Part shown: positions 1-41,633 of the stretch, piece after piece
Layout: every line of letters begins with the position of its first letter
Numbering within the stretch: position 1 is the first letter of the stretch
From: Scytonema sp. RU_4_4
GTDB taxonomy: Bacteria > Cyanobacteriota > Cyanobacteriia > Cyanobacteriales > Nostocaceae
DNA: 41,633 nucleotides
Reading direction: 5' to 3'
Assembly: GCA_012031965.1 (NCBI GenBank)
Contig: JAAUSC010000041.1
Span: forward strand, 1 to 41,633
Translations under genes and position numbers: made by a program
Notes under the pieces: model-generated
Told to the model about the DNA's origin: nothing
What the model saw: the letters and a program-made list of their open reading frames with translations, nothing else
Database searches by the model: none

Positions 1-275
1 GAGCATAGCTCCCAAACTATCTCCACTACTGTTCGCAGCGCTGAGAAACGAGCGATCGCCTCTTGAAAATTGACCTTTTTTGAATTTTGAATTTAAGCGC
101 AGCGAGTTTGGTGGTCTTCAATTAGTGGCGGTACACCCGCTCCCACTAATTAATTTTGAATTTTGAGATTGCTTCGCTTCGCTCGCAACGCTGCGCGATT
201 TTGAATTTGAGCGAAGCGAGTGACTTGCTTTTGCAGCATCAAGACAGTGATGAGATTCCTAGATAAGTATAAAAC

Positions 276-1106
276 ATGATTATCGACTGCCACTGCCATG
301 CCGGAAAAGGCGACTTACTAACTGGTCCTTGGGACACCAACGCCGCAATTGAACCCTACCTCAAACGCGCTCGCGCCGCTGGAATTGATAAGACAGTCAT
401 CTTTTCGCCGTTTCACAGCAACTACGAGCAAGCAAACGCCAATACAGCCCGCATCGCTACCCGCTTTCCCGATCGCTTTCTCTGCTTTGCCTTTGTCCAT
501 GCTCAACGAGATAAAGGTCGGATTCGCCAAATTGTCGAGTGGGCAGTGACAAAATGGGGATTTTGCGGTATCAAAGCTCACAAAATGGATGGAACCGCCA
601 CGCGAGAGGTTTGTGAGGTTGCACGCGCATTCCGTCTCCCTGTGTTATACGATGTCGTTAGTGAAACTGACATCATTGATTTACTCGCACCCGAATACCC
701 GGATGTAAATTTTATCATTCCTCACCTAGGCAGCTTTCATGATGATTGGCGTGCCCATGTCAGAGTCATTGACCAAATTAGCCGTCTGAGTAATGTTTAC
801 ACAGATACAGCCGGAGTGCGGCGATTTGATTATCTGGTGCAAGCTATTGAGAGGGGAGGAGCACATAAAGTTTTATTTGGTTCCGATGGTCCTTGGTTGC
901 ACCCTGCTCTGGAGTTGCAAAAAATACGCTTGCTGAAATTGTCACCTCAAGACGAAGCTCTGGTGCTGGGCAAAAATTTGCTGAGACTCATCAAAGGGGT
1001 TGGGAAATCTCAACAGCAGCGTGTTGAGCAAAAGCACAAAGAGCGATACGCCAAGGGCGTCTCTTGCTCCGCGCGATCGCCCTGTGCTTCAAACAGAATT
1101 GCCTGA
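276..1106 (+). CDS. Amidohydrolase family 2 (TIM-barrel metal-dependent hydrolase)
   Basis: Cytoplasmic metal-dependent hydrolase of the amidohydrolase_2 type (ACMSD/uracil-decarboxylase-like TIM barrel); the substrate cannot be inferred. Seen in the sequence: an N-terminal HxH metal motif (DCHCH, residues 4-8), a GIKAH histidine near residue 100, PHLGS near 149 and the late aspartate in FGSDGPW near 203, in the order expected for the fold. The enzyme body ends near residue 238 (GKNLLRLI). The remaining 38 residues are arginine/serine/cysteine-rich and are largely encoded by a palindromic repeat ending in a HIP1 octamer, so the native stop was probably lost or moved. No cotranscribed neighbour is evident; the next genes are a separate toxin-antitoxin pair. 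Family assignment is firm, substrate unknown. Confidence 0.85.
   Translation: MIIDCHCHAGKGDLLTGPWDTNAAIEPYLKRARAAGIDKTVIFSPFHSNYEQANANTARIATRFPDRFLCFAFVHAQRDKGRIRQIVEWAVTKWGFCGIKAHKMDGTATREVCEVARAFRLPVLYDVVSETDIIDLLAPEYPDVNFIIPHLGSFHDDWRAHVRVIDQISRLSNVYTDTAGVRRFDYLVQAIERGGAHKVLFGSDGPWLHPALELQKIRLLKLSPQDEALVLGKNLLRLIKGVGKSQQQRVEQKHKERYAKGVSCSARSPCASNRIA
1043..1080. repeat. Palindromic repeat ending in HIP1, inside the amidohydrolase 3' end
   Basis: The tract begins GCGATACGCC, contains inverted GC-rich segments and ends in GCGATCGC. It has the same style as the repeats at 3.9-4.1, 7.9-8.0, 12.7 and 22.9-23.0 kb. Here it is translated as the C-terminal tail of the amidohydrolase. Confidence 0.6.
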
Positions 1107-1319
1107 TACCATTTCACGAAAGAAGTAATCGCTTGTTTTTTCGCACAAACTGAAGTGGGACAACGAGAGTTGCTAATTGTAAAATGATATCAGTCGATGT
1201 AGCAGTGTAGTTGAAATACCAGATTGCGGAGTGTTTTTGTGTTCATACTGAAACACAATACCTCAAACTACAATGAGACGAAACTCCTCACTGTCACGAA
1301 GAGTGTGAATACTTGTACG

Positions 1320-1571
1320 ATGGACATTCAATCATGTTTACGTGACCGACGAATTATTCACTCTGATCCAGAGATTATGAGTGGAACTCCAGTCTTTGTT
1401 GGAACGCGAGTTCCATTGCAAACCTTTTTTGACTACCTCGAAGGTGAAGCAGGCTTAGCCGAATTCCTAGAAGATTTCCCACATTTACAGGCTCAGGTAT
1501 TGCTAGTTTTGGAAGTGATTGCAAAAGCAATGCTGGATCAGGAACGAACTGCTCGTGCTCATTCTACTTGA
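1320..1571 (+). CDS. DUF433 family antitoxin
   Basis: Small (83 aa) DUF433 protein, the presumed antitoxin and DNA-binding partner of the overlapping DUF5615-type gene. The hallmark is SDPEIMSGTPVFVGTRVP followed by a helix with the family signature FLEDFP near residue 45-50. I prefer the ATG at 1320 over the upstream in-frame start at 1224, because the 32 extra residues (rich in Asn/Thr) do not belong to the family and typical DUF433 proteins are 70-85 aa. The next gene starts inside its 3' end in another frame, the usual translationally coupled toxin-antitoxin arrangement. Autoregulation of the pair is likely from family knowledge; no operator was identified. Confidence 0.8.
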   Translation: MDIQSCLRDRRIIHSDPEIMSGTPVFVGTRVPLQTFFDYLEGEAGLAEFLEDFPHLQAQVLLVLEVIAKAMLDQERTARAHST

Positions 1572-1923
1572 TGAAAATCTGTTGAGCAAGAAACTAAAAA
1601 AACCCCTCGTGGATGCTGGACACGATGTGCAAAATGTAGACGAGATGGGCTGGCGCGGCGTAAAAGACCGAGAACTTTTAGCCTTGGCACAGGCACATCC
1701 TTTTGATGTGTTTATTACAGCGGATAAGAACTTGCCATCTCAACAGAATCTTCGTGATTTTACGTTACAGGTTGTGGTGTTGGATGCTCATAGTACGCGC
1801 CCGGATTACCTGCTACCGTTAATCACTCGAATTAGCGGTTTGCTGAAATCTTTGGCTCCTGGCGCAGTCACGTTGATTAATGATGCAGGAGAAGTAACGC
1901 TTTTCAACCCTGGCACTGGATAG
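1555..1923 (+). CDS. DUF5615 PIN-like toxin
   Basis: PIN-fold putative ribonuclease toxin of the DUF5615 group. Visible: the N-terminal acidic motif LLDENLL, then GHDV..VDEMGWRGVKDRELLALA and a second acidic cluster in FITADKNL, matching the spaced Asp/Glu residues of PIN-like nucleases. I chose the GTG at 1555, which places LLDENL four residues from the start as in the family; an ATG at 1519 would add 12 unrelated residues. It overlaps the DUF433 gene by 17 bases, so the two are coupled. About 122 aa, normal for the family. The gene looks intact, so the pair may be functional. Confidence 0.8.
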   Translation: MLILLDENLLSKKLKKPLVDAGHDVQNVDEMGWRGVKDRELLALAQAHPFDVFITADKNLPSQQNLRDFTLQVVVLDAHSTRPDYLLPLITRISGLLKSLAPGAVTLINDAGEVTLFNPGTG

Positions 1924-2072
1924 TGATGCAGTAACTTCATGGAAATCCCCCTCACCCTATCGCTCTCTGTTTCCTATCTGATAGGGATGACTGGTTAATC
2001 GAGTTTAAAAATGAGAGATTAGGTTGAGCCAGAAAGAAGTAGTATAAATCATCGAGGCTATTTTTTGACTCG

Positions 2073-2546
2073 ATGACAATCACTATCCCACTCAACACTG
2101 ACTTCATTAACTCCTTGGATCTCTCCCCCGTAGTCACAGAGATTGAAAAATTGCTGCAAGAGGGGGCGATCGCATCCTACGAGCAGCAACTGCATTTTGA
2201 TATCGACTATACTCTCGAACCTGACGACCCACGGGAACTTTCAGAAATTCCAGAGGTACGGCTCTGGTTTATCCGCCTAGATACTCGCTATCCCTGGTTG
2301 CCATTTTTACTCGATTGGAAAACCGGGGAATTTGCTCGTTATACAGCTATGCTTGTACCGCACCAGTTCAGTACCAAAGAAGGTATTCAGTATAATCCTG
2401 AAGCTTTAGAAATCTTCTTAATGCACAAGCTGTTTGTTTTAAACGACTGGTTACAACAGCAGGGCATTCCTAGTAAATCTCGCCTCCAGTCGATGGCGCA
2501 ACTCCTAGGTTATGAGTTAGATGATGCCTTATTTGAGATGTTTTAG
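2073..2546 (+). CDS. crr6: CRR6 family NDH-1 assembly factor (DUF1817)
   Basis: Homologue of plant CHLORORESPIRATORY REDUCTION 6 (DUF1817), a soluble factor needed to mature NdhI during assembly of the hydrophilic arm of the photosynthetic NDH-1 complex. The core block DPRELSEIPEVRLWFIRLD followed by YPWLPFLLDWK and the MLVPHQF...YNPEALEIF stretch is the strongly conserved part of this family as I recall it. Length (157 aa) is normal, the reading frame is intact and it begins at a plausible ATG. It stands alone here, about 34 kb from ndhCKJ on the same window. An inverted repeat after the stop (around 2550-2577) could act as a shared terminator with the convergent gene. Confidence 0.88.
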   Translation: MTITIPLNTDFINSLDLSPVVTEIEKLLQEGAIASYEQQLHFDIDYTLEPDDPRELSEIPEVRLWFIRLDTRYPWLPFLLDWKTGEFARYTAMLVPHQFSTKEGIQYNPEALEIFLMHKLFVLNDWLQQQGIPSKSRLQSMAQLLGYELDDALFEMF

Positions 2547-2601
2547 TCATGAGTCATTAGTAACGAGGTCACTAATAACTATGACTAATTTTTTCTCAAT
2601 A

Positions 2602-3369
2602 CTACTTGATACGGCATATCAGTCTTAATGCTGTACTAAAAGCATATTCAACTGCTTTCGATTTACTCGGTAATGCCGCTTGCCAGATGCGATAGTCGTT
2701 ATACTCAAGAATTAGATTTGCCATGTCATCAATTCTAATCTTCTTGAGTATATCGTATTGAGCCGATTCAAAGTCTCTAAGGGTTCCACCGTTTTCCAAA
2801 ACTTCTTGTGCAGCTTTAATAAAGCCATTTAAAACAGCTTTTCTGTATTCTTTGCCAGCACGTTCTGTAAAAATAGTAGATGATTTAAATGCCTTAAATT
2901 CTTCTAAAAGAAGATTGGCAATTTTTCTCCCTTCTAAAGTATTCCAATCACAGGGTAGTTGAACATCTAGATATTCATCTTCAATGTATTGATACTTGAG
3001 ATAATCCTTTATATCTACAGTTACTTCAACAATTTTGTAACCAGCAAATAATTGCTTCAAAGGATTTATACTTGTATCAAGAAATGAGTCAGGGAAAACT
3101 TTTTCTTCACCTTCTGGACATTCATAGACAAGATACGTCCAAATCCCGGCTGAATGACCTACATCAGAATTTTCAGCTTGATAGAAAGTAATTGTTCCAT
3201 CTTCTTCACATCTAAAATATGCATTTTCGGCATCTTTTAGCGTACAGTGATGCATATTTTTTGAAAAATGCATCAGCGTTCTGAAAATACCAGTGATGTG
3301 GTGAGGTTGGTTCTCTACTTGGATGTAACGTTTTCCGCTGCTCATAAAGCCATGTACTCGAATCGCCAT
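2602..3369 (-). CDS. Hypothetical protein, unknown function
   Basis: I do not recognise this 255-residue protein. It is soluble, mixed alpha/beta in the first half (many aromatic and acidic residues) and helical in the second half, with no signal peptide or membrane segment and no catalytic motif I can name. I chose the ATG at 3369 because AAGGAAAG lies 5-12 bases upstream; the first ATG at 3396 has no such site. It is relatively AT-rich compared with its neighbours, hinting at accessory origin. It is monocistronic, convergent with crr6, and followed upstream by about 500 bases without genes. Confidence 0.6.
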   Translation of the reverse strand: MAIRVHGFMSSGKRYIQVENQPHHITGIFRTLMHFSKNMHHCTLKDAENAYFRCEEDGTITFYQAENSDVGHSAGIWTYLVYECPEGEEKVFPDSFLDTSINPLKQLFAGYKIVEVTVDIKDYLKYQYIEDEYLDVQLPCDWNTLEGRKIANLLLEEFKAFKSSTIFTERAGKEYRKAVLNGFIKAAQEVLENGGTLRDFESAQYDILKKIRIDDMANLILEYNDYRIWQAALPSKSKAVEYAFSTALRLICRIK

Positions 3370-3866
3370 CTGTCTTTCCTTGTAATATTTCGTCACATAC
3401 TTTTTCGATGCACCAGCCTGACAGCAAGAGGGAAGTAAAGGAACACATCATAATGGCGCGCTAGATCTATTTGTAAACTATTCACACCTGATAACAATGG
3501 CAACTATTTGTTGCCATGCAGCCGAGAATCCTGATCTTGCTGCACTGAGGTTACTATTCTTTGTTCTAACGTAAATTTCTAGTTCCAGTTCATGAGTTTC
3601 GTAACAAGACTTTAAATTCCCTACTTTTTTGATTGTCAAAAGCCATTATGAGGTTTTTGACAAAATAACTCAGTGTTTCTTTCAGAAATGAGGCTTTAAG
3701 CCTACCCAAGCTAAACTTCCAACCTATACCTAATAATGAGAAGACACGATCAATGTGTAGTAGATTACCTAAGAAATGACCATTATTAAAAATCTACCTA
3801 AAATATCTTATTTCTACTAGCCTTTTGTAAAAAATCTTTTTTTTCTCAAATTAAGTTCTTACGCAT
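3370..3866. other. Non-coding, AT-rich stretch
   Basis: About 500 bases upstream of the minus-strand hypothetical gene. I see no convincing reading frame, RNA gene or known regulatory site. The segment 3770-3850 is very AT-rich. Confidence 0.5.
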
Positions 3867-3884
3867 ATGACTCCCTACCCGCCA

Positions 3885-4083
3885 CAAGATGACTTATCTT
3901 CTTCCTACCCAAAGACTGCGCTCAGCCCCTACGGGGTCTACGGGAAGCCCTACTGCCTGCGGCACGTCTACGACGTAATTCGTAGCTCCTCCGTAGGAGG
4001 CATGCCAGTTCCTTTATGCCGACGGCACCTACCCTATGGCGCTCCGCCACGCCTTACGGCTATCGGGAAGCCGCGCTCGTCCC
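3885..4083. repeat. Mosaic of short GC-rich palindromic repeats
   Basis: Successive small hairpins are visible: CCCCTACGGGG at about 3926, CCTCCGTAGGAGG at about 3989, TGCCGACGGCA at about 4017 and GGCGCTCCGCC at about 4038. It resembles the dispersed palindromic repeats of Nostocales. An open frame crosses it but has no coding character. It lies directly downstream of the kinase-like remnant and the apcA-like gene. Confidence 0.65.
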
Positions 4084-4146
4084 AAGGGTGAGAAAATCTT
4101 GCATAAGCTGACGCAGGCGCTCTGAATCGTCCAAAGCCACCTGCAA
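4084..4146 (-). pseudogene. Possible histidine-kinase fragment
   Basis: Read on the minus strand, the 21 codons spell LQVALDDSERLRQLMQDF followed by LTL, resembling the second helix of a HisKA dimerisation domain. The match then dissolves into the palindromic repeat tract. The segment is too short for a secure call; it may be a remnant left when the repeats or the apcA-like operon arrived. Confidence 0.3.
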
Positions 4147-4156
4147 CGTCGTCTGC

Positions 4157-4642
4157 CTACTGGAGAGCACCAATTAGGTAGTCGAAGTAAGTGCCAACAT
4201 CGAGCGCATCTTCTCCAGATAACATCGAGGTAGTGATGTTCTTCATGGCACGGACGCTTTCGGCAACGGCGTCAATTGGGGTGCCGAGGGATCTGTACAT
4301 TTGGCGAACACCAACGATCCCAATCTCTTGAATTGGCGTAGTATCTCCAGCCGCAACACTATAAGTGATCAAGCGCAGATAGTAATCCATATCCCGCAGG
4401 CAGGTGGCAGTCATCTCTTTGCCGTAGGCATTACCACCAGGAGAAACAAGGCTTGGACGCCTTTGAAACAGTTGGTTTCCAGCTTGCTTAACAATGCGAT
4501 CGCGGCTCAGAGTTAAAGTTTGCACAAGGCGTAGACGGCGCTCACTGCTCCTAACAAAGATATTGATCTGGTCCAGTTCTCCAGGGCTGAGATAGCGAAC
4601 CTCGGCATCTGCATTTACAATCATCTTCGTAATAATACTCAT
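4157..4642 (-). CDS. Allophycocyanin alpha-like phycobiliprotein (ApcA paralogue)
   Basis: 161-residue phycobiliprotein of the allophycocyanin alpha type, normally part of the phycobilisome core and absorbing near 650 nm. Visible: the ApcA-like start [20 protein letters not shown], the chromophore region [15 protein letters not shown] with the phycocyanobilin-binding Cys81, and [16 protein letters not shown]. It is closer to ApcA than to ApcD, but it diverges at positions usually fixed in the main core subunit (for example [18 protein letters not shown]), and no apcB or apcE lies nearby. I therefore call it a paralogue rather than the main core gene. Its ATG overlaps the ftsH stop codon (TAATG), so it is translationally coupled to that FtsH variant. 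Special far-red or low-light roles are known for some allophycocyanin paralogues; whether this applies here is inference. Confidence 0.85.
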
Positions 4643-6312
4643 TAGCTAACTCCTGAAAGATTTAAATTAGGTCTATTTGAAACGGTTAAATTGTTTACAG
4701 CTTGAACCTGCGAGAGCAAACTGTGCAATTTTTCACCCTCAATAACTTCTGTCTCTAAGAGTTGAGTGGCGATAGCTTCCAGTAAGTCTCGGTTGAGTTT
4801 GAGCGTATCCAAAGCTTGCTGATGAGCCGTTTCCACAATTTCCTTCACCTCACGATCAATTGCCTGTGCTGTTTCCTCACTCATCATCCGGCGGGGATTG
4901 GGCATTCCATCGCCTAGGAACATTGGTTGTTGTCCCTGCTGGTACGCCAGCGGACCTAAGATTTTGCTCATCCCGTAGGTAGTTACCATCCGCTCTGCTA
5001 GATCTGTTGCCCGCTGCAAATCATTGGCTGCACCAGTAGTAATACTGTTAAACACAATCTCTTCAGCTGAGCGTCCACCGAGCAAGGTGGCAATCTGACC
5101 CCGGAGTTCTGCTTCGTCCATGAGGAACCGATCTTCTGTTGGCAGTTGCAGCGTGTAACCCAGTGCTGCCATACCCCGAGGGACGATAGAAATTTTCTCA
5201 ACTCGACCACTCCCAGTCATCAGAGAACCAACCAGGGCATGACCGACTTCGTGGTAAGCAACAATCTTCTTTTCCTTGTCGTTGAGGACACGGCTTTTCT
5301 TTTCAAGACCTGCCACCACACGCTCGATTGCTTCAGCAAAGTCTTCCTGGGCAACGTCGGAGCGTTGATTGCGGGCTGCTAACAGAGCCGCTTCATTCAC
5401 CAGGTTTGCTAGATCTGCCCCGGCAAAACCGGGGGTGCGAGTCGCGATCGCCGCCAATTTCACGTCCTCACCCAGCTTTACTTTCCGAGCATGGATTTTG
5501 AGAATTGCTTCTCGCCCCGACAGATCCGGGCGATCGACCAACACTTGACGGTCAAATCGACCAGGACGCAAGAGAGCAGGGTCTAATACTTCAGGGCGAT
5601 TTGTGGCTGCTAGCACAATCACTGTTGCATCTTCCGCTGAAAACCCATCCATTTCTGCTAGCAACTGGTTGAGTGTTTGTTCCCGCTCATCATTGCCGCC
5701 GTAGAACCCACCACTGCTACGAGACTTGCCGATCGCATCCAGTTCATCAATGAACACGATGCAGGGAGCCTGTTTCTTTGCCTGCTCAAACAGATCGCGG
5801 ACTCGTGAAGAACCCACACCAACAAAAAGTTCCACAAACTCAGAGCCAGAGATACTGAAGAACGGCCCAATCGAGAGAACACCCTGAGGTCCACCACCCC
5901 GTCTGATAAAAAACTGCCAGATTGCTACAAAGATCAAGGGTGGAATCACCCAGCCCAGAAGACTGGTAAACCAGGCATTCTTGGGCGGAGGGGTAGCGGC
6001 AAATTCAACACCCTTCTGTTCTAACAATTTGGGCAATCCCAAATCAAAGATGGGTGTAGTAGAGAACACAGGTCCAGCCTGGTCATCGACCGTTTTCAAT
6101 TGAAATTGAATCTGGTTTTGACCGACTTGCACCCGCTCAACTTCCCCTGCCTGAACCTGATGGATGAACAAGCTATAGGGAACACCGGGAATCTGAGGAC
6201 CTAAGACAAAAGGTAATATAAAATTTGTGATCAGGAATAAAGCTGCCAGCGCCAGAAAAATGTTACCGATCAGGCGGGAAGGAGTGGGAGTTGGTTGTTC
6301 TTTAATCGGCAT
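4642..6312 (-). CDS. FtsH-type membrane metalloprotease lacking Walker A
   Basis: Membrane-anchored AAA protease of the FtsH family (thylakoid quality control in cyanobacteria). Numbering from the in-frame GTG at 6321: TM1 about 18-41, lumenal domain about 45-115, TM2 about 117-140. Then [11 protein letters not shown] is followed immediately by [10 protein letters not shown]. In ordinary FtsH about 75 residues lie between these blocks, including GPPGTGKT (Walker A). Walker B ([11 protein letters not shown]), the SRH ([20 protein letters not shown]), the zinc site HEVGH (357-361) and the rest of the protease domain are intact. Total length is about 556 aa against about 620-640 usual. The deletion junction is at 5865/5866, in frame. 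I chose the ATG at 6312; a GTG at 6321 is possible. Preceded by a ferredoxin gene and coupled to the apcA-like gene. ATP-driven unfolding should be lost. Confidence 0.88.
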
Positions 6313-6415
6313 CGCTATCACTTATCATTAAAAAGCTTTATTTATAGGTGTGGAAAACAGCAAAACATATTTAGCTGTCAATCCGCGTACCTATCTTCGA
6401 TTTGGACGAACTGAA

Positions 6416-6754
6416 CTAACCCTTCGGTGTCCAGACAGTTTGATTTCCTTGACCCCAAGCGCCATCAAATTTTGTCACTTTGACATCCCCTAAAACCTGA
6501 GTTTGGCAAGCTAGTCGGCGGTTCTGCGTGAGAGAATGGGGAGGCAGCGATCGCCGAGTGCGCTCGCGCCATTCAGGTTCCGAAACAGCCCCTTCCACCT
6601 GGACTGCACAAGTGCCACAAGTGCCGAGTCCGTGGCAGTTGATCGCTGAAGTGGCTCCGTTGTAGAGGTCAATCCCATTCTGGAGCAGCACCTGACGTAA
6701 ATTAGATCCTTGAGGGCATTCAAAGGTTTTTCCTTGAGCGGTTAATTTAGGCAT
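6416..6754 (-). CDS. [2Fe-2S] ferredoxin
   Basis: 112-residue plant-type-like ferredoxin. The four cluster ligands are visible as Cys40, Cys46, Cys49 (CHGLGTCGTC) and Cys83 (RLACQTQV), the C-x5-C-x2-C...C pattern of a beta-grasp 2Fe-2S domain. The segment between the third and fourth ligands is basic and the C-terminus (GAWGQGNQTVWTPKG) extends a little beyond the standard photosynthetic ferredoxin, so it belongs to a divergent branch, not petF. It lies 103 bases upstream of ftsH on the same strand and may head a ferredoxin-FtsH-ApcA-like operon. Its redox partner is unknown. The frame is intact with an ATG start. Confidence 0.85.
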   Translation of the reverse strand: MPKLTAQGKTFECPQGSNLRQVLLQNGIDLYNGATSAINCHGLGTCGTCAVQVEGAVSEPEWRERTRRSLPPHSLTQNRRLACQTQVLGDVKVTKFDGAWGQGNQTVWTPKG

Positions 6755-6941
6755 AAGAGTCGATCTCCACTGCTAGGATTTAGATATTCATTTCGAGCGT
6801 AAATTCGTGATGCGGCTTTAACCTGCGGTAAAGGGCAGTGTTGCAGATGTGTTGGTCAACCTCGGATAATATTTGCTCCTTTCTACCACGATCGGCATCA
6901 GCAACAGCTTTAGAACATTACCGAAATACTAGGTATTACAG

Positions 6942-7097
6942 CTAGATGCGCCCCCAACTACTAAGAGTGGCAACAACATGATAGGTCAGGATTTTTTTGA
7001 GCTTTGGAATGTCCTTAAGCAGTGCGTCTACTGTACCTTTGGGAAGCTTGGCAAACGCCTCATCGTTGGGTGCGAAAAGGGTTAGAAGCACAAATTC
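6942..7097 (-). pseudogene. Fasciclin (FAS1) domain remnant
   Basis: Read on the minus strand from 7097, the frame gives [20 protein letters not shown], then [19 protein letters not shown]. This is the H1-box-containing core of a FAS1 domain (typical form [15 protein letters not shown]...ILTYHVV), stopping soon after at 6942. The N- and C-terminal parts of a normal domain (about 130 aa) are missing and there is no start codon. It abuts the truncated 3' end of the sigma-factor gene, so a deletion appears to have joined two unrelated genes. Confidence 0.7.
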
Positions 7098-7521
7098 AGC
7101 CCCACTCAGGCGAAAATGTTCGTGCCACAGGTCTTAGCGAGGATGGTATAAGGGCTGATTCAGGTGACTCAAGTAGAAATATTAAAACTTCTATTTGCGA
7201 AGCTGTTTCTTCAATATTATCTACCCCTATTGCCTTTCTGCCATGCTCTCGGTGTATGTCCATACAAAGATTATGAGTAAAGCGCGTCAGCCAAGCTTTA
7301 AGATTAGTGATTTTGTCAGCATGGAGGAATAGTTGATCCCAGGCTTTGAGAGTCGCTTCAGAGAGGGCATCTTGGGCATCTGTAATATTTCCATCCATCC
7401 AAGTTAGACAGCAATGATAAAAATAATCTTGGTATGGCATCCATAGTTGCCAAAAGGCAGTGCGCTCCCCTTGAGATAAACTTTTTAATAGAAGCTGTTC
7501 AGCCGATGGGGATGGTTGCAT
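7096..7521 (-). pseudogene. Truncated ECF-type sigma factor (region 2 only)
   Basis: Sigma-70 family protein with a recognisable region 2 (DAQDALSEATLKAWDQL and ITNLKAWLTRFTHNLCMDIHRE, about residues 45-95) that would bind core RNA polymerase and the -10 element. After ESPESAL (about residue 125) the sequence changes to an unrelated 16-residue tail and stops, so region 4, which reads the -35 element, is missing; full-length relatives are about 180-200 aa. The stop overlaps the FAS1 remnant, marking a deletion junction. ATG start at 7521. A region-2-only protein could be inert or interfere with polymerase; I consider it a decaying gene. The small gene at 7589-7858 lies immediately upstream. 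Confidence 0.75.
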
Positions 7522-7588
7522 GGCTGTTAGTAAGCATGTAATCTGCTAACAAGAGTTAGCATGACACCTCGCTGTTAGAAATCATGTT

Positions 7589-7858
7589 TTAGCAAGCGTT
7601 TGAAAACGTATAATTTGTACAGGTTCTACTAAAACATTCCCAAGGTACAGCAAGTGAAATCATGTCTGGTTCTGGTAGCAGAATCATAGTCTCGTAACCA
7701 ATTCTGCCAAAGTCTGGTTCTGGACCCATCGCCATCTCTACAAGATAAATCCAGCTATCGGATTCGGAGTAGTAATTTTTTATCTTTCCTGTGCCACCAA
7801 CAAATTCTACTGTTTGATTTTTTTCAAATCTTGGTGCTGGTATAATATTTGCACGCAT
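7589..7858 (-). CDS. Small conserved hypothetical protein beside the sigma factor
   Basis: 89-residue soluble protein of unknown function, beta-rich, with the core QTVEFVGGTGKIKNYY then WIYLVEMAMGPEPDFGRIG and ETMILLPEPDM. I recall similar small proteins next to ECF sigma genes in other cyanobacteria, but I know no function. I chose the ATG at 7858 since GGAGAG lies 5-10 bases upstream; the earlier TTG start would put the ribosome site inside the gene. It lies 67 bases upstream of the truncated sigma gene in the same orientation. The last 20 residues (SRTCTNYTFSNAC) look unlike the core and may be a run-on past a lost stop. Confidence 0.6.
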   Translation of the reverse strand: MRANIIPAPRFEKNQTVEFVGGTGKIKNYYSESDSWIYLVEMAMGPEPDFGRIGYETMILLPEPDMISLAVPWECFSRTCTNYTFSNAC

Positions 7859-7920
7859 TGAACTCTCCAATTTTCAATAATTTTGATCGTCATTCTGGGT
7901 GTAGAGCGATTCTCATTCTT

Positions 7921-8040
7921 GAGAGGCTGCGCCTTAGCGTAAGCGCTTTGCATTCAGCTATACCGGAGGCTATACGCCCGATCTTGTGTGCTGAGTTGAA
8001 TGTGTAGGCTTTGCCGGAGCGCAAGGTAACCCACCATTTT
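7921..8040. repeat. Dispersed palindromic repeat tract
   Basis: Contains short inverted repeats such as GCTTAGCGTAAGC (about 7931-7943) and GC-rich segments reading GCCGGAGCGCAAGG, in the style of the other repeat tracts. At 7904-7914, just before it, AGCGATTCTCA matches the MITE terminal repeat found in the OCP gene and may be a solo end. Confidence 0.45.
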
Positions 8041-8057
8041 TATGCTTGAGAGCATGA

Positions 8058-8089
8058 TTTTAAGCCAGAGCGATCGCTCTGGCTTAAAA
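8058..8089. terminator. 32-bp perfect palindrome, likely bidirectional terminator
   Basis: A perfect dyad centred on CGATCG, with arms ending in AAAA/TTTT, lies 35 bases beyond the OCP stop. On the minus strand it gives a GC-rich stem followed by T residues, fitting a rho-independent terminator for OCP. It contains a HIP1 octamer at its centre. Confidence 0.65.
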
Positions 8090-8123
8090 AACACAGTTCA
8101 TCACTCATCACTCTCAAGTTCTT

Positions 8124-8525
8124 CTACCTTATGAAGCCCAGGTTCAGCAGTTCCTGGGGAGATGCCAGCAAATCGATCGCCACAAAGAAAATCTTGTCTT
8201 GCGGATTAAGCAAGAACCGCCATGCTAGATTTATGCCAACACTGTCACCAAACCAGGGAGTTTGCACTTTACCCGTCACTTTAATCTGGGTGAACTCTTT
8301 TTCCCCTGGCTCAGACACTCCCCTTTCAGGAATCAGCTTGAGTCCGTAGCATTCTTCACGCATGTACACAAGAATGGACTCCTGACCCACAATCGGTTCT
8401 TGGAAAGGGGGTTGCAGGATACCGTCTTCAGCAAATATAGCGGTTCTCATTTGGATAAAATACATTTTCATCTGCGTCGAGGGTGCGTCGAGGGTGCGGT
8501 TCCTTAACTCTTTGATGTATCGCAC
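8124..8525 (-). pseudogene. ocp: OCP C-terminal (NTF2-like) domain, severed from its gene
   Basis: From about residue 30 the frame is an orange carotenoid protein regulatory domain: FAEDGILQPPFQEPIVGQE, MREEC.GLKLIPERGVSEP, QIKVTGKVQTPWFG, NLAWRFLLNPQ and a C-terminal IDLLASPQELLNL. The Trp of the AWRF block is the one that contacts the carotenoid keto group in OCP. The first 28-30 codons come from the inserted MITE, so this is not a natural stand-alone CTD homologue, though it looks like one. No ribosome site precedes the possible starts. Removing the 105-bp insertion restores a continuous ...AVALFAEDGILQ... frame with the upstream N-terminal part. It is probably not expressed, unless translated from a start inside the MITE. 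Confidence 0.9.
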
Positions 8526-8542
8526 TCAACTGAGAATCGCTA
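8438..8542. mobile_element. 105-bp MITE (IS630/Tc1-mariner type) in the OCP gene
   Basis: Terminal inverted repeats TAGCGGTTCTCA (8438-8449) and TGAGAATCGCTA (8531-8542) match at 11 of 12 positions and extend with mismatches to about 28 bp (21 matches). The element is flanked by TA on both sides (8436-8437 and 8543-8544), the target duplication of IS630/Tc1-mariner elements. It has no coding capacity and carries an internal direct repeat GCGTCGAGGGT x2 (about 8473-8494). Deleting it with one TA restores the OCP frame exactly. Confidence 0.88.
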
Positions 8543-9097
8543 TAAAGCCACAGCTCCCTGGAAGTCAAAAGCGTTCATATTCTCCATGTAGCTCAGGACT
8601 GTCAAGTTGTCGATGCCCTGAATGCTGACCTTAGCTCGTGGTGCGATATCTTTAGATGGAACCACAGGTTCTTTGACTTTTTGAGTGCTAACCGTTGGGG
8701 CATACCCCATGTTGATGACAATATCCTGTAATACGGCGAGTTGTTGACCCCCTTCAAGTTGACGGATGGCTTGGAGCACATCTGATGCCTTTGCAGACAG
8801 TTTATAACCTTCTGGAATGGGAGCAACGATGCCCTCTTTCATCCACTCGCTTAACTGATACCAGAAGCCCAACTTGACATTCGTGCCGAAAGATGAATAT
8901 GTACGGCAGATAGGAGTATCAGTATGGTTAACGAGATCGCACATAACTTGCGTTTGCTCCAAATCAGGCATCTGCTTGATTTGAGTCAGGGTTTTTTCTG
9001 CAAAGACTATGTTGACTACCTGCATAGCAGCGGGAGTGATTGTAACTCCCATCTCGGTATAGGCAAACCAAAGTAAAGCCAACTGATCCTCAGCCGA
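8540..9097 (-). pseudogene. ocp: OCP N-terminal carotenoid-binding domain, 5'-truncated
   Basis: All-helical carotenoid-binding domain of the orange carotenoid protein, which quenches phycobilisomes in strong light. Visible: SAEDQLALLWFAYTEMG, QVMCDLVNHTDTPICRTY, LGFWYQLSEWMKEGIVAPIP and the linker start PRAKVSIQGIDNLTVLSYMENMNAFDF. The first 30-35 residues expected in OCP are absent; the frame upstream of 9097 is unrelated and has no ATG, only a TTG at 9082. It ends at a stop created by the MITE just after ...AVAL. So the gene is broken at both its 5' end and the domain junction. The 5' truncation point lies next to the stop of the hydroxylase gene at 9157, suggesting a second rearrangement. 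Confidence 0.88.
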
Positions 9098-9156
9098 TAC
9101 AAAAAGTAATGAAAGTGTCGATTTGAATTCTTTTAATTGACGCTTACCGGAAAATT

Positions 9157-9906
9157 TTAGATGTGGAACTCATTCTCATAATTAGGGTCTTGAGTACTGA
9201 GCAGCTTGTCCCAGAGCGTGAAATACAATCCGTAGTGCACGGTGTACTTGCGATGATGTATCGAGTGATGCGTCGAACCGATAAACCACCTTCCGAACCA
9301 GTGGCTCTTAAATGAGGAGGGAAATAGCTCGAATCCAAGATGATTCAACACTGCCAATATCGTCATCGTCATGAGCACGGTAACTAAGGTGATGAAATGG
9401 AGCGGGACTATGAAGACTACACCTACAAAGAAGAGCGCCTGTACAATCGCCTCTGGCGGATCGAACGCGAAGGAACTCCACGGTGTTGGATCTCCCGAAC
9501 GGTGGTGTCCAAAATGCATCCATCTGAAAAGCAAGCGGTGGTGAAACATCCGATGAATAAAGTAAAAGGACGTATCCTGAAGGATGAGCACCGCCACAAA
9601 GCTGACTCCTAAATACCACAGTCCATACTCACGTAGGTCAGTGTACAAGAGCGTTACTCCCAAATCGTATTCTGAGATGATGAACGCTGCACAAAGAGCA
9701 AAAACGACCGCAGAGAGAATCGATAGTTCGATATCGTTCCAAATCAACCGACTCAACGGTGGCTTTAAACGCAAACTCCGTTTAGCGAGAGACTTCCCTA
9801 GAATCGAATAGAAGAGCAAGTACGCTCCCCCTGCGATCAGAAAGTATCGGGCAAAAATAATCCCGAAGAAGACAAACGAATAGAAGCAAAATGAGTGGTT
9901 CGTCAA
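9157..9906 (-). CDS. Sterol desaturase/fatty acid hydroxylase superfamily membrane protein
   Basis: Integral membrane di-iron oxygenase of the fatty-acid-hydroxylase superfamily. The histidine boxes are in order: HRMFHH, HFGHH, NHLGFE and THHSIHH, with four or five hydrophobic segments between. Such enzymes hydroxylate or desaturate lipid or carotenoid chains; the substrate here is unknown. I place the start at TTG 9906, because it overlaps the upstream gene's stop as TTGA and AAAGGAG lies about 9 bases before it; this gives 249 aa, a normal length. An ATG at 9948 would sit inside the upstream gene. Cotranscribed with the 9903-10358 gene. Its stop nearly touches the truncated OCP, marking a rearrangement boundary. 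Confidence 0.82.
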   Translation of the reverse strand: MTNHSFCFYSFVFFGIIFARYFLIAGGAYLLFYSILGKSLAKRSLRLKPPLSRLIWNDIELSILSAVVFALCAAFIISEYDLGVTLLYTDLREYGLWYLGVSFVAVLILQDTSFYFIHRMFHHRLLFRWMHFGHHRSGDPTPWSSFAFDPPEAIVQALFFVGVVFIVPLHFITLVTVLMTMTILAVLNHLGFELFPSSFKSHWFGRWFIGSTHHSIHHRKYTVHYGLYFTLWDKLLSTQDPNYENEFHI

Positions 9907-10358
9907 TTTAACGTTTTCTCCTTTGGATAGAAGAAATATGTCACCCACTTACTTGGTTGGTTTTCATCTTCTATCAAGGAATCATTACGCTGATAAATAA
10001 ATGTCACAAAGTAGTATAGATTCTCTTGCGTATGGACAAACTTGCCGTATTCGATCTGCCGAGTTATTTCAACAAAGGTCGTCTTATCCAACGTGGGGAG
10101 GGGAAAAAGTTTCAAACTCACACTTAATGGAGCCGCCTCAACGAGGTTTTTAGTCCCCCGATCTACTACGGGTAAAATCACCCACTCCTGACTCCACGGG
10201 TGTGGATCGGGCGAAATAATTTGTAGGTAAGGGGTGTTTTTATCGACCCAGTACCATGCTCCCCGTTCAATATTTTGAACGGGGATGTAATTATCTTGGG
10301 GTGGCAGCCGTCCTATAAATTTCAGAAAACTTGTGTCTTGTCGGTCGATCAGGTTCAT
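9903..10358 (-). CDS. Hypothetical protein upstream of the hydroxylase
   Basis: Unrecognised 151-residue protein, soluble, beta-rich with many aromatic residues (ERGAWYWVDKNTPYLQI, QEWVILPVVDRG, LYYFVTFIYQRND). No signal peptide, membrane segment or metal motif. Start ATG at 10358 with AGGA about 9 bases upstream. Its stop TGA overlaps the TTG start of the hydroxylase, so the two are translationally coupled and probably act together, perhaps on membrane lipids; that role is inference only. It lies 60 bases downstream of the frameshifted DUF4833-like gene in the same direction. Confidence 0.65.
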   Translation of the reverse strand: MNLIDRQDTSFLKFIGRLPPQDNYIPVQNIERGAWYWVDKNTPYLQIISPDPHPWSQEWVILPVVDRGTKNLVEAAPLSVSLKLFPLPTLDKTTFVEITRQIEYGKFVHTQENLYYFVTFIYQRNDSLIEDENQPSKWVTYFFYPKEKTLN

Positions 10359-10418
10359 TGCGATAATTCCTGAAAACAGTACCCAGTATTTTTAAAAGCT
10401 TTGAGTTTGTTTCGCCTA

Positions 10419-11023
10419 TCAGAGTCCAAAAGAACACTGTGCAGTACAGAGAATTATCTCCTCGACTGCTTGCCGACTATTATTGAAGCCAGAGACAGTG
10501 ATACTAACAACTCTACCCCCAATTGTTAAGCCAAAACTTCTTTTGATATTGGCTAAAGAAAGATAAAAATTAGACAGTTGAGTAGGTTTTCCATTAATTA
10601 GCATCAATGCTTTGGCTTGACAACTCCCGCCATTTGTCCTCAAGGTTTGTATTGTTATAGGTTTTTTTATACCTCCACTTTCAAATACCCTGAGTGAAAT
10701 ATTCACTTTGTTTCCTGATACCGATTGTGTAGCTATATCAAAAGCGGGGCGTTGTTCTTGTAAAAGGTTTTGATTTGAGCCATTCTTCATCCGCCAGTAG
10801 GCAAAGACTGGCTCACCTCGTTTGGTGAGCACTTCTGATTCAATTTCATGCCGTAATGCACTTGATTTTTATTATTGTTACTCGACACAAAGAAAATACT
10901 AGAGATATTCTCTGCGAGTAATGGTGAAATGGGAAATAATAGTAGTCCTAGGTTGATCAAAATGCTACTGAGCAAGCGTAAATGAAAGGGAGGAGGCTGT
11001 TCTTTAATCAGCATTGCTATCAT
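10419..11023 (-). pseudogene. Secreted DUF4833-like protein, frameshifted
   Basis: Two overlapping frames make one protein. The first (11023-10787) has a signal peptide (IKEQPP... then a hydrophobic run LLSSILINLGLLLFPISPLLA) and SSIFFVSSNNNKNQVHYGMKL. The second (from about 10835 down to 10419) continues LTKRGEPVFAYWRMKNG and runs to CTAQCSFGL. A one-base shift near 10830-10850 joins them. The YW-containing middle resembles DUF4833, a family of unknown function, but my confidence in that name is low. The start overlaps the 3' end of the desaturase gene by 20 bases. The first nine codons and leader are nearly the same as those of the ftsH gene at 6.3 kb. Sequencing error in place of a true frameshift cannot be excluded. 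Confidence 0.6.
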
Positions 11024-11921
11024 CCATCCTTATAATTTGAGACGTTTTATTTTTAGGTGTTGAAGACAAATGTTCATAGATTTTTCTAGGAGGACTTTTT
11101 AAATTCCAAACGATTCCTAGCCATGAAAGTAGCGTAAGAATGTAATGGGTAATATCTATTTCCCACCAGTAGAAACCTTGCCGTTCTGAAGCAGGATAAT
11201 AATGATGATTATTATGCCAACCTTCACCTAGAGTCATGAGAGCTAAAAACAAATTGTTGCGACTACTATCTGTTGTGTCAAAACGACGATAACCAAAGAG
11301 ATGGGCAAGAGAATTAATTGTAAAAGTCGTGTGATAAAGCAGCAAAGTACTTAAACAAAATCCCCAGACAAACATCTGTAAACCAGTCGTTTTTAGCTGA
11401 GGGATATACTGCTGAAACAGTATTCCGATTGCTGTCAAAGTGATTCCTAGAATGGTAGGAACAATCATATGAAAACGGTTTAAGTACCGCAACTCCGGAT
11501 ATCGGGCAAAATCTCGAACGTTGTGTTCATTGGTTTTGGAATTTTGAGGACACATCACCCAGCCAATATGCGACCACCAGAAACCATGAACAATGGGGGA
11601 ATGAATATCTTCTTCTGTATCTGCATAGCGGTGGTGATGACGATGATGTGCTGCCCACCAGAGTGGACCTAACTGAGCTGCGGAATTGCCCAGAACAGCA
11701 AGAATAAACTGGAACCAACGCGTTGTTTTGTAAGCGCGATGGGAAAAATAACGGTGGTATCCTGCTGTCACTCCAAACATCCGCACAAACCAGAGTGCAA
11801 GGCATGTAATGAGCGCAACCCAACTAAAGCCCACCCAAAAAATGAACAGGCAACCGATATGAGTGGATATAAAAGGGATATTACCTAAAATATCTATTTT
11901 ATGTTCTTGTCTTGATAACAT
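11004..11921 (-). CDS. Delta-9-type acyl-lipid/acyl-CoA desaturase
   Basis: Membrane di-iron fatty acid desaturase of the DesC/stearoyl desaturase type that introduces a double bond into saturated acyl chains. Visible boxes: HRYFSHR (about residue 56), HHRHHHRYADTEEDIHSP (about 93) and GEGWHNNHHYYPASERQG (about 234), with four hydrophobic segments (about 22-50, 150-170, 180-205, 265-280). 305 aa is slightly longer than classic DesC (about 270-280), mainly through the C-terminal tail. ATG at 11921; no strong ribosome site. First gene of a probable minus-strand operon running to 9157. The 500 bases upstream hold its promoter. Head group and position specificity cannot be read from sequence. Confidence 0.9.
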   Translation of the reverse strand: MLSRQEHKIDILGNIPFISTHIGCLFIFWVGFSWVALITCLALWFVRMFGVTAGYHRYFSHRAYKTTRWFQFILAVLGNSAAQLGPLWWAAHHRHHHRYADTEEDIHSPIVHGFWWSHIGWVMCPQNSKTNEHNVRDFARYPELRYLNRFHMIVPTILGITLTAIGILFQQYIPQLKTTGLQMFVWGFCLSTLLLYHTTFTINSLAHLFGYRRFDTTDSSRNNLFLALMTLGEGWHNNHHYYPASERQGFYWWEIDITHYILTLLSWLGIVWNLKSPPRKIYEHLSSTPKNKTSQIIRMDDSNAD

Positions 11922-12423
11922 ATGTAAGCCGTTGAGTCAGGTTTGGAGATAGCAAAAATAACTATAAAAAAATCTTCGGGGACTACCGCCGCGAAGATGT
12001 CGGTGTTCATAGAAAAATTCTTATCTCTGTACTTCTACAGCATGGCAGATGGGTGCTTGAGTAATGGTTTTATCGAACGTTTGAGATGTATAAAATAAGT
12101 TCATAGTGTTTGATTTTGTTACAAAACGTTACAAAAATCATGATGCTTTAGTACCACTTGTCATTCAGAGTCGTTTACTCATAAGTTGAAGCCCAAAACT
12201 CAACATTCATAGGGTCTTTAGGGGATTAATTCCACAAGTTCACCTAGAATTTTCAGTGTGAATAAGTTTTCGGTTGGTTTGATTTCGATAAAATTAGAGT
12301 AAAGTTCTGAAATTTTGTATAACTCTAACTGAGCAAAAAGTATTTACCACAGAAAACGCTATAAAATCAATAAGTGTTCATAAAAGTTTAGGTTATTGAT
12401 TTTAGGATCAAGGTATTTGTCCT
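11922..12423. other. Divergent promoter region, non-coding
   Basis: Lies between the desaturase (leftward) and the NACHT pseudogene (rightward). It contains a close direct repeat GTTACAAAA/CGTTACAAAAA at about 12118-12137 that could be a binding site, and otherwise AT-rich DNA. No reading frame or RNA gene is evident. Confidence 0.4.
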
Positions 12424-12724
12424 ATGGTCAAGCGATCGCTCCAGGCATCACTTACCGGGATTCAACAGGCTAAAAGAGCGTTTGCTCGCAAGGGGTGGAC
12501 TCAGGAAAATTTGGCGTGGGAAGTCAACTTAAAGACTCGACAACCGATTTGGCGATTTTTCAGTGGTCGTCCGGTTGAGCGTCATATTTTTCTGGAAATT
12601 TGTTCTGTATTGGAACTGAATTGGCGAGAGATCGCTGCCAATTCTCCAGCAGAATTCTCTGATCCCGGAGAAGTTGCCCAGGCTCCTGTCTTAGATATTG
12701 ATGTTTTGGTGCAACAGGTGCGAT

Positions 12725-12751
12725 AAGCCGGAGGCTTGACGCAGAGCGTAT
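12725..12751. repeat. 27-bp palindromic repeat inserted in a HIP1 site
   Basis: Removing these 27 bases joins GTGCGAT to CGCAACGCC, recreating GCGATCGC and the expected frame ...QQVRSQRQEKIQ.... The insert begins AAGCCGGAGGCTT, a small inverted repeat, and supplies the TAA stop. Exact boundaries may slide by a base or two. Confidence 0.7.
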
Positions 12752-13774
12752 CGCAACGCCAGGAAAAAATTCAAGACCAGTGCGGTATCTTACAGTTATT
12801 AGATATCGGTCATCCCGTTGCGATCGATGACATATACATTGATGTCAATATTTTGGAGGAAATTGCCAGCCTTCAGTGCTTAGATATCTCTAACCTGCAA
12901 AACCTTAATCCAGAGGAATTTAACCGCTTTGGCTTAGGTGAGGTTGAGCAGAAACAAATACCGGGTATGGAGGCAGTCGAAACCTACTCCAAGCTCAGGG
13001 TGCTGGGTAAACCAGGGGTAGGTAAAACCACCTTTTTGCAACATCTCGCCATTCAGTGTCAGCGAGGCGCATTTGCGGCAAACCAGGTTCCTGTTTTCAT
13101 CGTACTGAAGAATTTTGCTGAAGAATCTAGGGTCAGCGGCGAGTTTAGCCTATTAAACTACATCCACCAGGAGTTTCTCAGGTCTAGAATTTCAGAAGAG
13201 TCAGTCATTGAAACCTTTTTTGGGCAAATGGGATGAAGCTAGAGGCGTTGAACGGGATGATGTTTATCGGGGGTTTCTATTGCCACAAAAGCTCAGGTTA
13301 TTGAGTCAGATTGCGGCGGCGACATTTGAGCGGGGTCAGTACTTCTTTGAGCAACGCGTCATTGAGCAATACATTGGTGACTATATTCGTAATCTACCTG
13401 AGGTGCCAACGGAGCCAGAGGAACTGCAACTAGAAAGTGAAGCGGTGCTAAAGGCGATCGAGGCGCAACATGGGCTACTGACAGAACGGGCGCGGGGAAT
13501 TTTCTCCTTTTCCTATCTGGCGTTTCAAGAATACTTCACGGCTAGAAAAATCGTTGCCAGCCATAACCTACAAGCATTGGAGCAAGCTTTGGGAGGATTG
13601 GTCAGTCACATCACTGACCCTCACTGGCGTGAAATCTTCTTGTTGACAGCTGCCATGCTCCGGAGTGCAGACGGGCTGATGCAGTTGATGAAGCAACACA
13701 TTGATGCACTTCTCGCCCAAGACCCTTACCTACAAGAGTTTTTAACGTGGGCAAGCCAAAAAGCTCGTACAACT

Positions 13775-13799
13775 CCGTCGCAACCTTTGGTTGCGACGG
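13775..13799. repeat. Perfect 11-bp hairpin within the NACHT remnant
   Basis: CCGTCGCAACC, a TTT loop and GGTTGCGACGG form a perfect stem. It is translated as PSQPLVAT in a position where the protein would be a plain helix, so it may be another small insertion. Confidence 0.55.
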
Positions 13800-14348
13800 G
13801 TCGAGCATTTTACCTTGCTCTTGCCCGGACTCCTCACATAGCTTCTCACTTTGCCCTGGCCTGCACCCTCGACCAGGGGATGTTTTTGGATGCGGTGTTA
13901 GATAACCTGCTGCTGGAGTGTGCGATCGACCAAAGTCAAGATTTTGCCTATGCTCATGCCTGTGGAGATGCTCTGGGCAACATTCTAGGCATTGTTCTGG
14001 ATGCTGGACTCCATAAATCCCTGCAACAACTTAGGGAGCAATTGCCGAATCCTAATCAAAATCAAGAAAAATTTCAGGTCTGGTGGCAAGCACATTCTTC
14101 AGCCTGGGTTGAACAGTTAAAGATGACGATCATTAATTATCGTAATATTGATCACCACTGGCAGTTTAGCCAACAGCAACAGCAAGCGCTGCAACGCTAC
14201 TACGATGCTAATCAGCTACTGCTCGATTGTCTGAATAGCAATTGTGAGGTGACGGCTGCGATCAGGCAGGAAATTGAAGCAACCTTATTATTGCCGACTA
14301 AGGAACTTGAGGACAGGGAATGGCAATAGAACTGAGGTGAAATAAGTT

Positions 14349-14373
14349 AAAATCCGCTTTCAAAGCGGATTTT
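14349..14373 (+). terminator. Terminator hairpin after the NACHT remnant
   Basis: AAAATCCGCTTT and AAAGCGGATTTT form a stem about 20 bases after the stop, ending in T residues on the plus strand. Confidence 0.65.
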
Positions 14374-14397
14374 AAACAGGTAGCAAAAGTTTTTGAC

Positions 14398-14434
14398 ACA
14401 AGCAGTACCGAAGTGAAGCTCGGTAGTACTTGTT
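14398..14434. terminator. Terminator hairpin after gmhB
   Basis: TACCGA (14406-14411) pairs with TCGGTA (14420-14425) with further pairing outward (ACAAGC/ACTTGT). It lies just beyond the gmhB stop on the minus strand. Confidence 0.45.
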
Positions 14435-14447
14435 TATTTATATTTTT

Positions 14448-15035
14448 TTAAATCTGTAGCTGCGGTAAGATCCATTCAACAGCGACAGCTAAATCCTTAG
14501 CGATGTAATCCGGTTTTGTGTGGTGTTGGTAATCACCAGCCAAAACGCGATCGCCATACCCTGTTTCCACCAAAATACCCACGCAGCCAGCATTGTGTGC
14601 CATATCGACATCAGTTGCTTTATCGCCCACCATAAAACTGTGCCTCAGCTCCAAATCGTGTTCCCAGGCTGCTGCAACCAACATTCCTGTGTTAGGTTTG
14701 CGCCAGGTGGACCAACGAGTGTACTCTGGGTCTAGTCCTCCCTCTGGTGGACTGAGGTAGGGACAATAATACAAAGCGTCTAATGTTGCCCCAGCCTCCT
14801 GTGCCAATAATCGGCAAAGTCGCTGATGTAAGGCTTGTACGTGACTGTCTGGATAATAACCTCTAGCAGGTCCCGATTGATTTGAGACCAGACAGCAAAA
14901 AATACCTTGGTCATTGAGCTGACGCACGGATTTGGCAACCCCAGGAATTAAATGTAAATCTTCTACGGAGTGAATGTAGCCAGCCTCGACATTTAATACC
15001 CCATCACGGTCTAGGAAAACAGCAGGTTTACCCAC
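14448..15035 (-). CDS. gmhB: D,D-heptose 1,7-bisphosphate phosphatase (HAD-IIIA)
   Basis: HAD-superfamily phosphatase of the GmhB type, dephosphorylating heptose-1,7-bisphosphate in nucleotide-activated heptose synthesis. Motif I FLDRDGVLN with both Asp residues (8-16), the motif II region LVSNQSG (49-55), a zinc-type loop YYCPYLSPPEGG, motif III lysine at WRKPNTGML (about 112) and motif IV MVGDKATDVDMA (about 135). Length (195 aa) is typical. The gene overlaps the 3' end of the upstream glycosyltransferase by 8 bases, so the two are coupled; together they point to cell-surface heptose or related glycan synthesis. Frame intact. Confidence 0.87.
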   Translation of the reverse strand: MGKPAVFLDRDGVLNVEAGYIHSVEDLHLIPGVAKSVRQLNDQGIFCCLVSNQSGPARGYYPDSHVQALHQRLCRLLAQEAGATLDALYYCPYLSPPEGGLDPEYTRWSTWRKPNTGMLVAAAWEHDLELRHSFMVGDKATDVDMAHNAGCVGILVETGYGDRVLAGDYQHHTKPDYIAKDLAVAVEWILPQLQI

Positions 15036-15987
15036 CCCAAATTTTCTCCAACACGAGTTTGGGTGAGATATCTGCCATTTTACCTGTAGAGGATTTAATG
15101 GCTAAGAATTTATCACTCCTGGGCAATAATTTTGCTGGATCTGTCGGACCAAATAAAGCAATGGTGTAAGTCTGTACCGCTACACTCAAGTGCATAGGGG
15201 CGCTGTCGGTACACAGCATTAAATTTGCTCCAGCAATCATCGCCGCCAACTTGCCAATATCATCAGGAGAACTGACTTTGATATTGGGTGTGGACTCTTT
15301 GAGACTACGGACAAATTCTCCATCGTCTGGTCCTTGGATGACGACTACAGGCATTTCTGGCTGCTTTTGCTGGAAGCCTTGAATAATTTGCTGCCAATTT
15401 GCGACAGGGTAAATTTTATCCAGACCTTTGGTTTTGGCAAGTTGGCTAGAACCACCGTGAATCAAAATGTAGCCAGTTTCCTTTATCCCTAGCCGTTGTT
15501 GTTCCGCCTTAGCCCAGTCAATATCTGATACTGGCACATTGATTGCTAACTCGGGACAAGGGGAGTTAATACCCAACCCTTGCAACAAGCCATGGTACAT
15601 ACAAGCGGCATATTGTTCTGTTTTCAGAGGAACTGAATTGGTGAGAAAAACAGATCCTTTGCTTTTGTAACCAATTCGTGTGGGGATTCCAGTGAGCCAA
15701 AGCAAAACACCCACTAAAGCACTTTGCCCCAGAGCAATGGCAACATCATATTCGCGATCGCGAATCGTGCCTACCAAGTTGCCCCAATCTGCTAGACTGT
15801 TACGGTCTTTGTAGTCAAACGCCAGTACCTCATTTACTGACTTACTGACTCGGTAAGCAGCCTTTGAGCGAGGTTCGGTAACAACATCCACCTGAGCATT
15901 GGGGTAATAGTGCTTCAGGTCATCTAGGGTCGGGAAAAAGAGAATTTGGTCGCCAATTCCGCCAGGGACAAGGGCTACTATTCGCAT
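15028..15987 (-). CDS. Glycosyltransferase family 9 (heptosyltransferase-like)
   Basis: 319-residue GT9 enzyme, GT-B fold, related to lipopolysaccharide heptosyltransferases. Visible: N-terminal glycine-rich loop LVPGGIGDQILFFPTL (6-21) and the C-terminal nucleotide-sugar block LIHGGSSQLAKTKGLD (about 176), IQGPDDGEF and MIAGANLMLCTDSAPMHLSVA with the family Asp-Ser-x-x-x-H signature, then ALFGPTDP. It overlaps gmhB by 8 bases, suggesting a two-gene operon in which GmhB supplies the activated heptose precursor and this enzyme transfers the sugar. Donor and acceptor are not determined by sequence. ATG at 15987; frame intact. Confidence 0.87.
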   Translation of the reverse strand: MRIVALVPGGIGDQILFFPTLDDLKHYYPNAQVDVVTEPRSKAAYRVSKSVNEVLAFDYKDRNSLADWGNLVGTIRDREYDVAIALGQSALVGVLLWLTGIPTRIGYKSKGSVFLTNSVPLKTEQYAACMYHGLLQGLGINSPCPELAINVPVSDIDWAKAEQQRLGIKETGYILIHGGSSQLAKTKGLDKIYPVANWQQIIQGFQQKQPEMPVVVIQGPDDGEFVRSLKESTPNIKVSSPDDIGKLAAMIAGANLMLCTDSAPMHLSVAVQTYTIALFGPTDPAKLLPRSDKFLAIKSSTGKMADISPKLVLEKIWGG

Positions 15988-16039
15988 AATATATCTTGAC
16001 GCTTACTCGCTCATTATTTTAGGGGAAGATTTGAACTAC

Positions 16040-16066
16040 CAAGACTAAGCTGTCGCTATAGTCTTG
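16040..16066. repeat. Right-end hairpin of the IS605-type element
   Basis: CAAGACTA (16040-16047) and TAGTCTTG (16059-16066) enclose an 11-base loop. It overlaps the tnpB 3' end. Confidence 0.65.
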
Positions 16067-17072
16067 AATTCGTGAGTAGATAAACTCTCACAGGCTGGCT
16101 CAAGCAGCTCTTATTCTCTTTGAGTATCAACTCATTGAGCGTACTTGAAAAATATTTTCTTAGAATATTGGCAGCGCCGTTCATATCAGCGTTAATCAAG
16201 TGTCCGTCCTTGGTACGGTACAGACCGCGCTTGACTCGCTTACCACTGACTTGGAATTCAACAGGATTGTCAGTATTCCAGACAGGAAGAGGGTCGCTGT
16301 CAACAAAGCTGGATTTACTGGTGTAGCTCTGTTCTTGCTCGACGAGCACAATTCCTTTGCGCTCACAAAGACTTTGTATCTTAAGTCTGAGAACGGCAAT
16401 AGGAACCTGAACAAAGTTTTGATTGTTGCGGCTTTTAAGGTTGATTTCCTGTTTCATGCCTGGGTTAAATCCGACGACAACGACTTTACCAATCCCATGA
16501 CTCAGGCAGTGGTTAATAATGTAGCGTGCAGCTTTGTTCAGATAGTCTTGAACAAAATGATTGCGCTTGTCAGTGATTCTGGCTTGTTGATGCGTGATAC
16601 CCTTAATCCCTTGTTTATCCTTGTGGAACTGCAACTTAGCAGCGCGCTTATTATACCACTGATTAACAGCTTTCAAGCGCTTACCATCAATAACAAAACC
16701 AGTTCCAGCACTCGAGATACAAGCGGCAAGGTTATTCACTCCGAGGTTGATTTCCATTACCTTGTGAGCATCTTGAATCTGTTCATCAGCGGATTCATAG
16801 ATGTCGGCAACATCAAACAACCGTGCATCAAATCTTGGATAAACCCTGATTTCGTTGATCCTAATGTCAGTTGCTAGCAGCTTGTAGTTTTCGTTGGTTT
16901 TACAATGATAATAAACCGACTCATAGCGCAAGTGCTTGCGTTCGTTTAAAAAATATTGCCTGACCGTGTAAAGCCCAACATTAAACAGGTTTTTACTCAG
17001 TCGGCACAACTCTTTAAGAGTTTTGGCTTGTTCTTTTGTCAAATCAAGCCTGTTTGCCTGAGTGAGCAACAT
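16056..17072 (-). CDS. tnpB: TnpB nuclease, internally deleted and with altered RuvC
   Basis: 338-residue TnpB (IS605 OrfB), an RNA-guided DNA nuclease family. The N-terminus LTKEQAKTLKELCRLSKNLFNVGLYTVRQYF is normal to KLLATD (about residue 69), then jumps to IRINEIRVYPRFDARLFDV. In relatives roughly 80 residues of the recognition/wedge region lie between, so about one fifth of the protein is deleted in frame. The first RuvC aspartate is Asn: EINLGVNNLAA where the family has IDLGVNNL (codon AAC). The third RuvC residue remains (NADMNGAANILRK). The zinc finger Cys pairs seen in many TnpBs are not evident. It probably cannot cleave DNA. The stop lies in the right-end hairpin. An antisense frame over the gene is a shadow. 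Confidence 0.85.
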   Translation of the reverse strand: MLLTQANRLDLTKEQAKTLKELCRLSKNLFNVGLYTVRQYFLNERKHLRYESVYYHCKTNENYKLLATDIRINEIRVYPRFDARLFDVADIYESADEQIQDAHKVMEINLGVNNLAACISSAGTGFVIDGKRLKAVNQWYNKRAAKLQFHKDKQGIKGITHQQARITDKRNHFVQDYLNKAARYIINHCLSHGIGKVVVVGFNPGMKQEINLKSRNNQNFVQVPIAVLRLKIQSLCERKGIVLVEQEQSYTSKSSFVDSDPLPVWNTDNPVEFQVSGKRVKRGLYRTKDGHLINADMNGAANILRKYFSSTLNELILKENKSCLSQPVRVYLLTNSRL

Positions 17073-17081
17073 AACGTGAGC

Positions 17082-17121
17082 GACCTATTCGCTGTCCCGT
17101 TTATCATATAGCGGATAGGTC
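17082..17121. repeat. Left-end hairpin of the IS605-type element
   Basis: GACCTATTCGCT (17082-17093) and AGCGGATAGGTC (17110-17121) pair at 11 of 12 positions, immediately upstream of the tnpB start. Confidence 0.6.
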
Positions 17122-17344
17122 GATTGTTCAAGTTGTTGGACCCGCTCGCAGCAATTCATCCTAAAAACTAGGCTGGGTGAGGAGTCAAGTGGATTATAAC
17201 AAGTCTTGAAGGAGCCGAAGGTTTGCCTTTGGTCATTTCAACAGAAAAATTGACTTTATTCATAAAATATGCTAGGTTTCCAAACACTTGTGGTTTTCCT
17301 TTGTCATTCATCATTGTTTGATTTGTACAAGTGACTAATGACTA

Positions 17345-17911
17345 ATGACTAATGCCGTAATAAATGCAGCGACGAAGATAGAAGCAATTCTGTATTTGAA
17401 GGGTAAGCCTCTGTCTGTCAGTGAAATAGCCGAGTATGCCGCTTGCGATCGCGCTACAGTTGAGGAAGGCATCATAGAACTCATTGATGGCTATGCCCGC
17501 CGAGATAGCGCCTTAGAAGTTGTAGAAACTCCAAATGGTTATAGTTTGCAACTGCGGTCAGACTTTCATGATCTGGTACAAACTTTGATTCCAGTAGAAT
17601 TGGGCGTGGGAGCATTACGGACTTTGGCAGCTATTGCCTTAAATAATCCCATACTCCAAAGCGACTTGATTAACCTGCGCGGTTCTGGTGCATACCAACA
17701 CGTTCAAGAACTTGTCGAACTTGGTTTTGTCAGAAAACGCCGAGACAGTGACTCTCGCTCGTATTCATTACAAATCACCTCTAGATTTCACCAATATTTC
17801 CAAATTGAGCAACTTCCCCAATCATTCTCCAACGGACAAGAGCAAAAACAACTAGAGCTAGAACTGACAGCAGCAGAAGCAAATGGAAGTTCTGCTGCTG
17901 TGAAGGAATGA
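17345..17911 (+). CDS. scpB: SMC-ScpA-ScpB complex subunit ScpB
   Basis: Chromosome condensation/segregation partner of SMC and ScpA. The protein has the twin winged-helix layout: first domain KIEAILYLKGKPLSVSEIAEY (11-31), second around VELGVGALRTLAAIALNNPILQSDLINLRG (81-110) with the typical GFVRKRRDSDSRSY near 127. The C-terminal 30 residues are low-complexity, Gln/Glu-rich. Length (188 aa) is normal. The ATG sits in a run of ACTAATG repeats and no clear ribosome site is present. No scpA is in the window; the gene is probably monocistronic. Confidence 0.87.
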   Translation: MTNAVINAATKIEAILYLKGKPLSVSEIAEYAACDRATVEEGIIELIDGYARRDSALEVVETPNGYSLQLRSDFHDLVQTLIPVELGVGALRTLAAIALNNPILQSDLINLRGSGAYQHVQELVELGFVRKRRDSDSRSYSLQITSRFHQYFQIEQLPQSFSNGQEQKQLELELTAAEANGSSAAVKE

Positions 17912-18179
17912 TACTGCAAGGAGTCAAAATATGCTCTACAGTCACACTGCGCGCAATTCAAAAGCTCCTCCAAGAAGAAGCACAGAACTCACCAATTCAG
18001 AATTGAGAACTTAAAACTCAGAACAGAAAAATACCTACACAACTACGGTAATAAGGCTGTTCCAAACTGTCTGTTATTTCTGTCAGCTTGCATTGGTACT
18101 CCAGAAAGAGGTAGTGAGATGTCTCACCCTTCTAGTATGGTTTAGAGTAGAATAAGAAACTCAGCTACAAAAACAGCCA

Positions 18180-18527
18180 ATGGTGTTTGATCCTAACTTT
18201 CTGAATGACTACCCTGAGGAACACCCCAATCAGCTTCTCTCTGAGAGCTTTGAGGAACACCCCAATCAGTTACTCAAGTATCTACAGCACCAGCCTCCTG
18301 AGGTTCTAGCCCGCGTCGCTCAGTCCGTCAGCCCTGAAATTAAACAAATCATTTCGCAAAATGTCCAAGGGCTTGTCGGAATGTTACCCACAGAGAATTT
18401 TAACGTGCAAATTACAACCGATCGAGACAATCTGGCGGGTCTTTTGGCGTCGGCTATGATGACGGGTTATTTTCTTCGCCAAATGGAACAACGGATGCAG
18501 TTAGATCATTTGACTAATAATCATTAG
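18180..18527 (+). CDS. DUF760 family protein
   Basis: 115-residue DUF760 protein, conserved in cyanobacteria and chloroplasts, function not established. The core is LLKYLQHQPPEVLARVAQSV, SPEIKQIISQNVQGLVGMLP, FNVQITTDRDNLAGLLASAM and MTGYFLRQMEQRM, all intact. Odd feature: near the N-terminus EEHPNQLL occurs twice, produced by a 36-bp in-frame tandem duplication (copies at 18215-18233 and 18251-18269 are identical over 19 bases). This adds 12 residues before the domain and probably does not disturb it. ATG start. Soluble; no operon partner. Confidence 0.83.
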   Translation: MVFDPNFLNDYPEEHPNQLLSESFEEHPNQLLKYLQHQPPEVLARVAQSVSPEIKQIISQNVQGLVGMLPTENFNVQITTDRDNLAGLLASAMMTGYFLRQMEQRMQLDHLTNNH

Positions 18528-18597
18528 TCAAAATCCAAGACTCAAGACTCAAAATTTATCAAACTGGGGATAATGAACGATGACTCTCGGCTAAAAA

Positions 18598-19812
18598 CTA
18601 CTTCTTGTGGGGATAAGCCCCTAAGTGTACTTTGAATGTTTGAAATTCCCCATTGCGGTTGACTTCGATTTGTAGAATTTTACCTACAGAACTGGACTCC
18701 ACTAGCTTCTGTACTTGAGCAGATGTTTTAATTTGCTTACCGTTCACTTTTTGAATGAGGTCCCCAGGAAGGAGTCCTCCTTGTTGTGCTGGAGAATGTT
18801 CTAGGACTCCTGTAATCGCAACACCAACATCCTGCTTAATATTAAGATTCTTGTCTTGATTGATCTGCTGTTTTTTGTTAGGGGAAAGATCTGACATTTC
18901 AATCCCTAAAAAAGGATGTTGTACACGCCCCTTGGTAAAAAGTTCATTAGCAATACGGGCTGCTGTCTCAATAGGAATGGCAAATCCTAGCCCCTGAGCA
19001 TCCGCTCGGATAGCGGTGTTAACGCCAATGACATCACCTTGAGCGTTTAACAAAGGTCCACCGGAGTTACCAGGGTTAATAGCTGCGTCGGTTTGGATAA
19101 AACTGACTCGCTTGTCTGGAACACCAACTTGAGCGCTGGTGCGATCTGTCGCACTGATAATTCCAATAGTCACAGTATTGTCTAAGCCCAAAGGATTACC
19201 AATGGCGATCGCCCATTGACCTGGTATTAAGTTTTGTGAATTACCAATTTTGATTGTTGGCAGATCATAAGCCGAAATTTTCACAACAGCGACATCTGTG
19301 ACTGCATCAACTCCCACCACCTTACCCTCAAAAGTCCGACCATCTTTGAGAGTCACTTGTACTGTGTCAGTATCTGCAACGACATGAGCGTTAGTTAATA
19401 TTTGCCCATTTTGACTCAAAATAAACCCAGAGCCTGTACCACGCTCTATTCGCTCTCGGGGAAATGGTTGCTCTTCTTCTCCAAAAAAGCGCCGCAAAAG
19501 GGGATTCTTCAAAGCATCAGAAATAGGATTAGCCACTTTGCGGGTTGCATTAATTCGTACGACAGCTGGTCCAGTTCTTTGAACAGCAGTCGCAATAAAA
19601 TTCATGTTATCGCCAACAGTAGCCCCAACTTGACCTCCAACAGGATTTGAAACTGCAGTTTCTGAAGGCGAAGACATTGTTACATTTCTTAACTCTCGAA
19701 ACCAGGGATTTTGTGGAAAGAGATAGCGACTACCAAACAAGCCTGCACCGCCGCCAATAGTCAATAAAGATAGATAAATAACCAGTTGCTTTAAAGATAA
19801 AGGTAATTTCAT
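18598..19812 (-). CDS. HtrA/Deg-type trypsin-like serine protease with PDZ domain
   Basis: Periplasmic/thylakoid-lumen serine protease of the HhoA/HhoB/HtrA group, degrading or refolding damaged proteins under light and heat stress. N-terminal membrane anchor or signal (LVIYLSLLTIGGGAGLFG), protease domain with the triad His in ILTNAHVVA, Asp in AVTDVAVVK and Ser in AAINPGNSGGPLL, followed by one PDZ domain (VGVAITGVLEHSPAQQGGLLPGDLIQKVNG). About 404 aa from the ATG at 19812, normal for the family; a TTG at 19836 and an ATG at 19818 are alternatives, none with a clear ribosome site. Which of the three cyanobacterial Deg paralogues it is cannot be decided by eye. Confidence 0.9.
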   Translation of the reverse strand: MKLPLSLKQLVIYLSLLTIGGGAGLFGSRYLFPQNPWFRELRNVTMSSPSETAVSNPVGGQVGATVGDNMNFIATAVQRTGPAVVRINATRKVANPISDALKNPLLRRFFGEEEQPFPRERIERGTGSGFILSQNGQILTNAHVVADTDTVQVTLKDGRTFEGKVVGVDAVTDVAVVKISAYDLPTIKIGNSQNLIPGQWAIAIGNPLGLDNTVTIGIISATDRTSAQVGVPDKRVSFIQTDAAINPGNSGGPLLNAQGDVIGVNTAIRADAQGLGFAIPIETAARIANELFTKGRVQHPFLGIEMSDLSPNKKQQINQDKNLNIKQDVGVAITGVLEHSPAQQGGLLPGDLIQKVNGKQIKTSAQVQKLVESSSVGKILQIEVNRNGEFQTFKVHLGAYPHKK

Positions 19813-20140
19813 AGTCATTACATTCAAGGACAGCAATGCAGATGCTAATTTCTAAGTGTAATCAAGCAAGGGGATACTTGACCAAGAAAGAACTCAGGGT
19901 CGTCGTGAACAGTGATCAGCAAACAGTGAACAAAAAAAACTTGGTAACTGATTCATCTGGGTTCCCAACTGAGTTGGTGTGTTCTGCATTCTGAATTCTT
20001 CTCAAAGATGAATGAGTCATCAGCCAGTTTTGGTTATCAAGAAGCATTACTAAAAGACTCACGACTCCTCATCACCTGCTGTCGCCATCTAAAATCTAGA
20101 CATCTAAAATCTAGAGTAATTGAGTGCCTCCTTTACATAC

Positions 20141-21025
20141 ATGAGTTTTTGCTATAGTTTACTTTTGCTTTGTATTAGCATAGTCACCAGCGCCCTTGGG
20201 CTTGTGTATATTAGCCCATATTCTGCACGAGCACAAACTTCTGTAACTGGTTGTCAAACTTCAGCACTTGAACGCTTCCAACGACACAAAGTTGCACCAG
20301 GAGAAAGTCTGGAGAGTATAGCGCAACGCTACAACCTCACACCAGCTACTATTATCGCCATGAATCCGGCTTTACGAAACGGTAAGGTTGCAACTGGTCG
20401 CGAAATTCAAATTCCTCCGTACAATGGGATTATTGTTGAAGTAGCTCCTGGTCAAAACTGGCGACAAATAGCGGCAAAATATAAAATCCGTCCTGATGTA
20501 CTATTTGAAGTGAATGGGTGTCAGAAAAATTCCAGATTTGTGTTTGTTCCAGAGGTAAAACGGTCACAAAATCTTCGTGTCACTGAGTCTCCCACATCAA
20601 CTCCGACCCCTAGTCAATTAGCTGGGTATCCGTTAGCTGAAGTCGCAACTGTGGTTTTACCTTATGGCTGGCAGACAAATCCTACTGATGGTAAAGTTTT
20701 CTTTCATAGTGGTGTAGATTTGTTAGCAGCAAAAAGAACGCCCGTGCAAGTGATAGGTGATGGGACAGTCGCTTTTGCTGGTAAGCAAGGGACTTATGGT
20801 AATTTGATCATCATCAATCACAGTGGCGGATTGCAAAGCCGCTATGCTCATCTTGACAGTATCAAAGTCTCTGTCGGTCAACAAGTGAAAAAGGGAGATA
20901 CAGTCGGAACTATAGGTATAACTGGAACACCAACTACAAGTCAACCCCATCTTCATTTTGAAGTGCGTTCTAGCTCATCCCTCGGTTGGACGGCTCAAGA
21001 TCCCAAAAGCTATCTTCAGCAGTAA
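20141..21025 (+). CDS. LysM and M23 (LytM) peptidoglycan endopeptidase
   Basis: Exported cell-wall hydrolase. Signal peptide (hydrophobic run LLLLCISIVTSALGLVYI then SARAQ), LysM domain HKVAPGESLESIAQRYNLTP...EIQIP, a second more degenerate LysM-like unit VEVAPGQNWRQIAAKYKIRPD, a proline/threonine linker, and a C-terminal M23 domain with zinc ligands in HSGVD and HLHFE and the RYAHLDSI block. It cleaves peptide cross-links, or regulates amidases if degenerate; here the zinc ligands look complete. I chose the ATG at 20141; a TTG at 20120 would add seven residues. Divergent from the HtrA gene. A hairpin follows the stop. Confidence 0.87.
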   Translation: MSFCYSLLLLCISIVTSALGLVYISPYSARAQTSVTGCQTSALERFQRHKVAPGESLESIAQRYNLTPATIIAMNPALRNGKVATGREIQIPPYNGIIVEVAPGQNWRQIAAKYKIRPDVLFEVNGCQKNSRFVFVPEVKRSQNLRVTESPTSTPTPSQLAGYPLAEVATVVLPYGWQTNPTDGKVFFHSGVDLLAAKRTPVQVIGDGTVAFAGKQGTYGNLIIINHSGGLQSRYAHLDSIKVSVGQQVKKGDTVGTIGITGTPTTSQPHLHFEVRSSSSLGWTAQDPKSYLQQ

Positions 21026-21057
21026 ATGAATAGGGAGCAATACTCTTAGATTCTCTC

Positions 21058-21085
21058 GTTCCCAGGCTCTGTCTGGGAATGCTTA
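21058..21085. terminator. Repeat-derived hairpin after the M23 gene
   Basis: TTCCCAG and CTGGGAA enclose a short loop about 35 bases past the stop. A related hairpin (TTCCCAGGTTCTACCTGGAA) occurs at about 31890, so it is a dispersed repeat that may also terminate transcription. Confidence 0.5.
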
Positions 21086-21148
21086 CTGTCAGGCTTCGCC
21101 TCACATTTTCCGCCAAGATGTAGAGTCAGGATTGCTCAATACTTAATA

Positions 21149-22187
21149 TCATTCCTCAAACCAACTGAAAATAGACTGAGTCGATTGAACAAGATGCATC
21201 CCTGCTGCTGCAAATCTCTCAAATGCTGCATCTGCTGCTTCTGAATAATCCACGACACCAGGAACAACAACTGGGGAAGTGCAATCTTCTAGCAAATAAA
21301 CTTTTTTCGCTAAACTAGAGTCTATCTGTTGAATTTCTGTTAAAAAATCATCAACTGTCCAAGCAACACAGTGACTTTTTGCTTGTCCTGCAATAATAAC
21401 AGCATCAAATTCTAATAATTGCTGAATTAAGTGTATATTCTTTTGTACAATCTGACGTTTATCAAAACTTTCCAAAACTTCTGGACGTAAAATAGAATAA
21501 TTTTCTGTTAAAGGATGATTACCTTTGATTTCAAATTGTGTCTGACTCTGACGAGCGATGCAGTGGAAAAACTGCCTCTTCTACAGCAGAAACTAATGCA
21601 TGACCAATACCACCCAGCATAGAATGATAGGGCCAAACAGTCAAAGGATATTTACCATCTTGACTAAGCTGCTTAACGTAGTGATCAGCGTGTTTTTCTA
21701 AAAATTCATAGTTATATCCAAGACTCGGGGCGACTCCTGGGTTCACTTTCCAAGTCCCTCTTTCAATATCTACTGGTGTGATATTGGTAGCACCTGGAGT
21801 TGGGTGTTCACCCGCAGCATTAATCCAAAAAATGGGATGAAAAATTTGCATTGCTGTATGAGTATCCATGGTGGGGATAATTTTAGTAATGACTCCCAAA
21901 TTGCGATAGATAAACTCACACAAGCGGACGTTATCATCTACCGCACCCGTTCCAGATTGTCCACCTACAAATAATTCAAATTCGGGAATGCAAAATGTAT
22001 TTTGCACATCAATGAGAAGTAAACAAATGCGTGTTTTATCTTCTGAGGATGGTTGAATATTATATTTCTTTGCCCATTCTCTCGCTTCTTTTGCACGCTG
22101 TTGATAAGGTACACGCCAGACATAGCCAACTTCTTCAGAGTTGAAATGTGGAGGAATAGGTAGTTGGGTTTTTGTTGGGGTATTCAT
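21149..22187 (-). pseudogene. Isochorismatase-like cysteine hydrolase, frameshifted
   Basis: One cysteine hydrolase of the isochorismatase/nicotinamidase superfamily in two frames. The first (22187-21531) carries the catalytic Asp in [13 protein letters not shown] and the Lys region [10 protein letters not shown]. After ALVSAVEEA the frame is lost near a T5 run (about 21565-21572) and ends 15 residues later. The second frame continues [20 protein letters not shown], then [21 protein letters not shown] and the catalytic Cys in [12 protein letters not shown], ending at 21149. A single-base change restores the whole protein of about 345 aa, so this is either a recent frameshift or a sequencing error in the T run. 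The substrate is unknown. ATG at 22187. Confidence 0.83.
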
Positions 22188-22261
22188 AGTTAACTTAAAA
22201 ACTTAATGTCTCTAAAGGGTAGCTTAGTAACAATAAGCTCTTCTGTTATCGCTATCTATCT

Positions 22262-22650
22262 TCAGCCCAACAATCTCCGCCGTTCAGCTATTCGCTCATC
22301 GCTATTGAACTGTAGCAATATCGCGGTTGTGCGTCCCTCTGGTGTTAACCCCATAATCCTGAAATCTTCTCTTAAGAAATGTTTATCCCATTTCTGTGTA
22401 CGTGGGTTAAACAGAAAACTGAAGGCTCCTGTCTGTGGATCAAATGAACCTAGATCCGTCGCTTTGTAACGATTACAGCGCCAACAAGCGAAAGCTAGAT
22501 TATCAGCATAGCACCACCATGTTTGATTGCAATCACATGATCCAGCTCATGTGGGAAAAAGGTAACGTCTGCTGGAAGTAAACAATATTCACACCTGTCA
22601 TTAGCTCGTTGTTCAACTTGTCGTCGGAGCGTAGGACTGATGTAGGTCAT
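22262..22650 (-). pseudogene. HNH endonuclease, frameshifted
   Basis: Minus-strand reading from the ATG at 22650 gives MTYISPTLRRQVEQRANDRC, then EYC, HELDHVIAIKHGG: the zinc Cys pair and the catalytic His of an HNH nuclease. After HGGA the frame hits a TAG; shifting frame restores DNLAFACWRCNRYKATDLG, the second Cys pair, and continues to ERRRLLG at 22262. The break is a small indel at about 22508-22516. Its ATG overlaps the stop of the upstream gene (TTATGA), a coupled pair found together in cyanobacteria. The parts absent from a simple frame scan were recovered by reading through. Probably inactive unless it is a sequencing error. Confidence 0.78.
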
Positions 22651-23165
22651 AATGTACTGGGAAGATTTCTTAAATTGCCAGCTTTGAGCATAATTATTAA
22701 ATGCTCAATCCGCTCATACTCGTCAAGCTCTATACGCTCTTGCTCTGTAATTCCCGTATTTTTGCTGCGCTCTATAAGAGTCTGCAAACGCTGTTGCATT
22801 TCAAGTGTGGGACGAAAGGTAGCGATCTCTTCAGGTGTGGGATTAGTGGCAATAAAATTCAGAATGTAGCGGTGAACCAGCGCTGCGGGAGGGTTTCCAA
22901 CGCCAGATGCTCTACTTGGGGAGACACGCCAGGTGCTACAACGGAGGGAACCTCCGCAACGCACTGGCTCCCCAAGACCGCACTGGCTCCTCCGCAGGCG
23001 ACTGGTGTTAGCGCAGCGAGACCGGAGGTCTTCCCCGAAGGGTAGATGTGGGCTGGTAGTGGTGGTTGTTGCAAACTTAGAGCTAGAAGTTCAAAGAAGG
23101 CGATCGCCCACTAGCTCCAATTGCTGAGAAAGTTCTTCCGGTAGTTCAATAATAATTTTAGGCAC
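22647..23165 (-). pseudogene. Small conserved HNH-partner protein, interrupted by a repeat block
   Basis: The gene starts at GTG 23165 (GAGG upstream) with PKIIIELPEELSQQLELVGD, an antitoxin-like start, shifts frame near 23096 into ELLALSLQQPPLPAHIY, is then interrupted by about 175 bases of palindromic repeat, and resumes as RYILNFIATNPTPEEIATFR, PTLEMQQRLQTLIERS and DEYERIEHLIIMLKAGNLR to the stop at 22647. The C-terminal part is helical and acidic. Its stop overlaps the HNH start, suggesting a two-gene unit in which this protein partners the nuclease. Function is unknown; antitoxin is a guess. Both members are broken here. Confidence 0.7.
22872..23046. repeat. Palindromic repeat block inserted in a gene
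   Basis: A GC-rich block with nested inverted repeats (for example CGGAGGGAACCTCCG around 22941-22955, and CTTGGGGAG at one side facing CTCCCCAAG at the other). Joining ...HIY to RYILNF across it restores the host protein, so the block is an insertion. In style it matches the tract at 3.9-4.1 kb. Confidence 0.68.
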
Positions 23166-23651
23166 AGTGCCGCCTCTTTTAGCATTCTTTCCATCATTTT
23201 ATCTAGCTTTTACTCGTTTCCACACTAAGCAGGAAAACCAGTAGAACTAGCTAATATTATGTTTTGAAATACGTATCTTTAAGACATCTTTGTATCATTT
23301 ACACTCACTGATATTGCTGATAGGGTAGTGGCGAAGTACGGTTTTAATGAAAGCTTCACCGTCAAAAATAGAATGAATGACAAAAACTAATAATTGGCCT
23401 ATAAAATCATTGGTGCTGCTAATAATATTTGTTACTTATCGCAATTTGAGATTTTGAATTTAGGATTTTAGATGATTCAATAGTCATTTTTACCGGTTTC
23501 TCCACTCCCCCTCCCCCCCCACTCATCCTTTCCCTTTTTTCCTGCTCTTTTTTCAACTTCATCACTCAAACTACCCCTTCATGTGGCAATCTGGGAAACA
23601 GAATGTTTTCCAACTTGATATCTTTGCTACAAAAAATTTACTTAACAGGAT
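23166..23651. other. Non-coding region upstream of ispG
   Basis: About 485 bases with no credible frame. It includes a C-rich run at about 23508-23520 and direct upstream sequence that must hold the ispG promoter. No RNA gene recognised. Confidence 0.45.
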
Positions 23652-24878
23652 ATGCAAACCCTGCCTACGCTAACAACTTCCAACACTGTAAATCTTCAAC
23701 CCACCTTTGACACCACGATCAAACGGCGCAAAACTCGTCCAGTCAGAGTTGGTGATGTCACCATTGGGGGTGGCTACCCTGTAGCGGTGCAGTCAATGAT
23801 TAACGAAGACACCCTGGACATAGATGGTTCTGTAGGAGCAATTCGCCGTCTCCATGAAATTGGCTGCGAAATCGTTCGGGTTACTGTACCCAGTATGGCT
23901 CATGCCAAAGCATTGGCAGAGATTAAACAAAAATTAATCAAAACCTACCAGGACGTGCCTATTGTTGCCGATGTGCATCACAATGGTCTGAAAATAGCTT
24001 TGGAAGTCGCCAAACATATAGAGAAAGTGCGGATTAATCCAGGATTGTACGTGTTTGAAAAGCCAAACCCTCATAGAACAGAGTACAATAAAGCTGAATT
24101 TGACGAAATTGGCGAAAAAATCCGCGAAACTCTAGCACCATTAGTTATTTCCTTGCGTGACCAAGGCAAAGCTATGCGAATTGGAGTCAATCACGGTTCT
24201 CTTGCTGAAAGGATGTTGTTCACCTATGGTGACACCCCAGAAGGCATGGTGCAATCGGCAATAGAATTTATTCGCATTTGTGAATCTTTGGATTACTATA
24301 ACTTAGTTATTTCCATGAAAGCCTCACGAGTGCCAGTTATGATAGCCGCCTATCGCCTTATGGCACGACGGATGGATGAACTGGGAATGGATTATCCCTT
24401 ACACTTGGGTGTCACCGAAGCAGGTGATGGCGAGTACGGACGGATTAAATCCACCGCTGGTATTGCCACTCTCTTAGCTGATGGCATTGGCGATACAATT
24501 CGTGTGTCACTAACGGAATCACCAGAGAAAGAAATCCCTGTCTGCTACAGTATTTTGCAAGCTTTGGGATTGCGGAAAACAATGGTGGAGTACGTCGCTT
24601 GTCCCTCTTGCGGACGGACATTGTTTAACCTAGAAGAAGTTCTGCACAAAGTCCGCGAAGCGACTAAACATCTCACCGGACTTGACGTAGCAGTTATGGG
24701 GTGCATTGTCAATGGACCTGGAGAAATGGCTGATGCTGATTACGGTTATGTTGGTAAAACCCCTGGATATATTTCTCTCTACCGTGGGAGAGAAGAAATT
24801 AAAAAAGTTCCAGAAGAAAAAGGAGTGGAAGAATTGATCAACTTAATTAAGATAGATGGACGTTGGATAGATCCATAA
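23652..24878 (+). CDS. ispG: 4-hydroxy-3-methylbut-2-enyl diphosphate synthase (flavodoxin/ferredoxin)
   Basis: Penultimate enzyme of the MEP isoprenoid pathway, a [4Fe-4S] enzyme converting MEcPP to HMBPP with electrons from ferredoxin in cyanobacteria. TIM-barrel body begins [20 protein letters not shown] with [22 protein letters not shown] and RIGVNHGSL. The C-terminal cluster domain has the cysteines of [10 protein letters not shown] and [12 protein letters not shown]. 408 aa is the normal cyanobacterial length. Start ATG at 23652 with AGGA just before. Followed by the processing-protease gene 154 bases downstream; the two may be cotranscribed. No irregularity; the gene supplies precursors for carotenoids, chlorophyll phytol and plastoquinone. 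Confidence 0.95.
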
Positions 24879-25032
24879 AGTTTTCGACAAGTTTTGTACC
24901 GCTGACGTAGGTAGTCGCCGGATGACAAAACATTTTGATGAAATAAAAAAATATGCTCAGTCCGTACAGCAAAACCCTGTGTTAGATTGAGCATACTGAC
25001 TATAAAACTTTCCGTCTGGCACAGCTGTCATT

Positions 25033-26316
25033 ATGGTGATTACAAGAAGTGGACTTGTTTTGGGTGCTACAGCGGTGACACTGACAACAATCGCAGTCAC
25101 TAGCCTGGGTATTCACTCACAAGGACAGGCTTTATTTAAAGAAAGTCCTAAGGAATTAGTAGATGAAGTCTGGCAAATTATTAACCGCCAATATGTAGAT
25201 GGTAATTTTAATAAGGTAGATTGGCAGGCTGTTCGTCGTGAGTACCTGAACAAGTCCTACAGCAACAAGCAGGACGCTTACAAGTCCATCCGGGAAATGC
25301 TAAAGAAGCTGGATGACCCCTACACCCGGTTTATGGACCCAGAAGAGTTCAAAAGTATGCAAGTGGATACTTCTGGAGAACTGACAGGTATTGGTATCCA
25401 AATTGGTCTAGATGAGAAAACGAAGAAGCTGACTGTCATTGCGCCCATTGAAGATACACCTGCTGAAAAAGCTGGCATTTTGGCAAAAGATATCATAACC
25501 AAAATCAATGGAAAAAGCACGGAGGGTATGGATACCAATCAAGCAGTATCCTTGATCCGAGGTGAAGCAGGAACACCGGTCAATTTGACAATTGTGCGGA
25601 GTGGTCAGGAAAAAGAATTCAAAATTACGAGAGCAAAAATTGAAATTCATCCAGTAGAGTATTCCCAAAAGCAAACTCCAGCAGGCAATGTTGGTTATAT
25701 TCGCTTGAAGCAGTTTAGTGCCAACGCTTCAAAGGAAATGCAACAAGCAATCAGAAATTTGGAAAGTAAGCAGGTCGCTGGTTATGTCCTGGATTTACGT
25801 AATAATCCAGGTGGCTTGCTTTTCTCTAGCATCGAAATTGCGCGGATGTGGATGAATAACGGTACAATAGTCTCCACTAAGGACCGCTTCGCAGAAGTAG
25901 AACGAGAAGTGGCAAAAGGGCGTGCTTTAACAAGCAAACCGTTAGTGGTACTAGTGGATAAAGGTTCAGCAAGTGCCAGTGAAATCCTCTCAGGAGCCTT
26001 ACAAGATAACAAGCGCGCTGTTTTAATCGGTAGTCAGACTTTTGGTAAAGGCTTAGTGCAATCAGTGCGTCCTCTGGATGATGGTTCCGGACTGGCGGTG
26101 ACAATTGCTAAATACTATACTCCCAGTAATAGAGATATTAATAAGCATGGGATTGACCCAGATATCAAGGTGGACTTGACCGATGCTCAGCGACAGCAGC
26201 TGTGGCTCAAAGAGCGCGAAAAAATTGCGACTCTACAAGACCCCCAATTTGCTAAAGCTGTAGAAGTTTTAAGTAAAGAAATTGCACAGAAAGGCAACAC
26301 TAGAGCGGAAAAATGA
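25033..26316 (+). CDS. Carboxyl-terminal processing protease (S41)
   Basis: Exported S41 protease of the CtpA/B/C family. N-terminal signal or anchor (GLVLGATAVTLTTIAVTSLG), helical region ELVDEVWQIINRQYVDGNFNK, PDZ domain (about residues 100-185: GELTGIGIQIGLDEKTKKLTV then APIEDTPAEKAG), and catalytic core with the Ser in VDKGSASASEIL and Lys in GSQTFGKGLVQS four turns later, the Ser/Lys dyad. 427 aa is normal. CtpA matures the PSII D1 protein; this one looks closer to the CtpB/C paralogues, but I cannot decide by eye. Follows ispG. Confidence 0.9.
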   Translation: MVITRSGLVLGATAVTLTTIAVTSLGIHSQGQALFKESPKELVDEVWQIINRQYVDGNFNKVDWQAVRREYLNKSYSNKQDAYKSIREMLKKLDDPYTRFMDPEEFKSMQVDTSGELTGIGIQIGLDEKTKKLTVIAPIEDTPAEKAGILAKDIITKINGKSTEGMDTNQAVSLIRGEAGTPVNLTIVRSGQEKEFKITRAKIEIHPVEYSQKQTPAGNVGYIRLKQFSANASKEMQQAIRNLESKQVAGYVLDLRNNPGGLLFSSIEIARMWMNNGTIVSTKDRFAEVEREVAKGRALTSKPLVVLVDKGSASASEILSGALQDNKRAVLIGSQTFGKGLVQSVRPLDDGSGLAVTIAKYYTPSNRDINKHGIDPDIKVDLTDAQRQQLWLKEREKIATLQDPQFAKAVEVLSKEIAQKGNTRAEK

Positions 26317-26376
26317 AAAAGTCAAAAGTCAAAAGTCAAAAGTTAAAAGAGTTTTTTCGACTTCTAACTTTTGACC

Positions 26377-26565
26377 TCAGACTGGTTGGCATTTACCAGA
26401 TCTAATGAGTCCTACGCGGCGGGCAATAGCCTCTTGTTGAGAAGTAAACGGTCCCCATTGCTCAATAATTTCTGGATTATTTTCCTCAGTTGCTTCGTCG
26501 CTGGGGATTATTTCGCAGTGACCAGCAGGACGCTTGACAATAGACCAAGTTTGTGTATCGTTCAT
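26377..26565 (-). CDS. Small conserved hypothetical protein
   Basis: 62-residue soluble protein: TWSIVKRPAGHCEIIPSDEA, EIIEQWGPFTSQQEAIARR and VGLIRSGKCQPV. The regular amphipathic pattern and ATG start support coding, and I recall close relatives in filamentous cyanobacteria, none characterised. Convergent with the protease gene. The plus-strand frame over it is a shadow. Confidence 0.6.
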   Translation of the reverse strand: MNDTQTWSIVKRPAGHCEIIPSDEATEENNPEIIEQWGPFTSQQEAIARRVGLIRSGKCQPV

Positions 26566-26639
26566 GCGTTGTCTTAAAATCCGTTTTGCACTGAAGAAAT
26601 TTTACGCTTTTGGGGGAAATTGGTAGCGCTTCTATTAGG

Positions 26640-27046
26640 AAATTGTCATACCAATTCTGTATAAAGATGCGCCAAAATATATGAGCAACGAACCACGAAG
26701 AGCGCATAGACACGTTTGCGCAGCGCCCCCTTAGGGGCTAGTGGCTTCCCGTAGGGTAGGACACAAAGAAAGAAAGAAGAAGTCAAGAAAATTTGGCGCA
26801 GCCTCACAAAGAAATGGTATCACACCGCATGAGTGGCTGCAACTTTATACTAAAAGCAGCTATTAATTGTTACGTGAGCTTTCTGACTTCAAGAGACATC
26901 CTCTAACAGCTTTACAGACAATGATGAACGCAGATAAATTTGGATGAAATGAAAACAGACAATTATTGACTTATGCAAGAGGTTTATTGCCCAAACAAGA
27001 AGTGCGCGACGGACAATCCCTCCGAATCGTATTATGTGGATAATGC
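26640..27046. other. Non-coding stretch with dispersed repeats
   Basis: About 400 bases with no gene. It contains a common cyanobacterial repeat region (around 26688-26780) including the 28-bp repeat at 26714-26741. The remainder is AT-rich and unremarkable. Confidence 0.5.
26714..26741 (+). repeat. 28-bp dispersed repeat, copy 1
   Basis: GTTTGCGCAGCGCC... with an internal CCCCTTAGGGG palindrome. It is an exact reverse-complement match, over 28 bases, to 31933-31960. Confidence 0.75.
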
Positions 27047-27625
27047 TTATCTAAAAATCGGTTCTAAATCTAACACAAAACCAGGTAATACATCCTCACC
27101 TGATAATTTTTTGGGAGAATTGAGAACTTCCACTGCGACATGAGGACGGTAAATTTCCACTTGTTTCTCTTGAGGATGAATCAACCAACCAAGACGCAAG
27201 CCATTTTCTATATATTCCCGCATTTTGGCTTGAGTATCTTCTATATCATCACTTTCCGAAACCAACTCCACCGCAAAGTCAGGACATAAAGGTAGGAATT
27301 TTTTTCTTTGTTGTGGTGTTAATGCTTCCCATCGTTCTATAGTTATCCAAGATGCATCAGGAGAACGAGTCCCACCATTTGGAAGTTTAAAACCTGTCGA
27401 AGAATCAAAAGCTTTTCCTAGCTTATTTTGACGATTCCAAATGCCTAAATCAATATAAAATTCAAAATTTTGATTTCCTGTTTCTCCTCCAGTCGGTGAC
27501 ATTATAATTAATTCCCCTTGAGCATCTAATTCCAACCGTAATTCTTGATTAAGCGCAATAAGCTGTTCAAATTCTTCATCGGTTAATTTTAGCGATGGAG
27601 GTAACTGTAAGATTAATGCGCTCAT
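27047..27625 (-). CDS. Uma2 family (DUF820) putative endonuclease
   Basis: 192-residue Uma2 protein, a restriction-endonuclease-like (PD-(D/E)xK) fold greatly expanded in cyanobacteria, with unproven function. Visible: LTDEEFEQLIALNQELRLEL, ELIIMSPTGGETG, the acidic residue in RSPDASWI, and DFAVELVSESDD with the ExVSxSD motif and downstream Lys in DTQAKMREYIENG. All catalytic elements look present and the length is typical. ATG at 27625. Usually solitary and often on mobile or variable segments. Confidence 0.88.
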   Translation of the reverse strand: MSALILQLPPSLKLTDEEFEQLIALNQELRLELDAQGELIIMSPTGGETGNQNFEFYIDLGIWNRQNKLGKAFDSSTGFKLPNGGTRSPDASWITIERWEALTPQQRKKFLPLCPDFAVELVSESDDIEDTQAKMREYIENGLRLGWLIHPQEKQVEIYRPHVAVEVLNSPKKLSGEDVLPGFVLDLEPIFR

Positions 27626-27872
27626 AATTAAGTATTACCATTGCAAGTTAAATAAAGTATACAATAATGGCTTGCCAATCAGCGATACAGCGAAATCCTA
27701 CTGTTCTGACAAGTCCTTATGCTGGTGATAATGCTTTTTTGATATCAATAATTTGGCAGTTTTACACTTGGTTATTTCAATTATATGGAAAAATAAAAAA
27801 TATGGTGGGCGCTGCCCACCATACAGGCTAGTTATCATATCAATGGATTTTGGATTTTAGATAAATCCAAAA

Positions 27873-29918
27873 TCACTTACCATTACCATTACCACCATTA
27901 CCATTACTAGAAGCAAGAATGCGATCGGCAATTCTATCAGGAACTTCCTGAAGGTGGTCGTATTCCCAATGGAAGGAACCAACGCCAAGAGTGAGCGATC
28001 GCAACTCTATAATAAAGTTCTGCATTTCCGCTTGTGGTAAGTAAGCGATCACACAGTCCCATCCTTGCCAATCATGTATACCTTCATAACCCAAAATCTG
28101 ACCCCGCCTACCAGTGACAAGTTGTAGCACTTTGGCGGTAAATTCATTTGGGGTAGAGACTTGCACACGTATAATCGGTTCTAGCAGAGTCGGTTCACAC
28201 TTAGGCATTCCAGTTTGCATCGCCAGACGGGCGGCTTGCTTAAATGCTTGTTCAGAACTATCCACTGTGTGGTAAGAACCATTTGTAAGAGTGACCGCTA
28301 CATCCACCACCGGGAAACCCAAGGGACCATGTGACAGAAACTCCCGCACACCTATCTCCACACCAGGAATGTATTGCCTAGGAACAACACCACCCACGAT
28401 AGTTTCCTTGAAGTTAAAGCCTTCGCCGCGTGATAATGGCTGAATGTCTAGGTAAACATCGCCAAACTGTCCGTGACCACCACTTTGGTGTTTGTAGCGT
28501 CCGTGAATTGATGACGCTGGCTTGCGAATGGTTTCTTTGTAAGGCACTTGCGGTAAGTGCGTCGTCATCGGCAAATTATACTTACGGCGCAGTCGGTCTA
28601 GCGCAACTTGCAAATGAATCTCGCCTTGACCCCACAGGATAACTTCGTGAGTATCACCATGTTGCTCCCAAGCAAGAGAGGGATCTTCTTCCAACAGCTT
28701 GGCGATCGCACTACTGAGTTTGACTTCATCGTTGCGCTTTTCGGGAGTAATTGCCAAAGCATAAACTGGTTCTAGCTGCTCAGCTTTGGGTAATGCTGTC
28801 ATCTGCTCACAAGAAAGGGTATCCCCAGTCTTGATACCCTCTAAACGGCTGATAGCAACGATTTCACCGACACAAGCCTCATTAATTTGCTGTTGTTGTT
28901 GTCCCATGAGGCGGTAAAGACCACCAGCACGAACACCGTTGAGAACAATACCATCAGTTAACTTACCACGCCAAACTCGTACGAGAGATAATTTGCCACC
29001 TTGCGGAGTGTAGTAAGTTTTCAGCACTTGCGCCACAGGGGAATCGCCTTTTTTAACTTTTAAGCGACGCTCTGCTGTGGTTTCTGGTTCAGGGGCTTCT
29101 CTGTGTAAAGCTTCTAAAAGTGGGCGTACACCGTAATCTTGCTCAGCAACTCCAAAGAAAACAGGGACAACCAAATCTGCCCCTAATTCCATTTTCAGGT
29201 CTTTGAGGATTTCTTCTTGGGGAGGTTCGATGTCTTCTAAAAGTTCTTCTAGTAAATGGTCGTCAAAATCTGCTAAGGCTTCGAGCATTTCTGCTCGTGC
29301 TGTGTGTTCTTCGTCTTTAAGTTCTTCAGGGAAGGGAATGGGGTCAGCAGGCGCACCTGCATGGTACTGATATGCTTGTTCGCTTACCAAGTCGATAAAG
29401 CCTGTCAGCTGTTCCCCTCGCATAATGGGGTATTGATGTGCTACTAAAGGACGACTGGAAACAGCTTTGAGGGCGTGTAGCGTGTCTAGGACATTGATGT
29501 TAGCCCGGTCCATTTTATTGACAAAGACCAGGTGAGGAATTTCCCAATTGTCAAGGAATTTAAATAAAAGAGCAAGGGTGAGAACTCGGTCTGTGATGGG
29601 TTCGCAAACCACAATCGCCGCATCCACGCCCATTAAGGCGTTGTAAGTTTCTTGAGTAAATTCTACACTTCCAGGACAATCAATAAATGTGAAACGAGTG
29701 TCATTATACTCAGTGCTAGCGGCACTCACTTCTACACTCATGTGGCGATCGCGCGATTCTGCAGCACTATCTCCTACTGTGTTACCATCCTTCATGCTGC
29801 CTTTGCGAGTGATTGCCCCTGTCACAAATAACAAACTTTCCAGGAATGTGGTTTTTCCACTTAAATATGGACCGACAATTGCCACATTTCGCGAACCCGA
29901 TTTCACTTTTTCGTTCAT
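27873..29918 (-). CDS. Elongation factor G-like GTPase (EF-G paralogue)
   Basis: 681-residue translational GTPase resembling EF-G. G domain: P-loop GPYLSGKTT (near residue 16), G3 DCPG, G4 NKMD; then domains II to V to GRRGQILGYEGI and VGSFHWEYDHLQEVP. Compared with canonical EF-G, G1 is GPYLSGKT rather than AHIDAGKT, so this belongs to the EF-G-like/FusA2 group whose precise role (ribosome recycling, hibernation or stress) is unsettled. It ends in a low-complexity SNGNGGNGNG tail coded by a short ACCATT-type repeat. I chose the ATG at 29918, preceded by AAAGGAGG; the earlier ATG at 29942 lies before that site. Monocistronic. Confidence 0.87.
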   Translation of the reverse strand: MNEKVKSGSRNVAIVGPYLSGKTTFLESLLFVTGAITRKGSMKDGNTVGDSAAESRDRHMSVEVSAASTEYNDTRFTFIDCPGSVEFTQETYNALMGVDAAIVVCEPITDRVLTLALLFKFLDNWEIPHLVFVNKMDRANINVLDTLHALKAVSSRPLVAHQYPIMRGEQLTGFIDLVSEQAYQYHAGAPADPIPFPEELKDEEHTARAEMLEALADFDDHLLEELLEDIEPPQEEILKDLKMELGADLVVPVFFGVAEQDYGVRPLLEALHREAPEPETTAERRLKVKKGDSPVAQVLKTYYTPQGGKLSLVRVWRGKLTDGIVLNGVRAGGLYRLMGQQQQQINEACVGEIVAISRLEGIKTGDTLSCEQMTALPKAEQLEPVYALAITPEKRNDEVKLSSAIAKLLEEDPSLAWEQHGDTHEVILWGQGEIHLQVALDRLRRKYNLPMTTHLPQVPYKETIRKPASSIHGRYKHQSGGHGQFGDVYLDIQPLSRGEGFNFKETIVGGVVPRQYIPGVEIGVREFLSHGPLGFPVVDVAVTLTNGSYHTVDSSEQAFKQAARLAMQTGMPKCEPTLLEPIIRVQVSTPNEFTAKVLQLVTGRRGQILGYEGIHDWQGWDCVIAYLPQAEMQNFIIELRSLTLGVGSFHWEYDHLQEVPDRIADRILASSNGNGGNGNGK

Positions 29919-29942
29919 ACAACCTCCTTTACAGCTAGACAT

Positions 29943-30194
29943 ATCTAGCCGCGTTATTCTAGGTTATTAAAGGTTCCAAATCTGATTATTCAAAAGATTA
30001 TCGTGTCTTTAACTTGAGATTATCTCTCCTTTAATATAGGAGTTAGAAATCGTATTTTCTCGTAATATTTAACAGAACATAATTTAACAATTATAAAATT
30101 TGCTATATAAAATTGAACTTATATGAATATAGTCATATCTCACAGAAACTTTGTAAAGTAAACGTAACTTAAAATATCCCGACACAGAAAAAGA
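29943..30194. promoter_or_regulatory. Divergent AT-rich promoter region
   Basis: Between the EF-G-like gene and the TPR gene. Very AT-rich from 29990 to 30170; must hold both promoters. No specific operator recognised. Confidence 0.35.
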
Positions 30195-31127
30195 ATGCGA
30201 GTCTATTTCTATAAATATCGCCTTTGTACTTTAGTAGGTTTCATATTAGTGGCGCAAAGCCTTTTCTCCCCATCTTCCCCAGCCTCCTCTGCTCCCTTAG
30301 CTGCTCACCCCCTACTGGCGCAATACATTGATAGCAGCGCTCAAGACTACTTGACACAAGGTTTACAAGCCATTCAGGTGGGGAGAGTACAAGATGCGAT
30401 CGCTCTATTTCGTAAAGCCGCAGAACTCGATCCCAATTTAGCCGCAGCTCACTACAACATGGGACTTGCACTGCGACAAATAGGACAATTACAACCTGCT
30501 GCTGATGCATTTTACAAAGCGACACAATCTGATCCCCAGTTTGCCCTAGCTTATGCTAACCTGGGCGGCTCGCTATTGGAAGGAAGCAATTGGCAGCAAG
30601 CTAACGATTACTTGCAACGAGCAATAGAACTTGATCCCAAACTAGGAGTTGCTCACTACAACTTAGGGTTACTCCGCGAGCAACAACGAGATTGGGATAA
30701 AGCGATCGCATCCTTTAAAAAAGCAATGGAACTGAGCAAAAATGCACCAGAACCTGCCTATCATATGGGCATATGTTATTTACAACAGGGTAAAGCTGAC
30801 AAAGCAAAAGATGCCTTTCGCAAAGCAGTTAAAATCAATCCAAAATATTCAGAAGCTCATTACAATATCGGTGCAATTTTGTTTAGCCAAGGCAAATTAA
30901 AAGATGCATTAGAAGCTTTTAGAAAATCGGCAGAAGCAAACAGAAACTATGCAAATGCTTATTATGCAGCAGGGTTAGTTTTTATACAGTTAAGGCAATA
31001 TCCAGAGGCAGCACAAGTGTTGCAATATGCAAGAGATTTATACAAATATCAGAAGAACTTCCAGTGGGCGAATAATGCAGAAAATCTGTGGCGACAAATA
31101 TCAAATCAGAATTATCAATCTCGCTAA
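30195..31127 (+). CDS. Exported TPR-repeat protein
   Basis: 310-residue tetratricopeptide protein with an N-terminal signal (LCTLVGFILVAQSLFSPSSPASSA). About seven TPR units follow from residue 50, each with the LGLAL..GQ..EA...KA..LDP pattern, for example AAHYNMGLALRQIGQLQPAA and AHYNLGLLREQQRDWDKAIA. TPR arrays bind partner proteins or peptides; the partner is unknown, and no enzymatic domain is present. Probably periplasmic or thylakoid-lumenal. ATG at 30195. The array is regular and unbroken. Confidence 0.8.
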   Translation: MRVYFYKYRLCTLVGFILVAQSLFSPSSPASSAPLAAHPLLAQYIDSSAQDYLTQGLQAIQVGRVQDAIALFRKAAELDPNLAAAHYNMGLALRQIGQLQPAADAFYKATQSDPQFALAYANLGGSLLEGSNWQQANDYLQRAIELDPKLGVAHYNLGLLREQQRDWDKAIASFKKAMELSKNAPEPAYHMGICYLQQGKADKAKDAFRKAVKINPKYSEAHYNIGAILFSQGKLKDALEAFRKSAEANRNYANAYYAAGLVFIQLRQYPEAAQVLQYARDLYKYQKNFQWANNAENLWRQISNQNYQSR

Positions 31128-31132
31128 ATCAG

Positions 31133-31172
31133 TTATCAGTGAACAGTTATCAGTGAGAATTGATAACTGTTA
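31133..31172. repeat. CAGTTATCAGT-type short repeats
   Basis: Direct and inverted copies of CAGTTATCAGT follow the TPR gene. The same motif recurs at 31801-31857 and 40573-40625, always just after a gene end, so it may function as terminator or transcript-end structure. Confidence 0.6.
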
Positions 31173-31247
31173 AAATAAGGCTTAATTACGAGACCATGAA
31201 ATTATGTTCTGAAATGGCTGGTGTGCAATGAAGTTGTCTTGATAGTA

Positions 31248-31799
31248 ATGGAAAACCTCATGAAAAAGCGCCTCAAGAGTCAATTTTTATTTAGCGATCG
31301 CTGGCTAGATCGACATTGGATAGTCCGTAACATGGAAGCTTTCCAAGACTTAATTGTGATTGTTCTGTGTTTGGGTTTGTTCGTCATCATGGTGATGCAG
31401 TTATGGGCTTTCTTTACCACCTTTGAAATACCCGTAGATTTTAAACATGTCACTGCCAAGATACTATTCATCTTAATTTTGGTTGAATTATTTCGACTCC
31501 TCATGGTGTATTTACAGGAGCATAGTATTGCTGTTGGAGTAGCAGTGGAAGTGGCACTTGTTTCAGTACTCAGAGAAGTGGTTGTTCATGGAGCACTGGA
31601 AATTTCTTGGATTCAAACTGCAGCAATTTGCGGCTTATTAATGGTTTTGGGTGGGCTATTGTTGGTGTGTGCCAAAACACCACATATGGATTGCATGAGT
31701 GCTAACACTAAGCTTTGCCCTGTTACACAAATTGAGAACGAACAACTGGAACAAGAGCGTGAATTCAAATATTCACATCGCTGCGAGGATATTGCTTAA
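31248..31799 (+). CDS. PsiE-like phosphate-starvation-inducible membrane protein
   Basis: 183-residue integral membrane protein of the PsiE family (PF06146). Four hydrophobic segments: LIVIVLCLGLFVIMVMQLWAF, AKILFILILVELFRLLMVYL, SIAVGVAVEVALVSVLREVV and AAICGLLMVLGGLLLVC. The ELxRLL and VALxSxLRE segments are family-like. Function is unknown beyond induction by phosphate starvation in enterobacteria; whether it is regulated so here is not visible, and no Pho box was identified. I chose ATG 31248; 31260 is an alternative. The C-terminal tail is hydrophilic. Monocistronic. Confidence 0.8.
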   Translation: MENLMKKRLKSQFLFSDRWLDRHWIVRNMEAFQDLIVIVLCLGLFVIMVMQLWAFFTTFEIPVDFKHVTAKILFILILVELFRLLMVYLQEHSIAVGVAVEVALVSVLREVVVHGALEISWIQTAAICGLLMVLGGLLLVCAKTPHMDCMSANTKLCPVTQIENEQLEQEREFKYSHRCEDIA

Positions 31800-31800
31800 A

Positions 31801-31857
31801 TCAGTTATCAGTTATCAGTAAACAGTTATCAGTAAAGAGTGATAACTGATAACTGTT
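31801..31857. repeat. CAGTTATCAGT inverted repeat cluster
   Basis: Several CAGTTATCAGT copies face AGTGATAACTGATAACTG, giving a long hairpin directly after the psiE stop; a likely terminator built from a short tandem repeat. Confidence 0.6.
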
Positions 31858-31932
31858 GAAGAATGGAGTTATTTTTAGCTCCTTATTTCCTTCCCAGGTT
31901 CTACCTGGAAATGTCACTTCCTTCGGCGATAG

Positions 31933-31960
31933 CTAGCCCCTAAGGGGGCGCTGCGCAAAC
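31933..31960 (-). repeat. 28-bp dispersed repeat, copy 2
   Basis: Exact reverse complement of 26714-26741, here followed by further GC-rich copies (GCTGCTGCGC, AAAGCGC). It lies within the leader region of the next small gene. Confidence 0.75.
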
Positions 31961-32084
31961 GCTGCTGCGCAAAGCGCAGATCGCCGTACGACTAATAGCG
32001 TATCCACGCATACTCTTCTAGGAAGATGAATACCTCCTTTAGGGTGAGTAGAAGTGAATAAGGAATCTAAAGGAGGGTAAATTT

Positions 32085-32324
32085 ATGGTTCAAACTCCAG
32101 GAAAAACTCAAAATCCCGTTAGCAACCTGGAATACGACTTCCTCACCGTGTTGCACCACAAAGCTGAAGCAATCAAAGCTTATGAAACTTACATCAACGA
32201 TGCACAGCAAGCGGGTTCTCAGCCTTGTGTAGAATTGTTCCAGAAATTGCGGCAGTCTGATATCGAGCACGCACAAGAAATTCGCCGCCACCTTCAGGAA
32301 GTCATGCAGAAAGGTAAAATGTAA
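32085..32324 (+). CDS. Small helical conserved protein
   Basis: 79-residue protein with a strong ribosome site (AAAGGAGGG, 8-10 bases before the ATG), so it is surely translated. Sequence is two amphipathic helices: NLEYDFLTVLHHKAEAIKAY and VELFQKLRQSDIEHAQEIRR. The E...H and ExxH-like placements recall half of a ferritin-like four-helix bundle, but no full metal site can be shown; this is speculation. No signal or membrane segment. I recall similar proteins in other filamentous cyanobacteria, uncharacterised. Probably abundant and stress-related given the strong site; inference only. Confidence 0.7.
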   Translation: MVQTPGKTQNPVSNLEYDFLTVLHHKAEAIKAYETYINDAQQAGSQPCVELFQKLRQSDIEHAQEIRRHLQEVMQKGKM

Positions 32325-32395
32325 ACCTTAAATTTCGCGCTCAGCCGTGAAGCAGTGTAGGGTGTGTTAGCGCTAGCTAACGCACCATTTGTGTA

Positions 32396-32708
32396 GATGA
32401 AACTAGTGATTCTGGGCTGTTTGCTGCACTTGTTCCAGCGTCAAATCCAAAGCCCTTGCTACTTGTTCCATACTCAAACCCAATGCGAACAATCGGGGTA
32501 CCGCATCTAACTTCGCTTGCAGCTTACCTTCTTGTAAGCCTTCTTGCCTACCTTCTTCTAAACCTTCCTCCTTAATGGATTGATACATCCTTGTCTTTCT
32601 GAATTCGTCGTCTATGCCCAACATCGCTAACTGAGTAAACTTGTACAACAGGATGGTTTCTATACGATTCTGCAATTTGCGTCCTAGTTGCTTCATCTGC
32701 CAACTGTC
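32396..32708 (-). pseudogene. Truncated tandem copy of the Rpn-type gene 3' end
   Basis: A 313-bp tandem copy of the C-terminal third of the gene at 32716-33561. It encodes IETILLYKFTQL, AMLGIDDEFRKTRMYQSIKE, EGLEEGRQEG and the tail RALDLTLEQVQQTAQNH, with an in-frame deletion and many substitutions, and without a proper start or N-terminal nuclease domain. Both copies begin with the same downstream boundary GATGAAACTAGTGATTCTG (32396 and 32709), so it arose by unequal duplication. Confidence 0.8.
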
Positions 32709-32715
32709 GATGAAA

Positions 32716-33561
32716 CTAGTGATTCTGAACTGCTTGTTGCACTTGCTCCAGCGTCAAATCCAAAGCCCTTGCTACTTGTTTCACACTCAACCCCAACCCC
32801 AACAACCGGGGTACAGCATCTAACTTCGCTTGCAGCTTACCTTCTTGTAAGCCTTCCTGCCTACCTTCTTGTAAGCCTTCCTGCCTACCTTCTTCTAAAC
32901 CTTCCTCCTTAATGGATTGATACATCCTTGTCTTTCTGAATTCGTCATCTATGCCCAACATTGCAGCTAACTCCTCTCGGCTTAACTGAGTAAACTTGTA
33001 CAATAGGATGGTTTCTATCAATTCTACAATTTGCGTCCTGGTTGCTTCATCTGCGAGTTGTTGTCTTGCTTGCAAAATTAATTCTCTACCTCGCTCAACA
33101 GCTGTCTCTTCGCTTTCTATAATTAACTCCACAATCGAAAGTTGAAGCGAGTTTTCTGCTGCTGTACCTAATTCATCCAAATAAATCCGCTGAACTTGTG
33201 GACTGTCTAGCAGCAACCGATATGGCTGTTGATCGTCTGGATCTAAATTTTGGTTGGGATAGATAACAACTGCGCGCCAAAATTTGACGGATGCATTTTG
33301 ACGTAGGTATAGAAAGATTTCTGCAAAGAAGCGCCTATAAAAATTTGAGTCTAATTGAAACTGAACTTCGACAAAATAAACTGGCTCCTTTGTGGTTTCA
33401 GTTGCTGGGACGAACACACCATCAATCCGAAAAGCAGTTTCTTTGAGTTCAACGGAAACGAATTCATAAGTGTTGGGATTGACGGTTGTGTCGCCAATGA
33501 TGTCAAAAAATATGCTGGGAAAAGCTTGAAATAAACTGTAGAATATTTTGTCGGTTCGCAC
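32716..33561 (-). CDS. Rpn-type/DUF2887 family putative nuclease
   Basis: 281-residue protein of the Rpn/PDDEXK transposase-like group abundant in cyanobacteria. N-terminal nuclease-like domain: KIFYSLFQAFPSIFFDIIG, the acidic D in FRIDGVFVP and EVQFQLD (PD-(D/E)xK-like E.Q) and FFAEIFLYLRQN. Helical centre with RTQIVELIETILLYKF, then a repetitive EGLQEGRQEGLQEGK segment and a C-terminal RALDLTLEQVQQAV helix. The QEGRQEGL repeat is coded by 24-bp direct repeats (two here plus a variant, fewer in the tandem copy) and is length-variable. Role in recombination or toxin-like nuclease activity is known for enteric Rpn; not proven here. Confidence 0.82.
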   Translation of the reverse strand: MRTDKIFYSLFQAFPSIFFDIIGDTTVNPNTYEFVSVELKETAFRIDGVFVPATETTKEPVYFVEVQFQLDSNFYRRFFAEIFLYLRQNASVKFWRAVVIYPNQNLDPDDQQPYRLLLDSPQVQRIYLDELGTAAENSLQLSIVELIIESEETAVERGRELILQARQQLADEATRTQIVELIETILLYKFTQLSREELAAMLGIDDEFRKTRMYQSIKEEGLEEGRQEGLQEGRQEGLQEGKLQAKLDAVPRLLGLGLSVKQVARALDLTLEQVQQAVQNH

Positions 33562-33697
33562 GTAGTTGGATTATCTTAGGAAGACTGTCTTAAAACTTTA
33601 TCAAAAATCGCGATATATTCGGATTAAGCATTTTGTCGCCAAACGGTTACTTGCCAATTTACATATACTCATTGCTCTACGGCGTATGATCACGACT

Positions 33698-35017
33698 CTA
33701 ACCATCTGAATGCATTGCGACGCGCAGTCTTTCAAGATTTTTACGGACAGTGACAGTATTGGGATGATTCGTACCCAAGATTCGCTCACGCATGTTCAAA
33801 GCTTGTAGGTACAAAGGTTCAGCTTCTGCGTATCTTCCTTGGGAATAGTAGAGTCCCGCCAGGTTGTTGAGGCTAGTTGCGACAGAGGGATGTTCATCTC
33901 CCAGCAGGCGTCGCCCTAGTTCCAATGCTTGTTGGTACAAAGGTTCGGCTTCTGTGTATCTTCCTTGGGAACGGTAGAGTCCCGCCAGGTTGTGGAGGCT
34001 ATCAGCGACATTAGGATGTTGTTCTCCCAGCAGGCGTTTACTCAGTTCTAACGCTTGCTGACACAGCGGTTCGGCTTCGCTGTAGCGTCCTTGTGAGTCG
34101 TAAAGATATGCCAGGTTGTTGAGGCTAGTTGCTAAATCCGTCTCTAAACCCAATTCTTTTTGTAGTTCAGCCGCTTTACTCAAATATTTAATTGCCAAAT
34201 CTTGTTCTTTCTTATAATCCTGAGCCTCACTCCGTTCTAACCTTCTTTGATAAATTTGCCCCAACCTTGAATACAAAGTCGCCAAGCTAGCGTCTTTGAC
34301 TCCCCTTTCCTGTTCAATTTTCTCGATTAACTTTTGTAAATCTTCAATCGGCAAGAAGTAGGGGTTATCATCATCGGTGCTAGCTAATTCGTCACTGAAA
34401 GCAAAGCGAATCGGTTCAATCTCTCTACCAGGAACAGCATTCGTTTTTTTACACACAAACCGGAAAACACCATTACGCCAACTCCAAAAATCTGGGGCTT
34501 TCTGACTCAACTCAACAAGAATTTGATGAGTCACCCAAAGGACAATAGCATAAGGAAACTCGCGCAATGCTTCCCGTGTCCACTGCAAGTACCCGAAAAA
34601 TTTCTCCTGTTCAGAACGCTCCTCCCCCAATCTGAGAAAATAAAGTTGCTCAGCACCCGTTACAGTTATCACAGCCGGATTATGCTGACGGAGATATTCT
34701 TCTTTTTCCACCAGTTGGTTAATAGCAGCCTTGAGGCTTGGTTCACCACGCGCCAGTGTGACTCGATAGGAACGGAAGCGGGGTTGTAGTTCAGCTTCGT
34801 AGTGAGAAATAATGCGATCGCGAAAATTAGCATCATCGCAAACCCCTATCAGCAAGTTTAATCCCTGTTCTTTTGCCTCAATACTGACGATTAAATCATC
34901 ATAAGCGTCTTGATTTTCTTCATCATCTAATAATTCTTGAGTTGTCCGAGCAAATTCTGTTTGGCTTTCCTCTTTGTTTACCAAGATAGATTCAGGGTAA
35001 GGTTCGCTAGCTTCCAT
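33698..35017 (-). CDS. TPR protein with STAND-like N-terminal domain, partner of the AAA ATPase
   Basis: 439 residues. Residues about 40-200 look like a nucleotide-binding-fold domain without a P-loop: alternating strands and helices such as LNLLIGVCDDANFRDRIISH, NPAVITVTGAEQLYFLRL and YAIVLWVTHQILVELSQKAP. I read it as a degenerate (inactive) STAND-like module; this is inference. Residues about 255-430 hold kinesin-light-chain-type TPRs of 42 residues: SLNNLAYLYDSQGRYSEAEP and two more near-identical units, ending in LGTNHPNTVTVRKNLERL. The ATG at 35017 lies inside the last codons of the upstream ATPase gene (11-base overlap), so the two are coupled. Together they resemble a two-component sensing or conflict system. 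Confidence 0.75.
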   Translation of the reverse strand: MEASEPYPESILVNKEESQTEFARTTQELLDDEENQDAYDDLIVSIEAKEQGLNLLIGVCDDANFRDRIISHYEAELQPRFRSYRVTLARGEPSLKAAINQLVEKEEYLRQHNPAVITVTGAEQLYFLRLGEERSEQEKFFGYLQWTREALREFPYAIVLWVTHQILVELSQKAPDFWSWRNGVFRFVCKKTNAVPGREIEPIRFAFSDELASTDDDNPYFLPIEDLQKLIEKIEQERGVKDASLATLYSRLGQIYQRRLERSEAQDYKKEQDLAIKYLSKAAELQKELGLETDLATSLNNLAYLYDSQGRYSEAEPLCQQALELSKRLLGEQHPNVADSLHNLAGLYRSQGRYTEAEPLYQQALELGRRLLGDEHPSVATSLNNLAGLYYSQGRYAEAEPLYLQALNMRERILGTNHPNTVTVRKNLERLRVAMHSDG

Positions 35018-36299
35018 CGATTAACCCCCGCCTTCTCAAAGTTTCTACAACAACCGGGTGAACATCGTACCAAGGCTCATCATTACGATATTCCAGCACA
35101 TACAAACCATGTAGCAAATCTAAGAACTCTGGTTGTTTTGGGTCATCCGGCATAAAGTTTTGATAAGTATTTTGCAAAATCTCATAATCTATTTTGCCTA
35201 AGCGAATCGCAAAGTCATTACGTATTTTAGTCACTGCTTGTTCTAGAACACTGTCATCAATAATGACTTTTTCACCTGTTCCTCGCCTGATTAACCTTAA
35301 ACAAATTCGACAACATTCATTGGCAATTCTAATTAACTCTCGCAACACTCCACCACTTGTGATAACTATCTTTTCAGCAGTATGAGTTTCAATTAAATCA
35401 GAAGCAAGCCGCTTCTCTAAAATCTCACACAAAACATCTGTAGCTTCCTGACGTGGTAGAGAATCAGGCAAACGGTTTTTGCCTTTTTCAAATATTTTTA
35501 ATACAGGCATTACCACAATTTGATTGTTTGTTTCTGTGGCAATGAGTGTGCTGAGAAAAGTTTCGCGGATAATAGCTATTGGTATGGTATAGATTATCCG
35601 GATATTAGGTTGGCACAGAGCCTTGATATTATCTTGATAAATTTCATTAACTTTTGCTAAATCAAGTTTATCTAAATCATCAATAATAACTAAAATCTCT
35701 TTCTTTGATGCTAATTGAATCAAAGCAGCTATTTCATTAATTCTCGCAACTAAATCTGATAATTTTCGTTCAAATTCTTGCTTGATTTCATACCTAATGG
35801 TAGAATCTACTTTCAATTTTGTACTAATTAATTTGAAAAAATCAAAGCCTGTTGAAGCTTCTCCTTGAAACTTTGTTTCTTCAGTACGAGTGCGCTTAGC
35901 AAACCACTTATAAAGAGGTTCTTTAGTCGATTGAGGAATTTCTACTCGGCTTGCTTCCGCCTCAGACATTAAGTTGAGTGCGATCGCAAACAAAATGTTG
36001 ATATGATTAACATCCGACATCTCTATTGTGTCGGCGATGGAGAAGGAAACTACAAAATAGCGGTTATGTAATCGCCTGCTAAATTCAGCTAACAAAGTGG
36101 ACTTACCACACCCACGATGTCCCGTAAAGATAATCTTGCCATCAGCACTAGGGCTATCTTCAACTAATTGCTCTAATTCTTCAATAATTTCGCCACCGTA
36201 ATCAACTCTGAATCTGGACAAGTCGTTTGGTTCTATAAGTGGCAAAAGTTCCAAATTTCTATATGCTTCCTGAAAAAACTTTAATAATTCTTCAGACAT
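35007..36299 (-). CDS. P-loop AAA ATPase, partner of the TPR protein
   Basis: 430-residue ATPase, soluble. Walker A GHRGCGKST (60-68), Walker B EILVIIDDLDKL (201-212) and a sensor-1-like segment NIRIIYTIPIA (about 232). After the core, a helical lid and a C-terminal winged-helix-like region (FAIRLGKIDYEILQNTYQNF ... LLHGLYVLEYRNDEPWYDVHP VVVETLRRRGLI), an arrangement seen in ORC/STAND-like and KAP-like ATPases. No membrane segment. ATG at 36299; frame intact. It overlaps the TPR gene by 11 bases. It carries GC- and HIP1-poor AT-rich DNA relative to ndhCKJ next door, suggesting an accessory module. Specific function unknown. Confidence 0.8.
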   Translation of the reverse strand: MSEELLKFFQEAYRNLELLPLIEPNDLSRFRVDYGGEIIEELEQLVEDSPSADGKIIFTGHRGCGKSTLLAEFSRRLHNRYFVVSFSIADTIEMSDVNHINILFAIALNLMSEAEASRVEIPQSTKEPLYKWFAKRTRTEETKFQGEASTGFDFFKLISTKLKVDSTIRYEIKQEFERKLSDLVARINEIAALIQLASKKEILVIIDDLDKLDLAKVNEIYQDNIKALCQPNIRIIYTIPIAIIRETFLSTLIATETNNQIVVMPVLKIFEKGKNRLPDSLPRQEATDVLCEILEKRLASDLIETHTAEKIVITSGGVLRELIRIANECCRICLRLIRRGTGEKVIIDDSVLEQAVTKIRNDFAIRLGKIDYEILQNTYQNFMPDDPKQPEFLDLLHGLYVLEYRNDEPWYDVHPVVVETLRRRGLIDGS

Positions 36300-36402
36300 T
36301 AGATTTCATTATATGACGTGCTAATCATGATCTATCATCGCGCATCCCTACCAGAGAAAACAGAAGATTTAGCGCCTCACCTTTGCGTCTCTGTTGCGAA
36401 AC

Positions 36403-36443
36403 AAAAAACAAACCCCTCTTCGACGACAAATCGCAAAGAGGGG
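36403..36443 (-). terminator. Rho-independent terminator of ndhCKJ
   Basis: On the minus strand CCCCTCTT (revcomp of 36436-36443) and AAGAGGGG (revcomp of 36413-36420) form a stem followed by a T-rich run (36403-36412). It lies 22 bases after the ndhJ stop. Confidence 0.75.
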
Positions 36444-36465
36444 CTAAGGATAAGATACGCTTGCT

Positions 36466-37002
36466 CTAATAAGCGTCCTGCAACTCATAGAAATCAGGCG
36501 ACACGTAATCCTTACGCAAGGGCCAACCTACCCAATCTTCTGGCATTAAAATCCGCTTCAGGTCTGGGTGTCCTTCGTAGACAATGCCGTACATATCGTA
36601 GGACTCGCGTTCTTGCCAATCTGCTGTCTTCCAAATCCAGTACACAGATGGGATTCTGGGATTTTCCCGTGGTAGGAATACTTTGAGACGCACTTCCTCA
36701 GGATGGTCAGCATTATCACTGACTTTAATCAAGTGATACATACTCACCAACTCCTGTCCAGGTCCCAAATCAATCCCGCCTTGACACTGGAGGTAATTAA
36801 ACCCGTAAGCATATAGTGCAGTACAGGTTGGGAGCAGGAAATCTACCTCGACTTTAATAACCTCTACACCAGCGTGATCAGCTTCTAGAGACTCATGGTC
36901 AAAGCCATTTTCTGATAACCACAGGGAAACTACACCTGCTTTGACCAGTGACTTTTCCTCTGCTGGTACTGGTTTCGATTCTTCTTTTGATTCTTCAGCC
37001 AC
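36466..37002 (-). CDS. ndhJ: NDH-1 subunit J
   Basis: 178-residue NdhJ, the 30-kDa/Nqo5-type subunit in the hydrophilic connecting arm of the cyanobacterial NDH-1 complex, which carries out cyclic electron flow and respiration on the thylakoid membrane. Visible signature: [20 protein letters not shown] followed by [14 protein letters not shown], and the middle [14 protein letters not shown]. It overlaps ndhK by 8 bases and is the last gene of ndhC-ndhK-ndhJ, followed by a hairpin terminator. The Lys/Glu-rich N-terminal 20 residues are variable among species. Frame and length normal. Confidence 0.93.
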
Positions 37003-37732
37003 GGTTGATTTCCTCCTTTTGTACCTTTTGAGTCAAAAGAGCAGGTGGGACGGGTAAACCGATCGCCTCAGTCAATTCCTTCGGTGGCGTGACGCGAGAC
37101 TCAGAGCGCAAATACTGACCAGTGTTGATTTGCTCTGTAGGCTTGAGGCTGTGAGTTGTGCTGTAGTAGCGGTGGGTTTGTGTCATCCGACTCCGCTCCT
37201 GCATCGAATCATTTGCGATCTTCTTCCGCAGCTTAATAATTGCGTCAATAATTGCTTCTGGACGTGGCGGACAACCTGGTAAGTAAACGTCCACTGGAAT
37301 CAGTTTATCGACTCCGCGTACAGCTGAAGGGGAATCCACGCTAAACATACCGCCAGTAATCGTGCAAGCACCCATCGCAATCACGTACTTTGGTTCTGGC
37401 ATTTGCTCATAAAGACGCACAAGCTGAGGTGCCATCTTCATGGTGATTGTGCCTGCGGTAATAATTAAATCAGCTTGACGGGGGCTGGAACGGGGAATCA
37501 GACCAAAGCGGTCAAAGTCAAATCGGGAACCAATCAAAGCTGCAAACTCAATAAAGCAGCAAGCGGTACCAAACAGCATGGGCCAAAGGCTAGAAAGCCG
37601 CACCCAGTTGTAGAGGTCATCAACCGTCGTTAGGATAACGTTTTCGGACAAATCTTGGGTTACTGCAGGACGCTCAATCGGGTTGAGAATGCGTTCTTTT
37701 TGCTGCTGCTCTATGTTAGTATCTAAGACCAT
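36995..37732 (-). CDS. ndhK: NDH-1 subunit K
   Basis: 245-residue NdhK (Nqo6/PSST-type), carrying the N2 [4Fe-4S] cluster next to the plastoquinone site of NDH-1. Cluster cysteines are visible in [28 protein letters not shown] and [17 protein letters not shown], and the [20 protein letters not shown] segment is intact. The C-terminal 50 residues (after KLRKKI) form the variable cyanobacterial extension. It overlaps ndhC by 10 bases and ndhJ by 8, the canonical translationally coupled operon. ATG at 37732. Confidence 0.95.
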
Positions 37733-38085
37733 TCCAAAGCTCCTTTACGCCATGCGTATACTAGGGCAACGACAAGAATTGCGATAAAAATTAGCGCTTC
37801 AATAAATGCCAATAGCCCAAGACGGTGGAAAGCAACCGCCCAAGGATACAAAAATACAGTCTCTACGTCAAAGATGACGAAGATCAGCGCGAACATATAG
37901 TAGCGGATGTTGAACTGAATCCATGCTCCACCAATGGGTTCCATGCCGGATTCATATGTGGTGCGCCGTTCTGGGTTGCGACCGCTGGGTCGCAGGAGCT
38001 TGGACGCTGATAGAGCGAGGGCAGGAACTAGGCTACAGATAAATAGAAAGCCTAGAAAGTACTCGTAACCGCTGAGAACAAACAC
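37723..38085 (-). CDS. ndhC: NDH-1 subunit 3
   Basis: 120-residue NdhC (Nqo7-type) with three transmembrane helices: [40 protein letters not shown] and [20 protein letters not shown]. The conserved loop [24 protein letters not shown] is intact and the FDVE acidic residue is present. First gene of ndhCKJ; 196 bases upstream of it and the divergent rubA gene hold both promoters. ATG at 38085; length exactly as in relatives. Confidence 0.95.
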
Positions 38086-38281
38086 AATGAGTTTCTACCG
38101 CTTTATGGTGCTAACAAGTTTGTAACTTTCTTTTACATTATATCTTTTTGACTTTTTTGAGTCCCAAGAAACAGAACTGGAGATGATTTGATTCGTTTTT
38201 GCTCAAGATAGAAAAACCTTAGAGTTATGTCATAATTTTTAACGTATATTTAAGATTTGCCTCTCACCAACGCCCATAGCC

Positions 38282-38617
38282 ATGAGCGAACAAACTGTTG
38301 CGACAACCGCCCCAGACCGCTACGAGTGCCGTTCTTGCGGTTACGTTTACGAACCCCAGAAAGGGGACAACAAGGATGACATTGCCCCAGAGACAGCCTT
38401 TGCGGAAATACCTTCTACTTGGCGCTGTCCAGTTTGCGGTGCAAAAAAGAGTGCTTTTACGAACATTGGTCCTGCTGGCAAAGCATCTGGCTTTGAAGAA
38501 AATCTGAGCTTTGGTTTAGGTGTGAATACCCTCACACCAGGGCAGAAAAATCTTTTGATTTTTGGGGCTTTGGCTCTTGCCTTTTTGTTTTTTATAAGTC
38601 TCTACGGCTTACGATAA
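38282..38617 (+). CDS. rubA: Membrane-anchored rubredoxin
   Basis: 111-residue rubredoxin with a C-terminal membrane helix, required for PSII (and PSI) assembly in cyanobacteria and chloroplasts. Fe ligands as two CxxC knuckles: YECRSCGYVYEP and WRCPVCGAKKSAF (Cys16, Cys19, Cys49, Cys52), then a linker and TM helix NLLIFGALALAFLFFISLYG. Length is typical. It begins the conserved rubA-ycf48-psbEFLJ cluster, 87 bases before ycf48. ATG at 38282. Confidence 0.94.
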   Translation: MSEQTVATTAPDRYECRSCGYVYEPQKGDNKDDIAPETAFAEIPSTWRCPVCGAKKSAFTNIGPAGKASGFEENLSFGLGVNTLTPGQKNLLIFGALALAFLFFISLYGLR

Positions 38618-38704
38618 GATGCACTTTTAACGGGGTGGGCATACCCTCCTGACATCAAACCCATACACAAATTCACAAATTCACAAGAAAACTAACAGAT
38701 ACAG

Positions 38705-39727
38705 ATGCTTCCAATTGTGAAAATTTACCAACGAATACTCGCTTTGTTCGTGGTCATCCTGATGTGTGTTGGTTGTAGTAATGTCCCTTCGACTAGCTAC
38801 AATCCTTGGGAAGTTATTGCTATCCCAACAGATGCCAAACTACTGGATATTGCCTTTACAGATGACCCCCAGCATGGGTTCTTAGTCGGTAGCAATGCCA
38901 CTCTTTTGGAAACAAAAGACGGTGGTGCAACTTGGCAGCCTCTGGAATTAAAACTGGATGACCAAAGGTATCGTTTTAACACTATCAGTTTTGTCGGTAA
39001 AGAAGGGTGGATTGCTGGAGAACCTTCTCTACTTTTGCACAGCACTGATGAAGGTCTTTCCTGGTCGCGTATTCCCCTAAGCGAAAAGTTACCAGGTAAC
39101 CCCGTAAGTATCTTGGCACAGGGACAAAACACAGCTGAGATAGCGACAGATGTAGGAGCGATCTACAGAACCACAGACGGCGGTCAAAACTGGAAAGGGC
39201 AGGTAGAACAAGCTGTTGGTGTGGTTCGGAACATAGAACGTTCCCCTGAAGGCAAATATGTTGCTGTTTCTGCAAAGGGTAACTTCTACTCAACTTGGGA
39301 ACCCGGATTAAATGCTTGGGTACCCCATAACCGGAATAGTTCCCGACGGGTAGAAAATATGGGCTTTACCGAAAGTGGACAAATGTGGATGTTAGCACGG
39401 GGTGGACAGATACAATTTAGCGACTTAGCTAACCCAGAACAATGGTTAGAAGTTCAATATCCAGAGTTGTCTACCAGTTGGGGCTTACTAGATTTGGCTT
39501 ATCGCACACCTGATGAAATTTGGATCAGTGGCGGTAGCGGTAATTTGCTGCGGAGTTCCGATGGTGGGAAAACCTGGGAAAAAGACCGTGACGTTGAAGA
39601 TGTTCCCGCTAATTTTTACAAAATTGTTTTTCTGAGCCCAGAAAAGGGATTTGTGATTGGCGATCGCGGTGTTTTACTCAAATACAATCCCAGTATTGCA
39701 GCTGCTACCAAGTCAGAAGCCGCTTAA
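38705..39727 (+). CDS. ycf48: Photosystem II assembly factor Ycf48 (HCF136)
   Basis: 340-residue lumenal lipoprotein that binds newly made D1 and helps assemble the PSII reaction centre. N-terminal lipobox with hydrophobic run LFVVILMCVGC (Cys at about 24), then a seven-bladed beta-propeller with repeated Asp-box-like units: ETKDGGATWQPL, HSTDEGLSWSRIP, RTTDGGQNWKGQ and RSSDGGKTWEKD. Length normal, frame intact. It sits 116 bases before psbE, as in most cyanobacteria. Confidence 0.95.
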   Translation: MLPIVKIYQRILALFVVILMCVGCSNVPSTSYNPWEVIAIPTDAKLLDIAFTDDPQHGFLVGSNATLLETKDGGATWQPLELKLDDQRYRFNTISFVGKEGWIAGEPSLLLHSTDEGLSWSRIPLSEKLPGNPVSILAQGQNTAEIATDVGAIYRTTDGGQNWKGQVEQAVGVVRNIERSPEGKYVAVSAKGNFYSTWEPGLNAWVPHNRNSSRRVENMGFTESGQMWMLARGGQIQFSDLANPEQWLEVQYPELSTSWGLLDLAYRTPDEIWISGGSGNLLRSSDGGKTWEKDRDVEDVPANFYKIVFLSPEKGFVIGDRGVLLKYNPSIAAATKSEAA

Positions 39728-39843
39728 GTATTCATCCTTATTTCTCTTGAAAGAATCTGAGAAAGAAGTTACGACCTGTAACTCTTTCTTAACTTTGTAG
39801 GATAATGATCTCAATAACAATCTTTGTGAAGGTAGGGATATAA

Positions 39844-40095
39844 ATGTCAGGTACTACTGGAGAACGTCCATTTTCGGATATTATCACGAGCGTTCGTTAC
39901 TGGGTGATCCATAGCATCACCATTCCTGCACTGTTTATTGCGGGTTGGTTATTTGTCAGCACTGGCTTGGCATACGATGTATTTGGTACACCTCGCCCTA
40001 ATGAGTATTACACACAAACACGGCAAGAATTGCCAATTGTGAATAATCGTTTTGAAGCAAAACAACAAGTACAACAGTTTAGTAACACAAAGTAG
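39844..40095 (+). CDS. psbE: Cytochrome b559 subunit alpha
   Basis: 83-residue PsbE, which with PsbF forms the haem protein cytochrome b559 in the PSII core. The haem-ligand His is in [15 protein letters not shown], followed by a single TM helix [16 protein letters not shown] and [14 protein letters not shown]. First of psbE-psbF-psbL-psbJ. ATG at 39844 with AGG(T)AGGG a few bases earlier. Length exactly normal. Confidence 0.97.
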
Positions 40096-40104
40096 TTTGA
40101 AATC

Positions 40105-40242
40105 ATGACTAGCGGAAATAACGTCAATCAACCAATTACCTATCCAATTTTTACAGTCAGATGGCTGGCAGTTCACACTCTAGCTGTTCCAACCATATTC
40201 TTTTTGGGCGCGATCGCTGCAATGCAATTTATTCAACGTTAG
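40105..40242 (+). CDS. psbF: Cytochrome b559 subunit beta
   Basis: 45-residue PsbF. The frame reads [20 protein letters not shown] then [13 protein letters not shown]; the haem His is in AVHTLAVP. It supplies the second axial ligand with PsbE. Starts 9 bases after the psbE stop; ATG at 40105. Confidence 0.95.
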
Positions 40243-40251
40243 GAGAGAACC

Positions 40252-40371
40252 ATGGAAAGAACCCCCAATTCTAATAATCAGCCAGTTGAACTGAACCGAA
40301 CTTCTCTTTACCTGGGACTGCTACTGATTTTCGTTCTAGGTATTCTGTTTTCCAGTTACTTCTTTAACTAA
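40252..40371 (+). CDS. psbL: Photosystem II protein L
   Basis: 39-residue PsbL, single-helix subunit at the PSII dimer interface, needed for QA function. Reads [20 protein letters not shown], then [26 protein letters not shown] lies just before the ATG at 40252. Starts 9 bases after psbF. Confidence 0.94.
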
Positions 40372-40449
40372 CTGGAATAACGGCTATTGAGCCATGTTTA
40401 TTTTTTAACTTTGTCACTAATTTTTTGAGCGAAGAGAGGAGAAAAAGCA

Positions 40450-40569
40450 GTGTCTGGAAGTGGTAGAATTCCCTTGTGGGTAGTTGCGACAATCGCAGGC
40501 TTAGGCGTTATTACCGTTGTAGGTATTTTCTTTTATGGAGCCTACGCTGGACTCGGTGCTCCAATGTAA
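40450..40569 (+). CDS. psbJ: Photosystem II protein J
   Basis: 39-residue PsbJ, single-helix PSII subunit near cytochrome b559 involved in plastoquinone exchange and assembly. GTG start at 40450, preceded by GAGGAG; the frame reads [20 protein letters not shown], then [18 protein letters not shown]. Last gene of psbEFLJ, 78 bases after psbL. Too short for a simple frame scan. Confidence 0.93.
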
Positions 40570-40572
40570 GTA

Positions 40573-40625
40573 AACAGTTACCAGTTATCAAGCAACTGAT
40601 AATTGTTAACTGATAACTGATAATT
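40573..40625. repeat. CAGTTATCAG/GATAACTG repeats after psbJ
   Basis: Inverted copies of ACCAGTTATCA and TGATAACTGATAA. Same family as the repeats at 31.1 and 31.8 kb. Confidence 0.55.
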
Positions 40626-40659
40626 GATTGAAGAATCGTTTAGAAATCATCAGCATAAA

Positions 40660-40698
40660 GAAGCCGCCCGTCTTGTCGAGATGGGCGGTTAATTTTTA
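40660..40698. terminator. Bidirectional terminator between psbJ and psaI
   Basis: CCGCCC (40664-40669) pairs with GGGCGG (40683-40688), with TCT/AGA extending the stem; followed by AATTTTT on the plus strand. It serves psbEFLJ and the convergent psaI. Confidence 0.78.
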
Positions 40699-40721
40699 AA
40701 TGATTAAGTCGGTTGATGAAT

Positions 40722-40868
40722 TTAGCTAATATCGTCGCTTTCCATGTATTGCAACATAAACGCAAATGTTACGATTGGAAGAACCCAACCAATGACCGGG
40801 ACGAAGATGGAAGACACATATGAGGCTGCGTACATGAAGATGTGAGGCAAAAATGAAGCTGTGTACAT
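40722..40868 (-). CDS. psaI: Photosystem I subunit VIII
   Basis: 48-residue single-helix PSI subunit, read on the minus strand from ATG 40868: MYTASFLPHIFMYAASYVSS, then IFVPVIGWVLPIVTFAFMLQ and YMESDDIS. The block FVPVIGWV.PI.TF.F and the acidic end YxExxD are PsaI-like (PsaI stabilises PsaL in PSI trimers/tetramers). It is alone here, convergent with psbEFLJ; in many cyanobacteria psaI is next to psaL. AGGAATC precedes the start. Confidence is moderate-high because the protein is so short. Confidence 0.8.
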   Translation of the reverse strand: MYTASFLPHIFMYAASYVSSIFVPVIGWVLPIVTFAFMLQYMESDDIS

Positions 40869-40978
40869 AAGATTCCTATTAAATCAAACAACAATTCAAA
40901 ATGAGCTTACTGCAAATCTTGCTTGATTTTTCAAATTCTAAAGATTTTTAACACAGCACCGTTCAAAACAAGGATTAT

Positions 40979-41633
40979 TCAAATACCGAAAAATTCGTCT
41001 AGCTGCAAGGTGGGTAAACCCGGAGGAATCACAGTCCGCTCGATAGAGACTTTGTGGCTTTCTTGCTGAGTCACTGTGTCCACGGCGATCGCCTCCAAGC
41101 GAATTTCCAAACACCCAAAAGGAACGAGCAGATGAGTCACTTCTTCCAAACCTCCAGAAGTGTTGGGTAGTAAATTTGTCAACCAACGTGGATCATCTAT
41201 CAACCAACGAGTTTGGCAATCTTCAACCCATAACTTCACAACCAGTTGAGGACTCGCTGACGCTAACTGCACGCGTATCCTAACAGATTTCCCAGAGATA
41301 AATTCACCTGGTGGCAAATGTAGTTGCGGAACTGGTAACGGCTCCGTGATTTTTGCAATGACAGGTGAACCAACAGAGACATCTGATACTGATTCTTCTT
41401 GTTTGGAAGGTTGATTTTTGAAAGTCTCAGCTTCAGCTTCATCAAAGCTATCATCGACAACAATTTCCTGTAACAACCCAGAGAAGAGGAGGGGAGGATG
41501 AGGGGATGGGTGGGGTCCCCTCTGGGGAACTCGGGGCCCCCACGGAGTGGGGATTAGGGGCGAAAGGGGCAGGGGGGATGGGGGAAGAGGTTTGTTCCAT
41601 AATTCTTTGTATCTCCGTTGTCCCCTAGCCCCT
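40979..41633 (-). CDS. C-terminal part of an unrecognised protein, running off the window
   Basis: The frame is open from 40979 to the right edge, so the 5' end of the gene lies outside. The last 165 residues contain a beta-sandwich-like segment: LHLPPGEFISGKSVRIRVQL, VVKLWVEDCQTRWLIDDPRW, HLLVPFGCLEIRLEAIAV and a C-terminal LPTLQLDEFFGI. I do not recognise the family. Upstream of it, at 41490-41600, the coding sequence passes through a proline-rich, GC-skewed low-complexity stretch unlike the rest, probably a repeat insertion that stayed in frame. If that stretch is not coding, the protein would start at the TTG at 41476. Confidence 0.55.
   Translation of the reverse strand, partial: GARGQRRYKELWNKPLPPSPLPLSPLIPTPWGPRVPQRGPHPSPHPPLLFSGLLQEIVVDDSFDEAEAETFKNQPSKQEESVSDVSVGSPVIAKITEPLPVPQLHLPPGEFISGKSVRIRVQLASASPQLVVKLWVEDCQTRWLIDDPRWLTNLLPNTSGGLEEVTHLLVPFGCLEIRLEAIAVDTVTQQESHKVSIERTVIPPGLPTLQLDEFFGI
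41485..41600. repeat. G-rich low-complexity tract
   Basis: Purine-rich runs such as GAGGAGGGGAGGATGAGGGG on the plus strand, with GGGGTCCCCTCTGGGGAACT nearby. Resembles degenerate intergenic repeats of filamentous cyanobacteria, here overlapping an open frame on the minus strand. Confidence 0.5.

Follow-up and report, generated by a model that had tools for sequence, protein, structure and literature searches.

An OCP2 gene of Scytonema sp. RU_4_4 carries a MITE within its C-terminal domain codons and lacks its 5' end

The window is the whole stretch of DNA analysed here, 41,633 nucleotides of contig JAAUSC010000041.1 from Scytonema sp. RU_4_4, whose genome assembly has 7.33 Mb in 400 contigs and is estimated to be 96.6% complete. 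On its minus strand lie two fragments of an OCP gene, a light-protection gene of cyanobacteria, separated by a 105-bp element, and the N-terminal fragment ends abruptly near a fatty acid hydroxylase-family gene. The features of the locus are as follows.

8124–8435, minus strand: OCP2 C-terminal fragment, residues 217–319 and the stop codon, with the Trp288 equivalent and without the first two CTD helices.
8124–8525, minus strand: open frame of 133 aa that starts at a GTG of the MITE and continues into the CTD fragment, a likely chance product (residues 1–15 have pLDDT < 50).
8436–8437, no strand: TA target copy.
8438–8542, no strand: MITE of 105 bp, a putative non-autonomous relative of an IS630-type element, recognised by inverted ends flanked by TA, by 42 or more matches in the genome and by IS ends that match its own.
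8438–8449, plus strand: left terminal inverted repeat, TAGCGGTTCTCA, matching 12/12 the end beside the IS630 fragment of the same genome.
8531–8542, plus strand: right terminal inverted repeat, TGAGAATCGCTA, with one mismatch to the left repeat and an 11/12 match to the same IS end.
8540–8542, minus strand: TAG stop made by the insertion junction, directly 3' of the Leu216 codon.
8543–8544, no strand: TA target copy.
8543–9094, minus strand: OCP2 N-terminal fragment, residues 33–216, covering the larger part of the NTD, the linker, and CTD helices one and two with the Tyr201 equivalent; DNA homology ends at 9094.
9095–9147, no strand: 53 unmatched bp next to the truncation point, in the place expected for the 5' end of OCP2.
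9157–9948, minus strand: fatty acid hydroxylase-family gene, which now adjoins the truncated OCP2 and lies on a separate contig from OCP2 in genome G002.

The element begins TAGCGGTTCTCA and ends TGAGAATCGCTA, so that 11 of the 12 end bases pair, and its imperfect inverted repeat reaches 30 nt at 77%; with a length of 105 bp it could encode 35 aa at most. Removal of the element together with one TA leaves an uninterrupted OCP frame (...AVALFAEDGILQ...), while in the sequence as it stands the minus-strand frame runs through ...GAVAL into the TAG at the insertion junction, and picks up again with FAEDGILQ. A preliminary description of this DNA had reported a non-coding 105-bp MITE with 12-bp ends differing at one position, a TA duplication and a frame restored by its removal, and all of these are seen. 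An 11-bp perfect tandem repeat, TGCGTCGAGGG, occupies positions 8473–8494 inside the element, and the family alignment varies in length there. We also considered the element as an encoded in-frame linker, and this is ruled out because the 107 added bases shift the frame and the TAG follows immediately. From 192 relatives the best 80 were retained; none of the 79 OCP loci fetched shows an insertion at this site, and every one runs continuously across it.

Within its own genome the MITE has at least 42 matches at E<=0.001, 22 of which span positions 1–105; this count is a lower bound, with 40 of 108 first-look candidates scored, and as a level of sequence similarity it is far beyond chance. One other copy among the matches scored, on contig C37, is 100% identical and sits between two ORFs, 5 and 21 bases off. 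Of 30 own copies fetched as loci, eight are partial matches and the ends of the remaining 22 were inspected; TA is present on both sides of 19 of these and of three of four copies from relatives (22 of 26 in total). Five of 21 own copies, the OCP2 copy included, overlap an ORF of at least 80 aa and 16 do not, some of which ORFs may be there by chance (L020, whose match covers 3–98 only, was omitted). Matches are found in 16 of the 59 genomes searched, own genome included. The preliminary description would have been overturned by an element found nowhere else in the genome and already present as a linker in intact OCP relatives; the abundance of own-genome matches, and the lack of such a linker in 79 OCP loci, leave the finding standing.

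The genome contains 12 DDE_3 matches, and an IS630-family transposase fragment lies at the end of contig C393. The adjoining element end reads TATAGCGGTTCTCAGTTGGG, and the element end beside the transposase fragment also reads TATAGCGGTTCTCAGTTGGGTACAATA; this IS end matches the left end of the MITE at 12/12 and 23/27 positions, and the right end at 11/12 and 22/27. End-to-end IS630-type elements with TA flanks are present in two genomes of the same genus, one of 1,059 bp in G002 which matches the MITE at 12/12 positions at both ends, and one of 1,035 bp in G004 with matches of 12/12 and, at the right end, 10/12. Both carry a transposase split over two reading frames, which may reflect frameshifting or decay. 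A complete IS630-type element was not found assembled among the 400 contigs of the genome itself. The last 37 residues of the C393 transposase are found again, 97% identical, at each end of C216 (3–113 and 11029–11139 of 11,141) and at the end of C352 (5883–5993 of 5,993). As these transposase ends sit at contig ends, the presumed parent element probably exists in several copies and interrupts the assembly. The own-genome fragment with its matching end, and the two end-to-end elements in related genomes, bear out the IS630-type parent proposed at the outset, and from the ends alone we infer that the MITE was moved in trans by an IS630-type transposase.

Nezha is a MITE of the IS630/Tc1-mariner type in cyanobacteria. 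The window MITE is likewise short, non-coding and multi-copy, with inverted ends, a TA duplication and a transposase-bearing element with matching ends, as for cyanobacterial MITEs of this type and for ISY100 as an IS630 element. The likeness drawn to Nezha, ISY100 and other published cyanobacterial MITEs concerns these general features, the family here being defined by its TAGCGGTTCTCA ends. ISY100 is an IS630-family element of Synechocystis that has TA as its insertion target, and in vitro it needs no more than 30 bp at either end (PMC2170065, in the excerpt consulted). The window MITE is a real element of a known kind. A search of the open-access literature for Brasilonema together with transposase returned nothing.

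The interrupted gene was identified by structure and tree. Both fragments have 8pzk and 8pyh as their best PDB relatives, and the PDB titles of these, from Gloeocapsa sp. PCC 7428 and Crinalium epipsammum PCC 9333 respectively, name them OCP2. In a tree of 24 rows, with no row named OCP2 included, the window gene falls in a six-row clade (100/100) apart from the Synechocystis OCP1 clade, and its neighbour is the gene of G002 (100/99), a genome which is probably that of Brasilonema angustatum HA4187-MV1. The F. thermalis OCP2 begins MSFTIE as translated here from a primer (PMC9157063, available as an extract), and the gene at the F. thermalis locus L037 also starts MSFTIE. We therefore take the window gene, on these comparisons, to be OCP2. 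An earlier assignment to OCPX, made from its own sequence alone, was dropped because the tree and the PDB titles gave OCP2. The gene keeps the equivalents of Tyr201 and Trp288 as in 8pzk and 8pyh, but unlike them it lacks residues 1 to about 30–32 and is cut by the MITE at 216|217, and so is not a complete two-domain OCP2 with an N-terminal arm. Looking up the OCP2 and OCPX structures by PDB code led to no relevant paper in the open-access literature searched.

The position of the break within the protein decides what its two pieces are. Published limits of OCP place the NTD at residues 15–165 (also 22–165) and the CTD at 190–317 (also 196–315), as given in an excerpt of PMC4358027, and Tyr201 and Trp288 both belong to the CTD (PMC4358027; PMC9909426, likewise in excerpt). 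The N-terminal piece aligns to 7sc9 as far as residue 214, which is query residue 178 of 180, and the C-terminal piece aligns from 217; with two residues remaining, the N-terminal piece therefore ends on 216. The break separates the equivalents of Leu216 and Phe217, 20–26 residues inside the CTD and after its first two helices. These two residues, like Tyr201 and Trp288, are invariant throughout an alignment of 47 intact OCPs (the own-genome OCP1 and 46 of the 79 loci; L047 was excluded because of its length, 282 aa). In a model of the B. angustatum OCP2 (mean pLDDT 75), helices span 196–206 and 210–215 and a strand spans 217–224, which places the insertion within the NTF2-like CTD, after helix two and before the first strand. 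The alignment limits and the order of helices and strand together put the insertion within the CTD, with the Tyr201 equivalent left on the N-terminal piece and Trp288 alone on the C-terminal piece.

The preliminary description had instead placed the split precisely between the two domains, such that the MITE would yield natural stand-ins for the helical carotenoid protein HCP and the C-terminal domain homologue CTDH. The open frames of 180 and 133 aa do resemble these proteins in size, the HCP of this genome having 169 aa and the open frame of its CTDH 146 aa, and HCP and CTDH have the NTD or CTD fold in common with the fragments; their limits, however, do not coincide with the break, which at 216|217 is inside a CTD that starts at 190 or 196 (PMC4358027, as excerpted) and not between NTD and CTD. 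Tyr201 is on the wrong side of it. The N-terminal piece extends 53 residues beyond the end of the Carot_N match, comprising the linker and two CTD helices on top of the NTD part, and lacks the OCP start and the N-terminal arm. In the CTDH All4940 chain 6fej, 28 chain residues precede the break point and are absent from the C-terminal piece; AnaCTDH has both Tyr26 (the Tyr201 equivalent of All4940) and Trp109 (PMC6123778, in part), and the C-terminal piece holds Trp288 only. Neither piece matches HCP or CTDH, since the insertion sits inside the CTD; we do not expect them to work as two separate proteins of HCP and CTDH type, and give a division at the domain boundary almost no credence. The related statement that the carotenoid-contacting residues of the CTD lie beyond the break is right for Trp288 and wrong for Tyr201.

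A second lesion, overlooked in the preliminary description, removed the start of the gene. DNA homology ends at 9094 in nine of nine loci compared (L115 and L116 being duplicates of L074 and L037), and protein similarity to OCP1 goes two codons further, to 9100. The window OCP2 is without its start codon, N-terminal arm, about 30–32 codons and upstream region. When a 596-bp G002 query containing the 5' end and upstream DNA was compared with the own genome, its only match was at the OCP1 paralogue (69%). It could be argued that the MITE alone broke the gene and that the truncation is an assembly mis-join: the junction is known from a single contig, IS copies lie at contig ends in this assembly of 400 contigs, and the neighbouring gene is on another contig in G002. 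There is also a 92% copy of 9148–9199 (52 bp), the 3' end of the fatty acid hydroxylase gene and 53 bp from the truncation point, at C206:4023–4073 (L176), and a repeat-mediated event or a mis-join at the junction is therefore possible. Set against this, the join is internal to one contig, its 53 bp have no second copy in the own genome at E<=0.001, and the 5' end of OCP2 is absent from the rest of an assembly of this estimated completeness. We consider a mis-join unlikely. Elsewhere in the window, at 6942–7521 on the minus strand, a Sigma70_r2 fragment abuts a Fasciclin-domain fragment near 7091–7096, apparently a further junction between genes, or point of decay, near the broken OCP2.

Loss of the start also bears on whether the MITE could act as a reversible switch, leaving the gene by precise excision in a subset of cells. 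The identical copy on C37 suggests recent movement, and taking out the element with one TA gives an unbroken frame; but the own genome yielded no second copy with an empty site, and excision alone would not restore OCP2 because the gene start is also missing, so that a switch is extremely improbable.

Both OCP2 fragments are still open, with no further stops within them, which counts against a decaying gene. Compared with the sister gene, the window OCP2 has dN of 0.031 and dS of 0.130, and lineage-specific codons show silent to replacement ratios of 9:6 on its own branch and 7:7 on the sister branch (eight are ambiguous). As its own branch has no excess of amino-acid changes, this fits recent breakage, and the codons give no sign of a long relaxation, although the numbers are small. 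In the C-terminal part alone the ratios are 3:3 and 2:2, and this lack of a clear replacement excess is one of the points in favour of a CTD fragment translated from a start in the MITE and serving as a small carotenoid carrier. The 133-aa open frame does start in the MITE, and of five AlphaFold models the best one shows a CTD core predicted with confidence; its fold-search matches are OCP and CTDH chains, which the sequence would lead one to expect. The five models, however, range in mean pLDDT from 78.5 (best) to 50.1 (worst), the MITE-encoded residues 1–15 are below 50, and the Tyr201 helix is absent. The sole promoter-like site in 8000–9400 (9066–9039, outside the MITE) compares with a mean of 1.9 in shuffles, and the gene's own upstream DNA is gone. 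Such a carrier has very little probability, and a working split protein from the window OCP2 is very unlikely.

The preliminary description had called for a check for another intact OCP, and the genome does contain an intact OCP1 of 319 aa on C238. It also contains HCPs on C53 and C180 and a CTDH on C180, names which are our reading of single-domain matches. In addition, an OCPX-like remnant at C122:2566–3075 (L212) holds the linker and whole CTD in a 182-aa open frame and keeps the Tyr201 and Trp288 equivalents. Its closest PDB chain is 8a0h, titled OCPX, it is 90% identical to a full-length gene in G006, and its homology ends at one base relative to G006, G001 and G003. Silent to replacement ratios of its codons are 7:7 on its own branch versus 11:3 for G006, with 15 ambiguous, a weak hint of relaxation; being on a contig of 3,345 bases, it may be contamination or a mis-assembly. 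In this genome OCP2 (by truncation and MITE) and OCPX (by truncation alone) have both lost the N-terminal end and kept open C-terminal frames. That OCPs are reduced in nature to free CTDs, with a new CTDH-like carotenoid carrier as a possible outcome, has a slim chance, and the remnant on C122 rather than the window gene is the likelier candidate because it keeps the linker and the whole CTD with Tyr201 and Trp288.

Across seven genomes of the genus, own genome included, an intact OCP1 is present in four (G000, the own genome, and G002, G004 and G005), an intact OCP2 in one (G002), and full-length OCPX-like genes in three (G001, G003 and G006); an absence from G003 would carry little weight, as that genome is only 89% complete. 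Two short OCP-like fragments in G002, C97:89977–90177 (query residues 51–117, with an internal TAG) and C78:95862–95990 (residues 1–43), suggest that this genome also holds OCP remnants.

We conclude, with a probability of about 0.9, that the window contains a decaying, redundant OCP2 paralogue with a MITE within its CTD codons and a separate 5' loss, and that its pieces are not HCP- or CTDH-like. A 105-bp non-autonomous element, presumably moved by an IS630-type transposase acting in trans, entered a TA in the CTD codons, with the TAG directly after Leu216 as the visible result. A separate rearrangement would have taken the start codon, about 30–32 codons and the upstream region, seen as missing on the assembled contig, and would have left the fatty acid hydroxylase gene as the neighbour. 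The decay is probably recent, with the MITE as one of its lesions, and loss of OCP2 was probably tolerated because the gene was redundant and an intact OCP1 was kept. The preliminary judgement of mostly inactivation holds. A natural precedent is the inactivation of microcystin genes by MITEs in Anabaena strains (PMC10969869, in excerpt), which is likewise insertional inactivation in a natural cyanobacterium, but in a different gene, and the window OCP2 also bears the separate 5' truncation. No case of an OCP pseudogene or of a transposon insertion in OCP was among the matches listed in the open-access literature searched.

The attractive idea that a domain fusion was reopened by one transposition thus has to be corrected: the insertion is inside the CTD, the start of the gene is lost too, and the OCP fusion is not reopened. 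OCP2 and OCPX occur sporadically according to the available portion of PMC10172135, and the tally over the seven genomes, with an intact OCP1 and the remains of OCP2 and OCPX in this one, fits that distribution. The window locus is a clear snapshot of OCP paralogue loss within one genus.
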